In this document: piece after piece, positions 1 through 64,000 of the stretch
Numbering within the stretch: the first letter of the stretch is position 1
How the letters are laid out: every line of letters starts with the position of its first letter
Program-made: the position numbers and the translations under genes
Notes under the pieces: model-generated
Database searches by the model: none
Told to the model about the DNA's origin: nothing
The model's input: only the letters and a program-made list of their open reading frames with translations
Assembly (NCBI GenBank): GCA_016235345.1
Contig: JACRLG010000002.1
Coordinates: 220,965-284,964, forward strand
Length of the DNA stretch: 64,000 nucleotides
From: Deltaproteobacteria bacterium
GTDB taxonomy: Bacteria; Desulfobacterota; Desulfobacteria; Desulfobacterales; Desulfatibacillaceae
Direction: 5' to 3'

Positions 1-770
1 ATGACAGTGTCCAAAATGTCGACGCCCGCCTCGATTGCCTTCAACTGGCTCATCTGGGCCATGCCGGATGTGAAGTGGCTGTGAAGATGAATGGGGGCCT
101 TGCAGTTCTTTTTCAGCGCCTTGATGATGGCGTAGGCGTCGTAGGGGGAAATGAGGCCCGCCATGTCCTTAAGGCAGATGGAATCCGCGCCCATTGCTTC
201 AAGATCTTTGGCCTTGTTGACGTAATAATCAAGGTTGTACACCTCGCCGCCCAGCCGGGGCGCTGTTAAGGTGTAGCAAATGCAGCCCTGGAAGTGCTTG
301 CCGCAGCGCTTGATGGCCGGAACCACGGTCTCGAAGTTGCGGTAGTCGTTTAAGGCGTCGAAGGTGCGGAAGATGTCCATGCCGTTTTCCGCCGCGCGCT
401 CCACGAAGATGTCGGCGAGGTCGTCGGCGTAGTTGCGGTACCCAACAAGGTTCTGGCCGCGCAGAAGCATGGAGAACGGCGTTTTCTTGATGTATTTTTT
501 GAGGGTGCGGATGCGCTCCCAGGGGTCTTCGTTCAAAAAGCGGTGCATGGTGTCGAAGGTGGCCCCGCCCCAGGTCTCCAAGGCCCAGAAACCCACCTCG
601 TCCATCATCTCGGCCACCGGGATCATGTCCTCGGTGCGGCCACGGGTTGCGAAAAGGCTCTGGTGCCCGTCTCTTAAGGACAAGTCCTCGATCTTGACGG
701 GATTCTTGGCCTTGGGCCGGTCCTTGCCGTAGTTGACTTCAGTCAGTTCGATAAAATTGTGCTCACTCAT
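1..770 (-). CDS. Transcarboxylase 5S / oxaloacetate decarboxylase alpha-type subunit (partial, C-terminus beyond window)
   Basis: The reading frame starts at ATG 770 (MSEHNFIELTEVNYGKDRP) with GGAGA 5-6 nt upstream and stays open to the window edge, giving 256 residues of a pyruvate carboxylase/OadA-type TIM barrel. Family motifs are visible: LSLRDGHQSL with the metal and substrate Asp near the N-terminus, WGGATFD, and MLLRGQNLVGY. The family moves carboxyl groups between biotin and pyruvate/oxaloacetate. It lies downstream, on the same strand, of a 12S-type carboxyltransferase, a small subunit and methylmalonyl-CoA epimerase. I therefore infer a methylmalonyl-CoA:pyruvate transcarboxylase, or a related decarboxylase, used in propionate/succinate interconversion. 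A biotin carrier domain, if fused, would be beyond the window, so the exact class cannot be fixed. Confidence 0.85.
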   Translation of the reverse strand, partial: MSEHNFIELTEVNYGKDRPKAKNPVKIEDLSLRDGHQSLFATRGRTEDMIPVAEMMDEVGFWALETWGGATFDTMHRFLNEDPWERIRTLKKYIKKTPFSMLLRGQNLVGYRNYADDLADIFVERAAENGMDIFRTFDALNDYRNFETVVPAIKRCGKHFQGCICYTLTAPRLGGEVYNLDYYVNKAKDLEAMGADSICLKDMAGLISPYDAYAIIKALKKNCKAPIHLHSHFTSGMAQMSQLKAIEAGVDILDTV

Positions 771-782
771 CATTCTCTCCTG

Positions 783-862
783 TGCGGCCGTCGGAAAACG
801 CGACCTGCTGTGTCGTGCTGCGCCGCGTGGCTTGCACTCCTTGCATCTCGTTTTCCATCCGC
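783..862 (+). repeat. Structured intergenic element, short copy (a)
   Basis: Short member of the dispersed family described at 6232-6366. It keeps the GGCCGTC end, the AAAACGCG arm paired with CGTTTT, the CTGTGTC motif and the CCTTGCATCTCG motif, but it lacks the central GTAC hairpin. It lies between the small carboxylase subunit gene and the 5S-type gene. Confidence 0.6.
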
Positions 863-902
863 CTTACGTGTTTTAAGCCGTTAACAAAGACTGTGGTATC
901 CG

Positions 903-1127
903 TTATTTCAGGCCGCGTACGGCTCGCATCTGGAACATGTTGCGCCACTGCATGGCCATCTGGCGGCCTGAGATGGCGTAAAGGCTCGGCGGCGGCATGG
1001 GCGGGGCCATTACAAAGGCCGGGGCTGCGTCTTGCGCCTGCCCGCCCGCCTGGGCTATCGCGGCCTGTTCGACCTTCAAGTACTCCATCACCCCGGCAAC
1101 GGCTGCGGCGATTTTTTTCTTGTCCAT
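903..1127 (-). CDS. Small carboxylase-associated subunit (MmdE/OadG-C-terminus-like)
   Basis: This is a 74-residue protein beginning MDKKKIAAAVAGVMEYLKVE, followed by an Ala/Pro/Met-rich middle and a basic tail (RNMFQMRAVRGLK). ATG 1127 is preceded by TAAGGAGG, which overlaps the stop codon of the 12S-type gene, so translation is probably coupled. There is no transmembrane helix. The KKIAAAVAGVMEYL opening followed by a short tail is reminiscent of the soluble end of sodium-pump decarboxylase gamma/delta chains and of the tiny epsilon chain MmdE, which helps assemble methylmalonyl-CoA decarboxylase. That assignment rests on position and this motif only. It could equally be a lineage-specific assembly factor. 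Confidence 0.6.
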   Translation of the reverse strand: MDKKKIAAAVAGVMEYLKVEQAAIAQAGGQAQDAAPAFVMAPPMPPPSLYAISGRQMAMQWRNMFQMRAVRGLK

Positions 1128-1137
1128 TTCCGCCTCC

Positions 1138-2691
1138 TTAGACAGGGATGTTGCCGTGTTTCTTGGGTGGGCGCAGTTCCCGCTTGCCACTGAAGGCTTC
1201 CAGGGCCGCTATCAGCCGGGGCCTTGTCTCGCTGGGCCTTATCACTGCGTCAATGTAGCCCCTGGCCGCCGCCTTGTACGGGTTGGAGAAAAGCTCCTCG
1301 TACTCGGCGATCTTTTCCTTGCGCTTGGCGACCTGATCCTCAGCCGCCGAAATTTCCTTGGCGTGGATAATGTTGGCGGCCCCGGCGGCTCCCATGACGG
1401 CTATTTCGGCGGTGGGCCAAGCCATGGCGTAGTCCGCCCCAAGGTCCTTGGAGCACATGGCGAGATACGATCCGCCGTAATCCTTCCTGGTGATGAGCAG
1501 GAGCTTGGGAACCGTGGCTTCCGAGTAGCACCACAGAAGTTTCGCCCCGTGGCGGATGATGCCCCCCCATTCCTGGTCGCTTCCGGGAAGATAACCGGGG
1601 ACATCTGCAATGGTGAGCATGGGGATGTTGAAGGCGTCGCAGAAACGGATGAACCGTGTGGCCTTGTCGGAAGCGTTGATGTCCAGGCTTCCGCCCATCA
1701 CGCCCGGCTGGTTGGCGATTATGCCCAAGACCCTGCCGTTAAGGCGCGAAAAGCCCACTATGATGTTTTTGGCGAAATAAAGGTGCGGCTCGAAAAACAC
1801 GCCGTCGTCAACAATGGAGCGTATGACCGCCTTCATGTCGTAGGGGACCGAGGGGTTGTCAGGTATTATGGAATCAAGGGCCGGGTCACAGCGCTCCGCC
1901 GAGTCGGCGGGAGGAACGTAGGGAGGGTCTTCCATGTTGTTGGACGGCAAAAAGGCCAGAAGCGCCCGAATTTGCGCTATGGCGTCGGAGTCGTCCTCGC
2001 AGGCGAACTGGGCCACGCCGCTTTTGGCGTTGTGGGTCATGGCCCCGCCAAGCTCCTCGAAGCTGATCTCCTCGCCGGTCACGGCCTTGATTACGTTGGG
2101 TCCGGTGATGAACATGTAGCTGGTGTTTTTCACCATGAAAATCCAGTCGGTCATGGCGGGGGAATAAACCGCGCCGCCCGCCGTGGGCCCCATGATGGCC
2201 GAAATCTGGGGGATAACGCCGCTTGCCACGGAATTTCTGTAAAATATCTGTCCGTAACCCGAAAGGGCGTCAACCCCTTCCTGGATGCGCGCGCCGCCGG
2301 AATCGTTTAAGCCCACCAGGGGTGCGCCCGCCTTTAGGGCCATGTCCTGGACCTTGACGATTTTTTTGGCGTGCATCTCGCCAAGGCTTCCGGCACGGGC
2401 GGTGAAATCCTGGGAATAGGCGAAGACCGGGCGTCCGTCCACAAGGCCGTGGCCGGTGATGACGCCGTCAGCCGGGATGTCCACCTTTTCCATGCCGAAG
2501 TTGGTTGAGCGGTGGGTGACGAAAAGGTCAAGCTCCCTGAAGGTCCCCTTGTCGAACAAAAGGTCCAGGCGCTCGCGGGCCGAGAGCTTGCCGCCCTCGT
2601 GCTGCTTGTCAACGGCCTTTTTGCCGCCCATCTCCATGATTTTGGCCTCGCGCGCGGCCAAGTCCTTGATTTTGTCTTCGACTATTCCCAT
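1138..2691 (-). CDS. mmdA: Methylmalonyl-CoA carboxyltransferase 12S-type subunit (acyl-CoA carboxylase beta)
   Basis: This 517-residue cytoplasmic protein has the two crotonase-fold halves of the acyl-CoA carboxyltransferase family and about the usual length. Residues 128-138 read LNDSGGARIQE, and the C-terminal half carries ADVPGYLPG, RKDYGGSYLAMCSK and WPTAEIAVMG, typical of propionyl/methylmalonyl-CoA enzymes. The family transfers the carboxyl of methylmalonyl-CoA to biotin or the reverse. ATG 2691 is chosen over the upstream GTG at 2706 because AAAGGA lies 6 nt before it. It is followed directly by the small subunit and the 5S-type subunit, and preceded by the epimerase, which supports a transcarboxylase or decarboxylase rather than an ATP-dependent carboxylase. 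No biotin carboxylase is in view. Confidence 0.9.
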   Translation of the reverse strand: MGIVEDKIKDLAAREAKIMEMGGKKAVDKQHEGGKLSARERLDLLFDKGTFRELDLFVTHRSTNFGMEKVDIPADGVITGHGLVDGRPVFAYSQDFTARAGSLGEMHAKKIVKVQDMALKAGAPLVGLNDSGGARIQEGVDALSGYGQIFYRNSVASGVIPQISAIMGPTAGGAVYSPAMTDWIFMVKNTSYMFITGPNVIKAVTGEEISFEELGGAMTHNAKSGVAQFACEDDSDAIAQIRALLAFLPSNNMEDPPYVPPADSAERCDPALDSIIPDNPSVPYDMKAVIRSIVDDGVFFEPHLYFAKNIIVGFSRLNGRVLGIIANQPGVMGGSLDINASDKATRFIRFCDAFNIPMLTIADVPGYLPGSDQEWGGIIRHGAKLLWCYSEATVPKLLLITRKDYGGSYLAMCSKDLGADYAMAWPTAEIAVMGAAGAANIIHAKEISAAEDQVAKRKEKIAEYEELFSNPYKAAARGYIDAVIRPSETRPRLIAALEAFSGKRELRPPKKHGNIPV

Positions 2692-2710
2692 GTGGTTTCC
2701 TTTCACCTCA

Positions 2711-2832
2711 GGCCAACCACAAGAGCGATATGCTGTGTCAGGCGTCGCAACGCGGGTCGGTCACGTACGAAAAGTACAGTACCTCCCCGCGTTGCTCGCC
2801 TTCCTTGCATCTCATCTCTTGTGATCGGCCTG
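2711..2832 (+). repeat. Structured intergenic element, copy b
   Basis: Copy of the dispersed family, between mce and mmdA. The ends TCAGGCC and GGCCTGA pair, followed by CACAAGAG with CTCTTGTG. The inner arm GTCGCAACGCGGG pairs with CCCCGCGTTGC, and the apex is GTACGAAAAGTAC. The motifs CTGTGTC and CCTTGCATCTCATC are present. Confidence 0.85.
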
Positions 2833-2873
2833 ATTAATATTCCGGCAAAATTGATATCCGGGTTTTAATGCTG

Positions 2874-3284
2874 TCATTTTTCCTGGCGTTCGCACAACTC
2901 GACAAGGACGCCCGCAGTGGCCTTGGGGTGCAGGAAGGCGATTTTGGCCCCGCCCGCGCCGATTCGGGGGGTCTGATCGATCAGGGCCACGCCCTTTTCC
3001 TTAAGTTCCGCAAGGGCCTCTTCTATGTTTTCCACCCGGAAGGCCACGTGCTGAATGCCCTCGCCGCGCTTTTCGATGAACTTGGCGACAGGGCCTTCAG
3101 GCGAGGTGGACTCCAGAAGCTCAACCTCGCTTGCGCCAACCGGGAAAAAGGCCGTGGTCACCTTCTGGGCCTCCACGGTCTCGGCCCCCTCGAAAGAAAG
3201 GCCAAGAATGTCTTCCCAGAACTTGCGCCCGGAGTCAATGGAGTTTACCGCAATTCCCAGGTGGTCGATTTTAAGAATTTTCAT
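2874..3284 (-). CDS. mce: Methylmalonyl-CoA epimerase
   Basis: This 136-residue protein of the vicinal oxygen chelate (glyoxalase-like) superfamily interconverts (2R)- and (2S)-methylmalonyl-CoA. Two beta-alpha-beta-beta-beta modules are visible. The metal ligands expected in the family can be read: His8 in IDHLGIAV, the His of [10 protein letters not shown], and the Glu of the C-terminal LVELCE. Length and start ([13 protein letters not shown]) are typical. ATG 3284 has AAGGAGA about 7 nt upstream. It heads the run epimerase, 12S, small subunit, 5S, and would feed the carboxyltransferase with the correct stereoisomer. An intergenic structured repeat separates it from mmdA. Confidence 0.93.
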
Positions 3285-3480
3285 GGAAGCTCTCCTTTTT
3301 CAATTCAAGCGGTTTCAAAAGTAAGATGAAGGACTTGGCTGCCTCCATCGATTTTTTCCAGCACCTTGTTCCAGCAAATGATGTAGAAATGTATAAGCGC
3401 AAAAATTCGCGCGTGTCAATAGGAGCTTATCGCTTGACCGAAGGGTCTTGACGAGGGAAAGGCGGGAGTCGGCGGAAGGC

Positions 3481-3504
3481 AAAAAAAACGCCCTGTTACG
3501 GGCG
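3481..3504 (-). terminator. Rho-independent terminator after the 3681-4559 gene
   Basis: On the minus strand a CGCCC/GGGCG stem with a six-base loop is followed by eight T. A structured repeat sits between the stop codon and this terminator, so the repeat would be transcribed in the 3' UTR. The rest of the 3285-3680 gap shows nothing else I recognise. Confidence 0.7.
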
Positions 3505-3550
3505 TGGAAAAAAGAGCGCGCAAAAAAACGCTACATAATCATGTGATCCG

Positions 3551-3678
3551 CCCAGGGCGATCACAAGCGATGAGCCGCAAGGCGCACGTTTTCGGGCGGG
3601 GAGGCCGCGTACTAAAATTGCGCAACGAGCCGGACGAAAGCGTGCAACACAGCGGATCGCGCTTGTGGACGCCCTGGT
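3551..3678 (-). repeat. Structured intergenic element, copy c
   Basis: Reverse-orientation copy. The ends CCAGGGCGATCACAAGCG and CGCTTGTGGACGCCCTGG pair with few mismatches. GATGAGCCGCAAGG and CAACACAGCGGATCGCG match the conserved motifs; the central stem is degenerate. It ends 3 nt from the stop codon of the membrane protein gene. Confidence 0.75.
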
Positions 3679-3680
3679 GG

Positions 3681-4559
3681 TCAATTCGTTGATTCGGGCG
3701 GCGGCACCAAGGCCGGGGGCGGCGCGTCCTTTTCCGGGGTGTAGGAAATCTCCATGGCCGGGTTGATCGCCTGGGTCTTGAATTCAAGCTCCACGCGGAG
3801 TTTCTGAATCTCGGTGTGGGCGTCGATGTTCTTTTTCGCAAGCAGAAAGCGCAGGTAGACCAGCCAGACCACGAATCCGAAAAGAACGGCGAAGCCGCCA
3901 AGAAAGACCCACTTGAAGTCGATTATGAACTGTACGCTGGTTTTTCCCAGGAAAAGGAAAAAATTGGGGACCGCGTAAAGAAGAAACACCACCACAAAGA
4001 CCAGCGCGCCAAGAATATAGACGTTTTGTTTCGAGATGCTCTTTAAAAACGAGTCCATGGGCGATAAGCCAATGGGATTGTTGCCCGCCAGCGGATCGCC
4101 CCTTTCGGGCGGCGGGGCGTGGACCCTGTCGCCGTAGAGCAGGTGGGCGAAGGCTTTTATGATGAAGGAGACCAGAAAGACAACGCCGATGGGGATTCCC
4201 ACCGCCGCGAAGAACCAGGCGCGAAAGGGAAAGGGGACGTTTTTGGAGTCAAGGCGGGTCTGGTATTTTTCGAGCGGGCCGAAGTTCTTCTCGAAATACT
4301 GGCGGTCAAAGGCCGAAAGGGCCGTTCCGCTTGTTTCGTAAACCACCTGACCCTCCTGGTCCATGACCTGGAGAGTGGATTTGTGTCCGCTTTTCATGAC
4401 CGCAATGGCCATGATCTGGATTTCGATGAGGACGAAGCCCACCAGAATGAGCATGGCGGCTGTGGAATGCCTTCGGATGACTTCTGCGATGTTTTCTATG
4501 GCTGCCATGATGTACCCGATGATCCGTGAAAACAGGGCGTACCCCGCTTGGGGGCGCAC
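3681..4559 (-). CDS. Four-helix membrane protein of unknown function
   Basis: The frame gives 292 residues from GTG 4559, or 275 from ATG 4508 (MAAIENIAEVIRRHS). Neither start has a strong ribosome-binding site. Hydrophobic segments lie near residues 35-56, 114-137, 180-204 and 214-240 of the longer form. A 55-residue hydrophilic stretch between helices 1 and 2 could be an extracytoplasmic domain, and a Pro-rich loop (APPPERGDPLAGNNP) follows helix 2. The tail has a short amphipathic helix (KKNIDAHTEIQKLRVELEFK) and then a Pro-rich end. I do not recognise the family. The layout, with an outside domain, paired helices and a cytoplasmic helix, would fit a sensor or scaffold, but nothing proves it. 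Confidence 0.7.
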   Translation of the reverse strand: MRPQAGYALFSRIIGYIMAAIENIAEVIRRHSTAAMLILVGFVLIEIQIMAIAVMKSGHKSTLQVMDQEGQVVYETSGTALSAFDRQYFEKNFGPLEKYQTRLDSKNVPFPFRAWFFAAVGIPIGVVFLVSFIIKAFAHLLYGDRVHAPPPERGDPLAGNNPIGLSPMDSFLKSISKQNVYILGALVFVVVFLLYAVPNFFLFLGKTSVQFIIDFKWVFLGGFAVLFGFVVWLVYLRFLLAKKNIDAHTEIQKLRVELEFKTQAINPAMEISYTPEKDAPPPALVPPPESTN

Positions 4560-4695
4560 CCTGAATTTTTGTTTTTGGTCAAATTTGCTGCGGCGGCGGA
4601 CAGATAGAGGGTGAAGGGCAGCGAGGACCGCGCCGGACCGGATTTAGCCTGTGACGATTTTTACCGGCTGTCTTGGGTTTTGCAGGCAAATCGCC

Positions 4696-4755
4696 CCGTT
4701 CCAACATTTTCATTTACAGCCCAAGCCCGGTTCCGTCAAGTTAAAGTTGGAACGG
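4696..4755. other. 10-bp perfect inverted repeat
   Basis: CCGTTCCAAC (4696-4705) is repeated inverted as GTTGGAACGG (4746-4755), 40 bp apart. It lies between the stop codon of the diguanylate cyclase gene and the start of the membrane protein gene. It may be a transcript stem or a paired regulator site. There is no T-run. Confidence 0.4.
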
Positions 4756-4793
4756 TGAAAGCCGGAGCATCCGCAATCCATCCCGGACCCGGA

Positions 4794-6218
4794 TCATCCG
4801 GCGCTTCCGGCTAATGCCACCCGGTTGCGGCCAAGCTCCTTGGCCCGGTACAGGGCTTCGTCCGCCTGGCTTATGGTGCGGGAATAGTCGGGGTGCCCGT
4901 CGTGAAGGGCCACGCCGATGCTCACCGTCACCCTTATCGAGCGGCCTTCGCCAAGGTTCACGGAAGCCTCCTCTATCCGCCTTCGCAATTTTTCGGCGGC
5001 GTTTCGGGCTGCAGGCGCATCCACCCCCAAAAGCACCACGAGGAATTCCTCCCCGCCGTACCTGAACACCGAATCCCCCATACGAACCGAGTCAATGAGG
5101 ATTTCGGAAATCTTCTCCAGCACCGTGTCACCCCGGTCATGCCCGTAGGTGTCGTTCACGTTTTTGAAGTGGTCGATGTCCAGGATGGCCACCGCGAAGC
5201 GTTCGCCGCCTTCCATGCTCACCCTCACCGCGTTTCGCATGATTATGGGCAGGTACTTGCGGTTGTAGACCTGTGTGAGCTGGTCCCGGCCCGCCTCGGC
5301 CTCCAGGAGCACGGACACGAAGGACGAGAGCAGAAAGGACACGTGGATGGCGATTTCGTTCATGCGGGAGACGATGGTGTCCATGGTCAGGTCCTGGCCG
5401 CCTGCAGAAAGGGCCGCAGCCGCCCTGCGGGCCAGGTAGCTCATCTCCTCTATGTTGCCCTTCAAAACAGCCACGTCGTCTTTTTGATCCGGGAAAAGCA
5501 TGTCCGCCTTGTAGCGCACCCAGAGGCCGAAATCCGTCTGCTCCGGCAGGATGATGTCGGAAAGGCCCTTGGCGTTTTTGAAATAAATCTGCGAAAAAAA
5601 ACCCCTTATCCAGTCGAACACAGAGGCCTTTATCCTCTCGCAGTCAAGGGCCGTGTAGCGGCTGGTGGCCTGCTGGCGAAAGGCCAGAACCGTCTGCTCG
5701 GTATTGAGGCTCTCCACCACGTAGCTTAGGTTGATGAAAAAAACCGCAAGTTCGAGCATCCGGTCGGTGAGCCTCATGGTGTCGACGAGCGTACGGGAAT
5801 CATTGGAAAAGGCTTTTTCGAGAACGGAAAAAACATGCCCCTTCAATATGGCCGCCCCACGCTTGACCAGGGCGATGGGCACGCTGATGCGGGAATGGAC
5901 CTGACCCACGCGGGTCTGTTGCAGAAGATAGGCCCGCAGGGCCTTATCGTCCCGGACCTGAAAAAGCGCCCTCACCCACTCCTCCATGCTGTGGCCAAGG
6001 CGGCTTGAGACCATCTCGTGGTCCAAAAAGGCGCGGGCGGCGGGAAGGGCGAGCATTTCCCGGTAAAAGGCAAGGGCGATTTTCTTCGCCTCCGGTTCGA
6101 CGGCTTTCGCTATCAGGCGGACAAGGCGGGGATCGAAACCCGCAGTACCTTCGGTCATCATGTCCACGGCCTCGTTGAATGAGGCCATGTCGCGTTCGCG
6201 GTAGTGTTCCTCTTCCAT
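4794..6218 (-). CDS. DosC-like globin-coupled diguanylate cyclase
   Basis: This 474-residue cytoplasmic protein follows the E. coli DosC layout. An N-terminal sensor globin (about 15-150) has VGQVHSRISVP, matching the proximal-haem segment of DosC; the haem ligand would be His108. A middle domain carries TDFGLWVRYKADMLF, like the DosC middle domain. A C-terminal GGDEF domain has GGEEF at 388-392 and an RMGD inhibitory site five residues before it. It should make cyclic di-GMP from two GTP under control of oxygen or another haem ligand. ATG 6218 follows AAGGGA; an internal ATG at residue 11 is possible. No phosphodiesterase partner is adjacent. Confidence 0.88.
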   Translation of the reverse strand: MEEEHYRERDMASFNEAVDMMTEGTAGFDPRLVRLIAKAVEPEAKKIALAFYREMLALPAARAFLDHEMVSSRLGHSMEEWVRALFQVRDDKALRAYLLQQTRVGQVHSRISVPIALVKRGAAILKGHVFSVLEKAFSNDSRTLVDTMRLTDRMLELAVFFINLSYVVESLNTEQTVLAFRQQATSRYTALDCERIKASVFDWIRGFFSQIYFKNAKGLSDIILPEQTDFGLWVRYKADMLFPDQKDDVAVLKGNIEEMSYLARRAAAALSAGGQDLTMDTIVSRMNEIAIHVSFLLSSFVSVLLEAEAGRDQLTQVYNRKYLPIIMRNAVRVSMEGGERFAVAILDIDHFKNVNDTYGHDRGDTVLEKISEILIDSVRMGDSVFRYGGEEFLVVLLGVDAPAARNAAEKLRRRIEEASVNLGEGRSIRVTVSIGVALHDGHPDYSRTISQADEALYRAKELGRNRVALAGSAG

Positions 6219-6231
6219 TATTTCCCTTACC

Positions 6232-6366
6232 AGCCTGCCTAAAAACGCGAACTTAAGTGTCAGAGGAAAGCTTTGCGGGTCGTCATGTACGAAAAGTACT
6301 ATTCCTCCCCGCCCCGCTCGCCAACCTTAGCATTTCATCGCCATAATCATGATTGATATTCAGGCT
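6232..6366 (+). repeat. Structured intergenic element, copy d (reference description)
   Basis: Reference copy of the family. In plus orientation the order is: outer arm GCCTGCCTAAAAACGCGAA, the GTGTCAG motif, a variable GC-rich arm, GGTCGTCATGTAC, loop GAAAA, GTACTATTCCTCCCCGC, the other arm, CTCGCCAACCTTAGCATTTCATCG, and the closing outer arm. About 19 full copies occur in the window. The outer and inner arms differ between copies but remain complementary. Its right end covers the stop codon of the zinc-ribbon gene (6360-6362). Confidence 0.85.
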
Positions 6367-6608
6367 TTGTATTCAGCCATTTTTACGGACTGTTCTCCTA
6401 CAAGTTCCGGTACTGCGCCGGTCCAGCCGCAATTCAGGCAGAAAACCGCCTCTTTGTCCGCATCTGACAAAAGGGCCGGGTCAAGGTCCTGTGGGACCAC
6501 GGATCCATCCGCCGCCACCCTTATTATCACAAGCCCGTGGGCCGTGGTTCGGAGACAGAAAACATCCAGCCCGCAGTTGGGGCATCTCAGCCGGTATTCG
6601 TTTTCCAT
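6360..6608 (-). CDS. Small zinc-ribbon protein
   Basis: This 82-residue protein has one zinc-binding pair near each end: CPNCG at residues 9-13 and CLNCGWTG at about 57-64. Together they make a complete zinc-ribbon-like site. The middle has a short beta-rich stretch (GLVIIRVAADGSVVPQDL). ATG 6608 follows AAGGAATTC. No enzyme domain is present, and the ligand or partner is unknown. The last codon and stop codon lie inside a structured repeat, and another repeat lies upstream, so the gene is bracketed by two copies. Confidence 0.75.
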   Translation of the reverse strand: MENEYRLRCPNCGLDVFCLRTTAHGLVIIRVAADGSVVPQDLDPALLSDADKEAVFCLNCGWTGAVPELVGEQSVKMAEYKA

Positions 6609-6698
6609 GAATTCCTTGCAAGGCCCCCAAAAACGCTGCCAGCCAGCCGGAGTAATCGCCCAGCCGAAAAAACCTTCCCTGCAAAACCACCGTTTCTT

Positions 6699-6823
6699 CC
6701 AGGCCGATCACAAACGATGAAATGCAAGGAAGGTGAGCGGCGCGGGAAGGAATAGTACTTTTCGTACATGACGCTCCCGCGCCGCGAAACCTGACACTTA
6801 AGTTCGCGTTTGTGGACGGCCTG
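6699..6823 (-). repeat. Structured intergenic element, copy e
   Basis: Reverse copy between ahbD and the zinc-ribbon gene. The ends CCAGGCCGATCACAAACG and CGCGTTTGTGGACGGCCTGG pair. The inner arm GCGGCGCGGGA pairs with TCCCGCGCCGC. The apex is GTACTTTTCGTAC, and CCTGACACTTAAG matches the conserved motif. Confidence 0.85.
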
Positions 6824-6825
6824 GA

Positions 6826-7968
6826 TCAGGCCGGATCGTATGAACATAGAGGCTCTTCGGCCAGATAATCGCCGGTCTTCTCATAGGCCCTGGCCCGGCA
6901 GCCGCCGCAAACGGCCTTATACTCACATCTGCCGCATTTGCCCTTCAGGTTGTCGTAGTCCCGGAGTTTCAGGAAAATCTCGGATTCCCGCCACACCCGG
7001 TCAAAGGGAGTTTTGGTGACGTCTCCGCAGTTCAAGTCCAGGAAACCGCAGGGCTGGACGATTCCGGTATGCGATACGAAGCAGAAGCCGGTGCCGCCCA
7101 GGCAGCCCCGCGTTACGGCGTCCAGGCCGTGGGACGCGAAGGTTACGCTCTTGCCTTCCGCCCTGGCCCTCTGGCGGATGATCCGGTAATAATGGGGGGC
7201 GCAGGTGGCCTTTAACTGCATGGGGACCCCGGCCTGCCGGGCCGCGAACCAGTTTAAGGTCTCCTCGTACTGGTCGGCGCTTATGGCCTGGTCCAGGATG
7301 TATTTTCCGCGCCCGGTGGGAACCAGAAGGAAGACGTGATGGGCCGCCGCGCCAAGCTTCACCGCCATTTCCTGCACGGCTTCCACGTCCGCAAGGTTCT
7401 GTTGGGTGACCGTGGTGTTGATCTGGAAGGCCAGCCCGGCTTCCTTCGCGTTCCTTATTCCGTTCAGGGCCGCCTGGAAGGCTCCGGGCACCCCACGGAA
7501 TTTGTCATGGATTTCCGGGCCCGCGCCGTCCAGGCTTATGCTTATGCGCTGGATTCCGCAGGATACCAGCCGTTTTGCCACGTCCTCCGTAAGCAGGGTG
7601 CCGTTGGGGGCCATGACCATGCGAAGGCCGAGGCCCGTTCCGTGGGAGGCGAGATCGTAAATATCGGGCCGCAGAAGCGGCTCCCCGCCCGTGAGAATGA
7701 CTATGGGCTGGAAGGCTTCGGGCGGACCTTCGCCCTCGCCTGCCCTGCCCGGATGTCCTGCAGGAGGTCCGCCGGGATGCCCCGAAGCCCTTCCCGGTTC
7801 CGGCCTGGCGGCCCTTGCAATTTCCTCCAGAAGCTTCGCGCCCGCTCCAGTGGAAAGCTCGCCCTCATAGGGTCCCTGTGTGGCCGCCGCCCGGCAGTGA
7901 ACGCAGGAGAGGTTGCAGTTCCGGGTGGTTTCCCAGGCCACGAGCCTCAAGGTTCCGTCTGTTTTCAT
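6826..7968 (-). CDS. ahbD: AhbD-like radical SAM haem synthase
   Basis: This 380-residue radical SAM/SPASM protein has the CxxxCxxC cluster site at Cys18, Cys22 and Cys25 (TTRNCNLSCVHCRA), GGEP at 94-97, and a C-terminal auxiliary cluster region with KCGRCEYKAVCGGCRARAY and a final PLCSYDP. The AWETTRNCNLSC start and this tail are typical of AhbD. That enzyme converts iron-coproporphyrin III to haem b in the sirohaem-dependent pathway of sulfate reducers and archaea. AhbC and NirJ share the tail, so paralogue assignment is not absolute. An unusual Gly/Pro-rich insertion occupies about residues 55-86. The gene lies downstream of selB, separated by a structured repeat. Confidence 0.82.
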   Translation of the reverse strand: MKTDGTLRLVAWETTRNCNLSCVHCRAAATQGPYEGELSTGAGAKLLEEIARAARPEPGRASGHPGGPPAGHPGRAGEGEGPPEAFQPIVILTGGEPLLRPDIYDLASHGTGLGLRMVMAPNGTLLTEDVAKRLVSCGIQRISISLDGAGPEIHDKFRGVPGAFQAALNGIRNAKEAGLAFQINTTVTQQNLADVEAVQEMAVKLGAAAHHVFLLVPTGRGKYILDQAISADQYEETLNWFAARQAGVPMQLKATCAPHYYRIIRQRARAEGKSVTFASHGLDAVTRGCLGGTGFCFVSHTGIVQPCGFLDLNCGDVTKTPFDRVWRESEIFLKLRDYDNLKGKCGRCEYKAVCGGCRARAYEKTGDYLAEEPLCSYDPA

Positions 7969-8050
7969 GCTTTTAGTTTATCCTCAACCTTTTTTGCCGG
8001 GCCACCCACATCACGGCAGGCCATCAATATCCCATTTGTAACCTGCAAAA

Positions 8051-8167
8051 GCCCGACTAAAAACGATGAAATGCAAGGAGAGCGAGAAGCCAATGAGCAA
8101 GCGTACCACAGGTACGTGGCGGAATTGGCTTTGACGCTCGACACAGCAGTTCGCGTTTTTAGACGGG
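8051..8167 (-). repeat. Structured intergenic element, copy f
   Basis: Reverse copy between selB and ahbD. GCCCGACTAAAAACG pairs with CGTTTTTAGACGGGC. The inner arm AAGCCAAT pairs with ATTGGCTT, and the apex arms are CGTACC and GGTACG. It ends 3 nt from the selB stop codon. It belongs to the same sub-type as copies i, l and q. Confidence 0.85.
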
Positions 8168-8170
8168 CGC

Positions 8171-10078
8171 TTACCCTGACCTTAACCTCCTGACATCGCC
8201 GACTCTCAGGGTCACCTTGGCCGAGTCGAACCATTCCAGGAGCGGAATGGCGTATTTACGCGACGCGTTGGTCATCTCCTTGAACTGCACCGGGGTCAGT
8301 TCCCCCTGGGCCTTTAAATGCGCAACCAGCCGGATTTTCAGATCATCCAGGGCGGCCCTCGTGAAATAAAGGTCCTCCTTCACCTTCACCAGGGCGTTTT
8401 CCTGGACCATGTGGGCCAGAATCCCCCTGGCGGTTTTCTCCGAAACCCCAAGGCCGTCCGTGAGCTCCTTGAAATAAGGCGGGGTGAGCCCGCCCTTTTC
8501 GTAGGCGTCTCGTATCTTCTTTTCAGCCGCCGCCTCGTCTTCCGCAAGGAAAACCGTGTACCCGGCAAGGCGCAGAAGGTCCTGGTCCGCCTCGATTTTT
8601 TTCGAGCCGGAAAGGCTTGCGATAAGGAGATGAAAGGTCTTGGGGCCGATGCGGTCGTCGAGCCTCGATTTCAGTTCCTCCTTGGGCATTCCGGTTTTGA
8701 GGGGGTTGGCGGCGTGGTAGGCCGAAAGGGCCGAAAGGGCGAGTTCCTCCAGGCGGGCCAGGGTTTCGGCGTGGATGAAGACCCGCGCCTCCTTGTCCAC
8801 CACCACCAGGGCCTTTTTGGAGAGGAGCTTTTCAACGGAGTCCTTGAGTTTTTTTCCGGCGAAGTTGGTGGCCACGGCAAGCTCGGCCTGGCTGATGCCC
8901 CCGAAATCCGACAGGCGCACGCAAAGTTCCGCAAGCGCTTCGCCTTCGGCCTCTGAAAGCTCGATGAGGCTTTCGGTGGTTCCGGGGCGGCCCCGCTTGC
9001 GCTTGGCCGGAAAGGGGTGCAGCACCCTGCCGCCGCCTATGGTGTGAACCGGAGAATAGGAGCGGATGACGAAGCGGTCGTCCCGTATGAGGGCCACGGG
9101 CTCGTCCAGCCTCATCTGGGCCGGGGCCTCCTGGCCCGGCAGAAGCTCGTCACAGCCGAAAAGCACCACCTTGCCCATTATCTCGCTGGAACCGGTGTGG
9201 AAGCGCACGCGGGCGCGGCTTTTGAGGGGACGGGCGGTTTTTAACAGGGAGAGCCACACGTCCACCATGCGGCTGTTCTTGAGGGTGTCGGGGGCCGCCA
9301 CCACGTCGCCGCGCTTTACCGCAGCCTTGTCCAGGCCCTGGAAATTGACCGCCGTGCGCATTCCGGCAAAAGATTCGGTCACGGAATCGTTGTGAACCTG
9401 CAGGCCCCTCACCTTGGAGCGCACTCCGGATGGGTACAGGGTCACCATGTCGCCCACCGCCGCGTGGCCGGAGGCCAGGGTCCCGGTGACCACCGTTCCG
9501 AAGCCGTGCATGGTGAAAACGCGGTCCACGGGAAGCCGGAAAATATTCGCCCCTGCGGCTTCGGCGACGTCCTTCACGATGTCGTCCAGAACCGCCTTCA
9601 ACTCGTCAAGGCCTGCGCCCGTGACCGACGACACGGGAACCAGGGGGGCGTCTTCAAGAAAGGTGCCGACAAGGGCTGTGCGGATGTCGTCCGACACCAT
9701 TTCCAGCCATTCCTCCTCCACCATGTCGCACTTGGTGAGGACCACCAGCCCCTTTTTCACGGCCAGAAGGGAGCAGATGTCCAGGTGCTCGCGGGTCTGG
9801 GGCATCACGCCCTCGTCCGCCGCGATCACAAGGGCCACCACGTCTATGCCCGTGGCTCCGGCCACCATGTTCTTCACGAATTTTTCATGGCCGGGCACGT
9901 CCACTATGCCGATGCGCTGGCCGGAGGGAAGGGCGAGGTGCGCGAAGCCAAGTTCTATGGTTATGCCGCGCGCCTTCTCCTCGGCCAGCCTGTCGCAGTC
10001 TATGCCCGTGAGCGCCCGCACAAGGCTTGTCTTGCCGTGGTCGATGTGGCCTGCGGTTCCCAGTACTATTCTTTTCAT
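8171..10078 (-). CDS. selB: Selenocysteine-specific elongation factor SelB
   Basis: This 635-residue GTPase delivers Sec-tRNA(Sec) to UGA codons on the ribosome. The G1 loop GHIDHGKT is at residues 10-17, GITIELGFA is the switch region, DVPGHE is G3 and TKCD is G4. EF-Tu-like domains II and III follow, then a C-terminal half of winged helices that bind the SECIS RNA hairpin. Length is typical. ATG 10078 is chosen because the protein then begins at KRIVLGTAGHIDHGK, with AGAAGG just upstream. It follows the cyclic-nucleotide-binding gene by 26 nt. Its presence implies that selenoproteins exist in this genome, which is relevant to the in-frame UGA gene at 61668-62006. selA, selC and selD are not in the window. 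Confidence 0.97.
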   Translation of the reverse strand: MKRIVLGTAGHIDHGKTSLVRALTGIDCDRLAEEKARGITIELGFAHLALPSGQRIGIVDVPGHEKFVKNMVAGATGIDVVALVIAADEGVMPQTREHLDICSLLAVKKGLVVLTKCDMVEEEWLEMVSDDIRTALVGTFLEDAPLVPVSSVTGAGLDELKAVLDDIVKDVAEAAGANIFRLPVDRVFTMHGFGTVVTGTLASGHAAVGDMVTLYPSGVRSKVRGLQVHNDSVTESFAGMRTAVNFQGLDKAAVKRGDVVAAPDTLKNSRMVDVWLSLLKTARPLKSRARVRFHTGSSEIMGKVVLFGCDELLPGQEAPAQMRLDEPVALIRDDRFVIRSYSPVHTIGGGRVLHPFPAKRKRGRPGTTESLIELSEAEGEALAELCVRLSDFGGISQAELAVATNFAGKKLKDSVEKLLSKKALVVVDKEARVFIHAETLARLEELALSALSAYHAANPLKTGMPKEELKSRLDDRIGPKTFHLLIASLSGSKKIEADQDLLRLAGYTVFLAEDEAAAEKKIRDAYEKGGLTPPYFKELTDGLGVSEKTARGILAHMVQENALVKVKEDLYFTRAALDDLKIRLVAHLKAQGELTPVQFKEMTNASRKYAIPLLEWFDSAKVTLRVGDVRRLRSG

Positions 10079-10104
10079 GCGCCTTCTTTTTTTCGGGCCG
10101 CCGG

Positions 10105-10611
10105 TCAGCACACCGGAAGCATGGTCTCGGCCAGTTGGGAGGAGGTTTTGCGCAAATTCGACGAAAGAAGGCGGGAGATGCCCTTCATGAGCTTGATGCC
10201 GATCATGGGGTCTTTTTTGATGAGGCCCTCGAAGGCCTGCCTTGTAAGGGCCACCATGCGGGTGTCGGCAAGGGCAACCACGGTGGCCGAACGGGGGGCT
10301 TCGTCGATCAGGGCCATCTCGCCGATGGAGTGGCCGGGCGAAAGCGTGGTGATGACCGCCCGCCTGTCCGAGTCGCCCGCCTTCTTGGAGACCTCCAAAA
10401 GCCCCTCTGCCACGAAGCAGACGTAATCCCCTCGCTCGCCCTCAAGAAACACAACGTCGCCCTGCATGACGTCCACCATGTTCATGAACCCGGCGACTTC
10501 GGAAAGCTCCTCATCCGAAAGGGCCGCAAAAATCGGGATGCCGGAAAGGCTGTCCATGACGGACCTGGAAAGCTCAGCCCTGTAGGATTCAAACGGATCG
10601 GGCCTGTTCAT
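10105..10611 (-). CDS. Cyclic-nucleotide-binding domain protein
   Basis: This 168-residue protein consists almost wholly of one CRP/PKA-type cyclic-nucleotide-binding beta barrel. The phosphate-binding cassette reads GEMALIDEAPRSATVVAL, with the Glu and Arg expected to hold the cyclic nucleotide. A final helix (KLMKGISRLLSSNLRK) follows, and no helix-turn-helix DNA-binding domain is attached, so it is not a CRP-type regulator on its own. ATG 10611 has GGAAGC just upstream. It precedes selB by 26 nt and is probably co-transcribed. Its partner is unknown. Confidence 0.85.
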   Translation of the reverse strand: MNRPDPFESYRAELSRSVMDSLSGIPIFAALSDEELSEVAGFMNMVDVMQGDVVFLEGERGDYVCFVAEGLLEVSKKAGDSDRRAVITTLSPGHSIGEMALIDEAPRSATVVALADTRMVALTRQAFEGLIKKDPMIGIKLMKGISRLLSSNLRKTSSQLAETMLPVC

Positions 10612-10723
10612 GGCGCTTCCTTTCCAAAAAGATAAATGGCCGTTCAGCGTGCGCCTCATCCTTGCCCTGCAACGCAAACCGGCCGTACTCTCCTGTAATC
10701 CCATGAAACAAGCTGGGTGTGAA

Positions 10724-10843
10724 GCCTTCCTGAAAACGATGAAGCGCAAGGAAGAGGAAAGCGGGCGGGGAGGCCGTGTACTTTTCGTACATAACGACCC
10801 GCCCGCTTTCCTCTGACACGGCGATTCGCGTTTTCAGGAAGGC
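10724..10843 (-). repeat. Structured intergenic element, copy g
   Basis: Reverse copy. GCCTTCCTGAAAACG pairs perfectly with CGTTTTCAGGAAGGC. The inner arm GAGGAAAGCGGGCGGG pairs with CCCGCCCGCTTTCCTC, and the apex is GTACTTTTCGTAC. It lies 3' of the AlkB-family gene and upstream of the cyclic-nucleotide-binding gene. Confidence 0.9.
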
Positions 10844-10845
10844 GC

Positions 10846-11913
10846 TCACTCAGGCATGTTGTTGGCCGCCCTATGTAGCCTCACTCTCCCGTCCATGTAT
10901 TTGCGCCACACGGGCGGAATCACCGCCAAGAGTATCATACCCGCATAGCCCGTGGGAAGCTGCGGGCTTTCCTCGTAGTGCCGCAGAATCTGGTACCTGC
11001 GGTTGGGCTTGAAATGATGGTCCGAATGGCGCTCCAGGTTGAAGAGAAAATAATTGGTGAACCAGTTGGACGAGTTCCAGGAATGTATGGGCTTCACCGT
11101 CTCGAAGGAGCCGTCCGGGAGCGTCTTTCTTTTCATTCCGTAATGCTCGATGTAGTTCACCACCTCAAGAAGCCAGATGGCCACGGCGGCCTGCAAAACA
11201 AAATACGCCAGTCCCGCCGCTCCGAAGACCGCGCCGGTGAACACCAGAACGGCCAGCTCTATCAGAAGATAGCGGATGACCCTGTTTTCGAACCCGTAAG
11301 CGGGAAGACCCTTGCGGGCAAGACGCGCCGCCTCCATGTTCCACGCGTCCCGGAAACCGCCCGAAACCGTGCGGGGCAAAAACTTCCAGAAATTCTCGCC
11401 GAAACGGGCCGTGGCCGGGTCATCGAAGGTGGCCACGTTTTTGTGGTGGGCCATCACGTGCTCGATGGCCCAGTGCATGTAAAGAACCGTGGCCAGCATG
11501 GCCTTTCCCAGCCTGTGCTCGATTCCGTCCTTCTCGTGGATGCGGTGGGTGAGCTCGTGGGCCACGTTGATGCCTATTATGCCGGATGACGAGCCCATTG
11601 AAAAGATGAATCCCACCCTTTCGAGAAAAGTCCAGTCTCCGTGGGTGAAGGCCCAGGCCCCGCCCGCCACCATCAGAATCTGGGTTGCGCCGCAGGCCAG
11701 CACGATGTTTTTGTAAATCGGCGCGGCCAGAAGCTCCGCTTCCTCTTCGGGCGTGGGGTTTTTCGTGTTGCTGCCGAAGGCGAGGTCCAGAACCGGCACA
11801 AGGCCGAAGACCAGGACCGGGGTTAGAAAGTTCCAGGCCCCGCCGAGCACGGCGCCCAGTATCACCGATACGGGCACGAAGAAAACCACTAAATATCCCA
11901 TGGGCTTGGTCAT
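10846..11913 (-). CDS. AlkB-family integral-membrane di-iron monooxygenase/hydroxylase
   Basis: This 355-residue polytopic inner-membrane protein has the full histidine set of the alkane hydroxylase/fatty acid desaturase superfamily: AHELTHRIHE, EHVMAHHKNVATFDDPATA, NYIEHYGM and LERHSDHHFKPNRRYQ. The NYIEHYG and LQRHSDHH-like boxes are specific to AlkB-type alkane 1-monooxygenases. These use a di-iron centre, O2 and rubredoxin to hydroxylate alkanes or related chains. Hydrophobic segments lie at 5-40, 70-115, 130-150 and 215-250. No rubredoxin is adjacent. A divergent alpha/beta hydrolase shares the upstream region. An O2-dependent enzyme is unexpected in a presumed anaerobe; it may detoxify oxygen or act on an unknown substrate. 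Confidence 0.85.
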   Translation of the reverse strand: MTKPMGYLVVFFVPVSVILGAVLGGAWNFLTPVLVFGLVPVLDLAFGSNTKNPTPEEEAELLAAPIYKNIVLACGATQILMVAGGAWAFTHGDWTFLERVGFIFSMGSSSGIIGINVAHELTHRIHEKDGIEHRLGKAMLATVLYMHWAIEHVMAHHKNVATFDDPATARFGENFWKFLPRTVSGGFRDAWNMEAARLARKGLPAYGFENRVIRYLLIELAVLVFTGAVFGAAGLAYFVLQAAVAIWLLEVVNYIEHYGMKRKTLPDGSFETVKPIHSWNSSNWFTNYFLFNLERHSDHHFKPNRRYQILRHYEESPQLPTGYAGMILLAVIPPVWRKYMDGRVRLHRAANNMPE

Positions 11914-12097
11914 GAAAAACTATCCCTTTTCGGTTATGGGCGAAAATCTCAAGAGCGGCCAGCCTGTTTTTCCTTTGAAACCGCCCGAATATTCCGCAGT
12001 GTGAAGTGTTTGGAGAGCTTTGGCCTTGATTTGTTTTGAAAGATAATTCAAAACAGGGATGCTGGCAACTGGAGTAATACTCTTTTTGACGCGGCAT

Positions 12098-12110
12098 GAC
12101 AAATTTTGTC
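12098..12110. promoter_or_regulatory. Palindrome in the divergent alkB-like/hydrolase intergenic region
   Basis: GACAAATTTTGTC is a 13-bp perfect palindrome around a central base, in the 264-bp gap between the divergent AlkB-family and hydrolase genes. It could be an operator; the evidence is symmetry and position only. Confidence 0.35.
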
Positions 12111-12177
12111 CCGGCGGCACCCCCTGAAACGGGTTCGCCACATGATGCACGCATGACTTGGAAGGAAGACTTACCTC

Positions 12178-13101
12178 ATGATGGAAGACTTTTTCGACAA
12201 AATCACCCAGGCCGTCCTGCCTGACAGGGAAAGCGCCGACGTTTCCCAGGCCGTGACGCGTCCCGATTTCAATAACCGGGTGAGGCTCTCCCAGGGCTAC
12301 GTCCATTATCGCTGGGACGGGCCGGAAACAGGGCCGAAAGTGGTATTGATCCACGGTTTTTCAGCGCCGATCGCGGTGTGGGAAAGAACGGCCCCCGCCC
12401 TGGCCAGGGCGGGTTTCCGGGTGCTTTCATTCGATCTCTACGGCAGGGGATTTTCGGACAGGCCCAACGTGGTGTACGATGAAAATCTCTTCGACACCCA
12501 GGTATGCGAGCTTCTGGACGCGCTGGAAGTCAAAAGCCCCGTACACGTGATGGGCCTTTCGATGGGCGGGGCCATTTCCGCGATTTTCACCGCCCGCCAC
12601 CCGGAGCGCGTGGAAAACCTGGTGCTGATCGCCCCGGCAGGCACCCCCATTGACGTCCCCGCCCTGGCCAGGGCCTCCGTAGCCCCCATGCTGGGAGCTG
12701 CGCTCATGCGGATTTTCGGAAGCCTGATCCTGGAAAAGGGCGCAGCCACGGCCTTTTTCAAAAAAACCGACGGCGTTGACGCCTTTATGGACAAGTACCG
12801 CGCCCAGATGGGTTTCAGGGGTTTTCGCAGGGCCATCATGGACACCCTGGCCAATTTCGACCTCACGGACCAGGCCGCCAGCTTCGCCGAAGTGGGACGC
12901 CAGAAAAGGCCGGTCATGCTGATCTGGGGAGTTCACGACACCGTGGTTCCGTACGAGAACCACCGCATGGTGCTGTCGCTCATTCCCCAGGCAAAATTCC
13001 TGTCCGTGCCCGGCACCGGCCACATGCCCCACTGGGAGGATGAAAAAACCGTCAGCGCGGCTATTGTCGACTTTCTGAACAATCGTTGGCAGCCTGTCTA
13101 A
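12178..13101 (+). CDS. Alpha/beta-fold hydrolase
   Basis: This 307-residue soluble hydrolase has the oxyanion segment LIHGFSAP, the nucleophile elbow GLSMGG with Ser128, the acid in WGVHDTVVP and the base in GTGHMPHWE. A cap region spans roughly 160-225. The general family cleaves esters, lactones or C-C bonds, and the substrate is not evident. ATG 12178 follows GGAAGGAAG; a second ATG lies one codon later. The final codons and the TAA stop (13099-13101) lie inside a structured repeat element. It is divergent from the AlkB-family gene, so a joint lipid or alkane-derived role is possible but unproven. Confidence 0.85.
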   Translation: MMEDFFDKITQAVLPDRESADVSQAVTRPDFNNRVRLSQGYVHYRWDGPETGPKVVLIHGFSAPIAVWERTAPALARAGFRVLSFDLYGRGFSDRPNVVYDENLFDTQVCELLDALEVKSPVHVMGLSMGGAISAIFTARHPERVENLVLIAPAGTPIDVPALARASVAPMLGAALMRIFGSLILEKGAATAFFKKTDGVDAFMDKYRAQMGFRGFRRAIMDTLANFDLTDQAASFAEVGRQKRPVMLIWGVHDTVVPYENHRMVLSLIPQAKFLSVPGTGHMPHWEDEKTVSAAIVDFLNNRWQPV

Positions 13102-13225
13102 AAACGCGAATCGCTGTGTCAGGCAGAGCAATCGCGGGTCGGTCATATACGAACAGTATTATTCCTCCCCGCGCTTCTCGCCAGCCTTAGCGCTTCATCG
13201 CCAATATTCAGAATGGCATCCAGGC
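13092..13225 (+). repeat. Structured intergenic element, copy h
   Basis: Forward copy beginning GCCTGTCTAAAAACGCG and ending at CATCCAGGC. It contains the stop codon of the alpha/beta hydrolase. The apex reads ATAC GAACA GTAT, so both arms differ from the usual GTAC/GTAC but still pair. Confidence 0.85.
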
Positions 13226-13282
13226 TTCACATCGAGCCTTTTTCAACAGGTTGATAAACCCGAATCGAAGGACCATAATACC

Positions 13283-13795
13283 ATGAAAAAAGCAACTTAC
13301 GTGATAGGGGCAGTTCTTCTTCTTGCACTGGTTTCGGCCCCCGCAGCCTTTGCCGCCGACGCCGGGGACAGGGTTGGCTACGTCAGCCTCCAGAGGATCA
13401 TGAAGGAAACCAAGGTCGGCCAGGAAGCAGCAAAACTGCTTTTTGACGCAGACAAGGCCAAGGCCGAATCCTTGAAGCCCCTGGCCGAATCGGTCGTTCG
13501 CCTGAAAAAAGAGGCGGAGGACGCCAAATCCCCCATGGATGCCCGCAAGAAGGCGGCGGATGAATACGCCCAGGCCAAGAAGGACTATGACCGCGCACTT
13601 CAGGACGCCCGCGAGGAACTCAAGGCCAAGGATCAGGCCCTGGCCGGAGACGTCTATAAAAAGGCCGACGACGTGGTGAAAAAGGTGGCCCAGAAACGCA
13701 ATTACAGCATCGTGATCAAAGACCCCACGGTGATGGGCTTTCTGGACCCAAGGGTGGATATCACCGAGGAAGTGATCAAAGAGATGAACAAGTAG
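13283..13795 (+). CDS. Skp/OmpH-family periplasmic chaperone
   Basis: This 170-residue protein has a Sec signal peptide (KKATYVIGAVLLLALVSAP, cleavage predicted after AFA, residue 24). The start of the mature form, RVGYVSLQRIMKETKVGQEA, is typical of OmpH/Skp. A long charged coiled coil (about 55-130) forms the tentacle, and a final beta strand region (NYSIVIKDPTVMGFLDPRVDIT) closes the body. The family holds unfolded outer-membrane proteins in the periplasm as a trimer. Usual Skp neighbours (BamA, LpxD) are absent, so this may be a secondary paralogue. It starts 57 nt after a structured repeat. Confidence 0.85.
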   Translation: MKKATYVIGAVLLLALVSAPAAFAADAGDRVGYVSLQRIMKETKVGQEAAKLLFDADKAKAESLKPLAESVVRLKKEAEDAKSPMDARKKAADEYAQAKKDYDRALQDAREELKAKDQALAGDVYKKADDVVKKVAQKRNYSIVIKDPTVMGFLDPRVDITEEVIKEMNK

Positions 13796-13808
13796 AAGCC
13801 CGCAAGCC

Positions 13809-14753
13809 ATGACTGATTCCGAAAAATCGCCCGCCATCGTCTGCCGTGGCCTGGTCGTGGCCTACGGGGATTTCATAGCGGTCGACAATCTCGACCTTGA
13901 CGTGAACCGGGGGGAATGCTTCGGCCTTTTGGGCCCCAACGGGGCGGGAAAGACCACGGCTGTTGAGGCCTTCGAGGGCTTGAACACCAAACGGGCCGGA
14001 ACCATTCTCATCCTTGGTCGGCCCTGGCATAAAAACGAGAACAAAAACCGCAGCCTCAGGGAAAAAATCGGGGTGACGCTCCAGGAGACCTGGTTTCCAG
14101 ACAAGCTCACCGTCTGGGAGACCCTGCGGCTTTTCGTCAGCTTCCACAAAAACCGCGCCGATATCACAGCTCTTTCAGAATCAATGGGCATCGCCCACAA
14201 GCGGGACGCCCGTGTGGGAAACCTCTCCGGCGGCGAAAGGCAGAGGCTGGCCCTTGCCTGCGCCCTGGCCGGAAAGCCCGAAATACTCTTTCTGGACGAG
14301 CCCACCACCGGCCTTGACCCCAACGCCCGGCATGGCATCTGGACCGGAGTGGAAGGTTTCGTGAAGGAAGGCGGGACCGTGCTTCTTACCACCCATTACA
14401 TGGAGGAGGCCGCGCGCCTCTGCCACCGGGTGGGCATAATGGACCAGGGGACCATAAGGAGCCTTGGAACGCCTGAGGAATTGATCCGAATGCTTCCCGC
14501 GCCATCTTTGGTGGAGCTTGCCATAAACGGCGAAATCGCCCGCAAGGCCGCCGAAACCCTGAAAGGGGTAAGGCTGGCGCAGACAAGGGGCGACGGCTCG
14601 GTTCTTTTCACGGATGACCCGGTCAAAGTTCTTCCGGGCCTTCTTTCCTTTCTGGCGGAAAACGGCCTTTCGCACACCACGGTCAAGACCCGTGACGCCA
14701 CCCTGGAGGACGTTTTCATGCACCTTACCGGAAAAACACTTACAAGCCCGTAA
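13809..14753 (+). CDS. ABC transporter ATP-binding protein (ABC-2 type)
   Basis: This 314-residue ATPase has Walker A GPNGAGKT at 42-49, the signature LSGGERQRLALACALAG, Walker B EILFLDEPTTGLDP and the switch His in LLTTHYMEEA. A C-terminal extension of about 90 residues is typical of drug/Nod-factor type ABC-2 exporters. It starts 13 nt after the Skp-like gene and is followed after 30 nt by the permease, so the two form one exporter. Substrate unknown. Confidence 0.92.
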   Translation: MTDSEKSPAIVCRGLVVAYGDFIAVDNLDLDVNRGECFGLLGPNGAGKTTAVEAFEGLNTKRAGTILILGRPWHKNENKNRSLREKIGVTLQETWFPDKLTVWETLRLFVSFHKNRADITALSESMGIAHKRDARVGNLSGGERQRLALACALAGKPEILFLDEPTTGLDPNARHGIWTGVEGFVKEGGTVLLTTHYMEEAARLCHRVGIMDQGTIRSLGTPEELIRMLPAPSLVELAINGEIARKAAETLKGVRLAQTRGDGSVLFTDDPVKVLPGLLSFLAENGLSHTTVKTRDATLEDVFMHLTGKTLTSP

Positions 14754-14783
14754 GGGGCTATCTTTTGCCGGAGAGCAAGGCCT

Positions 14784-15848
14784 TTGAAGTATCATCCCCT
14801 ATGGGAACTCACCAGGGTCAGGTTCCTGGAATTCATAAGGGACCCGGAGGCCATTTTCTGGGTCTTCGTCTTTCCGGTGATCCTGGCCCTGGTTCTGGGG
14901 GTCGCCTTCACCCCCGGAAAAAGCGCGGCGCTCAGGGTAGCCGTTACCGGCGAAAAGGCGGGCGTGCTTTATGGGATTCTTGGGGCGGTAAAATCATCGG
15001 GCAGGCCCTCCGAAACCCTTCTGGAACCTTCGGTCATGGAAGCGGCGGAGGCCGCGAAGGCCCTCAAGGGCGGCAAAACGGACCTTGTGGCCGTGGCCGG
15101 ACCATCCTTTCCCCAGAAGCTGTCCTTCCGCCTGGACCCTGCCCGGCCAGGAGCGCGGGAGGCCGCGCTCGCCGCAGAAAAGCGCGTGCAGGAGGCCTTC
15201 GGGCGCAAGGACCCGGTGCTTGTGACCGAGGAGCGCTTCACCGAAAAATCGGGCCGCTACATCGATTTTCTGCTGCCGGCCCTCATCGGCTTCAACATAA
15301 TGAGCGGGTGCATGTGGGGCATGGGCTACGCCATAGTGGATTTCAGGCGCAAGAAGCTCATCAAGCGCTTCGCCGCGACCCCCATGAACCGGGCGCATTT
15401 CCTCCTGGCCTTCATTTTGTCCCGGGTGGGCTTTCTGGTGGCCGAAGCCGCCATTCTGCTGGTTTTCGCTATCCTGGTCTTCAAGTTCGCCATCGCGGGT
15501 TCGCTTACTGTTTTCGGCCTTGTCTGCATTCTCACCATGTCGGCCTTCGCCGGAATCGCCCTTCTGATCGCGGCCCGCGCCACGTCCACGGAATCGGCGT
15601 CCGGCTGGATGAACTTGGTGCAGGTGCCCATGTGGCTCTTTTCGGGCTCGTTTTTCTCCTACGACCGCTTTCCCGAAGCCTTTCACCCGCTGATCAGGCT
15701 CCTGCCATTAACCGCCTTCAACGACTCGGCAAGGCTCGTGCTGAACGAGGGCGCAGGGATAGGGGAAATCTGGTCCCAGTGCGCCATTCTTGCCGTATGG
15801 GGGACTATCGGCTTTTTCCTTGCTCTCAGAATTTTCCGGTGGAAATGA
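14784..15848 (+). CDS. ABC-2 type transporter permease
   Basis: This 354-residue inner-membrane permease starts at TTG 14784 (KYHPLWELTRVRFLEFIRD), with GGAGAG 8 nt upstream. Helix 1 lies at about 25-45, and a large extracytoplasmic domain spans about 50-165. Five or more helices follow, including RYIDFLLPALIGFNIMSGC, and the ABC-2 signature region falls around 265-300. The architecture matches ABC-2 exporters in the DrrB/YhfH style with a big loop after helix 1. It partners the ATPase just upstream. Confidence 0.88.
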   Translation: MKYHPLWELTRVRFLEFIRDPEAIFWVFVFPVILALVLGVAFTPGKSAALRVAVTGEKAGVLYGILGAVKSSGRPSETLLEPSVMEAAEAAKALKGGKTDLVAVAGPSFPQKLSFRLDPARPGAREAALAAEKRVQEAFGRKDPVLVTEERFTEKSGRYIDFLLPALIGFNIMSGCMWGMGYAIVDFRRKKLIKRFAATPMNRAHFLLAFILSRVGFLVAEAAILLVFAILVFKFAIAGSLTVFGLVCILTMSAFAGIALLIAARATSTESASGWMNLVQVPMWLFSGSFFSYDRFPEAFHPLIRLLPLTAFNDSARLVLNEGAGIGEIWSQCAILAVWGTIGFFLALRIFRWK

Positions 15849-16098
15849 AGCAGTGACCGGGAAGGTTGCGCCTTGTATCGGGTCAGCCATAGTGATATAT
15901 TTCACAGTGTTTTTTGAGGATTATCCCCTTTTTTTCATGCTTGCTTTCTGTTAATATTTCAAGGATACATCTGGTCCGAAACCTTTTTTCCGGGCAGGCG
16001 TTTTTTCCTGGCAAAAACACGGATAACCATGTCTTACCCGATAAGCATAATCAGGGCCTTTGAAATCCGTTTCACCACCATCTGATCGGGATCGCCCA

Positions 16099-17484
16099 AT
16101 GGTCGTGCCGCGCATAATATTTTCCGCCTTAAGGGGCGGATCGGGAAAAACCATAATCACCACGGGCGTAATAGCCGCGTGGACCAAAAGCGGCAGGAGC
16201 GTCACCCCCTTCAAAAAAGGGCCGGATTACATTGACGCAGGCTGGCTCACCCTTGCGGCACTTCGTCCGTGCAGGAACCTGGACACCTTCATGGTTCCGC
16301 CAAATCTCGTCAAATCCGCCTTCTGCCGCCACTCCGATCCCTCCTCCATCGCGGTGATCGAGGGCAACCGGGGCCTTTTCGACGGCATGGATACCGAAGG
16401 CTCCACCAGCACGGCGGAGCTTGCCAAGCTCCTCACCTGCCCGGTCATAATGATAGCGGACTGCACCAAGTCCACCCGCACCGTCGCCGCCATGATCCTT
16501 GGCTGCTCCCATTTCGACCCCCACGTTGACATAAGGGGCGTGATTTTGAACCGCGTGGCCGGAACCCGGCACGAGAACAACGTGCGCGCCAACATCGAGC
16601 GCCACGTTGGAATCCCGGTGATGGGGGCCATACCCAACCTTTCCCGCGAGGACTTCCCGGAGCGCCACATGGGCCTTGTTCCGGCCCCGGAGCACGAGTG
16701 GGCCGGGGCGGCGGTTTCCCGCGCAGCCGAAGTGGCGGAAAAATACCTGGATTTGAACGGCCTTTTTTCCGTGGCCGGCTCGCCCATTCTGCCGGGTGTT
16801 TCCGGGCATGACGCCTGCGAAAATATCCCTCCCCGAAAATCAGGCGCGGGCAGGCGTCCAAGAATTGGCGTGGTGCGTGACAGCGCCTTCCAGTTCTACT
16901 ACCCGGAAAACATCGAGGCCCTTACCGAAGCAGGAGCCGAGGTGGTTATCGTAAGCCTGCTTCCGGGCGCGGTTCTCCCGGACTTAGACGGCCTCTACAT
17001 CGGCGGCGGCTTCCCGGAAACCCACGCGCGCGAGCTTTCCGAAAACGCCGATGCCCGCGAGAAGGTGCGCGCCTGGGCCGAAGCCGGGCTTCCCATCTAC
17101 GCCGAGTGCGGCGGGCTCATGTACCTTTCCCGCGAAATAAGGCTGCCTTCGGGAACCTACCCCATGGCGGGCGTTGTTCCGGCCTCCATAAGCCTTTGCG
17201 AAAAACCTGCAGGACACGGATACACGATGGTGAGGGTGACGGGCCAAAACCCCTTTTACCCGGTGGGGACCGAGCTTCGCGGCCACGAGTTCCACTATTC
17301 CAAGGTTGAATCCTTTGAAGGAGACCCCGCATCCCTCGCCTTTTCCATGAACCGGGGCAAGGGAATGATAAAGGGGATGGACGGCTTTTCCGCCAACAAC
17401 GTCCTCGCCACCTACACCCACATACATGCCCTGGGAACGCCGGACTGGGCCCACGCATTTGTTGCCCTCGCTGGCGGTAATTAA
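16099..17484 (+). CDS. cbiA: Cobyrinate a,c-diamide synthase CbiA
   Basis: This 461-residue ATP-dependent amidase makes the a- and c-amides of cobyrinate from glutamine. The N-terminal P-loop is ALRGGSGKT (GGSGKT at 13-18), followed by FKKGPDYIDAGW and EGNRGLFDG. The C-terminal glutaminase domain has the nucleophile Cys in YAECGGLMYL and HEFHYS. ATG 16099 is chosen; a TTG at 16060 would add 13 residues. The related CfbB acts on Ni-sirohydrochlorin, but in this genome CbiA is the simpler reading, and CbiMN cobalt uptake is also present. The 250-bp upstream gap shows no cobalamin riboswitch that I can recognise. Confidence 0.9.
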   Translation: MVVPRIIFSALRGGSGKTIITTGVIAAWTKSGRSVTPFKKGPDYIDAGWLTLAALRPCRNLDTFMVPPNLVKSAFCRHSDPSSIAVIEGNRGLFDGMDTEGSTSTAELAKLLTCPVIMIADCTKSTRTVAAMILGCSHFDPHVDIRGVILNRVAGTRHENNVRANIERHVGIPVMGAIPNLSREDFPERHMGLVPAPEHEWAGAAVSRAAEVAEKYLDLNGLFSVAGSPILPGVSGHDACENIPPRKSGAGRRPRIGVVRDSAFQFYYPENIEALTEAGAEVVIVSLLPGAVLPDLDGLYIGGGFPETHARELSENADAREKVRAWAEAGLPIYAECGGLMYLSREIRLPSGTYPMAGVVPASISLCEKPAGHGYTMVRVTGQNPFYPVGTELRGHEFHYSKVESFEGDPASLAFSMNRGKGMIKGMDGFSANNVLATYTHIHALGTPDWAHAFVALAGGN

Positions 17485-17486
17485 TC

Positions 17487-17604
17487 GGCCGTCCACAAGC
17501 GCGAACTGCTGTGTCGCGAATCGCGGCGCGGTCCGCCACGTACATTTAGTACGCTTGCTCCCGCGCCGCTCGCGCTCCTTGCATTTCATCGCTTGTGATC
17601 GGCC
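17487..17604 (+). repeat. Structured intergenic element, copy i
   Basis: Forward copy 2 nt after the cbiA stop. GGCCGTCCACAAGCG pairs with CGCTTGTGATCGGCC. The inner arm GCGGCGCGG pairs with CCGCGCCGC, and the apex is CGTAC ATTTA GTACG. The rest of the gap to 17853 contains no feature I recognise. Confidence 0.88.
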
Positions 17605-17853
17605 TTGATCCCAGGTGGCCCGGCCATAACTTCTTCTTGTTTCATGCCTCGTGGCAGTCGATGCCCTCAATCCCCGGTGGCCCGAACCCGACAGACAGGC
17701 TCATGATCGGCTTTGATTCCGGCTTTCCCGCTCCTCCACGAATCATACGTTTTTTTCCATTCTGAGGAAAAATTCATTTGCCATGACTTGCGCCCCGTTG
17801 TATCAGATGGGATGATTTGAACCCATTTCATGAGAAACGAGGACAACGCAATC

Positions 17854-19170
17854 ATGGCGCAAGTCAGGCCCTTCAAGGCTATCGTATATAATCCGAAAAC
17901 GGTCCCCGATATGGCCGACGTGGTGACCCCGCCCTACGACGTGATCTCCCCTTCCGAGCAGGACGCCTTCTACGGCAGGCACCCCAAGAACATCGTGCGG
18001 CTCATTCTGGGCAAGCCGGAAAACTCGGACTCGGAGGTCTGCAACCCCCACACCCGGGCGGCCTGTTTTTTCGACGACTGGCAAAAGGACGGAACCCTGG
18101 TGAATGACCCGGTCCCGGCCTTTTACCTCACCACCCACGAATTTATGGTGGACGGCAAAAAAATAGTGCGCCAGGGCGTTCTGGCAAGGCTTCGCCTGGA
18201 AACCTTCGACAAGGGCGTGGTGCGGCCCCATGAAAAAACCTTCAGCACGGTGAAAAGCGAGCGGCTTTCCCTTTTCAAGCGCTGCCACGCCAATTTTTCA
18301 CCCATCTTCGGCCTTTACCCCGATGAAGGCGGCGAGGTGTTTAAAATCCTTGACGCCTGCTGCAAAAGCGCGGCCCCTGAAATGGATTTCACCGAAACTG
18401 TGGGCCACCACCACAAAATGTGGCGCATAACAGACCCGGCCACACAGTCCGCTTTCGCCCAAAAGCTCGCCAAAAGCGAAATATTCATAGCCGACGGCCA
18501 CCATCGCTACGAAACCGCCTTGAATTACATGGCTTGGCGGGAAGAGCTGGAAGGCCCGCTTCCCGAAGACCACCCTGCCCGGTTCGTAATGATCTACCTT
18601 TGCAGCATGGAAGACCCAGGCTTGGTGATTCTTCCGGCGCACCGCATGGTGTCGAAGCTTTCGGACGAAGCATTCGCAAGGCTTGAATCCGAAGCCCCGA
18701 AATATTTCGACGTGGAAACCTTCCCCCTCACCGACCAGGGCAGGGACTCCGCCCTTTCAAAACTTACGGCCACACCCGCTGATAAAACCGGCATCGTGGT
18801 GATGACAAAGCCCGGCACAAGGCTTCTGACCGTAAAACCCGGCGTTATGGACACGCTGTTTTCTGATGTTCTCGAACCCTCGTTGCGCAGCCTGGATGTT
18901 TCCGTACTCACCCACCTGATATTTTTCACCATCCTGGGCCTTACCCAGGCGGACATGGACGACCACGACCTCATCCGCTACACCGTGAACGCGAAACTGC
19001 TTTCCGAAGAGGTGCGGGAAGGCCGCATGGCGGCGGGTTTCGTAATCAATCCCACCCGGATTTCAGAGGTTCGGGAAGTGGCCGGAGCCGGGCTCGTCAT
19101 GCCGCGCAAGTCAACCTATTTCTACCCCAAGGTCGTCACGGGCCTGGTCATGAACAGTTTGCTTGCGTAG
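17854..19170 (+). CDS. DUF1015 family protein
   Basis: This 438-residue cytoplasmic protein is recognised as DUF1015 from AQVRPFKAIVYNP near the start, VVTPPYDVISP, HEKTFSTVKSERLSLFKRC, and IADGHHRYETALNY with the conserved HHRYE. The family is widespread in anaerobes, and its biochemical role is not established. ATG 17854 has GAGGA about 10 nt upstream and gives the usual N-terminus; the ATG at 17830 has no ribosome-binding site. A structured repeat follows the TAG stop directly. Confidence 0.88.
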   Translation: MAQVRPFKAIVYNPKTVPDMADVVTPPYDVISPSEQDAFYGRHPKNIVRLILGKPENSDSEVCNPHTRAACFFDDWQKDGTLVNDPVPAFYLTTHEFMVDGKKIVRQGVLARLRLETFDKGVVRPHEKTFSTVKSERLSLFKRCHANFSPIFGLYPDEGGEVFKILDACCKSAAPEMDFTETVGHHHKMWRITDPATQSAFAQKLAKSEIFIADGHHRYETALNYMAWREELEGPLPEDHPARFVMIYLCSMEDPGLVILPAHRMVSKLSDEAFARLESEAPKYFDVETFPLTDQGRDSALSKLTATPADKTGIVVMTKPGTRLLTVKPGVMDTLFSDVLEPSLRSLDVSVLTHLIFFTILGLTQADMDDHDLIRYTVNAKLLSEEVREGRMAAGFVINPTRISEVREVAGAGLVMPRKSTYFYPKVVTGLVMNSLLA

Positions 19171-19290
19171 GGGCGTCCACAAGCGCGAATCGCTGTGTCA
19201 GAGCAAAGCGGGCGGGTCGTCATGTACCGTTTGTACTATTCCTCCCCGCCCGCTTTGCTCTTCCTTGCGCTTCATCGCTTGTGATCGCCC
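19171..19290 (+). repeat. Structured intergenic element, copy j
   Basis: Forward copy starting at the base after the DUF1015 stop codon. GGGCGTCCACAAGCG pairs with CGCTTGTGATCGCCC. The inner arm GAGCAAAGCGGGCGGG pairs perfectly with CCCGCCCGCTTTGCTC. Confidence 0.9.
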
Positions 19291-19369
19291 CTCGAAGCCG
19301 CGATAAAGGCAAAAGAGATTCATCGTTTTTATCCAGACTAACGCATCCGGCCGATAAAGAGGGGGGACG

Positions 19370-19416
19370 CTCGCCAACCCTGGCATCTCATCCTTTGTGA
19401 CCGCCCCTATCGCAGG
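19370..19416 (+). repeat. Half copy of the structured element
   Basis: Only the right part of the element is present: GCTCGCCAACCCTGGCATCTCATC, then CTTTGTGACCGCCCC. The left arm is missing. It lies 80 bp downstream of the complete copy j. Confidence 0.65.
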
Positions 19417-19512
19417 TTTAAAAAAACTGAAAATTGGTGACCCTGCCATTCCATTCATAATCCCTTTATTTTCCCGCACGTAAAAATTTTTGGGCGGCAT
19501 CGCAATTTGGCC

Positions 19513-19541
19513 TTGACAATCGCCTGGGTGATTTATTAATT
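19513..19541 (+). promoter_or_regulatory. Probable sigma-70 promoter of the tetR-led locus
   Basis: A consensus -35 TTGACA (19513-19518) is followed after 16 bp by ATTAAT (19535-19540), four of six matches to the -10 consensus. The predicted start point falls just before the palindrome at 19552. Confidence 0.5.
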
Positions 19542-19551
19542 TGGCACTAAA

Positions 19552-19589
19552 CCGACCGAACGGTCGGAAAATAATCCAACCAGTCGGTC
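19552..19589. promoter_or_regulatory. TetR-type operator
   Basis: CCGACCGAACGGTCGG (19552-19567) is a near-perfect 16-bp palindrome. A further half site, CAGTCGGTC, lies at 19580-19588. They are immediately downstream of the predicted promoter and 48-85 bp before the tetR start, as expected of an autorepressor site. Confidence 0.65.
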
Positions 19590-19636
19590 AAACATCCTCA
19601 CAAAAATTCCACCGCACCCATAACGGAAAGTTCCTT

Positions 19637-20245
19637 ATGGCCATAAGCGAACTGGAAGAGATAAGGCGCAACCAAATTCTTCTGGCGGCCTTGAAGGTGA
19701 TGTCCCAGAAGGGCTCCTTCGACGCCACCATGGAGGACATCGCCTCCGAGGCCGGTCTTTCCAAGGGGGGCCTGGCCCACTACTTCAAGAGCAAGAACGA
19801 GCTTTTCATAGCCGCGTTCCGGGAGTTCTTCGCCCAGGTTTTCGAGCGGTGCAGGTTGGGCATGGAGGTAACGGACGATCCCCTTGAAAAGCTCCTGGCC
19901 TTCGGCCTTCTTTTCGACCCGGACGAGCCCTACGTGCCCCTGGGCTACCCGATACTTTTCGACTGCATGGCAAAAGCCGCCCACGACCCGGCCTACCGGG
20001 AGGTTTTCGAGGAATGGGTGGAAGGCTGGATAGCCCTTCTGTCGGGTGCGCTTGCATTGGGAGTCGAACGCGGCCTTTTCCGGCCTCTGGACCCCGACCC
20101 GCTGGCGCGGGCCATTTCGGCCATCTACCAGGGAACAGCCGAGCGCTGGTTCCTGGCCCCCACCCGGCACTCCCGCGAGTGGGCCGTAAACGCGGTCAAA
20201 GACGCCATAACCCGCTTGATGAACCCGTATATCGTTAATCAGTAG
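19637..20245 (+). CDS. TetR-family transcriptional regulator
   Basis: This 202-residue repressor has an N-terminal helix-turn-helix typical of TetR: QILLAALKVMSQKGSFDATM, then EAGLSKGGLAHYFKSKNELF. A helical ligand-binding domain follows. ATG 19637 has GGAAAG upstream; the frame is open further but that stretch holds the operator. The gene leads a run of SCP2 protein, acyl-CoA dehydrogenase, acyl-CoA ligase, ferredoxin-nitroreductase and thiolase on the same strand. By analogy with FadR/PsrA-type TetR proteins it probably senses an acyl-CoA, which is an inference from context. Confidence 0.9.
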   Translation: MAISELEEIRRNQILLAALKVMSQKGSFDATMEDIASEAGLSKGGLAHYFKSKNELFIAAFREFFAQVFERCRLGMEVTDDPLEKLLAFGLLFDPDEPYVPLGYPILFDCMAKAAHDPAYREVFEEWVEGWIALLSGALALGVERGLFRPLDPDPLARAISAIYQGTAERWFLAPTRHSREWAVNAVKDAITRLMNPYIVNQ

Positions 20246-20288
20246 TTGGAGGATAAAGTAAATATCCGATGAAAAGACTGTATAGGAA

Positions 20289-20407
20289 GCCTGGATAAAA
20301 ACGATGAAGCGCAAGGAAGGTGAGCCGGAAAGGAGGGAGCGTACTCTTTCGTACGTGACCGACTTTCCGGCGAGACCTGACACCGCGATTCGCGTTTTTA
20401 GACAGGC
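20289..20407 (-). repeat. Structured intergenic element, copy k
   Basis: Reverse copy between tetR and the SCP2 gene. GCCTGGATAAAAACG pairs with CGTTTTTAGACAGGC. The inner arm GCCGGAAAG pairs with CTTTCCGGC, and the apex arms are CGTAC and GTACG. Confidence 0.9.
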
Positions 20408-20435
20408 GGCTACCCCAACACAAAAGGAGCACACA

Positions 20436-20831
20436 ATGCCCGTTTTCGAGAATACCGAAAAAATGTACGAGGTTTTGGGAGGACTTTTCAGGGGGCTCAT
20501 GGATAATCCCGAAGTGCTGAAAAACGCCATGGACGCCAAAATAACCATTCTTTTCAGCATCACGGAGCCTTCGGGCCAGATCTGGCTCTCCCACGAAAAG
20601 GGCGACGTCATCTGCGGCCCCTCCAACTTGAAACCCGACGTCACCATGACCCTTTCCGGCGACTCCTGCCACAATTTCTGGCTCAAGAAGCTCTCCCTTC
20701 CGGTGGCCATCGCAACCCGCAAGATAAAGACCCAGGGGCCGATACAAAAAGTCTTGAAACTCCTTCCGCTTCTCAAACCCGCCCACGAGGCGTACCCCGA
20801 AATCGCAAAAAAATATAACCTCCCAATGTAA
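20436..20831 (+). CDS. SCP2 sterol-carrier-like domain protein
   Basis: This 131-residue protein made of one SCP2-like domain starts at ATG 20436 after AAAGGAGC. The central strands (AKITILFSITEPSGQIWL, PSNLKPDVTMTLSGDS) and the C-terminal helix match the lipid-binding fold that holds acyl chains or acyl-CoA. It precedes an acyl-CoA dehydrogenase by 34 nt and likely serves the same pathway as a carrier or accessory protein. Function is inferred from fold and location. Confidence 0.8.
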   Translation: MPVFENTEKMYEVLGGLFRGLMDNPEVLKNAMDAKITILFSITEPSGQIWLSHEKGDVICGPSNLKPDVTMTLSGDSCHNFWLKKLSLPVAIATRKIKTQGPIQKVLKLLPLLKPAHEAYPEIAKKYNLPM

Positions 20832-20865
20832 TCTTTCCGTCCAAGTGACCTAAAGGAGTATTTCC

Positions 20866-22095
20866 ATGGCTTACATCGATCTCAACGTGGAGCTGACGCC
20901 CGAACACGAGGCCCTGAAAAAGGAAACCCACAAGTTCGCCCGGGACGTTCTGCGCCCGGCGAGCCTGGAACTGGACAAGCTAAGCGACCCCGAAGACGTC
21001 ATCAAAAGCCCCGTCTTCTGGAACGCCATGAAAAAGGGCTACGAGTTGGGCTATCACTCCATCTTCATCCCGGACACCTGGGGCGGCATGGGCCTGGATC
21101 CCATCGGCACCCACATAGTGTTGGAGGAGCTGGCCTGGGGCAGCGCGGATTTCGCGGTGGGCCTGGGAGTCGCCTGCTTTCCGGCCTTTTTCGCCTCCAT
21201 GATGCCCAACGACCGCATGATCGAGGAGATCATCGAGCCCTTCTGCGCCAACACCGACGCCACCTTCATCGGCTGCTGGGGCATAACCGAGCCGGACCAC
21301 GGAAGCGACACCCTCTGCCCCGGAACCGAACATTTCTGCGACCCGAACATTTCCTGCCAGGTGACGGCGAGGCTTGACGGCGACGACTGGGTGATTTCCG
21401 GCCAGAAGTCGAGCTGGGTCAGCAACGGCACCATCGCCACCCACTCCATGACCTTTCTCACCATAGACCCTTCCATGGGCATGGCGGGGGGAGGCATCGG
21501 CATAGTGCCATTGAACGCGCCGGGCGTGCGCCGGGGCCGTCCCCTGGACAAGATCGGACAAAGGGCCCTGAACCAGGGCGAGATATTTTTCGACAACGTG
21601 CGGATTCCGAAAGATTACATGCTGGTGGACCCGGAGTCCTACGAGGGTATAGTGGACCTGACCCTGGCCACCGCCAACGCCAGCATGGGAGCCATGTTCA
21701 CCGGCGTTGCCCGTGCCGCCTTCGAGGCGGCCCTGGCCTACTCACAGGAGCGAATCCAGGGCGGCAAGCCGCTTTTCGCCCACCAGCACATAAAGCATAA
21801 GCTGTTTTCCATGTTCACCAAGGTTGAGGCGGCCCGCAGCCTTTCACGGGCGGCGCTCAATTTCAACCTGTGCAACTCGCCCCCCCTCACCCACTACTCC
21901 ATCGCATCCAAGGTCTTCTGCACCCAGGCGGCCTTCGAGGTGGCCAACGACGCAGTGCAGATTTTCGGCGGCATAGGGCTGTCAAAGGAGTACCCCATCG
22001 AGAAGTTCTTCCGGGACGCCAGGGCATCCCTCATAGAGGACGGGGCGAACGATACGCTTATCATCACTGGCGCCCACGCTTTGACGTCTTACTGA
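20866..22095 (+). CDS. Acyl-CoA dehydrogenase
   Basis: This 409-residue FAD enzyme oxidises acyl-CoA to enoyl-CoA. N-terminal helices are followed by the flavin/substrate segment CWGITEPDHGSD, a middle beta domain (WVISGQKSSWVSNG), and a C-terminal helical domain with QIFGGIGLSKEYPIEKFFRD. That domain ends in IEDGANDTLI, the region that usually carries the catalytic Glu in long-chain enzymes. GGAG precedes ATG 20866. It is the second structural gene of the TetR-controlled locus. Chain-length preference cannot be read from the sequence. Confidence 0.93.
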   Translation: MAYIDLNVELTPEHEALKKETHKFARDVLRPASLELDKLSDPEDVIKSPVFWNAMKKGYELGYHSIFIPDTWGGMGLDPIGTHIVLEELAWGSADFAVGLGVACFPAFFASMMPNDRMIEEIIEPFCANTDATFIGCWGITEPDHGSDTLCPGTEHFCDPNISCQVTARLDGDDWVISGQKSSWVSNGTIATHSMTFLTIDPSMGMAGGGIGIVPLNAPGVRRGRPLDKIGQRALNQGEIFFDNVRIPKDYMLVDPESYEGIVDLTLATANASMGAMFTGVARAAFEAALAYSQERIQGGKPLFAHQHIKHKLFSMFTKVEAARSLSRAALNFNLCNSPPLTHYSIASKVFCTQAAFEVANDAVQIFGGIGLSKEYPIEKFFRDARASLIEDGANDTLIITGAHALTSY

Positions 22096-22097
22096 TC

Positions 22098-22253
22098 GGC
22101 TTCCTGAAAACGCGATCCGCTGTGTCGCGCTTTAAAGCCAATTCCGCCACGTACGAACATCTTCATTTAGCCCAAGAACTCTGCGATTTCTTGGGCGGGT
22201 ACGCTTGCTCATTGGCTTCTCGCGCGCCTTGCGGCTCATCGTTTTCCGAAAGC
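22098..22253 (+). repeat. Structured intergenic element, long copy l
   Basis: Forward copy with an enlarged apical part (156 nt). GGCTTCCTGAAAACGCGAT pairs with the closing CGTTTTCCGAAAGCC. The inner arm AAGCCAAT pairs with ATTGGCTT. The loop contains a further pair of arms, GCCCAAGAA and TTCTTGGGC. Confidence 0.85.
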
Positions 22254-22298
22254 CTTACGCCCCGGCTGTTTAAAAGATAATGGGCGAAAGGACCGACA

Positions 22299-23882
22299 AT
22301 GAACGATCTTGCCATATTTCAGCTGGTGGGGGCCTCGGCCCCGCAGCCGGACAAGGTGCTCTTCATCTTCCTGGGCGACGACGGGACCGAGGAAATCGTC
22401 ACCTGGGGGCTTCTTTACGAAAACGTCAACAGGTGCGCCCGCATCCTTAAAAAATGCGGCGTGGAAAAGGGTGACTGTTTCGCCCTTTTCATGAAAAACC
22501 ACCCGGAGTTTCTCTACGCACTTTTCGCGGCCCTGTCCCTTGGGGCCGTGGCGGTTCCCATAGACCCGCGATCCAAGGGCCGGAAGCTCAGCTTCCAGAT
22601 GCAAAACACAAGGGCAAAGGCGATACTTCTTACTGACGACCTTCTGCCCGCCTTCAAGGAGGTAAAAGCCGAAATCCCCGGCGTGAAAGTGGCGGGCGTG
22701 GCGTACAAGAAGTGGCACGGGATTCCCGTGGACCCGGCCTATCCGTCGCTGAACGATCTTCTGGCCTCGGAAAGCGGGGCGCAGCTAACAGGCCTTCCGC
22801 CCCTGGACTTCGCGGCCCCGGTCCAGATAATCCACACATCCGGCACAACCGGCGACCCCAAGGGCGTGGTCCTCAAGGCCGACCGCTTCATGGTGTACGG
22901 CTTCATGGCGTCCCTTATCTGGAACTACCAGCCTGACGACGTTCTCTACACCGGCCTTTCCATGACCCACGGAAACGCCCAGTCGGCGACGATTCTTCCG
23001 GCAATGGCGAAAAACATAACCGCCGTCATTTCCGAGCGCTTCACCAAAAGCCGCCTCTGGGACATCTGCCGCAAATACGGGGTGACCAGCTTCTCGCTTT
23101 TAGGCGGCATGATGAGCGGCATATATAATGAACCGGTAAGGCCGGATGACGCCGCAAACCCCGTGCGCCGGGTCATCAGCGCCGGAACCCCACGGGCCAT
23201 CTGGGAGGATTTCGCCAAACGCTTCGATGTGGCCATCCACGAGTGGTACGGCGCAGTGGAGGGCGGGCTTGCCCACAATCCGCCGGGCACGGGCCCCGTA
23301 GGCTCATTCGGAAAGCCGCCTTCTGACATGCTGGAAATGAAGATCGTGGATGAGGCCGACAACGAGGTTCCGGCGGGCGTCAAGGGCGAGCTCATCAGCC
23401 GCATGAAAAGCGGGGCCACGGAAGTCGCCTATTACGGGAAAGAGAAGGAGTCAGCCGAAAAGACGCGGGGCGGCTGGCTGCGCTCCGGCGACATCTGCCA
23501 CACGGACGCCGACGGCTTCTTCTACTTCGATTTCCGCAAGGGCGGGGGCCTGCGGCGTCACGGGGACTTCATCCAGCCCGACTACGTGGAAAAGATGATC
23601 GGCGAGGACGAATCGGTATCGGAGGTGGTGGTTTACGGCATTCCCTCCAGGGCCGGTGCTCCGGGGGAAAGCGACCTTGTGGCGGCCGTCGCGCCCTTTC
23701 CGGGGCAGGCCGTCAACGTGGAATCCGTCAAAAGGCGCTGCATGGAAAAGCTGGAGAGAAACTCGGTTCCGAGCTGGCTTCAGATTGTTCCTGAAATCCC
23801 CAAGACCGTCTCCGAAAAGCCCCTGGACCGGCTTTTGAGGGATGCTTTTTCGCCCACGGCTGAAAACGTTGTGGCTCTTTAA
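22299..23882 (+). CDS. Acyl-CoA synthetase (AMP-binding)
   Basis: This 527-residue ANL-family ligase makes acyl-CoA from a carboxylate, ATP and CoA through an acyl-adenylate. The P-loop HTSGTTGDPKGVVLK, the A5 motif HEWYGAVEGG and the hinge region GWLRSGDICHTDADGFFYF followed by RRHGDFIQP are visible. The C-terminal catalytic Lys is in KTVSEKPLDR. GAAAGGA lies 8 nt upstream of ATG 22299. It follows the acyl-CoA dehydrogenase and likely activates the acid consumed by this locus. The substrate is uncertain; crotonobetaine/carnitine-ligase-like members share the layout. Confidence 0.9.
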   Translation: MNDLAIFQLVGASAPQPDKVLFIFLGDDGTEEIVTWGLLYENVNRCARILKKCGVEKGDCFALFMKNHPEFLYALFAALSLGAVAVPIDPRSKGRKLSFQMQNTRAKAILLTDDLLPAFKEVKAEIPGVKVAGVAYKKWHGIPVDPAYPSLNDLLASESGAQLTGLPPLDFAAPVQIIHTSGTTGDPKGVVLKADRFMVYGFMASLIWNYQPDDVLYTGLSMTHGNAQSATILPAMAKNITAVISERFTKSRLWDICRKYGVTSFSLLGGMMSGIYNEPVRPDDAANPVRRVISAGTPRAIWEDFAKRFDVAIHEWYGAVEGGLAHNPPGTGPVGSFGKPPSDMLEMKIVDEADNEVPAGVKGELISRMKSGATEVAYYGKEKESAEKTRGGWLRSGDICHTDADGFFYFDFRKGGGLRRHGDFIQPDYVEKMIGEDESVSEVVVYGIPSRAGAPGESDLVAAVAPFPGQAVNVESVKRRCMEKLERNSVPSWLQIVPEIPKTVSEKPLDRLLRDAFSPTAENVVAL

Positions 23883-23918
23883 TTTGGCGATGAACCATTT
23901 TCGACAGGGCGAGCCTTC

Positions 23919-23984
23919 CCTGGGAGCGCGGGCATCTTGCCCGCTATTTACGGCAAAAGCGGGCGGGACGCCCGCGCTCCCAGG
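23919..23984. repeat. GC-rich hairpin repeat, copy 1 (core only)
   Basis: CCTGGGAGCGCGGGC and GCCCGCGCTCCCAGG form a 15-bp perfect inverted repeat around an inner GCCCGC/GCGGGC stem. Four copies occur in the window. This one lies in the 178-bp gap before the ferredoxin-nitroreductase gene. Confidence 0.85.
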
Positions 23985-24060
23985 GGAAAGCCGTTTTCCG
24001 TCATTCGCCGTGGTGACGAATCATGCGATTTTGTGCGATTCATTTACTGGAGACACGACA

Positions 24061-25059
24061 ATGGAAGAAATCGGCAAATCCTATCTTCCTGACACGGCCT
24101 TTCCGGCCCGCACGGTGGATAAGGAAAAATGCGCCAGATGCGGCAGGTGCATAGAGGCCTGCCCCACGGGCGGATTCGTGAAGGGCAAGGACGGCTTCCC
24201 CGAACCCGTCGGCTACGGCGGATTCAAAGAGGCTTGCATCAACTGCTGGAACTGCGTGGCCATGTGCCCGGAAGGGGCAATAAACCTTGAAGGCCCATTC
24301 GCCATAAAGGAAGGCCCCTACAAGAGCCGCCTCACGGGCGTTATGGACTATCCCCGGCCCATCGCGGGTGACACGCGGCCCTACGCCGAAATCGAGGAAT
24401 CCCTGACCGGAGTCGAGCGGGTCATCTACACCCGCCGAAGCAACCGCCTTTTCAAGAAAAAGGAGGTGCCGAAGGAGCTTCTCCACAGGATCATCGAGGC
24501 GGGCCGCTTCGCGCCTTCAGCCGGAAACTGCCAGCCGGTGAAGGTGGTGGTGATAACCGACCAGGCCCTTATTTCCGAGATCGAAAACGGGGCCATGAAG
24601 GTTCTTCGGCTCTTCAAGAACCTCTACCTGGAAAAAACCGGCAAGCGCAAGGCGTGGCGGGCGGCCCTCTTCGGGGCGCTCACTCTGTTCATGGCCGGAA
24701 AGACCGACCCCCGGCCCTTCACGGCAATGGACAAGGCCGACAAGGACAAGAACGTCATCTACTGGCACGCGCCGGCGGTCATCTTCATACTGAAAAACAA
24801 GGTGGGCATCTCGAACCCCGACCTCGACTGCGGCATGTGCGCACAGAACATGGTGCTCGCGGCCCATTCCCTTGGTCTCGGAACCTGCTACATAGGACTG
24901 GCGGTGGAGCCTCTGGGCTACCCGCAAAACGCGGCCCTGCGGCGCAAGCTCGGCATAGTCCACCCCTGGGAGGCCGTGACGTCCATCGCGGTTGGCTGGC
25001 CCAAGGGGAAGATCGACGGAATTGTCAAACGGGATACGTTTCAAGTCGAATGGAAATAA
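24061..25059 (+). CDS. Ferredoxin-nitroreductase fusion flavoprotein
   Basis: This 332-residue protein begins with two [4Fe-4S] cluster motifs: Cys24-27-30 with Cys34 (CARCGRCIEACPTGG) and Cys59-62-65 with Cys69 (CINCWNCVAMCPEGA). An FMN nitroreductase domain follows: YTRRSNRLFKKKEVP, AGRFAPSAGNCQPVKVVV and the C-terminal IVHPWEAVTSIAVGWPKG. ATG 24061 is selected, with GGAG about 9 nt upstream. The fusion would pass electrons between ferredoxin-type donors and a flavin. Lying between an acyl-CoA ligase and a thiolase, it may reduce an enoyl-type intermediate or drain electrons from the dehydrogenase, which is inference only. Confidence 0.9.
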   Translation: MEEIGKSYLPDTAFPARTVDKEKCARCGRCIEACPTGGFVKGKDGFPEPVGYGGFKEACINCWNCVAMCPEGAINLEGPFAIKEGPYKSRLTGVMDYPRPIAGDTRPYAEIEESLTGVERVIYTRRSNRLFKKKEVPKELLHRIIEAGRFAPSAGNCQPVKVVVITDQALISEIENGAMKVLRLFKNLYLEKTGKRKAWRAALFGALTLFMAGKTDPRPFTAMDKADKDKNVIYWHAPAVIFILKNKVGISNPDLDCGMCAQNMVLAAHSLGLGTCYIGLAVEPLGYPQNAALRRKLGIVHPWEAVTSIAVGWPKGKIDGIVKRDTFQVEWK

Positions 25060-25081
25060 GTTGTTTAACCACCCTGCAAAA

Positions 25082-25198
25082 GGCCGTCAAAAAACGATGA
25101 ACACGTCGCGCGAAAAGCCGATGAATGAGCGTACGCTTTTGTAGGTGACCGAAATCGGCTTTGATGCGTGACACAGCAGTTCGCGTTTTTGGGCGGCC
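25082..25198 (-). repeat. Structured intergenic element, copy m
   Basis: Reverse copy between the ferredoxin-nitroreductase and thiolase genes. GGCCGTCAAAAAACG pairs with CGTTTTTGGGCGGCC. The inner arm AAAGCCGAT pairs with ATCGGCTTT. The apex is CGTACGCTTTTGTAGG, with one broken pair. Confidence 0.85.
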
Positions 25199-25221
25199 GC
25201 AAACATTGAAAAGGAAATCCT

Positions 25222-26463
25222 ATGGATAACGTCTTTATAATCGGCCTGGGCATGATCCGGTTCGGGAAGTACCCCGATAAGACCGTGCGGCAACTGGCCA
25301 CCGAGGTCACCGAGCTTGCTCTTGTGGACGCCGGGCTCACCAAGGATGACCTGGAAGCGGCCTTGTTCTCCAACACCTTCTGGGGAATGTACACCAACCA
25401 GCATTCCATAAGGGGCGAGGTGGTCATGCGCGGCATGGGAATCGGCAAAATCCCCGTCACCAACGTGGAAAACGCCTGCGCGGGCGCGTCCACGGCCCTC
25501 CACCACGCCTACGTGGGCGTCAAGGCCGGAATGTACGATGTCGCCATCGCCATCGGCTCGGAGAAAATCACCCACCCCGATAAAGCCTTCGCCCTTGGAG
25601 CCTACGCATCCTGCATGGACCTCGAAAACATCGAGGCCGGCATCAAGCTTTTCATGGAGATGAGCGAGCGCTTCAAGCACATAACCGGCGGCCAGGACGA
25701 CGGGGCCCCCGGCCAGGGCCGCTCCATTTTCATGGACGCCTACGCAATGGGCGCGCGCTGGCACATGGACAAGTTCGGCTCCACTCAAAGGCAGCTTGCG
25801 ACGATCTGCGCCAAGAACCACTTTCACGGCTCCTTAAACCCCCTTGCCCAGTATCAGCAGGACATGACCGTGGACGAGGTGATGAAGGACAAGCCCGTGG
25901 CCTATCCGTTGACAAGGGCCATGTGCGCCCCGGTTGGCGACGGAGCCGCTGCGGCAATCGTCTGCTCGGAATCCTACCTCAAAAAGCTAACCGGGGCGCG
26001 GCCCATAAAAATACTGGCGTCGGTTCTCGGAACGGGCCGCGACAGGACCCTGGATGAAGAGGACATCGGCGAGCGGCTCGTGAAAAAAGCCTACAACATA
26101 GCCGGAATCGGGCCAAAGGACGTGAGCCTAGCCGAGCTTCACGACGCCACCAGCTACGGAGAGCTTCACCAGACCGAGGCGATGGGCTTCTGCCCCATGG
26201 GCGAGGGGGGACCATTCGCGGAATCGGGAGCCACCAAACTTGGCGGCCTCCTGCCCGTGAACACCTCAGGCGGGCTTGAATGCCGGGGCCATCCCATCGG
26301 AGCCTCCGGTCTTGCCCAGATTTACGAGATAGGCTTGCAGCTAAGGGGCGAGGCTGGAAAGCGGCAGGTGGAGGGCGCTCGCATAGGGCTTGCGGAAAAC
26401 GGCGGAGGAAACATAGGAGTAGAAGAGGCCGCCATGTGCATTCATCTCCTCCAGAGGGTCTGA
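25222..26463 (+). CDS. Thiolase (SCP-x-like acetyl-CoA acyltransferase)
   Basis: This 413-residue thiolase-fold enzyme has the nucleophilic Cys86 in VENACAGASTAL and a C-terminal GGLECRGHPIGASGLAQ carrying the His and second Cys. GLAENGGGNIGVEEA closes the fold. The divergent pattern resembles the SCP-x/lipid-transfer thiolases rather than FadA. It would cleave a 3-ketoacyl-CoA with CoA, or condense acyl units. AAAGGA lies upstream of ATG 25222. It is the last gene of the TetR-controlled locus; its stop codon is part of a structured repeat and a strong terminator follows. No 3-hydroxyacyl-CoA dehydrogenase is in the locus. Confidence 0.9.
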   Translation: MDNVFIIGLGMIRFGKYPDKTVRQLATEVTELALVDAGLTKDDLEAALFSNTFWGMYTNQHSIRGEVVMRGMGIGKIPVTNVENACAGASTALHHAYVGVKAGMYDVAIAIGSEKITHPDKAFALGAYASCMDLENIEAGIKLFMEMSERFKHITGGQDDGAPGQGRSIFMDAYAMGARWHMDKFGSTQRQLATICAKNHFHGSLNPLAQYQQDMTVDEVMKDKPVAYPLTRAMCAPVGDGAAAAIVCSESYLKKLTGARPIKILASVLGTGRDRTLDEEDIGERLVKKAYNIAGIGPKDVSLAELHDATSYGELHQTEAMGFCPMGEGGPFAESGATKLGGLLPVNTSGGLECRGHPIGASGLAQIYEIGLQLRGEAGKRQVEGARIGLAENGGGNIGVEEAAMCIHLLQRV

Positions 26464-26583
26464 GAGAGCGATCTGCGGTGTCAGGCCGTTGCGGTCGGGT
26501 CGTTATATACCTTGGCATTACTTTTCCCCGCCCGCAACGCCCAACCTTCGCACTTCATCGCTCTCAGCTCGCCTGGGCGCGGA
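26460..26583 (+). repeat. Structured intergenic element, copy n
   Basis: Forward copy. CTGAGAGAGCGAT pairs with ATCGCTCTCAG, an end sequence different from all other copies yet still complementary. The thiolase stop codon TGA (26461-26463) is inside the stem. GGTGTCAGGC and CCAACCTTCGCACTTCATC are the conserved motifs. Confidence 0.8.
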
Positions 26584-26643
26584 GGTGTAAAACCGGGGAA
26601 GGCATAGGCTTCGGCAAAAAAAATAGGTTGCGGCTTACACTTC

Positions 26644-26689
26644 GGGCGGATATTGTGGTAACTCAACCTCAATATCCGCCCTGTTTTTT
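26644..26689 (+). terminator. Rho-independent terminator of the fatty acyl-CoA locus
   Basis: GGGCGGATATTG pairs with CAATATCCGCCC (12 bp) and is followed by TG and six T. It lies 24 bp before the next start codon, so it could also act as an attenuator for that gene. Confidence 0.85.
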
Positions 26690-26712
26690 CGGCTAACAGA
26701 AAGGAACTCCCT

Positions 26713-27657
26713 ATGCCCATGATGACGCCGACAAGAAATCTAAAATCCACCATCGCGGCCATCGCCCTGTTGCTATCCATAAGCATTGGCGGCGCGCCGT
26801 GCAAAGCGCAAGACGATGAAGCTGCAAACACGTCAAGGTTCGTCAAAGAAGTCTTGAAGGATGAATACAGGAAGACGGACCCACCGGCCACGGCTCCGGT
26901 TTTCCGGTGGGATTTTTCCAAGGCGGATGGCGTTAGCGCCTATTCATACACCCAGGAGGTGTCGAACAGTACGACAAGCGCTTTGTGGGGTAACTCAGGT
27001 CCCATGAGGCAAGAAATATCAGGAAACGGCGTTTTGCTCGTCAGGAGCCAGGGAAACGGCACAGCGGAAATGGTGCTCAAAGATATGAAGATGAGCATGA
27101 AGATAGGTGCGGGCTTGGAAGGCCCCAAGACCATGGAACAGCAGATGCCGCCAATCGCTATCCAGGGAGTGAAAGAAGACGGCTCCGGCTCTTGCGGGGA
27201 CAGCCCCCAGTATGAAGTCTTCAAGGATTTGTTCCCCCTGCCGCCTCAAACGCTCATGGTGGGGGAATCCGTGGATGTTCCTGCACAAATGCCGTTCAAT
27301 GTCAGCGGGTCCGTGCTTAAGGTAACGGGCCATACCCGAATTACTCTTGCGCAGTATGTCGATATCGGCGGGAAAACTTGCGCTCAGTTCAATGTGGATA
27401 CCTACATATCGGATTTGAAAATCCCGCCGGAAATGGAGGGTGAGTACAAATTTTCATCACGAGACACATCAGTGTATTACTTTGACGTTGCAAGCCGCGA
27501 ATTCATATCAGGCACAATCGCCTCCATGACGCAGTTTAGCATCGACGCCCCAATGCCTCAGATCGACATGCCGGGAGAAAATACATCTGACCTTCCCAAG
27601 CGCGCACAGATGTCCATGCAAAGCGACAATCTCGTAAGGGTGAAACTGCAAGAGTAG
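26713..27657 (+). CDS. Secreted protein of unknown function
   Basis: This 314-residue protein has a signal peptide (hydrophobic core IAAIALLLSISIGG, cleavage likely after APCKA near residue 32) and no lipobox. The mature part is polar and beta-rich, with Met-rich patches (MVLKDMKMSMKIGAG; MPPIAIQG) and only a few Cys, including CGDSPQYEVFKDLFPLPP. I do not recognise the family. AAGGAACTCCCT precedes ATG 26713. The gene lies between a complete structured repeat (26460-26583) and a duplicated half of the same copy (27664-27722), suggesting that it arrived by, or took part in, a local rearrangement. Confidence 0.75.
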   Translation: MPMMTPTRNLKSTIAAIALLLSISIGGAPCKAQDDEAANTSRFVKEVLKDEYRKTDPPATAPVFRWDFSKADGVSAYSYTQEVSNSTTSALWGNSGPMRQEISGNGVLLVRSQGNGTAEMVLKDMKMSMKIGAGLEGPKTMEQQMPPIAIQGVKEDGSGSCGDSPQYEVFKDLFPLPPQTLMVGESVDVPAQMPFNVSGSVLKVTGHTRITLAQYVDIGGKTCAQFNVDTYISDLKIPPEMEGEYKFSSRDTSVYYFDVASREFISGTIASMTQFSIDAPMPQIDMPGENTSDLPKRAQMSMQSDNLVRVKLQE

Positions 27658-27663
27658 GATTTG

Positions 27664-27722
27664 CCCCAACAACGCACAACCTTCGCACTTCATCGCTCTA
27701 AGCTCGCCTGGGCGCGGCGGTT
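27664..27722 (+). repeat. Duplicated right half of element copy n
   Basis: The run CACAACCTTCGCACTTCATC, then GCTCTAAGCTCGCCTGGGCGCGG, repeats 26550-26583 almost exactly, including the sequence beyond the element. The left arm is absent. The two copies are direct repeats bracketing the secreted-protein gene. Confidence 0.75.
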
Positions 27723-27773
27723 AAATTCAAATAGCCAATGGCATGAGAATTACAAAAACTGTGGAGGTTCGTT

Positions 27774-27977
27774 GTGGGCGCTATAGGCCAACCGATAAGC
27801 ACTATTTCGGATCTGATTTGGGTTCTGGTTATGGGGGTCGGCCTGGGGTCTTGTTTTATTTTTTTCTCCAAGCCTGTCAGCGAGGTCATACATGAATTGT
27901 CTTTGTATTCCTGGATGCGGTTGATAGACAGAAAGCAGACTTATTGCAGGCCGGTCTATGTCAAAATCCTCGGCTAA
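27774..27977 (+). CDS. Small single-pass membrane protein
   Basis: This 67-residue frame starts at GTG 27774 with TGGAGG 6 nt upstream. One hydrophobic segment (DLIWVLVMGVGLGSCFIFF, about 13-31) is followed by a basic tail (WMRLIDRKQTYCRPVYVKILG). I do not recognise it. The good ribosome-binding site and membrane-like sequence support a real gene, but codon evidence is weak because it is short. It opens the AT-rich island. Confidence 0.5.
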   Translation: MGAIGQPISTISDLIWVLVMGVGLGSCFIFFSKPVSEVIHELSLYSWMRLIDRKQTYCRPVYVKILG

Positions 27978-28116
27978 TGATTATCATTGCTACCATAATA
28001 ATCGGTATTGAAGAATATTTGAGATTATTTGGCAATTTTCAAACATGATATTATATGGCACTTGTAGGCTGCATATTTGCTTATTCATCAGACATCTTTA
28101 ATTGCAAGGCGAGTCA

Positions 28117-29001
28117 ATGGACAATAACGGCTATTACCTGCTTGATTTGCACCCGCTGGAAAAACGCCACATCCGGGTTATCATCCGGTGTAGCGTGTTG
28201 GCTGGCACAATATGCTGGATCATGTTCATTGCCTTTTACTTCGCTCATAAAGAAATGATAAACGGAAAAATTCCTTTTGAAGACAATCTAATGCAATTTT
28301 TACGATATTATCTCATGATTATAATCTATGTTCCTGTATTGGCGCTATCATTTTTATTATATTGTGCTAACGCAGTAGATTTGATTGAAAGCAAATTTAT
28401 AGCGTCATTTATTTTTGTATCAATTATTATATATATTACGAGTTGTATTATTACAATAATATGTCATGAGTATTTGGATATAGATATTCAAAATAATTTA
28501 TTTAGTTATATTATAATATGCAAAATTATTTTAATAATAATCTTTTTACTATTATATGCTATAAAGATTAAAAATTATATTATAAGCAATACTTTAATTA
28601 GTATTATTTTTTCTTCGTATATTAATATCTTACTTATTGTAGTATTATTTCAATTTATATTGATTTCGGCCAATTGCGGATACAGATGCGGTGTAATAGC
28701 AGATCTCAAGAATGCTACCGTGGCAAGCTATGCATATTTTTCAGATAATCCTGGTAAAGTTGTAAATTTGCAAACACTTAAGCAAAACTGGTTCATCGGT
28801 TCGAGATATGTTCAACTTGAAATCCTGGACGGGCGTCAAACCAGCCTTCACATCAAGGCGCATATCGAGGACTTTTCACAGGAACTTATGATACTTGATG
28901 GCAAAGAAATAATTAAGTCCCATTATCTTCGCCCGCCTCCCATGGGCGACTTGATCAGTAGTGTCATACCCTTCGATTTGGCAATCATAAGATATGGTTA
29001 A
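28117..29001 (+). CDS. AT-rich island membrane protein, paralogue 1, with pilin-like C-terminal domain
   Basis: This is a 294-residue protein from ATG 28117, with AAGGCGAG upstream. It has five predicted membrane helices (about 28-48, 65-86, 95-118, 130-152, 162-185) in very AT-rich DNA, then a soluble domain of about 105 residues starting GVIADLKNATVASYAYFSDN. That segment looks like the amphipathic helix of type IV pilins, and the strands that follow (YVQLEILDGRQTSLHIKAHI) fit a pilin-like sheet. The soluble part would face outside if the N-terminus is cytoplasmic. Two close homologues follow. This copy lacks the deoxyribosyltransferase fragment found before the other two. Function unknown. 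Confidence 0.8.
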   Translation: MDNNGYYLLDLHPLEKRHIRVIIRCSVLAGTICWIMFIAFYFAHKEMINGKIPFEDNLMQFLRYYLMIIIYVPVLALSFLLYCANAVDLIESKFIASFIFVSIIIYITSCIITIICHEYLDIDIQNNLFSYIIICKIILIIIFLLLYAIKIKNYIISNTLISIIFSSYINILLIVVLFQFILISANCGYRCGVIADLKNATVASYAYFSDNPGKVVNLQTLKQNWFIGSRYVQLEILDGRQTSLHIKAHIEDFSQELMILDGKEIIKSHYLRPPPMGDLISSVIPFDLAIIRYG

Positions 29002-29050
29002 ACTCGGCGAATCGCAGGACGCTATTTTGCTTTTCACTTATGGAGACCCC

Positions 29051-29107
29051 ATGACCCCATCGAAAAAAATCCGCGTTTACTGCTCAGGGACGTGTTTATT
29101 GATTTGA
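29051..29107 (+). pseudogene. 5' fragment of the deoxyribosyltransferase-like gene, copy 1
   Basis: An 18-codon frame MTPSKKIRVYCSG, then TCLLI and stop, copies the start of the 31105 gene (MTHSKKIRVYCSGPLF). The upstream ACTTATGGAGACCCC is also copied. It ends 11 nt before the ATG of paralogue 2 and may act as a translated leader. Confidence 0.8.
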
Positions 29108-29118
29108 CGAGGGCTGCC

Positions 29119-30027
29119 ATGGAATCGCCACGAGAAATTCAAAGCCAGTCCAGGGCCGAAGAAAGAGCCATTCCTCCGGTCGTTGTCCGATGGAGTTTTA
29201 TTGTGGGCCTTCTGTGCTGGCTCATGTTCATCGTTTTTCAGCTCGCCATGCAGAACTTGCGAGTTAACCACGTTCTGTTCCACGACGATTTCAGGCAAAT
29301 AGCCCGTTATTACCTGATGATAGTATTTTATCTTCCAATCATAGTATTATATCTGATGTTTTCAGGAGCCATATATAGCAACAAAAAATTGTATGATGCC
29401 AAAAAATCTTATATCCCATTATTTTTTGTTATTTTTTTATTTACAATTTATATACTAAGCGCTTTTGTCTTGTTTGATGAAAAGCAACTATTCGATAATA
29501 CTAATCAATACCTAATCATACGATGTATTATAATATACTTTATAATTTTTTTATTTTTCTGCCTCACTTTAATTAGAGTACTCAAACTAAAAAAGAATAC
29601 TGTAATAGATTCATCCGTTTTTACATTGAATATATTGTTATTAATGACATTGCTGCAATTTATGATAATAAGTTATCCTTCACATTATAGTAGCCGCGCA
29701 ATAGCCGATTTGAGAAATGCCTTTACGGCATCGGAAGCGTTTTTCACCGATAACCCCGGCAAACCAATAACCGTGCGAATGATGGAAGAAAGTGGGTTCG
29801 TCCATTCACAAGGCGTACAAATTAAAATACTGGACGCGCACGAACGGACTCTTGATATTGTTGCGCAGTTCGGTTCGGATCATTCCGATGAATCTGGCGA
29901 TTTTTACCCGTGCGAAATCCGGAAAACCGGCAATGACGTGAAAATCAGCTATCTGTGGGTTCCTTCCACCGCCGAATTGCTTAAGAGTATTATTCCTGTT
30001 AATTTGACCATTATCACATTCCGTTAA
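29119..30027 (+). CDS. AT-rich island membrane protein, paralogue 2
   Basis: This 302-residue protein starts at ATG 29119 with GAGGG 5 nt upstream; a GTG at 29092 would add nine residues encoded by the gene-fragment repeat. It has five hydrophobic segments (about 24-44, 63-83, 96-117, 133-153, 165-185), then AIADLRNAFTASEAFFTDNP and a soluble C-terminal domain with one Cys (DFYPCEIRK). It is nearly identical to paralogue 3 over the first 85 residues and diverges in the middle helices, a pattern of recent duplication plus drift or conversion. The N-terminal part of the gene is GC-richer than the middle. Role unknown. Confidence 0.82.
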   Translation: MESPREIQSQSRAEERAIPPVVVRWSFIVGLLCWLMFIVFQLAMQNLRVNHVLFHDDFRQIARYYLMIVFYLPIIVLYLMFSGAIYSNKKLYDAKKSYIPLFFVIFLFTIYILSAFVLFDEKQLFDNTNQYLIIRCIIIYFIIFLFFCLTLIRVLKLKKNTVIDSSVFTLNILLLMTLLQFMIISYPSHYSSRAIADLRNAFTASEAFFTDNPGKPITVRMMEESGFVHSQGVQIKILDAHERTLDIVAQFGSDHSDESGDFYPCEIRKTGNDVKISYLWVPSTAELLKSIIPVNLTIITFR

Positions 30028-30079
30028 CAAGCCCGGCGAATCGCAGGAAGCTATTTTGCTTTTCACTTATGGAGACCCC

Positions 30080-30136
30080 ATGACCCCTTCAAAAAAAATT
30101 CGCGTTTACTGCTCAGGGACGTGTTTATTGATTTGA
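30080..30136 (+). pseudogene. 5' fragment of the deoxyribosyltransferase-like gene, copy 2
   Basis: Identical 18-residue product to the fragment at 29051, again preceded by ACTTATGGAGACCCC and followed after 11 nt by the start of a membrane-protein paralogue. It shows that fragment and paralogue were duplicated as one unit. Confidence 0.8.
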
Positions 30137-30147
30137 CGAGGGCCGCC

Positions 30148-31053
30148 ATGGAAACGCCACGAGAAATTCAAAGCCAGTCCGGGGCCGAAGAAAGGGCCAT
30201 TCCTCCGGTTGTAACGAGGTGGTGCCTCATTGTCGGCCTTCTGTGCTGGCTCATGTTCATCGTTTTTCAACTCGCCATGCAGAACTTGCGAGTTAACCAC
30301 GTTCTGTTCCACGACGATTTCAGGCAACTCGCCCGTTATTACCTGATGATAGTATTTTATCTTCCAATCATAGTATTATATATGATGTTTTCAGGAGCTA
30401 TATATAGCAACAAAAAATTGTATGATGCTAAAAAATATTATATCCCACTATTTTTTATAATGTTTTTATGCATAATTTATATACTGATTTCATTTGTCAT
30501 TATTAATGAAGATGTATTATTCAATAGTACTAATCAATATCTTGTCATAAAATGCATTATAATGTACTTTATAATTTTTTTGTTATGTCGAATTGCTTTA
30601 ATTAAATTATTAAAAATAAAACATAATGTGACGATATATTTATATGTTTTATCATTTAACATATTATTATTAATAACTTTGCTGCAATTTATGATAATAA
30701 GTTATCAGTCATATTGTGGGCGAGCAGTTGCCAATGCAAAAAATGCTTTTACTGCATCGGAGTCTTTTTTCACTCATAACCCAGGCAAACCGGTAACGCT
30801 TAAGGCTATGGAAGAAAACGGGTTATATATCTCGCATGGAGTTCAAATACGAATACTGGATGCCAATGAACAGACCCTTGATATTATTGCGCAGTATTGT
30901 ATTGATTCTTCCTGTGAATCTAATTATTTTTACCCATGTGAAATCAGGAAAATCGGCAATGATGTTGAAATCATCTCTTTATGTATTCCTTCCACCGCAG
31001 CATTGCTGCAAAGCATCATTCCCATAGATTTAGCCATTTTCGGATACCGTTGA
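30148..31053 (+). CDS. AT-rich island membrane protein, paralogue 3
   Basis: This 301-residue third copy starts at ATG 30148 with GAGGG upstream. Topology is the same as paralogue 2: five hydrophobic segments, then AVANAKNAFTASESFFTHNP and a soluble domain ending DLAIFGYR. CESNYFYPCEIRK conserves the Cys of paralogue 2 and adds another. The pilin-like start of the soluble domain (KNAFTASESFFTHNPGKPV) is retained in all three copies although the helices differ, which suggests the soluble domain is the constrained part. The next gene is the intact deoxyribosyltransferase-like gene. Confidence 0.82.
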   Translation: METPREIQSQSGAEERAIPPVVTRWCLIVGLLCWLMFIVFQLAMQNLRVNHVLFHDDFRQLARYYLMIVFYLPIIVLYMMFSGAIYSNKKLYDAKKYYIPLFFIMFLCIIYILISFVIINEDVLFNSTNQYLVIKCIIMYFIIFLLCRIALIKLLKIKHNVTIYLYVLSFNILLLITLLQFMIISYQSYCGRAVANAKNAFTASESFFTHNPGKPVTLKAMEENGLYISHGVQIRILDANEQTLDIIAQYCIDSSCESNYFYPCEIRKIGNDVEIISLCIPSTAALLQSIIPIDLAIFGYR

Positions 31054-31104
31054 TAAACAAAGCGAGTCGCAGACAGAGGCTTCGCCTAAACTTATGGAGA
31101 CCCC

Positions 31105-31734
31105 ATGACCCATTCGAAAAAAATCCGCGTATACTGCTCAGGGCCGCTGTTTTCGCCGGAGGAGCGGGCTGCCATGGCCTCGATTTCCGAGGCCCTGGAA
31201 AAGGCCGGTTTCGAGACCTTTCTGCCCCAGCGCGACGGCCTTGAGTACTGGGTCATGGGGCTGGCCAATACGCCGGTGGCCCTTCCGGGGGTGACGGGCC
31301 TCGTTCACCGGGCGATTTTCGCCGTGGACGTTTTTCAGATTTTTGAAGGCTGCGACGCCCTGGTGTTCAACATGAACGGCAGGGTTCCCGACGAAGGCGC
31401 TGTGGCGGAAACCGCAATGGCCTTCACAGCCGGAAAGCCCCTGGTAATCTACAAGAACGACGACCGCACGGTTTTCGGCGGCCACGACAACTCCATGGTG
31501 AGCGGCCTTTCCGTGAGCTTCTCCAAGGTGCGCAACGTGGAGGAAATCCCCTCCGAAGTGGCCTTAGCCATGAAAAAATCTCCGCCCTCGCCCTATTCCG
31601 ATGGCAACATCCCCAGGGGCGTGCAAGGCGTAATCAGCCAGGGCCGCCAGGTTGACCGCCTTCTCCGGGCCGCCAAATACGCAAGGCCGAACGTGGAAAG
31701 CCTTCTGAAACACATAGAAAAAATCTATTCATGA
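31105..31734 (+). CDS. Nucleoside 2-deoxyribosyltransferase-like protein
   Basis: This 209-residue protein has a Rossmann-like N-terminal domain. IRVYCSGPLFSPEE, ALEKAGFETFLPQRDG, the DVFQIFEGCDALVFNMNG segment and GRVPDEGAVAETAMAF match the nucleoside 2-deoxyribosyltransferase family, in which Asp and Glu residues of these motifs bind sugar and carry out catalysis. The C-terminal 60 residues are less typical. The family exchanges or hydrolyses bases of deoxynucleosides, and members also occur in defence and nucleotide-sanitation roles. TGGAGACCCC precedes ATG 31105. Its 5' end and leader have been duplicated twice upstream. Confidence 0.85.
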   Translation: MTHSKKIRVYCSGPLFSPEERAAMASISEALEKAGFETFLPQRDGLEYWVMGLANTPVALPGVTGLVHRAIFAVDVFQIFEGCDALVFNMNGRVPDEGAVAETAMAFTAGKPLVIYKNDDRTVFGGHDNSMVSGLSVSFSKVRNVEEIPSEVALAMKKSPPSPYSDGNIPRGVQGVISQGRQVDRLLRAAKYARPNVESLLKHIEKIYS

Positions 31735-31960
31735 TAATTCCGCGCTGACCCACTGCGCCGCCAAACACCGGCGGCGCGCCGGTCGTCCCCTTCCGGCCTG
31801 GCGTCCGCATCACCGTTCGTTCTTTCGTCAGGGCCGCCCTCCCCTTTTCCCTTCCGCCATTTTCCGGATGACGAACTGTTGCAAAATGTGCTATCGTGAA
31901 ACGTTGAGCCAAACATGGGAATCAGCCCGAACTCGACTCCAACCAAAAAGGGAGCCTGGG

Positions 31961-33379
31961 ATGCTTCAGATAAGCAAACTTCTGGATCGCGTAATCACGA
32001 GGGTCAACATCAACTTAAGGGAGCCGGTCTTCGACGTGGGGCCCTGGGTCGAACAGCTCGTTCCTCTGGAAAAGTTTTTCGAAAACCACTCGTTTTACGG
32101 CATTTCCCACCTGCACCCTGTGGATTTCTACTTTTCGCGCTCGGCCCTTGCCGGAAGCTATTTTCTGGGAAACTGCTCGGTGGAGCGCTCCCTCCTCTTT
32201 TATACCGACGTTCGCGGCGACGAGCTGAAAAACGCCGGGGACGCCTTCTCGTACCAGGGCCTGTTCCTCATGCTGGACGAGGACGAACGCATCAAAATTC
32301 AGGACAGCCTCCTGGTGAAAACCCTGGTCCACAACAATTCCCACGACCCGGAAAGCCCGGAGCGCTTCCTCATAGCCAACACGGTATCGCTTCCCTACGC
32401 CAACATCCACGGCTCCCCCGTGGACGGCTGCTTCCTTGGCCCCTTTTCAACGCTCGATCTCACCTCGGCCCATCACTCCGTAATCGGAACCTTTTCATAC
32501 GTGCAGACCGGACATCTGGCCCATCACAGGGTGGACCCTGGAATTGTCTGGATCAAATCCAGCGATTTCGAGTTTTTTTACCGCTTTGACGAAAACGCCC
32601 TCGCCCCCTTCATCCGCATGGGCGAATGGCAGACTCCCCAGGGGCTTTTCATGGAAACCATGGAAGGCCTGCGCCCGGATTTCGACGAGGTGTACAAGAC
32701 CGTGAAGGGCGCTCCCCCGGTTCGCGTTCCGTCGGGAACCGCCCTCTCCCGCTACGCCGTGGTGAAGGGCGACACAGAACTGGGCGAAAACGTCCTGGTG
32801 GCCCAGCGGGCCTACCTGGATAACGCCATCATGGGCGACGGCGCAAACGCACAGGAAAACTGCTGCATCATCAACTCAACCCTTATGGGCATGAACGTCA
32901 CCGCACACGGGGCCACCATAATGGGCGCGGAAATGGGCCGCAGAACCTTCACCGGGTTCAACGCTTTTCTCCACGGGCGCACATCATGCCCCCTCACCGT
33001 GGGCGCAAACTGCATCATCATGCCCCACACCATAGTGGAAATTACCGAACCCCTCGAAATTCCCCCGGACACCCTTGTATGGGGGCTTGTGGAAAACGCG
33101 GACGACCTTTCAAAACACAGCATCCCCATAGAAACCCTTATGAACACCGAGGGCGGCCTGACTCTGGGAAACCTTCGCTTCACCGGCTCCGGCAAGGATT
33201 TCGTCCACTCGTTTCAACACCGCATCGCCCACATCCTTGAAGAAAACGGGGCGTACTCCACGGGCTCCGGAAAATCCGGCCACGCCCAGAAGGGCAGGCA
33301 CATCACTTATAACGTGCTGCAGCCCTACCCTGCCGGAGACCTTCAGGGGCTGTGCCCCACCATCCGCATCACCCCTTAG
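31961..33379 (+). CDS. Left-handed beta-helix (hexapeptide) protein
   Basis: This 472-residue protein starts at ATG 31961 after AAGGGAGC. The C-terminal part from about residue 265 shows hexapeptide-repeat character (ALSRYAVVKGDTELGENVLV, NAIMGDGANAQENCCIINST, MNVTAHGATIMGAEMG), as in sugar O-acyltransferases and carbonic anhydrase-like beta-helices. The N-terminal half is polar with many His (SAHHSVIGTFSYVQTGHLAHH) and could bind metal. I cannot name the reaction. It is similar in length to UDP-GlcNAc-pyrophosphorylase-like transferase proteins but lacks a nucleotidyltransferase motif. No operon partner is obvious. Confidence 0.75.
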   Translation: MLQISKLLDRVITRVNINLREPVFDVGPWVEQLVPLEKFFENHSFYGISHLHPVDFYFSRSALAGSYFLGNCSVERSLLFYTDVRGDELKNAGDAFSYQGLFLMLDEDERIKIQDSLLVKTLVHNNSHDPESPERFLIANTVSLPYANIHGSPVDGCFLGPFSTLDLTSAHHSVIGTFSYVQTGHLAHHRVDPGIVWIKSSDFEFFYRFDENALAPFIRMGEWQTPQGLFMETMEGLRPDFDEVYKTVKGAPPVRVPSGTALSRYAVVKGDTELGENVLVAQRAYLDNAIMGDGANAQENCCIINSTLMGMNVTAHGATIMGAEMGRRTFTGFNAFLHGRTSCPLTVGANCIIMPHTIVEITEPLEIPPDTLVWGLVENADDLSKHSIPIETLMNTEGGLTLGNLRFTGSGKDFVHSFQHRIAHILEENGAYSTGSGKSGHAQKGRHITYNVLQPYPAGDLQGLCPTIRITP

Positions 33380-33417
33380 GGCGGGCACAAGCGCGAACTG
33401 CAGGGTAAGGCGTTCAT
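33380..33417 (+). repeat. Decayed left end of the structured element
   Basis: GGGCGGGCACAAGCGCGAACT, then GCAGGGTAAGGC, resembles the left arm of the family (GGGCGTCCACAAGCGCGAA) straight after the beta-helix gene. No matching right arm was found in the 125-bp gap. Confidence 0.45.
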
Positions 33418-33504
33418 AAGCGGCAAGAAGAGGGTGACGCAGGCTTTCTCGTTGCCAGGGGGCTTCGCACAAGAGGGACGATGTTGCAGGCGGGAAACTA
33501 GCGG

Positions 33505-34161
33505 ATGGAATCGAACAGCGATCTTTTGCTTGAACAGGCGGTGACTGATGTCGCCCGGCGGATGCTCGATGGGGCGCAGAAAAGCCACGCCTGGGACCAC
33601 ACCCTGCGAGTGCTGGCCCTTGCCTCCCGCATCGGAGAGGCCGAGGGCGCGGACCTTCTCGTGGTGCGCCTGGCGGCCCTTCTGCATGATGTCGGGCGGC
33701 CCTTCGAGGACGAGTCATGCGGAGCCGTGTGCCACGCGGCAAAAGGCGCGGATCTGGCCGGGCCTGTTCTCATTGGGCTTAATATCGACGCGGGCAGGCG
33801 GGAAAACGTCCTCCACGCCATCCGAACCCACAGGTACAGGGGAAACGGAGCGCCGGAAACACTGGAGGCGCAGGTGCTCTTCGACGCTGACAAGCTCGAT
33901 TCCATAGGCGCGGTGGGCGTCGCCAGGGCTTTCCAGTTCGCTGGCGAGGTGGGCGCGCGCCTGCACAACCCGGACAAGGCCCCGGAGCTTACCTCGCCCT
34001 ACGGAGAAGACGACACCGGCTTCAGGGAGTATTCCCTCAAACTGCGCTTCATAAGCCAAAGGATGCTGACCCGAACCGGCAGGGCGATGGCCAAGGATCG
34101 CCACGCCTTCATGGAGGAATTTTTCCGGCGTTTCCTGGCCGAACAGAAGGCCATTGAGTGA
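33505..34161 (+). CDS. HD-domain phosphohydrolase
   Basis: This 218-residue protein has a metal-dependent HD domain: the His of AWDHTLRVLALA, HD in LAALLHDVGRP, later THRYRGNG, and the Asp of LFDADKLDSIGAVGVAR. This order (H, HD, H, D) is complete, so it should be active on a phosphate ester such as a nucleotide. The C-terminal part is helical. The start ATG 33505 has only a weak upstream purine stretch. It resembles YedJ/YpgQ-like HD hydrolases in size and motif; its substrate is unknown. Confidence 0.85.
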   Translation: MESNSDLLLEQAVTDVARRMLDGAQKSHAWDHTLRVLALASRIGEAEGADLLVVRLAALLHDVGRPFEDESCGAVCHAAKGADLAGPVLIGLNIDAGRRENVLHAIRTHRYRGNGAPETLEAQVLFDADKLDSIGAVGVARAFQFAGEVGARLHNPDKAPELTSPYGEDDTGFREYSLKLRFISQRMLTRTGRAMAKDRHAFMEEFFRRFLAEQKAIE

Positions 34162-34188
34162 CGGGCCGGAATCCCGGAGGACACTGGA

Positions 34189-34380
34189 ATGATGAACCAC
34201 GCCCATGTTGATTCGGCCCTTTTCGCAACCCTTCTCACCATTCTCATATATGCGGTAAAATGGATTTTCGGTCTTTCCTTCCCTGTAACGGTTTTCATCC
34301 TCCCAACATTTCTCGCAGTCTGGACAGGCGCATACATAATCCTGTACCTGGTTTTCCTGTGGCTCTGGCGCAGGTCCTGA
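34189..34380 (+). CDS. Small two-helix membrane protein
   Basis: This 63-residue protein starts at ATG 34189 with GGAGG 8 nt upstream. Two hydrophobic segments (ALFATLLTILIYAVKWIFGL and VFILPTFLAVWTGAYIILYL) end in a basic WLWRRS tail. It starts 27 nt after the HD gene and is probably co-transcribed. Family not recognised. Confidence 0.65.
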   Translation: MMNHAHVDSALFATLLTILIYAVKWIFGLSFPVTVFILPTFLAVWTGAYIILYLVFLWLWRRS

Positions 34381-34597
34381 CGGCGCAACCTCCGCCAGCC
34401 CTAAGCCGACTCATTGGAAAGTGATTGCAAATATAAGCAAAATCATGTTGTATTGATAACAAGGGCAAAAAAATTTTTAGCGCAGGCTTTCACAAGATTG
34501 CTGCATAATGTATTTTGAGGTGAGGCAACAATTTTTCCCGCAGCGCCATATTTTCGCCAAAATCGCCTTTCGGGCCTTTCCACGCAAGGAGCGCGCA

Positions 34598-36703
34598 ATG
34601 AAAAACACTTCCCGCCTGATGGCTGTGATCGTAGCGGCCCTTGTCGCAGGGCTCGTCCTGGTTCCTCCCGGCGCATTCTCGGCCACCAGCCCCCCGTCAA
34701 AGGCTCCGGCAGCCGATATCGTTGCCGCACCCCAATCCGGCGGCGACGAAATCGTCCTTAGAATCCGTGACGCAGAAGGCCTTGTAAATTTTGTGGAAAG
34801 CATGGCGGAAGACTCCAAGGCGGCGCGAAAGGGAGCGGTAAGGGACACCATCGAGCAGCAGTTCGGCGGCCTTGACTGGCTGGACGAAAAGCGCTCGATA
34901 GTTATAATCGGAAACATTCCGGCGTTCACGGGAAAGGAGGCGGGTGGCTCCTTCACCCTGGTGGGCCTTGTGCCATTCACGAAAAAGAACGAAAAATTCC
35001 GCGAGACTTTTTCCGCCATCGAGGGCAGGGGCTATTATCTTTTCACCCACCCGGCGGGCTGGGTGATGAAAAAGGCTACGATCGCCCGCCTCATCGCAGC
35101 CTCGAAGGCAAAGTGCCCGGACATGCTGGCCCTTGAAATCCCGGTTTCCGGGCTGGCATCCGGTTTTCTGGAGCGCGGCATACCCGCCCTGGAAGCGTCC
35201 CTGAAAAAGGCCGATGAAAAAAAACAGGGAGAACCCGAAGGAAAAGCCGAACCGCTGACCCGACAGACCCTGAATATGGCCAAGGCTTTCTACGAGTTTC
35301 TGCGGGACGTAAAGACAACGGAGATCGGCCTCAACGCCGACGAGAACCTGTTTTCGCTCCGCCTTTCATCGGTTCCGGTTCCTGGCTCGGCCCTTGCCAG
35401 GGCAATGGCAACGACGCAAAAAACGGGCGGGAAAAGCCTGCTTGCCGGGTATCTCCCCGAAGGCCCCATCACCATTCGCACCAAGACATTCGATTACGGC
35501 CCCCTTATGCAGGTTCTCAATGACCTCTACGCAAAGGCGGGCATTGACCTGTCCTGCAACCGCGAAAACATGGCGCGCTACACGGGCGAATACGTAGTGA
35601 GCGTTTCGTTCCCCAAGGCCGGATTGAACATCGAAAGCATGCTGACTCTTAAAAAGGACGGCGAATCGGTTGAAGGCCTCGTCAGCAAGTGGCTGGAATG
35701 CTCAAAGCAAATGCATCAGATTCTTGATTCAGTCTCCCCGCAGCCTTATTTGTCGCGCACCGAAGACACCACCGTAGCCGGGCGCAAGGCCACGGGAATT
35801 TCAATGCGAATGCCCCTCGAATCGGGCAAGTCAACATTATTCAACATCCGCGCGGCGCTTTCCGGGCGCATCCTGGTGCTGGCCGCAGATGACAAGCGCC
35901 TGGCCGAGCTTCTGGCCCAGGCCGACAAAATGAAGCCGGGAAAGGCGGCAGGCCCCCTGATGGAGGGCCGCATCGACCTGGCCGCCCTCATCAGCGGCGC
36001 GGCCCTGATGGAAGGGGCAAAGGAAGCCGATGTGCCCGAACTAGCCGGGACCTCCCCTTTGAATTTCACCTTCGACATAAAAAAAGGCGTGGCCGAAACC
36101 CTTCTTTGGGCCAACATGAAGCAAATGAGGGCGCTTTTTTCACAGATCGAAAAGGCCGCCAAGGACACGGCCCCCAAGGAAGGGGGTGATTCCTGGAGCG
36201 ACATAGAGGAAGATGATGAAGACGACGGCGAAGGCAGCCGCGACGGCCACGGAAACGGCGACGGAAACCTGGACGAATATGAGGACGGGGGAGACGCGGA
36301 CGGGGAAGACGCCCAGACAGCCGGTTTGAAGCCCGGCGCTGACGAGCTCGACCCAAGGGCCGCAGCGCTTCTTGAGCGCGGAAACCTCGCCCTGGTTTAC
36401 GGAAGCCCGGAGATGGCCCTGCGGTATTTTTTGAAAGCTCTCAAGAGCGCTCCGGAAAGCGGGCAGGTCCATTCCGCCCTTGCCACGGCCTATGCAGAGT
36501 CGAAAAGGTTCGAGAAGGCGCTTTTCCACATCGAAAAGGCGCTCGAAATCGTCCCGGAAAATCCCGACTACCTTTACGGCAGGGCGAGGATTCATCTTCT
36601 TTCGGGCGACGAGGCAAAGGCCAGGAAAGGCTTTGAGGACGCCGCCGCCAAGGGAAGCGACGAGGCCAAACGCTTTCTTGAGAGGATGAAGGAAAAGCCC
36701 TGA
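34598..36703 (+). CDS. Secreted protein with acidic linker and C-terminal TPR repeats
   Basis: This 701-residue protein starts at ATG 34598 with AAGGAGC 7 nt upstream. A signal peptide (MAVIVAALVAGLVLVPPG, cleavage near AFSA, residue 29) precedes a region of about 490 residues that I do not recognise. Next comes a very acidic Asp/Gly/Glu linker (about 525-575, with EEDDEDDGEGSRD), then two to three TPR motifs (NLALVYGSPEMALRYFLKAL; FEKALFHIEKALEIVPENP). It is probably periplasmic. TPRs suggest binding to a partner protein, and the acidic spacer could bind calcium. A strong terminator follows. Confidence 0.75.
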   Translation: MKNTSRLMAVIVAALVAGLVLVPPGAFSATSPPSKAPAADIVAAPQSGGDEIVLRIRDAEGLVNFVESMAEDSKAARKGAVRDTIEQQFGGLDWLDEKRSIVIIGNIPAFTGKEAGGSFTLVGLVPFTKKNEKFRETFSAIEGRGYYLFTHPAGWVMKKATIARLIAASKAKCPDMLALEIPVSGLASGFLERGIPALEASLKKADEKKQGEPEGKAEPLTRQTLNMAKAFYEFLRDVKTTEIGLNADENLFSLRLSSVPVPGSALARAMATTQKTGGKSLLAGYLPEGPITIRTKTFDYGPLMQVLNDLYAKAGIDLSCNRENMARYTGEYVVSVSFPKAGLNIESMLTLKKDGESVEGLVSKWLECSKQMHQILDSVSPQPYLSRTEDTTVAGRKATGISMRMPLESGKSTLFNIRAALSGRILVLAADDKRLAELLAQADKMKPGKAAGPLMEGRIDLAALISGAALMEGAKEADVPELAGTSPLNFTFDIKKGVAETLLWANMKQMRALFSQIEKAAKDTAPKEGGDSWSDIEEDDEDDGEGSRDGHGNGDGNLDEYEDGGDADGEDAQTAGLKPGADELDPRAAALLERGNLALVYGSPEMALRYFLKALKSAPESGQVHSALATAYAESKRFEKALFHIEKALEIVPENPDYLYGRARIHLLSGDEAKARKGFEDAAAKGSDEAKRFLERMKEKP

Positions 36704-36732
36704 CACGGGTTTGCGGGAAAATCCCGAAAATT

Positions 36733-36776
36733 AAAAGAGCGGGCTCCCGGAAGACCGGCGGCCCGCTCTTTTTTTT
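36733..36776 (+). terminator. Rho-independent terminator
   Basis: AAAAGAGCGGGC pairs with GCCCGCTCTTTT (12 bp) and the T-run continues to 36776. It separates the secreted TPR gene from the convergent cbiMN gene and works on both strands by symmetry. Confidence 0.9.
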
Positions 36777-36807
36777 GCCGAATGGCTTGCGGCAGGCTTC
36801 CTCGAAA

Positions 36808-37851
36808 TCAGGGTTTGGGGGCTTTTTTTCGTCCAAGGCCCAGAAGAAGGCCGATGACTGCTGCTATGGCGAGTGTCATGATCCCGCCCACGACGCCCGA
36901 AACCGAGGTCCCGGCGCTGACGGGCGAGGACGGTTCGGAAGCGGGCTCTTCAGAGGCGGCTTCGCCTGAAGGCCCGGCGAATCCGTAATCCGGCAGGAAC
37001 GCGGTCTTCTCCTGAACCTGGGCAAGTGTCGCGTGCACTCCCTTTTCGGGCGCTTCCAGTTCCTCCCTGCCCGAGACCCTGCCCATGGACCATTCCAGGC
37101 CGTCGGGATGCTCCGAGGCGAACCAGGAAACCACCCCGCCCGTTACAAGGGCCAGCACCAGGAAGACCCCCAGCACCTTTTTCATGGAAAGAGCGCCTCC
37201 CGCCTTGGGGGAGGCCATTTCCAGGATGTCCGGCCTTGCCTGGGCCACGAAAAGCACCACGGCGGAGGTGACAAGCCCCTCCACCACGCCGATGGCGATA
37301 TGAATGGGAATCATGATGGCCGAAAAGGCCATAAAGGGAAGCTCCGAGACGCCGGAAAAAACCGTCTCCAGAACCACGAAAAAGGAGCCCAGAACGAGGC
37401 CCGCAACCGCCGCAGCAATTGAAGCCGCAACAAGGCGTCCCTTGCTGGAGGCGTCTTTTGCGACGGGCTTCCAGATAAACGGGTAGGCTATGAAACAAGG
37501 GAAAAGGCCAAGGTTGAAAATGTTGCAACCAAGGGCCAGAAGGCCGCCGTCCCCGAAAAAGAGCGCCTGAACCGTGAGCACCGAGGCTATGGTGAGAAAG
37601 GCCGCGTGCGGCCCCAACAGAATCGCAAGGATCAGCCCTCCCCCCAGGTGGCCGGAGGAGCCGGTACCCGGAATGGTGAAGTTGATCATCTGGGCCGCGA
37701 AAATGAAGGCTCCCAGAACACCCATCAGAGGGGCCTTGCCCTCGTTGGCATCTGTCCTCACCTTTTTGGCGCACCAGGCGGTGAGCCCCGCAGTGACCGC
37801 CCACATCCCGCCGCCCACAACCGGATTCAAAAGCGCGTCAGCCATATGCAT
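36808..37851 (-). CDS. cbiM: CbiMN fused cobalt/nickel ECF transporter component
   Basis: This 347-residue membrane protein begins MHMADALLNPVVGGGM. The conserved second-position His is a known metal ligand in CbiM/NikM, which is why ATG 37851 is preferred over the ATG two codons later. The CbiM part (1-220) has FTIPGTGSSGHLGGG, containing the second metal-binding His. A CbiN/PDGLE-like part follows (ASEHPDGLEWSMG), ending in one helix. It is the substrate-specific component of an energy-coupling-factor importer for Co2+ or Ni2+. The partner genes cbiQ and cbiO are not adjacent. With cbiA in the window, cobalt for corrinoid synthesis is the likely cargo. Confidence 0.9.
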   Translation of the reverse strand: MHMADALLNPVVGGGMWAVTAGLTAWCAKKVRTDANEGKAPLMGVLGAFIFAAQMINFTIPGTGSSGHLGGGLILAILLGPHAAFLTIASVLTVQALFFGDGGLLALGCNIFNLGLFPCFIAYPFIWKPVAKDASSKGRLVAASIAAAVAGLVLGSFFVVLETVFSGVSELPFMAFSAIMIPIHIAIGVVEGLVTSAVVLFVAQARPDILEMASPKAGGALSMKKVLGVFLVLALVTGGVVSWFASEHPDGLEWSMGRVSGREELEAPEKGVHATLAQVQEKTAFLPDYGFAGPSGEAASEEPASEPSSPVSAGTSVSGVVGGIMTLAIAAVIGLLLGLGRKKAPKP

Positions 37852-37873
37852 GATCTTTTTCCTTTCCCTTAAA

Positions 37874-37909
37874 CGTAAAAAAGGCCGCCCCCTGTTCGGG
37901 AACGGCCTT
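37874..37909 (-). terminator. Terminator hairpin in the cbiM leader
   Basis: On the minus strand GAAGGCCG pairs with CGGCCTTT across a 15-base loop, followed by T6, 23 bp before cbiM. It either ends the thioesterase operon or is the expression platform of a metal- or corrinoid-responsive leader (37910-38014). Confidence 0.65.
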
Positions 37910-38014
37910 CATGACCTTGCTGGATTATTTGGAACGGATTTTCCGGAACCCGGAATATCCGTCAACCTGACTTAAAAGACTGTTACACGGGCTTCTGCCC
38001 GCCATTGATCCGAT

Positions 38015-38452
38015 CTATAGAGCCTTTATAAACGGCATGTCAAGGAAAACCTTGGCCACCATATCCTTTGGCGGCCTTATGACCCTGCCGGTGGACGCCT
38101 CCATGCAGGCGTGGAGGGTGTGGCCGGAAACCAGAAGTTCTTCGGTCTCCTTGCGGAAGATGCGGTAATTGAAGCGGAAACCCACCCGTACCTTTGGGTC
38201 CGGCAGGGTCTCCACCAGAATGAGATCGTCGTAACGGGCCGGGGAGTGGTATTTCAAGGCCGCCTCCGCCACGGGCATCATGAACCCGCCTTCCTCCACC
38301 TCCCTGTAGGTGAAGCCCCGCACCCGAAGGTACTCGGTGCGGCTCGCCTCGAAAAAACGAAGGTAGTTGGCGTGGTACACCACTCCCATCTGGTCGGTGT
38401 CGCCGTAGATGACGCGGTATTCCAGGGAGTGGGGAGAAATCCTGATCTCCAT
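38015..38452 (-). CDS. YbgC/4-hydroxybenzoyl-CoA thioesterase-type hotdog protein
   Basis: This 145-residue hotdog-fold acyl-CoA thioesterase carries YGDTDQMGVVYHANYLRFFE, in which the Asp of the DTDxxGxxYH motif is catalytic. ATG 38452 lies 4 nt after the stop codon of the phosphatase gene (TGACGGAATG), so the two are translationally coupled. The longer open frame upstream is noise. It hydrolyses short acyl-CoA or aryl-CoA esters; the exact substrate is unknown. It is the last gene of a unit that includes thrH. Confidence 0.88.
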   Translation of the reverse strand: MEIRISPHSLEYRVIYGDTDQMGVVYHANYLRFFEASRTEYLRVRGFTYREVEEGGFMMPVAEAALKYHSPARYDDLILVETLPDPKVRVGFRFNYRIFRKETEELLVSGHTLHACMEASTGRVIRPPKDMVAKVFLDMPFIKAL

Positions 38453-38456
38453 TCCG

Positions 38457-39065
38457 TCAAAGCTCCCGCATGGCCGTTTCGATGAGGCTTTTGAGCGTGG
38501 CGTAGTCGCGGGCCACGGGGAAATGCGGAAATTCCGCCACAACTTTATCAGGCGGGCAGAAGAGTATCCCCCGGTGCGCGGCTTTCAACATGGTGACGTC
38601 GTTGTACGAGTCGCCAACCCCGATGGTGGTGAAATTAAGCCCCTTCATGGCCTCGGCCACGTGCCGCTTGCCGTCTTTCATGCGAAGGGTGTAGCCGGTG
38701 ATCCGGTCGTTTTCATCAACAACGAGGCTGTTGCAGAAAAGCGTGGGGCGGCCAAGTTTGTCCATCAAAGGATCGGCGAACTGCACGAAGGTGTCCGAAA
38801 CCACGATGATCTGCGCGGCCTTGCGCGCCCAGTCCAAAAATTCGCGCGCGCCCGGCAGAGGGTCCATCCCGGCGATCACGTCCTGGATGTCCTTTAATTT
38901 CAAGCCGTGCTGGTCCAGAATTTCGATTCTCATTTTCATGAGCTGATCGTAATCGGAGATGTCCCTCGTGGTTAGGGACAGCTTCTCGATTCCGGTCTTT
39001 TTGGACACCGCGATCCAGATTTCAGGGGTGAAAACCCCTTCCATGTCCGAGCAGATCAAAAACAT
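38457..39065 (-). CDS. thrH: ThrH-type phosphoserine/homoserine phosphatase-phosphotransferase
   Basis: This 202-residue HAD-superfamily enzyme has motif I CSDMEGVFTPEIW (Asp7 nucleophile, Glu9 in place of the usual second Asp), as in Pseudomonas ThrH. TTRDISDYDQLMKMRIEIL, IIVVSDTFVQFADPLM (motif II) and TTIGVGDSYNDVTML (motif IV) also match ThrH. ThrH removes phosphate from phosphoserine and can transfer it to homoserine, giving homoserine phosphate for threonine synthesis. Upstream on the same strand lies homoserine dehydrogenase, which makes the acceptor, so a threonine-synthesis role is well supported. AGAGGA precedes ATG 39065. Confidence 0.92.
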   Translation of the reverse strand: MFLICSDMEGVFTPEIWIAVSKKTGIEKLSLTTRDISDYDQLMKMRIEILDQHGLKLKDIQDVIAGMDPLPGAREFLDWARKAAQIIVVSDTFVQFADPLMDKLGRPTLFCNSLVVDENDRITGYTLRMKDGKRHVAEAMKGLNFTTIGVGDSYNDVTMLKAAHRGILFCPPDKVVAEFPHFPVARDYATLKSLIETAMREL

Positions 39066-39177
39066 GTCAATCCTCTTTCCTGGATATCAAATTCACAAGG
39101 CCGGTAAAAATTTCCCGGCTACAACATGCACCCCAAAACGCGGGCTTACTAAAAAACCTTTTTATTTGCAGCACCGA

Positions 39178-39300
39178 CAGGCCGTTCACAAGCGATGAGC
39201 TGCAAGGAAGGCAAGCGGAAAAGGAAGGAGCGTACGCTTTTGTACGTGACCGACTTTTTCGTGAAGCCTGACACCGCAGATCGCGCTTGTGAACGGCCTG
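39178..39300 (-). repeat. Structured intergenic element, copy p
   Basis: Reverse copy between hom and thrH, directly adjoining the hom stop codon. CAGGCCGTTCACAAGCG pairs perfectly with CGCTTGTGAACGGCCTG (17 bp). The apex is CGTACGCTTTTGTACG. Confidence 0.92.
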
Positions 39301-40629
39301 TCATGCGTCTTCGGCGGGGTCCTCTATACGTATCAACACCGGCGGCCCCTGAACCACGTCAAGCTCCGCTATTTCGCTTATGGCGGCCCTCACCCGTGAT
39401 TCCTGGGCGCTGTGGGTGAGAAGAACTATGGGCACCGAGCCCTCGCTCTTTCTGCCCTTCTGATGAACCGACTGGATGCTTATGGCGTGGTTGCCCAACG
39501 CCCCGGAAATCTTGGACAAAACACCGGGCCGGTCGGCTGCGGCGAAGCGCATGTAATAGCGCGTGTAAACCTCGCCCATGGGAATGATGGGCAGCTTCTT
39601 GATGTATTTCGGCTGAAACGCGTAGATGGGCACCCGGTTTTTGCCGCCGCTCATCATGTTGCGGGCAGCGTCCACGATGTCGCTTATAACGGCGCTGGCC
39701 GTGGGCATCCTTCCCGCGCCCGCGCCGTAGAGAACCATCTCGCCGGTTGCGTCCCCCACGATTTTCACCGCGTTCATGGCGCCGTTGACGCTTGCGATGA
39801 GGTCCTTTTCGGGAATCATGGTGGGATGCACCCGTCCTTCCACCCAGTCCCCGAAGTTCTTGGTGATGGCCAGAAGCTTTATGCGGTAACCGAATTCCCT
39901 GGCGATGGAAATATCCATGGGGGTGATGCGCTCGATGCCCTCAACGAAGATGTCCTTGTAGGCCACCCTTGTGCCGAAGGACAGGCAGATCACTATGGCC
40001 AGCTTGTGCACCGTGTCCATGCCCGAAACGTCCAGGGTGGGGTCGGCCTCGGCGTAGCCCCTGTCCTTGGCCTCGGCAAGGGCCGTGGAGTAGGAAATGC
40101 CCTCCTGGGTCATCTTGGAGAGAATGTAGTTGCACGTGCCGTTTAGGATGCCGAAAACCGATTCCACCCGGTTGGCCACCAGGGATTCGCGCAGACACTT
40201 GATTACGGGCATGCACCCGCCCACGCCCGCCTCGAAAAAAAGGTCCCCACCGCCCTTTAAGGCCGCCTTGTAAAGCTCGTCCCCGTGGCTTGCGATCAAC
40301 GCCTTGTTGGCGGTGACCACGGTCTTTCCCCGCGAAAGGGCCTCGGTGACCAGCTTCCGGGCCGCGCCCTCGCCGCCGATAAGCTCCACGATGATGGGGA
40401 TGTCCGGGTCTTCCACCACTGCCTGGGCGTCACCGGTGAAGACGCCCTCGGCGAGTCCAAGGCCGTCCGCCGCTTCGGGCCTTGGATCCGCCACCTTGAG
40501 AAGGCGGATGGCCACCCCCACCCGGTCCTTTATGAGCTCGGACCGGCCCGTGAGAATCTTCACCACCCCCACGCCCACCGTACCGCAACCCAAAAGCCCC
40601 ACGCCGATTTCTTTTTTGCCGGATTTCAA
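39301..40629 (-). CDS. hom: Homoserine dehydrogenase
   Basis: This 442-residue enzyme reduces aspartate semialdehyde to homoserine. The NAD(P)-binding loop GLLGCGTVGVGV is near residues 11-22, VTANKALIASHG follows, and the catalytic region carries GILNGTCNYILSKM and YAEADPTLDVSGMDTVHKLAI. A C-terminal ACT domain (about 355-442, RFAAADRPGVLSKISGALG) suggests feedback control by threonine. It sits between an aminotransferase and thrH on the same strand, with structured repeats in both gaps. The start ATG 40629 follows GGGGGTTCGG. Confidence 0.96.
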   Translation of the reverse strand: MKSGKKEIGVGLLGCGTVGVGVVKILTGRSELIKDRVGVAIRLLKVADPRPEAADGLGLAEGVFTGDAQAVVEDPDIPIIVELIGGEGAARKLVTEALSRGKTVVTANKALIASHGDELYKAALKGGGDLFFEAGVGGCMPVIKCLRESLVANRVESVFGILNGTCNYILSKMTQEGISYSTALAEAKDRGYAEADPTLDVSGMDTVHKLAIVICLSFGTRVAYKDIFVEGIERITPMDISIAREFGYRIKLLAITKNFGDWVEGRVHPTMIPEKDLIASVNGAMNAVKIVGDATGEMVLYGAGAGRMPTASAVISDIVDAARNMMSGGKNRVPIYAFQPKYIKKLPIIPMGEVYTRYYMRFAAADRPGVLSKISGALGNHAISIQSVHQKGRKSEGSVPIVLLTHSAQESRVRAAISEIAELDVVQGPPVLIRIEDPAEDA

Positions 40630-40691
40630 GACCGAACCCCCAAGGGAAAATAAAAATTGGTTTAACCCCTTTTAAACAGTCTGAATATGAA

Positions 40692-40809
40692 GCCTGGTTA
40701 AAAACGATGAAGCGCAAGGAGCGTGAAAAGCCAACGAGCAAGCGTACTAAATGTACGTGGCGGAGTTGGCTTTGAAACGCGACACAGCGATTCGCGTTTT
40801 TAGACGGGC
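40692..40809 (-). repeat. Structured intergenic element, copy q
   Basis: Reverse copy between the aminotransferase and hom, ending 1 nt before the aminotransferase stop. GCCTGGTTAAAAACG pairs with CGTTTTTAGACGGGC. The inner arm AAAGCCAAC pairs with GTTGGCTTT, and the apex is CGTAC TAAAT GTACG. Confidence 0.92.
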
Positions 40810-40810
40810 G

Positions 40811-41983
40811 CTATCCCTGGAGTACTTGTTTTATGCCGCGTATGGCCTGATTGGTCCTCATGCGGTTTTCGATGAGGGCGAAGCGCACGTAATCGTCGCC
40901 GTAGGCCCCGAAGCCAAGGCCCGGCGACACCGCCACCTTGGCCTCCTTTATCAGGAACTTGGAAAACTCCACCGAGCCCATTTTACGGAATTTTTCGGGA
41001 ATTTTCGCCCACACGAACATGGTTCCCTTGGGCGGGGTGATGGGCCAGCCAGCTCGGTTAAGGCCGTCGCAAAGGTCGTTCCGGCGGGTTTCGTAGGTTT
41101 TGCAGATTTCCGCAACACAGGCCTGGTCTTCGCGCAGGGCGATGATGGAGGCTATCTGAATGGGCTGGAAAACGCCGTAATCAAGATAGCTTTTTATGCG
41201 CCGCAAGGCAAAGATGATGTCCTTGTTCCCCACGCAGAAGCCCACGCGCCAGCCGGCCATGTTGTATGATTTGGACATGGAGAAAAACTCCACGCCAACG
41301 TCCTTGGCCCCCGGAACCTCCAGGAAGCTGGGGGCGCGGTAGCCGTCGAAGGTGATGTCCGCATAGGCAAGGTCGTGGATCACCATTATGTCGTGCTCTT
41401 TGGCGTAATCCACGATTTTCACGAAAAAGTCCCGGTCCACCACCTCGGTTGTGGGGTTGTGCGGATAGGAGAGGATGAGCACCTTGGGCTTGGGCCAGGT
41501 CTGCTTGGTGGCGGTCATCAGGTTCTCGAAAAAATCCTGGTCCGGCCCCACCGGGATGCCCCGCACGTCGCCGCCCGCGATGATTGCGGAATAGGGGTGG
41601 ATGGGATAGGTGGGCGTGGGGGTGAACACCACGTCGCCGGGCCTCACGGTCACCAGCACCAGGTGGCTTAAGCCCTCCTTGACGCCGATGGTGACGATGG
41701 CCTCCTGGTTGGGGTCGATGTCCACGTCGTAGCGGCGCTTGTACCACGCCGAAATCTGCTTCCTGAGGTTTGGTATGCCCATTGACGCCGAATAGCGGTG
41801 GTTGATGGGCCTCTGCGCCGCCTCGACCAATTTTGCAACTATATGGGGCGGGGTTCCCAGATCGGGATTGCCCATACCGAAATCGACGATGTCCTCGCCC
41901 CTGTGCCGGGCCTCCATTTTGAACTCGGTGACCTGTGCGAAAACGTAGGGGGGCAGCCTGTCCAGTCTTGCGAAATCTTTCAT
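40811..41983 (-). CDS. AlaC-like class I/II aminotransferase
   Basis: This 390-residue PLP enzyme has the Schiff-base Lys238 in [14 protein letters not shown], plus [12 protein letters not shown] and [12 protein letters not shown], which hold the cofactor ring, and a C-terminal Arg in [11 protein letters not shown] for the substrate carboxylate. The overall sequence is of the AlaC/YfdZ type, which makes alanine from pyruvate and glutamate and is often annotated as a partner of homoserine dehydrogenase. LL-diaminopimelate aminotransferase is a close relative and cannot be fully excluded. It is first in the run aminotransferase, hom, thrH, thioesterase. Confidence 0.88.
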
Positions 41984-42183
41984 GATCTTTCCTCGTTACC
42001 GATATTGTGAGTGGACCGATAAGACTTCATTTTTAGTCCAATCTTTTTTTCCTGTCAAAAGAATTGATGTGTATCCGGCGGTGCGGGAACCGGCCCGCTG
42101 CGCCCGCGCCCGTGTGCCTTGATGCAAAGATTTGTTTTGACTTTTTGAGGCGTGGCATTTAATTTCAAGCGTTTGGGAGTTGC

Positions 42184-42237
42184 GGCAAGCCGAAGGAGGC
42201 CCCTTCAGGCTTGCCGGCCCGGCACTCGGCGGGCCGG
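42184..42237 (+). promoter_or_regulatory. Two adjacent hairpins in the purM leader
   Basis: In the 327-bp gap before purM, GGCAAGCC...GGCTTGCC (42184-42215) with inner AGGAGGCCCCT is followed directly by CCGGCCCG...CGGGCCGG (42214-42237) and eight A. No T-run makes a plus-strand terminator. The structure could be a leader control element; no known purine riboswitch is recognised. Nothing else is seen in 41984-42183. Confidence 0.4.
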
Positions 42238-42310
42238 AAAAAAAATTTCACCAACAGCTTCGGGCTCGTCCCCAACAGGCGGCCCCAAGTCTTTTCGGAG
42301 CGATATCTTC

Positions 42311-43354
42311 ATGGCAAAGCCCCTCACCTACGCGGATTCCGGCGTGGACATAGAAAAGGCCAACGAGTTCGTCCAGGTGGTCAAGAAAATCGCCAAGAAC
42401 ACGCCCCGCAACGGCGTGATGGGCGACATCGGCGGATTCGGCGGGCTTTTTTCCTTAAACGCGTCCCAGTTCGAAAAGCCCATACTGGTAAGCTCCACAG
42501 ACGGGGTCGGCACCAAGCTCATGATCGCCATAATGGCCGGAAAGCACGACACCGTGGGCATCGACCTTGTGGCCATGTCCGTGAACGACATCGCCATGCA
42601 GGGAGCCAAGCCCCTTTTCTTCCTCGATTATCTTGCGATGGGAAAGCTCGACGTGTCGGTCGCGGCCCAGTTGGTGGAGGGCGTGGCCGAGGGCTGCCGC
42701 CAGGCCGCCTGCCCGCTCATAGGCGGGGAGACCGCCGAGATGCCCGATCTCTACCGCGAGGGCGACTACGATCTTGCGGGTTTCGCGGTGGGAATCGCCG
42801 ACAACTCCAAGATCATAGACGGCTCAATGGTTGGGGTGGGCAACCAGATCATAGGGGTGGCCTCGTCCGGCATTCACGCCAATGGTTACTCCCTTGTAAG
42901 GGAGGTCTGTTTCAACCGCGCGAAACTTGGGATCAACGACTTCATCCCGGAACTGAACGCCACCCTTTCATCGGTGCTTCTCGCCCCCACGCGCATCTAC
43001 TCGGAAACCATAAGTAAGCTGATCCGGCAGGTGAAGGTTCACGGGCTTGCCAACATTACCGGCGGCGGGCTTGTGGACAACATTCCGCGCACCATTCCCC
43101 AGTCCTGCAAGGCCGTGATCCGCAAGGGCTCCTGGCCGGTTCCGCCCATTTTCGGCTTTCTGCAGAAAACCGGGGAGATAACCGAGTTCGAGATGCTTCG
43201 CACCTTCAACAACGGCGTGGGTTTCGTGGCGGTCGTGCCCAAAAACGAGGTTTCCGACGCCATCGATCTTTTGCACGCCCTGGGCGAAAAGGCCTGGCTC
43301 ATTGGCGAGGTTAGCGACCGGAAAAACGACGAGCCCAGGATAATCTTTCAATAG
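42311..43354 (+). CDS. purM: Phosphoribosylformylglycinamidine cyclo-ligase PurM
   Basis: This 347-residue enzyme closes the imidazole ring to form AIR in purine synthesis. YADSGVDIEKANEFV at the start, GGFGGLFSLN, VSSTDGVGTKLMIA with the ATP-site Asp, VNDIAMQGAKPLFFLDYLAMG, GGETAEMPDLY and GLVDNIPRTIP are characteristic. ATG 42311 gives the normal length; the open frame reaches 42152 but that part covers leader hairpins and looks non-coding. No other pur gene is adjacent. Confidence 0.96.
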   Translation: MAKPLTYADSGVDIEKANEFVQVVKKIAKNTPRNGVMGDIGGFGGLFSLNASQFEKPILVSSTDGVGTKLMIAIMAGKHDTVGIDLVAMSVNDIAMQGAKPLFFLDYLAMGKLDVSVAAQLVEGVAEGCRQAACPLIGGETAEMPDLYREGDYDLAGFAVGIADNSKIIDGSMVGVGNQIIGVASSGIHANGYSLVREVCFNRAKLGINDFIPELNATLSSVLLAPTRIYSETISKLIRQVKVHGLANITGGGLVDNIPRTIPQSCKAVIRKGSWPVPPIFGFLQKTGEITEFEMLRTFNNGVGFVAVVPKNEVSDAIDLLHALGEKAWLIGEVSDRKNDEPRIIFQ

Positions 43355-43414
43355 ATGTCCCGCGCAAACGGCAGAACGGATGACATCCCCATTCAGGGCG
43401 GCTGAAACATTCCA

Positions 43415-45268
43415 ATGTCCTCCTTCATTTATCCCCTTGCTGCGTTTTCAATCGTCCTTCTGTTCACCCCCCTGGTGAAAATCCTTGCCCGGAAAAGGGA
43501 GTGGATAGCCCGCCCCACCGCCGACCGCTGGCACAAAAAACCCACGGCGCTCATGGGCGGCATCTCCATTTTTTTTGGCCTCGCCCTGCCCCTTGCCTAC
43601 ATCTGCCGAAGCGCCTTTCCCGACCTGCTGCTACCGGGAAGCGCCGCCATAAACCTTAAAGACGGCCCGGAATCCGCCCTTTTCGCAGGAGCGGTGCTTT
43701 TCTGCGGGGCCGCGCTCATGTTCATCTTAGGTTTCGTTGACGACCGCCTGCGTTTAAAACCCCAGACCAAGCTTTTGGGCCAGATAATGACGGCCTCCCT
43801 GGTGGCCTATTACGGGTTCCGGCTCCACTGGCTGAACTCCCTCACCGCCGATACCCTAGTCACCATTTTATGGATCGTGGGCATAACCAACGCCTTGAAC
43901 CTTCTGGACAACATGGACGGGCTGGCGGCGGGCGTGGGGGCGGTGGCCAGCCTCTTCCTCTTCCTGGTGCTTTCCGACGCCCATCCCCAGGTGGCCCAGT
44001 ATGCCCTCATCTTAGGCGGTGCGCTTCTCGCCTTTCTGGTTTTCAACTTCAACCCGGCCTCCATCTTCATGGGCGACTGCGGGTCGCTCGTTATCGGGTT
44101 TTCGCTCGCCTTTCTCTCGGTGTGCTACGCTGGCTACGCCGAGCCCAAAGCGGGGAGCCTCGCCCGGTTCGCCGTGCCGGTCCTCTGCCTCATGGTGCCC
44201 ATTTTCGACACCACCTTAGTCACCCTCATCCGAACGCTTTCGGGCCGCAAGGCCTCGGTGGGAGGCCGCGACCACACCTCGCACCGGCTGGTTCTGATCG
44301 GCCTTTCCGAAAAGCGGGCGGTGCTCTTTCTCTACGCAGTGGCGGCGGTGGCCGGGCTTTCGGCCAATTTCGTGCATACCGAGGATTCCCTCACATCCCC
44401 CGCCGTGATGGTGCCGGTGGCTGCGGCCTTTCTTCTTATGGGGCTGTATCTGGCCCAGCTTAGGGTTTACCCGGAAAAGGAATTTTCCGTTTTAAGGGAC
44501 AAGTCCTTCACGCCCATCCTGATGGAGCTTACCTACAAGCGCCAGATTCTGCTGGTTCTTTTCGACTTCGCCCTGGTGGCCTTTTCCTATTACCTGGCCT
44601 ACCGCCTGCGCTTTTCCCGGCCCGAATTCTCGCATTTCTTCCCGGTCTTCTTAAAAAGCTACCCGGCGGTGATCGCCTGCCGCCTGTTCGCTTATTTTTT
44701 GATGGGGGTCTACCGGGGAATCTGGAGTTTTCTAAGCTTCAACGACATCTACGTGTACGTGAAGGCCACCACCCTGGGGACCCTTTTCTGCGTGGCGGTC
44801 TTCACCTACGCCTACCGTTTCGAGAATTTCTCCAAGGGCATTTTCGTCATCGACTGGTTCCTGGCCACGGGCTTTCTGCTTGGCACCAGGGCATCCTTCC
44901 GGCTTTTTCTGGACGCCATGAAAAAAAGCCGCCTGGAGGGCGAAAGCGTGCTCATCTACGGAGCCGGACGGGGCGGGGAAATCCTTCTGCGGGAAATTTT
45001 GAATAACCGGCGTATCGGCTTGAAGCCTGCTGGCTTCATAGACGACGACCCCTTGAAGGCCGGAAAGCGCCTCCAGGGCTTCACCATTCTGGGGCAGTGG
45101 AGCGATCTCCCGGCCCTTGTGGAGCGCCACGGCATAGCGGGAATCGTGATCAGCTTCCAGGACGACGACCCGGAGAAACTTGCCGCCATACGGGAATTCT
45201 GCCGAAAACGCCGGCTCTTCCTCAAGCGCTTCGCAGTGAGCGTTCTGGACGCGGACACGGCCCCATGA
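43415..45268 (+). CDS. Fusion of WecA/MraY-type phosphoglycosyltransferase with a CapD/PglF-like N-terminal half
   Basis: This 617-residue membrane protein has two parts. Residues 1-340 are a polyprenyl-phosphate glycosyl-1-phosphate transferase: RPTADRWHKKPTALMGG, LGFVDDRLRLKPQTK with the catalytic Asp pair, ALNLLDNMDGLAAG, FMGDCGSLVIGF and the HTSHRL box. From about 370 a second part begins with four helices (FDFALVAFSYYLAYRLRF and others), then a Rossmann segment VLIYGAGRGGEILLREILNN and GFIDDDPLKAGKRLQG. This is the membrane anchor and nucleotide-binding half found in CapD/PglF/FlaA1-type sugar dehydratases, but the catalytic SDR domain is missing. The gene overlaps tsaD by 4 nt (ATGA). 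It likely starts a surface glycan. Confidence 0.88.
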   Translation: MSSFIYPLAAFSIVLLFTPLVKILARKREWIARPTADRWHKKPTALMGGISIFFGLALPLAYICRSAFPDLLLPGSAAINLKDGPESALFAGAVLFCGAALMFILGFVDDRLRLKPQTKLLGQIMTASLVAYYGFRLHWLNSLTADTLVTILWIVGITNALNLLDNMDGLAAGVGAVASLFLFLVLSDAHPQVAQYALILGGALLAFLVFNFNPASIFMGDCGSLVIGFSLAFLSVCYAGYAEPKAGSLARFAVPVLCLMVPIFDTTLVTLIRTLSGRKASVGGRDHTSHRLVLIGLSEKRAVLFLYAVAAVAGLSANFVHTEDSLTSPAVMVPVAAAFLLMGLYLAQLRVYPEKEFSVLRDKSFTPILMELTYKRQILLVLFDFALVAFSYYLAYRLRFSRPEFSHFFPVFLKSYPAVIACRLFAYFLMGVYRGIWSFLSFNDIYVYVKATTLGTLFCVAVFTYAYRFENFSKGIFVIDWFLATGFLLGTRASFRLFLDAMKKSRLEGESVLIYGAGRGGEILLREILNNRRIGLKPAGFIDDDPLKAGKRLQGFTILGQWSDLPALVERHGIAGIVISFQDDDPEKLAAIREFCRKRRLFLKRFAVSVLDADTAP

Positions 45269-46278
45269 TAGTTTTGGGAATCGAGACTTCCTGCGACGAG
45301 ACCGCAGCCGCCCTGGTGGAAGACGGAAAGCGCGTCCTTTCCTCGGTGGTGAGAAGCCAGACCGACATGCACGGCCCCTATGGTGGAGTGGTGCCGGAGC
45401 TTGCGTCCCGGATGCACGTGGAGGCCCTGTCGCCGGTTTTCCGGGAAGCTCTGCGTAAGGCGAATCTGAACCCTAAGGATATAAACGCCGTTGCCGCCAC
45501 CCAGGGCCCCGGCCTTGTGGGGTCGCTGCTCACGGGCTTTTCCTTCGCCAAAGCCCTGGCCTTTTCCCTTGAAATCCCCTTCGTAGGCGTCAACCACCTC
45601 TACGGCCACATCCACTCGGTTTTCCTGGCCCCCCCTCCCCATCCCGCCTACCCATTCATCGCCCTCCTTGTTTCGGGCGGCCACACGGCCCTTTACCGGG
45701 TGGTGTCCCCGGTGAAAATGGAGCTTTTGGGCCAGACCAGGGACGACGCGGCGGGCGAAGCCTTCGACAAGGCCGCGAAAATCCTGGGACTCAGCTACCC
45801 CGGCGGAATCGCCATAGACCGGCTGGCGAAATCCGGCGACCCCAAACGCATACGCTTTCCCCGCGCCTTTCTGGACAGGAACGGCTTCGACTTTTCCTTT
45901 TCCGGGGTCAAGTCCGCTGTCCTTCGCCACGTTGAGACCCACCCCGACGCCCTTTCGACGGACCTCGCCCACGTGGCCGCCTCGTTTCAGGAGGCCGTGT
46001 GCGAGGTTCTGGCCCAAAAGGCCGTGGCCGCCTGCCAGCGATACGGCCTGAATCATCTGGTCGTGGCGGGCGGGGTGGCGGCGAACTCAAGGCTCCGGGA
46101 AAAGGCCGTTGAAACTGCGAAGGAGGCCGGAATCGAAGTTTTCATCCCGCCCCTTGACCTGTGCGGGGACAACGCGGCAATGATTGCGGCGGCGGGTTTT
46201 CACTTTCTTGACGAATCCGGCCCCACGCCCCTTTCATCCGACGTTTTCTCCCGCGTGGAAAAGGCGGTGAAATGCTGA
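45265..46278 (+). CDS. tsaD: tRNA t6A37 threonylcarbamoyltransferase TsaD
   Basis: This 337-residue ASKHA-fold protein transfers threonylcarbamoyl to A37 of ANN-decoding tRNAs. IVLGIETSCDETAAALV starts the protein. GVNHLYGHIHS provides the metal ligands His111 and His115, LLVSGGHTALYRV is the nucleotide phosphate loop, and VVAGGVAANSRLRE and DLCGDNAAMIA complete the signature. ATG 45265 overlaps the preceding fusion gene by 4 nt and the next gene starts inside its end, so the three are one transcription unit. An earlier in-frame ATG at 45097 lies within the fusion gene and is not used. Confidence 0.96.
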   Translation: MIVLGIETSCDETAAALVEDGKRVLSSVVRSQTDMHGPYGGVVPELASRMHVEALSPVFREALRKANLNPKDINAVAATQGPGLVGSLLTGFSFAKALAFSLEIPFVGVNHLYGHIHSVFLAPPPHPAYPFIALLVSGGHTALYRVVSPVKMELLGQTRDDAAGEAFDKAAKILGLSYPGGIAIDRLAKSGDPKRIRFPRAFLDRNGFDFSFSGVKSAVLRHVETHPDALSTDLAHVAASFQEAVCEVLAQKAVAACQRYGLNHLVVAGGVAANSRLREKAVETAKEAGIEVFIPPLDLCGDNAAMIAAAGFHFLDESGPTPLSSDVFSRVEKAVKC

Positions 46279-47549
46279 TACTGGCCCTGGTCTTCGCCCT
46301 TATCCTGGTCCTGATGCGCTGGGTTTCCCTGGGTTCGGCCCTCATGGCCGGAGCCGTGGTGCTGGGCCTCGCCGCCGGTCTTTCGCCTTTCGAGCTTGTA
46401 TCGGCAATGGCCCTGGCCCTTGTGGCCCCGGACACCCTTCTTATTTCAGCCGTGGTTTTTCTCATCATGGTGCTTTCCCATTTCATGGAAAAATCCGGCC
46501 ACATGGCCCGCCTTCTCACGGCCTTCCGTGGAATAAGCCGGAACGCCAAGGCCAACCTGATCCTTTTCCCGGTCCTGATCGGCCTTCTGCCCATGCCGGG
46601 CGGCGCGGTGTTTTCCGCGCCCCTGGTGGAGGCCACGGCCCGCCAGCAGAACCTCACGGAGCCCGACAAGGCCCTGGTGAACTACTGGTTCCGGCACATC
46701 TGGGAGTTTTCCTGGCCGCTCTATCCGGGAATCCTGTTGGCATCCAAGCTCTCTGGAATAAGCCTCGCCCGGCTTGCCCCGGCCATGCTGCCCCTGACTA
46801 TAATCGCGCTTCTGGCGGGCTACAGGGTGCTTCTTCCGGGAGTGTCAGGAAGCGTGGAAGAGGGCGAAAATGCCGGAAAGGGCGGCTGGAAGCCCTTTTT
46901 GTGGGAGTTTTTGCCCATAGCGGTGGTGATCGCAGGCTTCGCGGTTCTGGAAATAGCGGCCAGGGCGCTTTCAGGGGCCTTCCCGGCCCTTGGCCGTTTG
47001 CCCTCGGAGGTGCCCCTGGTCATGGCGCTCGCCGCTTCCATCGCCTGGACCGCCGTGGCCGACAGGGTAGGAAGGGAGCTTTTCAAGGAGGTCTTCACCC
47101 AAAAGGCCCTATGGGTGATGGTTTACATGATCGTGGCCATCATGGTGTTTTCAGCGGTGCTGGAAAAAAGCGGCACTGTGGCCTCCATCAGCGCCGACCT
47201 CGTAAGATACCGGGTGCCGGTTGCCCTGGCCGCCATAATCCTCCCGTTCATCGTGGGCCTCGTTACAGGCATCACCGTGGCTTTTGTGGGCACGGCCTTC
47301 CCGGTGGTGCTGGGGCTCGCCGCCGCTTCCGGCCCCGGCGCGAACCTTCTTCCCCTCGTTGCGCTGGCCTTCTGCGCCGGATACACGGGGGTCTTGATCA
47401 CCCCTGTCCACGCCTGCCTGGCCCTTACCCTGGCCTATTTCCACTCCGGTTTTTCCTCCGTCTGGCGGAAACTTTTCGCCCTTTGCGCCACGGTCTTCAC
47501 TGCTGGCCTTGTTCTCTCCTTGCTTTACTACCTCCTGCTGCGATTGTAA
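46272..47549 (+). CDS. DUF401-family membrane protein
   Basis: This 425-residue polytopic protein with about ten hydrophobic segments matches DUF401: VSLGSALMAGAVVLGLAAG, LMPMPGGAVFSAPLV-like LLPMPGGAVFSAPLVEA, NYWFRHIWEFSWPLYPG, and FIVGLVTGITVAFVGTAFPV. The paired re-entrant-like G-rich segments resemble ion transporters of the IT superfamily, so it may move an anion; this is not known. ATG 46272 overlaps tsaD by 7 nt, giving translational coupling. It is followed by two hairpins and a structured repeat. Confidence 0.85.
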   Translation: MLILALVFALILVLMRWVSLGSALMAGAVVLGLAAGLSPFELVSAMALALVAPDTLLISAVVFLIMVLSHFMEKSGHMARLLTAFRGISRNAKANLILFPVLIGLLPMPGGAVFSAPLVEATARQQNLTEPDKALVNYWFRHIWEFSWPLYPGILLASKLSGISLARLAPAMLPLTIIALLAGYRVLLPGVSGSVEEGENAGKGGWKPFLWEFLPIAVVIAGFAVLEIAARALSGAFPALGRLPSEVPLVMALAASIAWTAVADRVGRELFKEVFTQKALWVMVYMIVAIMVFSAVLEKSGTVASISADLVRYRVPVALAAIILPFIVGLVTGITVAFVGTAFPVVLGLAAASGPGANLLPLVALAFCAGYTGVLITPVHACLALTLAYFHSGFSSVWRKLFALCATVFTAGLVLSLLYYLLLRL

Positions 47550-47594
47550 CAACCGGATAAAATTGCACAACATCTCAACAGAGTGAAAAATGTT

Positions 47595-47627
47595 GGGTGA
47601 CCCCGGGCCTTCGGCCCGGAACCACCC
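47595..47627 (+). terminator. GC-rich hairpin after the DUF401 gene
   Basis: GGGTG and CCCGGGCC pair with GGCCCGG and CACCC across a TTC loop. Downstream T content is modest (CTTTCGTTTTC), so this is a probable but imperfect terminator of the tsaD unit. Confidence 0.55.
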
Positions 47628-47694
47628 AGCCTACCTTTCGTTTTCAGCAGCCGGGAATAAATCTTTTACCCCCGTCCCGTTTCCCTGCACCATG

Positions 47695-47819
47695 TCAGGC
47701 TGATCACAAGCGATGAGCCGCAAGGAAGACGAGCCGGGTGCGGGCGTAAGCGTATCGCGTAAGTGCGTACCGCGCCCGGCGAAGTCTGACACAGCAGATC
47801 GCGATTGTGGACGGCCTGA
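47695..47819 (-). repeat. Structured intergenic element, copy r
   Basis: Reverse copy. TCAGGCTGATCACAAGCG pairs with CGATTGTGGACGGCCTGA with some mismatches. The inner arm GCCGGGTGCGGG pairs with the CCGCGCCCGGC side. It lies between the DUF401 gene and the convergent TRAP genes. Confidence 0.8.
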
Positions 47820-47822
47820 CAC

Positions 47823-47864
47823 AAAAAAAGGGGGACAGTCCTTGCGGACCATCCCCCCCTTTTC
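47823..47864. terminator. Bidirectional terminator between convergent units
   Basis: AAAAAAAGGGGG with GTCC pairs with GGAC and CCCCCCCTTTT around TTGC. A-rich and T-rich flanks allow action on both strands, ending the tsaD unit and the TRAP unit. Confidence 0.8.
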
Positions 47865-47923
47865 ATTCATCCTCCCGCCTCTTGGGGCGGAATCGATCTA
47901 TACGGCCAACATGGCCCCGCTCA

Positions 47924-48826
47924 TCAGAACAGGGTGTCGGCTATTGACATGAAGTAATTGGCCTTCACCTTGGCCATTTCGTTCAAAGCCCGTCCGCCTT
48001 TCAACTCCTTGGAGTCGGCTGCCAGAACTTTGTTCAAAAGGGCGTCGAAGCCTTCGCGGTCGTCGATGTAGGTTTTCAGATACCGGGCCTCGAACACGTC
48101 CACCAGAAGGAATTTCCCGCCGGTAATGGCGCGGGCCTTGTTGAACATTTCAGCGGAAGCAACGGGGCCGCCGCCAAGGCCCAGGAATTCGGGCATGAGG
48201 GCGTAGTAGGCGCCCAAAAAGGCCTTGCCCACGCCGAAGAAATACTTGTCGTCAAGCTCGACGGAGCGGTTCACCAGGGCCACGGCGTCCGGAAGGCCCA
48301 TGAGCGCAAGCGGGTCGTCCATCTGGTGAATGATGAGAAGGCCGGTGGCAAGTCCTGCCCAGGCCAGGGAGGCGGTGTAGCGCTTGTCGAGGCCGGCGGT
48401 GAGTTCGGGAATCTTCTTGCCCTCGTCGATGCCCGCCTTGAAATCGTGATCCATGCAAAGGGCCTTCATGCCGTATTCCTTGCCGATGACATAAAGGTCT
48501 TTGGCGTAGGGCACGTCCTTGTCTTCAACCATGATCCCGTAGGAGGTGTAGACAAAGCAGCAGACCTGGTAAAGGTCGCGGGTGGGGGCCATTTCGGTGA
48601 CGGCGGTGATGAGGGCTATGTTGCCGGGCATGGCTTCCTGGAGCACCCGCGCGTTGGGGCTGTCAAGCAGAACGTCCAGGATGTCCAGAACAGCAGGCCC
48701 GCCAATTGCGCCAATGGTGGCCGAGCGCATCATGGTGGGGCTGCACCCGGACCCGATGAGCACGAAGGCGGCCAGAAGAAGTGCTGCCACTGCGGAAAAC
48801 CTATTGGATTTTTTCTTCATGCGCAT
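47924..48826 (-). CDS. TRAP transporter-associated TPR lipoprotein (TatT-like)
   Basis: This 300-residue predicted lipoprotein has an N-terminal signal (FSAVAALLLAAFVLIGSGC) with the lipidated Cys at about residue 28. The body is helical and resembles the TatT protein of Treponema (YTSYGIMVEDKDVPYAKDLY; AGLATGLLIIHQMDDPLALMG; EFLGLGGGPVASAEMFNKAR). In that system a TPR trimer binds the TRAP substrate protein and may hand hydrophobic ligands to it. The gene is last in the Q, M, T run. No DctP-type substrate-binding gene is next to it, which is unusual for this type. Fatty acids are a proposed ligand class for the family. Confidence 0.85.
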   Translation of the reverse strand: MRMKKKSNRFSAVAALLLAAFVLIGSGCSPTMMRSATIGAIGGPAVLDILDVLLDSPNARVLQEAMPGNIALITAVTEMAPTRDLYQVCCFVYTSYGIMVEDKDVPYAKDLYVIGKEYGMKALCMDHDFKAGIDEGKKIPELTAGLDKRYTASLAWAGLATGLLIIHQMDDPLALMGLPDAVALVNRSVELDDKYFFGVGKAFLGAYYALMPEFLGLGGGPVASAEMFNKARAITGGKFLLVDVFEARYLKTYIDDREGFDALLNKVLAADSKELKGGRALNEMAKVKANYFMSIADTLF

Positions 48827-48902
48827 GAGTCTTTTCTCCCTTTTTGGATGAACGGTTTATGCAACCCAACGTCAAAGGTCCGCTGTTATCGACCATCAAA
48901 TC

Positions 48903-50009
48903 TTACATCGGCAAAACTTCCGCCTTCTGCCCCAAAGCCTCCACCAGCCACAGGCTCAAGTCGGGCACGTAGGTGATGAGAAGGAGCGCTCCCAGAAGCA
49001 CCATGAGGAAGGGGAAGGTGACCTTGTACAGCTTCATTACCGAAACGTCGAAGCGAAGGCTTGCGATGAAGAGGTTCACGCCCACCGGCGGGGTGAGGTA
49101 GCCGAGTTCCAGGTTGGCCAGGAATATGACGCCAAGGTGGACGGGATCGAGGCCAAGGGCGCAGCCAAGGACGATGAGGATGGAACCCACCGTCACCATT
49201 GAATCTATGCCTATCTTCAAAATCTGCCGCACCGGAAGCTCGCGGTAGATGAGGCACTCGGACAAAAGCGCGTAGACCGCAGTGGCCGCCGCCGCCTCGC
49301 CCACCGTGATGATGCCCCCATAAATGCCGCCCACCACGATAAAGGGAAGCGGAAGCTCCCACTTGGCTTCCCAAAGGGCTGAGGCCAGTTCCTTCACGGA
49401 AAAGGGATCGGTCTGTATGTCGCTCCTTATGCCGTAGGCAATACCGTACAATGAAAGGCACAGGATGATGATGAAGGCCGGAATGAGGCAGGCCGTGAAA
49501 AGCTGGGTGATGTCGGTCTGGGCTATCATGCCGTAGATGATGATGGGAAGGCTGGGGGCGATGAGGACGCCGGAGGAGCCCGACGCAGTGACTATGCCCA
49601 GTGCGAAGTCCTTTTTGTAACCGGCGGCAATCATGGCCGGAAGGGTTATGCCGCCCACCGCTATAATTGTTATGCCCGAAGCTCCGGTAAGAGCCGTGAA
49701 GATTGAGGAGGCGATGGCGCAGACCACGGCGAGGCCGCCCGGAAGCCAGCCCAGGGCCGCGTTGGATATGCGGATCATGCGGCTTGAAGCCTTGCTTTCG
49801 GCGAAAATGTAGCCCGCGAAAATGAAAAGCGGGATCGCCGTTATGCCCGGCGCGTTGGCCAGCCGCCCCATTTCTATGATGACTGCGGCCGTTTCCTGCA
49901 GCGCAACGTACTTGAACAGGAGAACCGCCGCGCCGCCTATGATGGTGAAAAGCGGAGACCCCACTATTACGGCAACCACGAAAAGCAATATCAAGCCAAT
50001 GGTAAGCAT
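48903..50009 (-). CDS. dctM: TRAP transporter large permease, internally shortened
   Basis: This protein has 368 residues where about 425-430 are usual. The N-terminal part (VGSPLFTIIGGAAVLLF; AIPLFIFAGYIFAESKASSRM; GASGITIIAVGGITLPAM) and the C-terminal part (HLGVIFLANLELGYLTPPVG) are normal. Between them, VGSILIVLGCALG runs straight into LDPVHLG. In family members a segment of roughly 60 residues, including a membrane pair and the MDIFSAI-P motif, separates these. The frame is intact, so this is an in-frame deletion. Short repeats (CTTGGC) occur around the junction near 49150-49165. It may be inactive or a variant. dctQ lies upstream. Confidence 0.85.
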   Translation of the reverse strand: MLTIGLILLFVVAVIVGSPLFTIIGGAAVLLFKYVALQETAAVIIEMGRLANAPGITAIPLFIFAGYIFAESKASSRMIRISNAALGWLPGGLAVVCAIASSIFTALTGASGITIIAVGGITLPAMIAAGYKKDFALGIVTASGSSGVLIAPSLPIIIYGMIAQTDITQLFTACLIPAFIIILCLSLYGIAYGIRSDIQTDPFSVKELASALWEAKWELPLPFIVVGGIYGGIITVGEAAAATAVYALLSECLIYRELPVRQILKIGIDSMVTVGSILIVLGCALGLDPVHLGVIFLANLELGYLTPPVGVNLFIASLRFDVSVMKLYKVTFPFLMVLLGALLLITYVPDLSLWLVEALGQKAEVLPM

Positions 50010-50087
50010 TTACCGATGTCCTTTCCCCCTCAAATCCGTTCTGCCGGATCGGTTCCGGCAAAAAACCGGTTTCTTCGCCTGTTCCTG

Positions 50088-50606
50088 CTACGGCTCGATG
50101 GAACGGGAATAGTTGCCCGAATAGATGCGGCCTATGTTGATGACGCATCTTACGCCCATTGCTATGAAAGCGTAAGGGATCACCAGATGGAACACCCACA
50201 TGGGTATCTCGCCCACCGGGGACGGCTCTGCGCCGGAGGAGGCCACCATGTTTATGTAGTCTATGGCGGCCTGGGAAAGAAGCACGCAAACGCCAAGGCA
50301 GACAACCTGGGCCAGAATGTTCAGCACCTTGGCCGCCGTGCCGCCGCCGAGGAAATGGGCCAGAACGTCTATCTGCACGTGCCTTGCGTATTCCGAGGCG
50401 AGACATGCGCCCAGAAAGGTGAGCCACAGGACCTGGATGCGAAGGATTTCATCTATGGACATGAACCCGTAGGAAAAGATGTTGCGGGCCACCACCTGCA
50501 GGAAGGCCAGAAAAATCATCGAAAACAGGGTCAGGATAACTACGGTTTTTTCCAGGTAAACCAAGCTCTTGTGAGCCTGGGACAAAAACTCGATTATTAT
50601 CTTCAT
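50088..50606 (-). CDS. dctQ: TRAP transporter small permease
   Basis: This 172-residue protein has four hydrophobic segments (VILTLFSMIFLAFLQVVARN; VLWLTFLGACLASEYARHVQ; VLNILAQVVCLGVCVLLSQ; VFHLVIPYAFIAMGVRCV), as expected of DctQ. This subunit pairs with DctM to import organic acids or other ligands using an ion gradient. GAAGGG precedes ATG 50606. It is first in the unit Q, M, T. Confidence 0.9.
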   Translation of the reverse strand: MKIIIEFLSQAHKSLVYLEKTVVILTLFSMIFLAFLQVVARNIFSYGFMSIDEILRIQVLWLTFLGACLASEYARHVQIDVLAHFLGGGTAAKVLNILAQVVCLGVCVLLSQAAIDYINMVASSGAEPSPVGEIPMWVFHLVIPYAFIAMGVRCVINIGRIYSGNYSRSIEP

Positions 50607-50725
50607 TCACCCTTCTCCCCTGCCCGGAAAACACGGGCCTCGCTACGGGTTTATCCTTAAAAAATGAAAGGCCGGAAAAATAAGTTCGGCAGGCCGGAAG
50701 GCCCGCGTCTGAAAGACGGTTATAA

Positions 50726-50760
50726 ACAGGCCGCTTAAAAATTTATCTTAGCGGGCCTGT
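50726..50760 (-). terminator. Hairpin directly after the DUF4037 gene
   Basis: ACAGGCCGCT pairs with AGCGGGCCTGT (one bulge) across an AT-rich loop, adjoining the stop codon at 50760. The following TTTAT on the minus strand is only a short T-run. Confidence 0.5.
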
Positions 50761-51686
50761 CAGCCCACCCAGATGTTTCTTGATCTCATTGCCGGGTCGG
50801 AAATGCCTTCGGCCACGGCAGGGCCGTGGTCGGCCAGGAAGTTTCCCGGAATATTTGAAAGCCCCTGGCGGCGCAATTCATTAGCGGCCAAGGAGCAGAG
50901 TGATTCTATAACATCTTCATTTTTCTTGAAATCGGGCTCGGCAAGCAGAGCCGTGACCAATCTTTGCGCCGCCTGCCCAAGTATCGGTTGTTCACCCAGT
51001 CCCCTGTACATCCACTTATAGAAGGGAGTATAGCGCAGATTCAAGAGATAAATCATGGAAATCGAATCCGACGCGAATTTTATTTTGGAATATGACGCGG
51101 CGAACAGGTCCCCCCGTCTCGCCGAACGCCCGAAATTGTACTGTCCGGCCTGGGAGGCGGTCATGAGCCGTGACGCGATTTTTTTCCTCCGCACGTCCTC
51201 CGGGTAAAATTTCAGAAGTTCCTCCCTGATTCGGGAGAATTCGCCCAAGGGATCGTAAAAAACCGCGCCGTTGGTGGCTGCGGCCAGGCAGTTTTCGGGA
51301 ACGGCCAGCCATTCGTCCAGCGTTTGTGGGGCGCGGCCAAGGCCGATGAAGCCCGCGTAGAAGTCTTCCATGCAGAAAACCCCTACCCTTTTTTCCCCCC
51401 ACCGGCTCGTTATCCTGGGGCCGAAACCGGCGTAGGTTTTGGGGAGCGCCTCGTAAACCCGGCCAAGCTCCGCCCCGAAATCATCGTAATCGCGGTGCTC
51501 AAGCCACAGGCAGAAGCCCGGACCCCAGTCGTGGTCGCGGCTTGTTTCATCGTCAAAGCCGTAGCATTCGCTTCCGTCGCCAACAAGCCCCGCCGCCATC
51601 CTGCTGAGGACATGGCCGAAACGCGAGGCAAGAACCGGCCTGCCCACGGCCTCGAAATAGCTCTGGCAAAGAGGAAGACCCTGCAC
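50760..51686 (-). CDS. DUF4037 protein (nucleotidyltransferase-like)
   Basis: This 308-residue protein starts at GTG 51686 (QGLPLCQSYFEAVGRPVLAS) with GGAA about 7 nt upstream; no ATG in frame lies nearby. GDGSECYGFDDETSRDHDWG has the GS-x-x-x-G-(x)-D-D/S-R-D-H-D pattern typical of DUF4037, a family with a nucleotidyltransferase-like fold. FCMEDFYAGFIG and a helical C-terminal half follow. The Asp pair suggests a metal site. Substrate and pathway are unknown. Confidence 0.82.
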   Translation of the reverse strand: MQGLPLCQSYFEAVGRPVLASRFGHVLSRMAAGLVGDGSECYGFDDETSRDHDWGPGFCLWLEHRDYDDFGAELGRVYEALPKTYAGFGPRITSRWGEKRVGVFCMEDFYAGFIGLGRAPQTLDEWLAVPENCLAAATNGAVFYDPLGEFSRIREELLKFYPEDVRRKKIASRLMTASQAGQYNFGRSARRGDLFAASYSKIKFASDSISMIYLLNLRYTPFYKWMYRGLGEQPILGQAAQRLVTALLAEPDFKKNEDVIESLCSLAANELRRQGLSNIPGNFLADHGPAVAEGISDPAMRSRNIWVG

Positions 51687-51794
51687 GGCGGAATTCCATG
51701 AAATCGGGGAGGAAAAATGGCGAAACCGGGCGGCCCCTTCCCCCCTGGAAAAGCCGCATGACGCGTGAAAAAACTATTGCGAAATGACGATCCG

Positions 51795-51928
51795 AACTAT
51801 TCTCGGCAAGGCGATTTTTCCTGGGAGCGCGGGCGTCCCGCCCGCTTTTGCCGTTCACTGCGGGCGGGACGCCCGCGCTCCCAGGGTGAAAGTTCCCTGT
51901 TCATTTCACGGACAAGCTGAAAATTGTT
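51795..51928. repeat. GC-rich hairpin repeat, copy 2 (full length)
   Basis: The hairpin core CCTGGGAGCGCGGGC...GCCCGCGCTCCCAGG lies at 51820-51884, extended by GTTCCCTGTTCATTTCA and outer ends AACTATTCTCGGC and GCTGAAAATTGTT, which are imperfect inverted repeats. It matches the copy at 63861-63993 over its whole length. Confidence 0.85.
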
Positions 51929-51954
51929 AAGAGCCGCAAAAACAATTGATATTT

Positions 51955-52500
51955 TCAGGCCAGCCCCAGGGCGGCGATATTTTTTTCCACAAGGGCCGCC
52001 CGCTCGTGTTGGCCCGTTTTGCGGTAAAGCAAAAGCGCCTTCCGGTAATGACGATAAGCCCCCTGGGAATCGCCCGAAAGGGCCAGAATATAAGCTATGT
52101 TGGCGTGCTGGTCGGCGGCGTCCGCGTCCGCCCCGGCCTTGAGGAAAACCGAAAGGGCGCTGGCGTAGCACGGAAGGGCTTCGGAAAGCCTTTCCATGTC
52201 CCTGTAAACCGACCCCCGGTTGGCCTCCTGGCGGGCCGCGTTGACCGGGTCCCCGGCCCTTTTATAAAAGTCCCTGGCCCGGGTGAAGCAGGAGAGCGCA
52301 TCTTCCCGTTTTTCCAGGGAATTCAGAAGATGGCCGAGATTGTTTTCCAGGGCCGCACGGATATTTTCATCTTCTAACCCAAAATCGTTCAACAAATCAA
52401 GGGCTTTTGTGAAACAATTCACCGCCTCTACACGTCGGCCCCGTGAAAGGAGGCGTCCGCCGCCTCGATTGAGGGCCGCGACCTTGACCGCCGGGTCCAT
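51955..52500 (-). CDS. TPR-repeat protein
   Basis: This 181-residue soluble protein is built of about four tetratricopeptide repeats (RVEAVNCFTKALDLLNDFGL; EDALSCFTRARDFYKRAGDP; SEALPCYASALSVFLKAGAD; GAYRHYRKALLLYRKTGQHE). No signal peptide is seen. ATG 52500 lies 2 nt after the stop codon of the enoyl-CoA hydratase gene (TGACAATG), so it is translationally coupled. Its role is presumably as a protein-interaction module; no partner can be named. Confidence 0.85.
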   Translation of the reverse strand: MDPAVKVAALNRGGGRLLSRGRRVEAVNCFTKALDLLNDFGLEDENIRAALENNLGHLLNSLEKREDALSCFTRARDFYKRAGDPVNAARQEANRGSVYRDMERLSEALPCYASALSVFLKAGADADAADQHANIAYILALSGDSQGAYRHYRKALLLYRKTGQHERAALVEKNIAALGLA

Positions 52501-52502
52501 TG

Positions 52503-53294
52503 TCAGCGCCCCTTGAAAACGGGCTCGCGTTTTTCCAGGAAGGCCCCGAAGCCCTCTATGATGTCCTCGCTTTTCATGCACACCGAAAGGGTGTAGCACT
52601 CGTAGTCGAGGGCCTCGGCCAGGGTCCATTTCCCGTAATTCTGAAGCCCGCGCTTGGCGAAGGCCACGGGGATGGGGGCGTTATGGGCCATGCGATGGGC
52701 CATTTCCCAGGTGGCGCTCTGAAGCTCTTCGTGGGGGACCACCTTGTTCACCATGCCGATTTTAAGGGCCTCGGCGGCATCCACCACCTCGCCGGAAAAG
52801 ATCAGCTCGCAGGCCTTGGCGTAGCCCACCAGTCGCGGCAGGAAATGGATTCCGCCCCAGTCCGGGTGGACTCCGCGCCTCACGAAGACCTGCCCGAACT
52901 TCGCCTTTTCGCTGGCTATGCGGATATCGCAGGAAAGGGCCAGATTGCACCCGCCGCCTGCGGCGGTTCCGTTCACCGAGGCTATCACCGGCTTTTCCAT
53001 GGAGTTGATGAGCATCACGGCCTGGCTCATGGCGGGGCGCTCGGCGGAAACGGCGGCATCCAGGGCCTTGGTGGTGCCAGCCGCGAACTCCCCCACGTCG
53101 CCGCCCGTGGAGAAATACTTCCCGGCACCCGTAATCACCACGCAGCGCACGTCTTTATCAGCCGCCACGTCGGTGAGCGCCGCCACTATCTCCTGGCGCA
53201 TGAGCCCGCCGAAGGAGTTGTACCGGTCCGGGCGGTTCAGGGTGATGGTGGCCACATGTTCCTTTTTGTCCAGCAGTACGTGTTCCCAGTTCAT
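52503..53294 (-). CDS. Enoyl-CoA hydratase/isomerase family protein (1)
   Basis: This 263-residue crotonase-fold protein has ITLNRPDRYNSF, the oxyanion segment AGKYFSTGGDVGEF, and NGTAAGGGCNLALSCDIRIA with the second oxyanion-hole glycines. It also carries GVHPDWGGIHFLPRLVG; the first catalytic Glu of classical hydratases is not obvious at its usual place and the second is replaced by Asp. It may therefore be an isomerase or another crotonase-type enzyme. AGGAG precedes ATG 53294. Located in the second acyl-CoA block. Confidence 0.88.
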   Translation of the reverse strand: MNWEHVLLDKKEHVATITLNRPDRYNSFGGLMRQEIVAALTDVAADKDVRCVVITGAGKYFSTGGDVGEFAAGTTKALDAAVSAERPAMSQAVMLINSMEKPVIASVNGTAAGGGCNLALSCDIRIASEKAKFGQVFVRRGVHPDWGGIHFLPRLVGYAKACELIFSGEVVDAAEALKIGMVNKVVPHEELQSATWEMAHRMAHNAPIPVAFAKRGLQNYGKWTLAEALDYECYTLSVCMKSEDIIEGFGAFLEKREPVFKGR

Positions 53295-53308
53295 ATTGCT
53301 CCTAATCC

Positions 53309-53415
53309 GCCCATCTAAAAACGCGAACTGCTGTGTCAGGCGCGAGCCGGACAGGGCTGGTACATTGCCTCTCCAGCCCGGCTCGCGCTGCCCCGTTCAT
53401 CGTTTTTATCCAGGC
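53309..53415 (+). repeat. Structured intergenic element, copy s
   Basis: Forward copy with a very stable centre. Outer arms GCCCATCTAAAAACG and CGTTTTTATCCAGGC pair. GCGCGAGCCGG pairs with CCGGCTCGCGC, and an inner GGGCTGG pairs with CCAGCCC. CTGTGTCAGGC is present. It lies between the NMO-like gene and the enoyl-CoA hydratase gene. Confidence 0.9.
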
Positions 53416-53444
53416 TTAGTTTTTATCTTTCTTAACGTTATAAT

Positions 53445-54410
53445 CTACCCGAAAGCTGAAAAACTCCGGGCGATGACTGCCACGCCCGAAACCAGCTCGT
53501 CCATGATTTCGGCAACGGATTTCACCGAGCCGATGAGGCCCGCTATCTGGCCGCAGGGCATGACGGCGGTGTCGCGGTCCCCGCCCTGCATCACGTAGGC
53601 GGCGTCGCCGGATGAAACCATGGCGCTGTCGGCCTCGTTTGAGGCAAGGCCCGCCACTATGGCCGTCACCTTGTTTTTGAGAACCCTTATGGGCATGGCC
53701 TCCTTGCCCAAAAGAAGGGTGGCGTCGCAGTCGGCGCACACGAGGCCATCTTTAAAAAAGCCCGGAACCGGCGATTCCGCGCTGGCCACGAAGCGGGTGC
53801 CCATCTCCACTCCTGCGGCACCAAGGGCGAATGCGGCGGCGATCCCACGGGCGTCCGCGATTCCTCCCGCCGCGATGACCGGAATCCTCACCGCGTCCAC
53901 AACCTGGGGCACAAGGCACATGGTGGTGATGTTTTCCCGGCCCACGTGCCCGCCGGCCTCGAAACCCATGGCGATGACGGCGTCAACCCCCGCGTCCTCG
54001 GCCTTCTTGGCCAGCTTCACCGAGCTTGCCTTGTGAATCACGGTGAGATTGCCGCTTCTGGCCAGGCTCATGATCTTGGCCGGGTTTCCGGCTGACGTGG
54101 TGATGGTTTTGATTCCCGATTCAATGGCGATCTCAATGGCCTCGAAGGCGTTTTCACGATAAACCGGCACGTTGATGCCAAAGGGCTTGTCCGTGAGAGC
54201 CTTGGCCTTTGCGATCTCGGCCCTAAGCTCCGGGCCGGAAAGGCCGGATGCGCCAATCTGGCCGAAGCCGCCCGCGTTGGAAACCGCCGCCGCCATTTCG
54301 CCCATGGTGATCATGCGCATGGGCCCCAAAATTATGGGATAGCGGACCCCGAGGATTTCGGAGACCCTGGTGGCCCAGCCGGGGCCCTTGTCAGCCGTTA
54401 AGTCTCGCAC
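53445..54410 (-). CDS. NMO/2-nitropropane dioxygenase-family flavoprotein
   Basis: This 321-residue FMN TIM-barrel protein has YPIILGPMRMITMGEMAAAV, INVPVYRENAFEAI, AMGFEAGGHVGRENITT with the family His, and PVIAAGGIADARGIAAAFALGA with the phosphate-binding glycines. Relatives oxidise nitronates or reduce enoyl thioesters (FabK-like). The acyl-CoA neighbourhood favours an enoyl-reductase-like role, but this is open. The GTG start at 54410 has AAGGA 7 nt upstream and overlaps the ligase gene by 20 nt, so the two are coupled. Confidence 0.87.
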   Translation of the reverse strand: MRDLTADKGPGWATRVSEILGVRYPIILGPMRMITMGEMAAAVSNAGGFGQIGASGLSGPELRAEIAKAKALTDKPFGINVPVYRENAFEAIEIAIESGIKTITTSAGNPAKIMSLARSGNLTVIHKASSVKLAKKAEDAGVDAVIAMGFEAGGHVGRENITTMCLVPQVVDAVRIPVIAAGGIADARGIAAAFALGAAGVEMGTRFVASAESPVPGFFKDGLVCADCDATLLLGKEAMPIRVLKNKVTAIVAGLASNEADSAMVSSGDAAYVMQGGDRDTAVMPCGQIAGLIGSVKSVAEIMDELVSGVAVIARSFSAFG

Positions 54411-55959
54411 CGTATTTTTCCTTCAGCTCGGATTTCTTCACCTTCATGGTGGCGGTGAGGGGAAGCTCCGCCACGAACTCGAAGCGCGTGGGGTGCTTGT
54501 ACTTGGCGACCTTGCCCTGAAGATACTCCACTATCTCCTCTTTGGTTATCTCCTGGCCGGGCATGGGCAGGATGAAGGCCATGCCGGTTTCCCCCCACTT
54601 GTCGTCGGGAACGCCGATTATGGCGACGTTCTGCACCTTCGGGTGGCCGGAGATCACCTTCTCCACCTCTGCCGGATACACGTTTTCGCCGCCCGAACGG
54701 TACATGTCCTTGGCCCGGTCCACGATGTAGAGAAAGCCCTCCTCGTCCTTGTAGCCAAGGTCGCCGGTGTGGAGAATCCCGTCGGTGATGGTGCGGCGGG
54801 TGGCTTCCGGCAGGTTCCAGTAGCCGCTCATCACGGTCGGCCCCTTGGCCAGGATGTCGCCGATCTCGCCGGGGGGAAGCTCGTTTCCGTTCTTGTCGCC
54901 CACCCAGACGTGGGTGAAAAATCCGGATTTGCCGATGCTTCCCATCTTGCGCTGGATGTCCGCCTTGGGCATTAAAGTCATGGCCGAGCACTCGGTCTGG
55001 CCGAAGCCCTGCTGCATGTAAAGGCCGCGCTTGGCAAGCTCGTCGAAAAGCGATGGGGGGGTACGCTCGCCGCCGCCCAAGACGGTGTGGACCGAGGACA
55101 CGTCTATCTGGTCAAGTTTCCCGGTGGCCAGGATGAAGCGCCACATGGTGGTGAGGGCCAGAACGATGGTGGCCCGGTAGCGCTGGATATCTTCCGCGAA
55201 CTCGTCCGGGTTGAAGTTGCGGCGCATGATGAGCGTTATGCCGCCGAAGATGGAGGGCGTGGCCACGATGAAGAGGCCTCCGGAATGGAAGAGCGGCATC
55301 TGGGCCACCATCACCTGGTCGCCGCCCGCGTCCTCGGAGGTGTAGAGGGCGGTCTGGAAGCACTTGAAAAAGGTCTGGCCGTGGGACAGCACCGCGCCCT
55401 TGGGGTTTCCGGTGACGCCCGACGTGTAGACGATGGCGAGCGGATCGTCCATCTCCACGGGGGTGTCGGGCCTGGGCTCCGCCGCCTGCCTGCCGTTCAG
55501 CTTGTCGTGGTAGTCCTCGGCCCAGGCCGGGCAGGTGGGCTGGCCGGGGTTGCCGCTTTTGGCGAAGACGAACTTGTCCTCCTCCACCGTAAGCCGCCCC
55601 TTTATGCCGTCCACCGAACCTAAGAAGGAGTCGTGGAAAACGATGAGGCGGGCGGCGCAGTCGTTTATCTGGTACTCAAGCTCAGGCCCCACCAGCCGCC
55701 AGTTGAGCGGCACGAAAACCACCCCCAGTTTCGCCGCCCCGAAGTAGAGCTCCAGAAACTCGATGCAATTGAGCATCAAAACCGCCATTCGGTCGCCCTT
55801 CTTGAGGCCCTTTTTCTGGAGATAATGGGCGCAGCGGTTGGCCCCCTCGTTCAGGGCCCTGTAGGTGACCGGCTCGTCCTCGAAGATGATGGCTGTCTTT
55901 TCCGGGTGCTGCACGGCCCTCTTGTAAATAATGTAACCCACGTCCCATTGAACGCCCAT
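54391..55959 (-). CDS. Long-chain fatty acid/acyl-CoA ligase
   Basis: This 522-residue ANL enzyme starts at ATG 55959 after AAGGAGATTTATC; the open frame reaches 56430 but that part overlaps the sirtuin gene and is not coding. The P-loop is VYTSGVTGNPKGAVLSHG, A5 is QQGFGQTECSAMT, and GILHTGDLGYKDEEGFLYIV with DRAKDMYRSGGENVYPAEVE forms the hinge and C-terminal core. LPLTATMKVKKSEL carries the catalytic Lys region. It activates carboxylic acids to CoA thioesters for the adjacent hydratase and flavoprotein. It is a probable target of the nearby deacylase. Confidence 0.94.
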   Translation of the reverse strand: MGVQWDVGYIIYKRAVQHPEKTAIIFEDEPVTYRALNEGANRCAHYLQKKGLKKGDRMAVLMLNCIEFLELYFGAAKLGVVFVPLNWRLVGPELEYQINDCAARLIVFHDSFLGSVDGIKGRLTVEEDKFVFAKSGNPGQPTCPAWAEDYHDKLNGRQAAEPRPDTPVEMDDPLAIVYTSGVTGNPKGAVLSHGQTFFKCFQTALYTSEDAGGDQVMVAQMPLFHSGGLFIVATPSIFGGITLIMRRNFNPDEFAEDIQRYRATIVLALTTMWRFILATGKLDQIDVSSVHTVLGGGERTPPSLFDELAKRGLYMQQGFGQTECSAMTLMPKADIQRKMGSIGKSGFFTHVWVGDKNGNELPPGEIGDILAKGPTVMSGYWNLPEATRRTITDGILHTGDLGYKDEEGFLYIVDRAKDMYRSGGENVYPAEVEKVISGHPKVQNVAIIGVPDDKWGETGMAFILPMPGQEITKEEIVEYLQGKVAKYKHPTRFEFVAELPLTATMKVKKSELKEKYGARLNG

Positions 55960-56018
55960 GATAAATCTCCTTTCGTGAATCCAAGGCCCGGTTCCGGCCT
56001 GTTGCGTTTCAACTGTTT

Positions 56019-56810
56019 TCAGCCCGTCATGAGTTTCAAGAGCGCCGGGAGCGCCTGGGCTGACCTTTCCCGTATCACGGCGTCCGCGATATTGGTGAGG
56101 GCGCTTTCGCCGGGGTTGATCTCGACGATGAGCGCCCCGCGCTCCCTTGCCCGAAGCGGAAGCGAGGCCGCAGGATGCACCAGCCCGCTCGTTCCGCAGA
56201 CAAGCATAAAGCCGCAGTTTTCCGCAAGAGTTACGGCTTCGCTTAGGTCCTGCACCGCTTCCCCGAAGCCGACGAAATCGGGCCTTAAGATTCCGTGGCA
56301 GGCCATGCAGCGCGGAAGCTCCCCCAAAAGTGCGGAAAGGCCGGTTCCCGAAGCCTTTGCCGCAAGCCTTTCCGCGACCTCGAAGAACTCGTCCCTCTGC
56401 GGTCTCTCCTTTTTCCCGCAGCTCATGCACCGCACTCTCATCACGTTTCCGTGAAGCTCGTAAACGACCCTGCTTCCTGCCCGGTTGTGCAGGTCGTCCA
56501 CGTTCTGGGTGATGATGCCTCTTATGAATCCGGCCTTCTCCATCTCCGCAAGGGCCGTATGGCCCGGATTGGGAAGCGCCCTTTTGAGGGAGCCGAAGAA
56601 ATCCCCCAGAATCTGGGAGGCCTTTTCAGGGTACGCTGCGAGAACCCCCAGCATTCCGCCGGACGCGCCCTTGGGGTGGGTGTCCCATAGGCCCCCCTTG
56701 TCCCGGTAGGTTGAGATGCCGGATTCCGCCGACACCCCGCTTCCGGTGAGGGCCGCCCCGGCGGGCAGCGACTTGAGCTTCATGGCCAGTTTTTCGAGGT
56801 CCGTGATCAT
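56019..56810 (-). CDS. Sir2-family NAD-dependent protein deacylase
   Basis: This 263-residue sirtuin has LTGSGVSAESGISTYRD (NAD loop, Ser in place of the usual Ala of GAG), TQNVDDLH, the catalytic His120 in YELHGNVM, and zinc ligands Cys128, Cys131, Cys168 and Cys171. CGTSGLVHPAASLP and VEINPGESALT complete the fold. It removes acyl groups from lysines, using NAD. CobB-type sirtuins reactivate acyl-CoA synthetases by deacylation, and the gene lies next to one, so regulation of that enzyme is likely. GGAG precedes ATG 56810. Confidence 0.93.
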   Translation of the reverse strand: MITDLEKLAMKLKSLPAGAALTGSGVSAESGISTYRDKGGLWDTHPKGASGGMLGVLAAYPEKASQILGDFFGSLKRALPNPGHTALAEMEKAGFIRGIITQNVDDLHNRAGSRVVYELHGNVMRVRCMSCGKKERPQRDEFFEVAERLAAKASGTGLSALLGELPRCMACHGILRPDFVGFGEAVQDLSEAVTLAENCGFMLVCGTSGLVHPAASLPLRARERGALIVEINPGESALTNIADAVIRERSAQALPALLKLMTG

Positions 56811-56849
56811 CGAAAATTTTCTCCAATGCCGAAAAGCCCTAAAAACACT

Positions 56850-57647
56850 CTACCTGCCTTTGAAGTTGGGCTTCCTCTTTTCCATAAAGGCCATCTGGCC
56901 TTCCCGCAAATCCTCGCTGGCAAAGCCCTCGGCCTGGAGAAGCTCGGCGGCGGCCTTGTCCTCGGCAGAAAGGGAGATTGATTTTTCCAGCATGTTCAAA
57001 ATCTTCTTGGTGTTCCTTAAGGATATGGGCGCGTTTGAAGCGATTTCCGCTGCCATCGCGTCCACAAAGGGGAAAAGCTCCTCCTTGGGCACAACATGGT
57101 TCACGAGGCCCATTTCAAATGCTTCCTGGGCCGTAAAATTTCTGGCCGTGAAGAAAAGCTCGCGGGTTGGGGCCATGCCCGCAGCCTGGATGAATTCCAC
57201 AAGCCCCGCCGGATGGTAGACGAGGCCCAGTTTCGCGGGGGGCATGCCGACCTTGGCTTCCCGGCAGGCGATGCGCATGTCGCAGCACATGGAAAGGTTC
57301 AGGCCCGCGCCGAAGGCGTAGCCGTTCCAGGCCGCGATAGTGGGGTACGGGAAGTTTTTCAGGGATGAGAACGCAAGCTCCAGTGGGTTGTGATTCTTGA
57401 TGAGTTCCTCCATTTCAGGGCTTACCTGTGTGGGGATGGAGGCTATGTCATAGCCGGACGAAAAGGCCTTGCCCTGGCCTCCTGTTATCACCACGCAGCG
57501 CACGGCCCCGTCTTGCGCCCATTTTTCCAGCAGAAGATGCAGGGTAAAGAGCATATCCGTGGAAAGAGCGTTGCGGCGCTCCGGCCTGTTGAAGGTGATG
57601 GTGCCCACGTAGTCCTTTACCGATTCCAAAATCGCATCTTCCGCCAT
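56850..57647 (-). CDS. Enoyl-CoA hydratase/isomerase family protein (2)
   Basis: This 265-residue crotonase-fold protein has ITFNRPERRNALSTDM, the oxyanion segment GKAFSSGYDIASIP, and AWNGYAFGAGLNLSMCCDMR. MPPAKLGLVYHPAGLVEF has no Glu at the classical catalytic position, so hydratase activity is uncertain. ATG 57647 is preferred because GGAAGG lies 9 nt upstream; an ATG at 57656 overlaps the FKBP stop codon. It belongs to the same block as the ligase and the sirtuin. Confidence 0.87.
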   Translation of the reverse strand: MAEDAILESVKDYVGTITFNRPERRNALSTDMLFTLHLLLEKWAQDGAVRCVVITGGQGKAFSSGYDIASIPTQVSPEMEELIKNHNPLELAFSSLKNFPYPTIAAWNGYAFGAGLNLSMCCDMRIACREAKVGMPPAKLGLVYHPAGLVEFIQAAGMAPTRELFFTARNFTAQEAFEMGLVNHVVPKEELFPFVDAMAAEIASNAPISLRNTKKILNMLEKSISLSAEDKAAAELLQAEGFASEDLREGQMAFMEKRKPNFKGR

Positions 57648-57652
57648 CTTGT

Positions 57653-58120
57653 TCATCCTTCCATAATCGGATTTATTGCGGCGGGTTCCCGATTGACCGG
57701 CTCCACCGCTATCACCCTTATGTCGTAGGTCAGGGTCTTTCCGGCCCAGGGGTGGTTGGGGTCCAGGATCACACGGTCCCCCACGAAACCCAGAACCGTG
57801 AAGACCTCCCGTTCCCCGGTGTCCGAAAGCCTGGAAAAAAGCTCGCCCCGCGCCGTTGGCGGCGTGGGAAGCTCCCCGGCCTTTATCCTTATCACCGCAT
57901 CTTCCCGGCGTTCGCCGAAGGCCTTTCCGGGGGCAAGCGTCACGTTTTTCGCGTCCCCGTCCGAAAGCCCGGCCAGGGCGGCGGTAAGCCCCCTTGGAAA
58001 CCTTTTGTCCCCGAAGGCGAACTTCACCGGGCTTTTCAGATAAATGTCATCCAGAACCTCGCCCGTTTCGTCCCGAACAGCGTAGGTCATGGTGACGATT
58101 GTTCCGGGACCTATGAGCAT
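57653..58120 (-). CDS. FKBP-type (SlyD-like) peptidyl-prolyl isomerase
   Basis: This 155-residue protein has the FKBP/SlyD layout: IVTMTYAVRDETGEVLDD, the insert-in-flap region FGERREDAVIRI, and DPNHPWAGKTLTYDIRVI, the NHPLAGK-like signature. There is no His-rich metal tail. It would speed Xaa-Pro isomerisation and bind unfolded chains in the cytoplasm. ATG 58120 follows GGGGACTCA. The stop codon is just upstream of the hydratase start. Confidence 0.92.
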   Translation of the reverse strand: MLIGPGTIVTMTYAVRDETGEVLDDIYLKSPVKFAFGDKRFPRGLTAALAGLSDGDAKNVTLAPGKAFGERREDAVIRIKAGELPTPPTARGELFSRLSDTGEREVFTVLGFVGDRVILDPNHPWAGKTLTYDIRVIAVEPVNREPAAINPIMEG

Positions 58121-58162
58121 TGAGTCCCCATTATAAGGGCGAACGGAAAACAGGGCTGCATT

Positions 58163-58228
58163 CCTGGGAGCGCGGGCGTCCCGCCCGCTTTTGCCGCACA
58201 CAGCGGGCGGGACGCCCGCGCTCCCAGG
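58163..58228. repeat. GC-rich hairpin repeat, copy 3 (core only)
   Basis: CCTGGGAGCGCGGGCGTCCCG and the matching CGGGACGCCCGCGCTCCCAGG form a 21-bp arm pair, read around a CCGCTTTTGCCGCACACAGCGG centre. It lies between the PNPOx and FKBP genes. The flanks do not match those of copies 2 and 4. Confidence 0.88.
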
Positions 58229-58239
58229 TTGATGCCCCG

Positions 58240-58650
58240 TTAAATTCCCTGCCCAAAGTCTAAGATCGGCCTGGCTGACAGAATATTGAACTCCACGTAA
58301 TGCTTCAGGATATCCGCGCCGCGCCCGATGCGCTCCCGAATTGGACCTAAGAGGGCGTCAAATTTTTCACCCTCGTCGGAGGTGTCGCGCAGTTTGAGAT
58401 AGAGGCGGCAGCCCTTCATGCCCATGCCGACTCCGCCGTGCATCATGACCAAAAGGGCCGCGTTGGGGTTTTCCTTCAAATTGCCCCAGGTGCGGTTGTC
58501 GCCCAGCATCATCATGATGGTGTCGTCGTTTTGAAGGGTGGGGGAGCCGAAGGCCGCAACGTTCACTTCTCCATCCCTGCCGCTTGTGGCCAGTACGTTG
58601 GTGCGCTCCCTGGTGGCGAAAAATTCCTTCACAGCGTCACTTACCTGCAT
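58240..58650 (-). CDS. Pyridoxamine 5'-phosphate oxidase-like flavin protein
   Basis: This 136-residue split-barrel protein (VLATSGRDGEVNVAAFGSP; LGDNRTWGNLKENPNAALLV) is of the PNPOx-like FMN-binding class. The family includes oxidases, reductases and cofactor-binding proteins, and the substrate is unknown. ATG 58650 has GGGAGAAAA upstream and overlaps the VWA gene end by 14 nt, so it is the third gene of a coupled MoxR-VWA-PNPOx operon. Confidence 0.83.
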   Translation of the reverse strand: MQVSDAVKEFFATRERTNVLATSGRDGEVNVAAFGSPTLQNDDTIMMMLGDNRTWGNLKENPNAALLVMMHGGVGMGMKGCRLYLKLRDTSDEGEKFDALLGPIRERIGRGADILKHYVEFNILSARPILDFGQGI

Positions 58651-60433
58651 TTTTCTCCCCCTCCCGCTTTTGATTATCAATCGGATCAAACCATTTTTTA
58701 AACGCAGGATCCTCCCCCATGCGGCGCTTGTCGCCGTACAGGAAGGTCCACTTCAGAAGTTTTTCCACGGCGGCCGGAAGCTGGCCGAAGCTGGTTATGA
58801 ACTGGATGGTCTTGCCGTATTGCTTTATCATGAGTTGTTTGTCGGGAACCCCCACCCCAAGGGTCACGAGGTGGATTTTTTCGCGGCGGCAATAGGCTAT
58901 GGCGGTTTCCACGTCAACGCCGAAGTTGCTTTCCCCGTCGGTGACGTGAATCAGAAGTTTCCTTCTGGCGTCTTTGGGCATGTAAAAGCCCGCCGCGATT
59001 ATGGCCTGGCCGGATGCGGTCTGGCCTGAGGGCGGCACGCTCATGAGTTTCCCGCCCGAATAAAGGCTTGAAATCATGGCGATTCCGTCCATCTCGAAAT
59101 AGGCGTAAACAGACAGGTTGTTCTTGAACCCGGTCAGGGCCCTGGCGAGGTTTCCCACGGTGTTTTCCACCATGCGCCACTTGCCGCCCCGCATGGAGCC
59201 GGTGGCGTCCAGAAGGAGCGTCACGTTCCAGTCAAGGTCCGGGAGGCTCCCGGTCTGGGTGAAGCATTTTCCCGAAATGGGAGCCCGGTACAGGCGGCGC
59301 TTGTCCACCTTGCCGCTGGTGAGCCCCCGGGTCACCACCTTTTGCCGCGCCGCGTAATCCGTGAAGATGGCCTTGACGCGCCCCACCATGCGCCGGTCCA
59401 CCACGGGGTGGGCCGGGATGTTGTAGTCCCACCGGCTCATGGGGGCGACATCCGGGTTATCGAGGCCCGCCACGTTGCGAATTAACGGTGTTATGTCCGC
59501 CGAACCCAAAGCAAGCCGGGTCTCGATTTCATGCACGAGGCCGGACGTCAGAACCGCCTTTGGGGGGATGTCGTCCAGCCTGCGCTTTTGTTCGACTTTT
59601 TTGGGAAGATAATCGTCGTCCTCGTCCCACCACACAAGCCTTCGGTCCAGCACCGTAAGCCTCGCGCAGATGGCCCCCACGTTTTCCCAGGCGGCCTTGT
59701 AGAGCTCGGCCCTCTGGGCGCAGCGGCTGACAACAGACGGTTCCAGATCGGGAAGCCTTTCCAGGGCTTCGGTGAGTCCCCTCAAAAAAAACATGGGCGG
59801 CTCGTAGACCGGTTCCAAAAGGCGCTCCACGTTCTTGGTCCAGGTGGACATCCACCACAGGTACACAAGGGCGTCCATTGTAAGGATTTCGCTTCTGAGC
59901 TTGGCCGCCATTTCCGCAAGAGCCCGGCCACGGGTCTTTGCAACGTAGCGGCCAAGGACCGAGCGGTCAGCAAGGCGGTCAACGTAGATGTCCTCGCCGG
60001 TCTGGACGATCTTCTGGAACATCACCCGGTGAATGCCGGAGAGCGTCTTGAAGTACGGGCCAAGGCTCTTCCATACCCGCTCGGTCCACTCGGTTTTGAG
60101 CATGGCCTCGTGGGTGACCAGGCCCACCAGGTAGTCCATGCGGTTGCCCGGCACCGGGTACTCGCCCATTATCATGGCCGGGTCCACCACGATGGAGGCC
60201 GCGTCCCCGTGGCTCATGCCAAGGTACTCCACCCGGCCCGTGTTGGGCCCGATGGAGCCGGTGATCTTCCTAAGCGCCCTCAGCACGTTGGCCAGTTCCG
60301 TGGGCTCGGATACAGACACGTTCTTGCGCCAGAAGGGCGAGAGGGCCTCGGCCCCGGCGCTTGAAGGCGGGGGCGGCGGGGCGGCGTCCTCCGCCCTGGC
60401 GAAAACAAGGGGTGTGGGGCCCATGCAGTCCAT
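58637..60433 (-). CDS. VWA-domain protein, partner of a MoxR-type ATPase
   Basis: This 598-residue cytoplasmic protein ends in a von Willebrand A domain. The MIDAS motif is WNVTLLLDATGSMRGG, followed by YAYFEMDGIAMISSLYSGGK and LLIHVTDGESNFG with the third MIDAS Asp. The N-terminal 350 residues are helical and unrecognised. Its ATG follows the ATPase stop codon directly (TAAATG), with translation probably coupled. MoxR/VWA pairs act as chaperone machines that load metals or cofactors into client enzymes, as for CbbQ/CbbO and NorQ/NorD. The size and order resemble those pairs, but the client is not next to them. Confidence 0.86.
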   Translation of the reverse strand: MDCMGPTPLVFARAEDAAPPPPPSSAGAEALSPFWRKNVSVSEPTELANVLRALRKITGSIGPNTGRVEYLGMSHGDAASIVVDPAMIMGEYPVPGNRMDYLVGLVTHEAMLKTEWTERVWKSLGPYFKTLSGIHRVMFQKIVQTGEDIYVDRLADRSVLGRYVAKTRGRALAEMAAKLRSEILTMDALVYLWWMSTWTKNVERLLEPVYEPPMFFLRGLTEALERLPDLEPSVVSRCAQRAELYKAAWENVGAICARLTVLDRRLVWWDEDDDYLPKKVEQKRRLDDIPPKAVLTSGLVHEIETRLALGSADITPLIRNVAGLDNPDVAPMSRWDYNIPAHPVVDRRMVGRVKAIFTDYAARQKVVTRGLTSGKVDKRRLYRAPISGKCFTQTGSLPDLDWNVTLLLDATGSMRGGKWRMVENTVGNLARALTGFKNNLSVYAYFEMDGIAMISSLYSGGKLMSVPPSGQTASGQAIIAAGFYMPKDARRKLLIHVTDGESNFGVDVETAIAYCRREKIHLVTLGVGVPDKQLMIKQYGKTIQFITSFGQLPAAVEKLLKWTFLYGDKRRMGEDPAFKKWFDPIDNQKREGEKNAGK

Positions 60434-61282
60434 TTAATACGATCTGTACCTTCCCTGGTCGGAAGCCTCGGTCTGTCCGGTCTTGAGATGAAGGGAAAGA
60501 AGCACCGATTCCAGCGCGTCCTTTGAAACCTGGAGCGAGAATACGAAGGCGTCACGAACGCTCGCCCCCACCGCCACCATCTCGGCGATCATCAGCGTAT
60601 GGCGCGTGGAGACCACGATGGGCTCCTGGGTGTTGCGCCGAAGCTGGTTGGACACCGTCACTATGGTTTCCGCGTCCTTGCGGGAGACGCCGGTTTTGAG
60701 ATGCAGAACGTCGGCCTCCACGTCCTTGGGGAGATAGTCCAGGAGGGTGACGTAGAAACGGTCCCGGAGCGCTGCGTCCAGCATCTCGGTTCCCACGAAT
60801 TCCTCGCCCTCGTTCAAGGTGGCGAAAAAAACCACGCCGGGGGCGACCTTCAAAAGGCCAAGCTCGTCCAGGTAAACCTGCCGGTCCTGGGAGAGCACCG
60901 AAAAAAGCATGTTGAGCGCCTTGGGGTGTTCGGGCCGGTTGATTTCCTCTAAGTGAATCACGCAGCCGGGGGTCTGGATGGCTTCGGGAAAGAGGAATTT
61001 CTGAAAATAGGTCTCGCCGTCCTTCAAGCGGTGCTCGCCGAAAAGCTGGCCCGGCTCCGAGAGGATGCCTATCTGGAAGGTGGCCAGGGGCCGCTTGTTG
61101 CGGGCCGCGAACTGGCGCACCATGGTGGATTTTCCGCAACCCTGCTTTCCGGCCACAAGCACGTTCACCGGGTGGCGGTCGGAGAGCTTTTTCACGAGGG
61201 TCATGTTTTCAATGACCTCGCCCGGAAGGAAATAATGGGGCTCAGGCGCGGGAATGGCCAGGCCGCACGCGTTTTCGTTCAT
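60434..61282 (-). CDS. MoxR/CbbQ-type AAA+ ATPase
   Basis: This 282-residue AAA+ protein has Walker A VAGKQGCGKST, Walker B PGCVIHLEEINRP, sensor 1 FFATLNEGEEF and arginine-finger region DAALRDRFYVTLLDYLP. ATG 61282 has AAGGGAGAG upstream; the longer frame to 61453 is not supported. With the adjacent VWA protein it should form a hexameric remodelling complex. The 385-bp upstream region has TGACCCA repeats that may control the operon. Confidence 0.92.
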   Translation of the reverse strand: MNENACGLAIPAPEPHYFLPGEVIENMTLVKKLSDRHPVNVLVAGKQGCGKSTMVRQFAARNKRPLATFQIGILSEPGQLFGEHRLKDGETYFQKFLFPEAIQTPGCVIHLEEINRPEHPKALNMLFSVLSQDRQVYLDELGLLKVAPGVVFFATLNEGEEFVGTEMLDAALRDRFYVTLLDYLPKDVEADVLHLKTGVSRKDAETIVTVSNQLRRNTQEPIVVSTRHTLMIAEMVAVGASVRDAFVFSLQVSKDALESVLLSLHLKTGQTEASDQGRYRSY

Positions 61283-61503
61283 GACTCTCCCTTGAAAGCA
61301 AGTGAGGATTTCCTTGATTGTCAAAGCCTTGGCGTTTTCAATCCGCCGTAATAAAAAGCGTATCCGCCGTTTTATTCCGCAAGGATGGTGCCAAGAAGGA
61401 CCGGGCGGGAAATAAATATTCAAGACCTTGATTTTAATTGAATTGTTAAGCAAGAAACACGTTACGGGGATGGGCGGGGAATTTTAGGGCCTTAAACGGA
61501 AAA

Positions 61504-61620
61504 TGGGCCATAATGACCCACTTTCCAGGACGTAAAAAATTAAGTACCTATAATCACGATATTTTCTAATATGCGTGTCAAAAATGACCCATAATGAGAC
61601 TTTTATTCCCAGTGGGTCAA
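61504..61620. promoter_or_regulatory. Repeated TGACCCA sites upstream of the MoxR operon
   Basis: TAATGACCCAC (about 61511), AATGACCCATAATG (about 61578) and the inverted GTGGGTCA (about 61611) occur within 117 bp, between the MoxR operon and the selenoprotein gene. They may be binding sites for one regulator. The remainder of 61283-61667 shows no gene that I can support. Confidence 0.4.
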
Positions 61621-61667
61621 AACCGCCCAGCCCCTTTGGGTTCGAAACCGGGCGGCCAAATCGGGCC

Positions 61668-62006
61668 TCAGAAAAAAAGTTCCCTCTGGCGCTCTTTTAT
61701 GAAGGCGTTCAGTTCCTTTATGTTCCAGCGCTGGTTCATGGACCGGAGCTTGGCGATCACCCGCCTCGCCTCCTCCAGCTTTTTCATGTCGGATGTCTTC
61801 TCGAAGTCCTTCAATTCCTGGCAGAGCCCCTGCATCTCGATGTGTTCCTCCTCAAGGCCCTCGGCCCGGCTCAACAGGACGCGCGCCCCGCAACGGGGGC
61901 ACTCGCGGAGATCGCTCTCTCCGCAAGCCGGTCAGCCGGACGCGCAAAGGTACTTGAATTCCAGGTAATCGCTCTTGAAGCCGCACTTCTGGCATTTCAG
62001 ATCCAT
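61668..62006 (-). CDS. Candidate selenoprotein: zinc-ribbon/UPAC redox protein with in-frame UGA
   Basis: ATG 62006 with AAGGAGG ahead opens MDLKCQKCGFKSDYLEFKYL, then CASG, then UGA at 61934-61932 (codon 25), then PACGESDLRECPRCGARV in the same frame, to a stop at 61668. Full length is 112 residues. Reading UGA as Sec gives UPAC (25-28) paired with CPRC (36-39), exactly where a zinc ribbon or CxxC redox pair would have Cys. The tail is a charged helix (LEEEHIEMQG onward) ending in FIKERQRELFF. A hairpin follows the UGA by four bases and SelB is encoded at 8171. Alternatives are a nonsense mutation or sequencing error from TGC. Function: probably a thiol or selenol redox protein. Confidence 0.78.
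61902..61927 (-). promoter_or_regulatory. Predicted bacterial SECIS hairpin
   Basis: On the minus strand, CTTGCGGAGA pairs with TCTCCGCGAG (ten pairs, one U-G) around loop GAGCGA. The stem begins four bases after the UGA codon, and a G opens the loop. Position and size match bacterial SECIS elements read by SelB. Confidence 0.65.
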
Positions 62007-62030
62007 GAGTTCCTCCTTGAAAAGGTAAGC

Positions 62031-62162
62031 GCCCGTCCAAAAACGCGAATCGCTGTGTCAGGCTTCACGGCGCGGGTCGTCATGTACGAAAAGTACTACT
62101 CCTCCCCGCGCCGCTCGCCAACCTTCGCGCTTCATCGCGTTTATAAAAATTGATATCCAGGC
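62031..62162 (+). repeat. Structured intergenic element, copy t
   Basis: Forward copy just upstream of the candidate selenoprotein gene. It has GCCCGTCCAAAAACGCG at the left and TATAAAAATTGATATCCAGGC at the right. GGCGCGGG pairs with CCCGCGCC, and the apex is GTACGAAAAGTAC. The right end is nearly the same as that of copy d. Confidence 0.85.
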
Positions 62163-62246
62163 TTGCATCCGATCTTTTTTCGGACTGACGGAGGTTACCA
62201 TATTGAATATGCAAGATTCCTGCCCGAAACGCCCGCCATGCCGGGC

Positions 62247-63149
62247 CTACAGCGTCCTGCCCGACATCGCCTCATGGAAAAGCCGAGTTGTTTCCTCAAC
62301 TTTTTCAAGGTCCACGCCGGTCGAAAAGCCCTTGCTTTCCAGGATGTTGACTGCCCTTTCGGTTGCGAGGTTTCCCGGAGCGCCCGGCGCGAAGGGGCAG
62401 CCGCCAAGGCCGCCGAAGGCCGCGTCGAAGCGGGTCACGCCCATCTCCAGCGCCGCCAGAAGGTTTTTCACCGCAAGGCCCTTCGTGTCGTGAAGATGCA
62501 TGAACACGCGGTCGGAGGGGGCGAAGCGGAGAATTTTTTCCAGGAGGGAGCACGTCGCCTCCGGCGTTCCCGACCCCACCGTGTCGGCGATAACAAGATA
62601 TTCGGGGCCGAGCGACCACAGCCTTCCCGCAAGTTCCGCAACGTCATCCTGCGGAATCCGGCCCTCGTAACCGCAGCCGAAGGCGCACTGCACGTTGAGC
62701 CAGAGCCTCATTCCGCTTGATTTACAAAGGTCCGCGATTTTTTCGCATTCGGAAAAAGCCGCCGCCCTGCCTAAGCCCGTGTTCTTCCTGCTGTGGGTCT
62801 CGCTGGCGGAAACCCCGGCCTCGATTTCAGCCATCCCCGCCCGCTTGGCCCTTTCGGCTCCGATAAAGTTCAGGACAAGGCCCACAAGGCGTGTTTCCGG
62901 CCTTTTACCCAGCATGGACAGGACTTCCTCGGCGTCGGCCATCTGGGGCATCAGCTTCGGATGCACGAAACTTGCAGCCTGAATTATTGATAACCCGGCG
63001 TCAGCCAGATTTCCGATCATCCGGGCCTTAAAGCCTGTGGGGATGAACCTGGATTCGGACTGAAACCCGTCCCGTGGCCCGACCTCGCGGATGACGGCGA
63101 CTGGCTTTCCGCCGAGAGGCCCGGAACGGCATTTTTCATCAATCATCAT
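62247..63149 (-). CDS. Hydroxymethylglutaryl-CoA lyase
   Basis: This 300-residue TIM-barrel enzyme of the HMG-CoA lyase family has IREVGPRDGFQSE (catalytic Arg-Asp), VSASETHSRKNTGL, VFMHLHDTKGLAVKN with the metal His pair, and the signature GGLGGCPFAPGAPGNLATE whose Cys is catalytic. It splits HMG-CoA into acetyl-CoA and acetoacetate, as in leucine breakdown, or cleaves a related 3-hydroxyacyl-CoA. Start ATG 63149 (or the next codon) has no strong ribosome-binding site. Downstream is a structured repeat and then the candidate selenoprotein. Confidence 0.93.
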   Translation of the reverse strand: MMIDEKCRSGPLGGKPVAVIREVGPRDGFQSESRFIPTGFKARMIGNLADAGLSIIQAASFVHPKLMPQMADAEEVLSMLGKRPETRLVGLVLNFIGAERAKRAGMAEIEAGVSASETHSRKNTGLGRAAAFSECEKIADLCKSSGMRLWLNVQCAFGCGYEGRIPQDDVAELAGRLWSLGPEYLVIADTVGSGTPEATCSLLEKILRFAPSDRVFMHLHDTKGLAVKNLLAALEMGVTRFDAAFGGLGGCPFAPGAPGNLATERAVNILESKGFSTGVDLEKVEETTRLFHEAMSGRTL

Positions 63150-63246
63150 GGATTGCCATGTCCCCTTTCCCGAAAGCCCGGCCCTGCGCCTGGACTCTTC
63201 TTATACAGTTTACAGAAATCCTCCCAATCTTTCAACCGGAGGCCCC

Positions 63247-63840
63247 ATGAGCACCCCCTACGACCATGCCGGAAAACAAGGCGTCATCGCTCAGATACTT
63301 TCCATCGAGCTTTCCATGTTCCTCTCGGTCCGAAGCCTCGAAAAGGCCTCCTGCCAGGAGGACCCGGAGCGCTTCAAGGTGATGCGGGCGGCCCAGTTTT
63401 CGGCCTGGAGCGAAAAGACCCTCGAAAGCTACCTTAAAGACCTCAAACGGGCGGAATCAGAGGGCGACAACCTCATGACCTTGAAGTACGCCCGCATGGA
63501 CGATCTCATCCCGCCCCTGAGCCAAAGCCCTTTGATACCGGCCATCGTTGAGATTCAAAAGGGGTGGCAGCGCGAGCTTGCGGAAAAATATCCGGGGGTC
63601 ATGGGGCGCGGCAGGGGGATTTCAGACGACGACGGGGGAGAACGGGGAACATCCTTCGAGCGCTACCTGAAAGGCGAGCTTGAGACATATTCGGAACAAA
63701 CCTTGCAAGAACTAATGTCCGACGCGCAGGAGTATCTGGATCGAAACGAAAACATGGCCCAGGCGATATACGAGGCGATGATAAGGGAGCTTGGCTACGA
63801 GTCGCTTGAGGAGGCGGAAGCCTCCATACAAGCCCGGTGA
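63247..63840 (+). CDS. DUF4125 family protein
   Basis: This 197-residue protein starts at ATG 63247 with GGAGG 5-6 nt upstream. VIAQILSIELSMFLSVRSLE, ASCQEDPERFKVMRAAQFSAW, LESYLKDLKRAESEGDNLMT and KYARMDDLIP match DUF4125. It is all-helical and cytoplasmic. In other anaerobes the family is often linked to radical SAM or redox genes; its function is not established. It is divergent from the HMG-CoA lyase gene. Confidence 0.86.
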   Translation: MSTPYDHAGKQGVIAQILSIELSMFLSVRSLEKASCQEDPERFKVMRAAQFSAWSEKTLESYLKDLKRAESEGDNLMTLKYARMDDLIPPLSQSPLIPAIVEIQKGWQRELAEKYPGVMGRGRGISDDDGGERGTSFERYLKGELETYSEQTLQELMSDAQEYLDRNENMAQAIYEAMIRELGYESLEEAEASIQAR

Positions 63841-63860
63841 AAAACCGTTTCGTGGCTATT

Positions 63861-63993
63861 AACTGTTTTCAGCGGGGGGATTTTCCTGGGAGCGCGGGCG
63901 TCCCGCCCGCATTGTGCTGCAAAAGCGGGCTGGACGCCCGCGCTCCCAGGGGAAAAGTTCCCTGTTCATTTCAAGGGCAAGCTGAAAATTGTT
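63861..63993. repeat. GC-rich hairpin repeat, copy 4 (full length)
   Basis: Full copy with outer ends AACTGTTTTCAGC and GCTGAAAATTGTT (near-perfect inverted repeats), core CCTGGGAGCGCGGGCGTCC...CGCCCGCGCTCCCAGG, and the GTTCCCTGTTCATTTCA segment shared with copy 2. Confidence 0.9.
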
Positions 63994-64000
63994 GAGAGGC

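Follow-up and report, generated by a model that had tools for sequence, protein, structure and literature searches.

A small gene on the minus strand of the DNA analysed here, a 64,000-nucleotide stretch of a Desulfatibacillaceae genome (referred to as the window), very probably encodes a 112-residue selenoprotein of the (1-methylalkyl)succinate synthase (MASS) gene set. MASS is the glycyl radical system that adds n-alkanes to fumarate. We gave the gene, located at 61668-62006, the working name SEP. An original prediction, made from the window alone, had proposed a selenoprotein at this position. That reading is supported by the exchange of UGA and Cys codons among homologues, by hairpins after the UGA that withstood a check on held-out genes, and by the selenocysteine (Sec) machinery present in the same genome. 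Ordinary gene calling would truncate the protein at residue 24.

The SEP gene and its in-frame UGA

Re-reading of the sequence confirmed the predicted start and frame of the gene. The start codon is the ATG at 62006 on the minus strand, located 3′ of a strong Shine-Dalgarno sequence, AAGGAGGA, which we read at 62011-62018 on the same strand. The sense frame (62006-61671, minus strand) contains a single internal TGA, at codon 25 (61932-61934), and is closed after 112 codons by a terminal TGA at 61670-61668. The translation begins with MDLKCQKCGFKSDYLEFKYLCASGUPACGESDLRECPRCGARV and continues up to residue 112. The two predicted motifs, UPAC and CPRC, are both present, here as UPACG and CPRCG. 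Judged from the sequence comparisons below, Sec would be inserted at UGA25.

Two kinds of dispersed repeats were also seen in the window. A 34-base repeat occurs at 8142-8175 (+), 40783-40816 (+) and 62024-62057 (−) with 0-2 mismatches, at a chance expectation of 0; one of the copies extends into the end of selB, and another is found immediately 5′ of SEP. In addition, open reading frames at approximately 51797-52171, 58120-58263 (on both strands) and 63859-63999 have a common translation, WERGRPAR...RAGRPRSQ, and look like a dispersed palindromic repeat and not like genes.

UGA and cysteine exchange among SEP homologues

The original prediction had suggested a search for homologues with Cys or UGA at position 25. 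Among 44 distinct full-length homologues both were found, exactly in the codon-25 column: TGA in 32 genes and TGC or TGT in the remaining 12. In the first homologue set a gene was considered full length when its tblastn score exceeded 90 bits. Five full-length loci identical to others, as well as L104, which equals L009, were removed before counting; L095 is the gene of L004, and the distant matches L002, L010, L011, L012, L014-L018 and L044-L053 are kept outside the 44. The UGA copies come from genomes with 16 different family labels. In a tree of the first 29 SEP genes, whose bootstrap was not fully settled, four changes between Sec and Cys explain the distribution most simply, and the well-supported branches force at least two. 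One gene, L008 (G035:C100:44849-45184), contains, in addition to its Sec TGA, a TAA located a few codons ahead of the normal end, which would reflect either a slightly shorter protein or a sequence error. It was left out of two alignments (A1 and A2) and retained in the DNA counts and the tree.

With the window's own genome counted in each case, SEP matches of some kind were detected in 11 of 59 relatives, in 19 of 395 genomes of the phylum (18 full length, and G003 with a delta-like match only) and, at E 1e-15, in 23 of 389 genomes of the order. One scan of genome contigs gave 10 SEP loci, all of them with Cys. The own genome carries one SEP copy with an internal TGA and one weak match resembling the delta subunit of MASS. 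A search of plasmids and phages returned no SEP homologue at E 0.01.

Four cysteines, C5, C8, C36 and C39, are present in all 44 homologues. Residue 28 is Cys in 12/12 Cys copies and in 23/32 Sec copies, including that of the window; in the other nine Sec copies it is Thr, and three of these nine have Cys24 and not Gly24. C21 is absent from three of the 32 Sec copies, and L043 lacks both C21 and C28. As the partner cysteine varies in Sec copies only, it appears to be dispensable only where Sec is present. The loss of C28 in 9/32 Sec copies and 0/12 Cys copies fits selenol chemistry and not a metal ligand.

Among the distant matches, L045-L047 (genomes G186, G362 and G398; 15-kb neighbourhoods L087-L089) encode a further ribbon protein, shorter than SEP, in which a TGA lies in frame between two CxxC knuckles (GGUHTVGS). 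Their neighbourhoods gave no match to MasD, beta or delta. This protein is possibly another undescribed selenoprotein related to SEP.

Hairpins downstream of the UGA

Two hairpins follow the UGA. Hairpin 1 (61902-61927, minus strand) is a perfect 10-bp stem in the window, with a 7-bp conserved core; it begins four bases past the UGA and carries the loop GAGCGA, with G first. Hairpin 2 (61885-61900, minus strand) has the loop CGUUGC, 36 nt after the UGA. The bacterial SECIS model, as given in PMC13188914, has a loop of 3-9 nt with G in one of the first two positions, located 16-37 nt from the UGA for most elements. The predicted 10-bp hairpin with a G-first loop is present as described, but its loop, at 14 nt from the UGA, falls 2 nt below the published range, whereas hairpin 2 fits the model.

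We compared pairing between 18 UGA genes and 11 Cys genes. The hairpin 1 core is paired in 112 of 126 cells of the UGA genes versus 48 of 77 cells of the Cys genes. The outer pair of hairpin 2 (columns 39/51) joins two third codon positions; it is kept in 18/18 UGA genes (CG in 7, UA in 6 and UG in 5) versus 3/11 Cys genes. RNAalifold predicted both hairpins from the UGA set alone and found neither in the Cys set. Counting both hairpins, 92.2% of cells are paired in the UGA set and 66.4% in the Cys set. Covariation in the UGA set was 0.235 versus a shuffled mean of 0.140 (0/500 shuffles), and the true register beat all slides on both pairing and covariation. One of the five measures, the number of further pair types, showed no excess in the UGA set (371/500 shuffles). 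The Cys set displayed no excess of pairing or covariation over shuffles. The structure was derived from the UGA set itself, and the held-out test described below weighs more than these pair counts.

As a control for coding constraint, the protein was held fixed and the codons were varied. The hairpin 1 region of the window is more stable than 1000/1000 such synonymous re-codings (z −4.7). The mean z for this region was −2.43 in UGA genes (13/18 below 0.05) and +0.31 in Cys genes (0/11), a difference with a one-sided p-value of 8.8e-6. The same comparison for the hairpin 2 region resulted in −1.43 (12/18 significant) and +0.02 (0/11), with a p-value of 0.006, while UGA and Cys genes did not differ in two control regions (p 0.37 and 0.26).

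For the held-out test, the hairpin registers were fixed before the order search, which provided 14 new UGA genes. In these genes, which are partly close to the first set (L098 shares its genus label with L007, and L096 its family label with L008), hairpin 1 was paired in 94 of 98 cells and significant in 14/14 genes. Hairpin 2 was paired in 42/42 cells and energy-significant in only 6/14 genes; the control regions were significant in 2/14 and 0/14 genes. The exceptions to the pattern are L034-L036, which lack the hairpin 1 register, and L042, which is weak. An Rfam search returned two chance matches and no SECIS match.

We did not accept hairpin 1 as the sole SECIS element, since the spacing of hairpin 2 agrees with the published one and this hairpin, too, distinguishes UGA from Cys genes. 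Hairpins 1 and 2 are presumed to form the SECIS region jointly; hairpin 2 is the better fit to the consensus and hairpin 1 gives the stronger statistical signal.

Selenocysteine machinery

SelB, the elongation factor that reads a UGA followed by a SECIS, is encoded in the window at 8171-10078 on the minus strand, as predicted, with a match to TIGR00475 at E 1.2e-107 (361 bits, cut-off 242). An absence of selA, selC or selD from the genome had been named as evidence that would speak against the selenoprotein. The genome contains SelA on contig 10, a tRNA-Sec with the anticodon UCA on contig 23, and SelD on contig 7, whose own in-frame TGA serves as an internal control.

Among 26 genomes tested, 24 have SelB over the curated cut-off (all except G001 and G243) and 24 have tRNA-Sec over the cut-off (all except G054 and G417). 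G243, with no SelB over the cut-off, and G054 and G417, with no tRNA-Sec over it, all carry UGA copies of SEP, and the missing matches count mildly against the Sec reading; these three genomes are drafts, and only part of the tRNA candidates were scored. The Cys-form genomes G005, G008, G187, G324 and G343 all possess both SelB and tRNA-Sec. Machinery loss therefore does not explain the Cys forms, and Sec in SEP is not required wherever it could be made. At three places (G056:C52, G057:C1 near 1779 kb, and G266:C245) we also noticed a second SelB-family gene adjoining a tRNA-Sec-like gene.

SEP in the MASS gene set

Downstream of SEP, and like it on the minus strand, the window encodes an AAA+ ATPase (AAA_5, CbbQ_C; 60434-61348; PF07728, 8.5e-19) and a VWA-domain protein (58637-60433; PF00092, 3e-8), which we call BssE-like and BssF-like by position and partner only. 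The start of the AAA+ gene was set at an ATG, the longest frame beginning at a TTG at 61453. These are followed by a PNPOx-like protein of the conserved set (58240-58689; PF01243, 1.3e-7), an FKBP-type prolyl isomerase found in some loci (57653-58201; PF00254, 4.2e-8), the enoyl-CoA hydratase-like protein of the set (56850-57656; PF00378, 3.8e-52) and a Sir2-family protein (56019-56810; PF02146, 2.3e-36). Further on lie the acyl-CoA ligase of the set (54391-56040; PF00501, 2.2e-83; cluster F5), which by its position we take to be AssF-like, and a nitronate monooxygenase-like protein that occurs in some loci (53445-54410; PF03060, 5.1e-59; cluster F30). Much of this gene order recurs at other SEP loci.

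We examined the context of 29 loci, 18 with Sec (the window included) and 11 with Cys. An AAA+ gene lies directly 3′ of SEP in 26 of them (Sec 15/18, Cys 11/11); the gene is absent from L057 and L073, and the L070 sequence stops at this point. The VWA gene follows the AAA+ gene in 23/29 loci, and L068, L069 and L071 have the AAA+ gene without it. Genes of the mas cluster are found 5′ of SEP in 23/29 loci (Sec 12/18, Cys 11/11). Four of the six Sec loci without upstream mas genes end within 300 bases, and the window and L073 have none in reach. The usual place of SEP is thus between the MASS genes and the BssE/BssF-like AAA+/VWA pair. The genes upstream of SEP encode a methylmalonyl-CoA mutase, a PrpD-like protein, one or two radical-SAM activases (TIGR02494), an 834-residue glycyl radical enzyme and two small proteins. 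Compared with the MASS structure 9O8U, the MasD of Desulfatibacillum alkenivorans matches chain A with 1485 bits, and its MasB and MasE match beta and delta at 1.8e-30 and 3.5e-26, respectively. The window's SEP does not adjoin MASS subunit genes, which sit on other contigs of the genome: contig 1 carries the mas half of the set, including two MasD genes, and contig 15 a third MasD gene.

Of the 395 phylum genomes, apparently the same set in the SEP and MasD searches, 16 carry both full-length SEP and MasD (E below 1e-200), two carry SEP only (G098 and G186, which have no strong MasD match), three carry MasD only (G003, G287 and G418) and 374 carry neither. The co-occurrence has a Fisher p-value of 1e-23, with kinship ignored. 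On the basis of gene order and co-occurrence we assign SEP to the MASS gene set, and it is this context that gives the protein its meaning.

Two distant homologues with TGA, L010 (G057) and L011 (G044), whose neighbourhoods are L074 and L075, lie upstream of a divergent VWA gene, and L011 stands directly after an activase-like gene. No MasD was found in the stretch examined around them. The SEP family may serve other radical systems too.

Predicted fold and relation to MASS delta

An AlphaFold2 model built with 28 SEP sequences (mean pLDDT 85.8, pTM 0.64) shows short strands up to residue 46 and helices at residues 47-66, 74-94 and 97-111. A helical tail had been predicted, and the model places three helices after the head. 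The Sec loop, residues 21-30, is the least certain block of the model, at 64.

In a profile search the SEP family matched PDB 9O8U chain D, the delta subunit of MASS (MasE), at E 0.0015 with four cysteines in register: C5, C8, C36 and C39 of SEP align on C3, C6, C32 and C35 of delta. A designed protein outscored this match (E 0.0004) via the helical tail. VIA-align superimposed chain D at an rmsd of 1.8 over 46 residues with 28% identity (rank 24), and its Z of 4.4 is within the range of unrelated, helical matches; Foldseek against the PDB gave nothing below E 0.001. For the link to delta we relied on the cysteine alignment and the gene context more than on Z. The weak profile and structure matches, taken together with the gene context, make a delta paralogue the likeliest origin, and the SEP head (the first 44 residues) is probably a distant paralogue of MASS delta.

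Delta and SEP share the four-cysteine head and belong to the same gene set, with the delta gene just before SEP in several loci. SEP differs by an inserted Sec/Cys25 loop and a 65-residue helical tail, and delta has no Sec. Delta has 71 residues in 9O8U and SEP has 112, and SEP does not match the tail type and length of delta, whose tail of about 20 residues contacts the glycyl radical domain (PMC12358834). Moreover, true delta genes are present besides SEP as separate genes, which indicates that SEP is not delta itself. Two mas clusters, L085 (G000 contig 1) and L092 (G008), contain a further rubredoxin-like small gene besides delta, located between the PrpD-like and activase genes.

The alignment with delta also bears on the place of Sec. 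According to PMC12358834, delta carries a single Fe in the MASS structure and sits where the activase must bind, and the rationale of its rubredoxin-like fold is called enigmatic. The original prediction had Sec replacing a cysteine of a CxxC pair, with four more ribbon cysteines. The four cysteines are indeed invariant, but by the 9O8U alignment they would form a rubredoxin-like head. UPAC does not form a metal-site pair: Sec25 and C28 lie in the loop between the knuckles, and Sec25 aligns with delta Ile23 (counted along the alignment), outside the metal site. We ruled out Sec as a metal-site ligand, since C5, C8, C36 and C39 never vary and align with the Fe-binding cysteines of 9O8U chain D, whereas C28 differs among the Sec copies.

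Comparison with known families

The protein had also been described as zinc-ribbon-like. A CxxC...CxxC site is present in the head, which looks rubredoxin-like, but membership of a zinc-ribbon family was rejected: no scored Pfam or NCBIfam match reached its cut-off, and the best E-values of further scans were 4.4e-6 and 0.0014. The window's SEP has no match in NCBIfam (June 2026) at E 0.01. When 28 SEP members were scanned, three gave E-values of 0.01 or lower with NF049953 (zinc ribbon-containing (seleno)protein DG), the best being 4.4e-6, and two of the scores are 16.1 and 15.9 bits versus a cut-off of 130 bits. A genome search with NF049953 gave no match in G000 and none over the cut-off in 15 genomes. 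NF049953 corresponds to hypothetical protein DG of deep-Sep (PMC12013277). Like SEP it is a selenoprotein family with a G-U motif, and the matched stretch takes in Sec and CPxCG. The motif listed for NF049953 is GUxG, whereas SEP has GUPAC. The match starts at position 7 of 172 and leaves the first CxxC knuckle of SEP without an equivalent in the aligned portion.

The table of the 2026 catalogue, which covers 119 families (PMC13188914), lists no family with the motif or context of SEP. The description of the protein as undescribed thus holds in both the NCBIfam scan and this catalogue. Our literature search, which covered mostly open-access papers and their main texts, found no paper joining alkylsuccinate synthase and selenoproteins; a single genome paper contained both terms. 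A single deltaproteobacterium is reported to have 34 putative selenoproteins (PMC8318568).

AAA+ and VWA genes beside an X-succinate synthase are also a feature of benzylsuccinate synthase clusters, where they are named bssE and bssF. In PMC7285207 the function of these genes in toluene clusters is described as uncertain, and the gene order bssDCABEF given there names no SEP-like gene. The window's pair is likened to BssE/BssF by position and partner. Thioredoxin- and glutaredoxin-type selenoproteins (UxxC, UxxT) resemble SEP in having Cys or Thr three residues after Sec. No thioredoxin-type family or fold was listed among the Pfam, NCBIfam and structure matches of SEP, whose predicted secondary structure has short strands up to residue 46 and then three helices, and the Cys at +3 is not general in SEP, as it is found in 23 of 32 Sec copies.

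Proposed role and alternative explanations

We propose that SelB, directed by the hairpins after codon 25, would insert Sec at UGA25, and that SEP would be an accessory redox factor that, in concert with the neighbouring BssE/BssF-like AAA+/VWA pair, acts on the MASS complex or on the enzyme that activates it. The head could dock at the delta site, close to both the glycyl radical domain and the place of the activase, and the helical tail could bind the AAA+/VWA machine. The selenol would then supply rapid thiol/selenol or one-electron reactions for assembly, activation or repair of the radical enzyme. We consider a role in assembly or activation about evenly balanced between true and false; the docking site of the head, the partner of the tail and the reaction of Sec are inferred. 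Sec copies tolerate either Cys or Thr at residue 28, which favours the selenol itself as the carrier of the chemistry. A more specific version, in which the Sec loop on a delta-like head, delivered by the AAA+/VWA pair, gives an electron or H atom to arm, protect or reset the MASS radical, is tentative and on balance doubtful.

In PMC12358834 the mas cluster of strain HxN1 is described as masA-masG, with no AAA+/VWA or SEP-like gene, and mas genes form alkylsuccinates in E. coli. Together these two reports argue for SEP as a helper in assembly, activation or repair more than as an obligate subunit, and it may be unneeded for the alkylsuccinate chemistry itself. If the more specific version, with the Sec loop acting on the MASS radical, is true, anaerobic alkane oxidation by fumarate addition would be selenium-dependent in many Desulfobacterota and the Cys forms would be a slower substitute. 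The place of SEP in the MASS gene set suggests that anaerobic alkane attack draws on selenium in many of the bacteria that use it, and SEP would predict a dependence of oil degradation on this element. SEP would also be an additional protein in a widely distributed pathway for activating alkanes anaerobically, provide the rubredoxin-like delta subunit with a probable paralogue that carries a chemically telling residue, and be a possible partner of the AAA+/VWA proteins found in X-succinate synthase clusters.

The same selenoprotein might instead be an electron carrier, a rubredoxin-like donor to the activase [4Fe-4S] cluster in which Sec tunes or gates the transfer. We regard this as possible but rather unlikely, as Sec25 is not a metal ligand by alignment, the usual neighbour of SEP is the AAA+ gene or the AAA+/VWA pair and not an electron-transfer protein, and rubredoxins are not known to need Sec. 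In its favour, the SEP-like L011 follows an activase-like gene directly, and delta, whose position overlaps that of the activase, has been suggested to take part in reducing the activase cluster (PMC12358834).

Less likely still, SEP could be a general anaerobic protein for thiol or peroxide chemistry or metal handling that merely travels with the alkane genes. Its UxxC/UxxT motif does resemble thiol redox selenoproteins, a thiol redox function is presumed for many selenoproteins (PMC13188914), and G098 and G186 carry SEP in genomes that lack a strong MasD match. The tight co-occurrence with MasD and the recurrent place of SEP in the mas gene order, for the Cys copies too, argue against this reading and for the accessory factor of the MASS system.

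We rejected the explanation that the UGA is a real stop, leaving a pseudogene or two short proteins, as highly improbable, although a TTG start downstream opens a frame at 61668-61874. The UGA recurs at one and the same column in 32 distinct genes, whose genomes bear 16 different family labels, and is replaced by Cys in 12 others, the hairpins are present in UGA copies and missing in Cys copies, and C36 and C39, needed for the metal site, come after the UGA. Furthermore, in ten close pairs of UGA-bearing genes third codon positions account for 77 of 136 differences before the UGA and for 262 of 446 after codon 46, a similar bias that indicates coding on both sides. Reading of the UGA as another residue, by Trp insertion or suppression, is weaker again and was likewise rejected: the open frame is all that favours it, the residue is Cys in 12/12 non-UGA homologues, several SEP genes, the window's among them, end in TGA, and the genome has the Sec machinery and a SelD that also contains an internal UGA.
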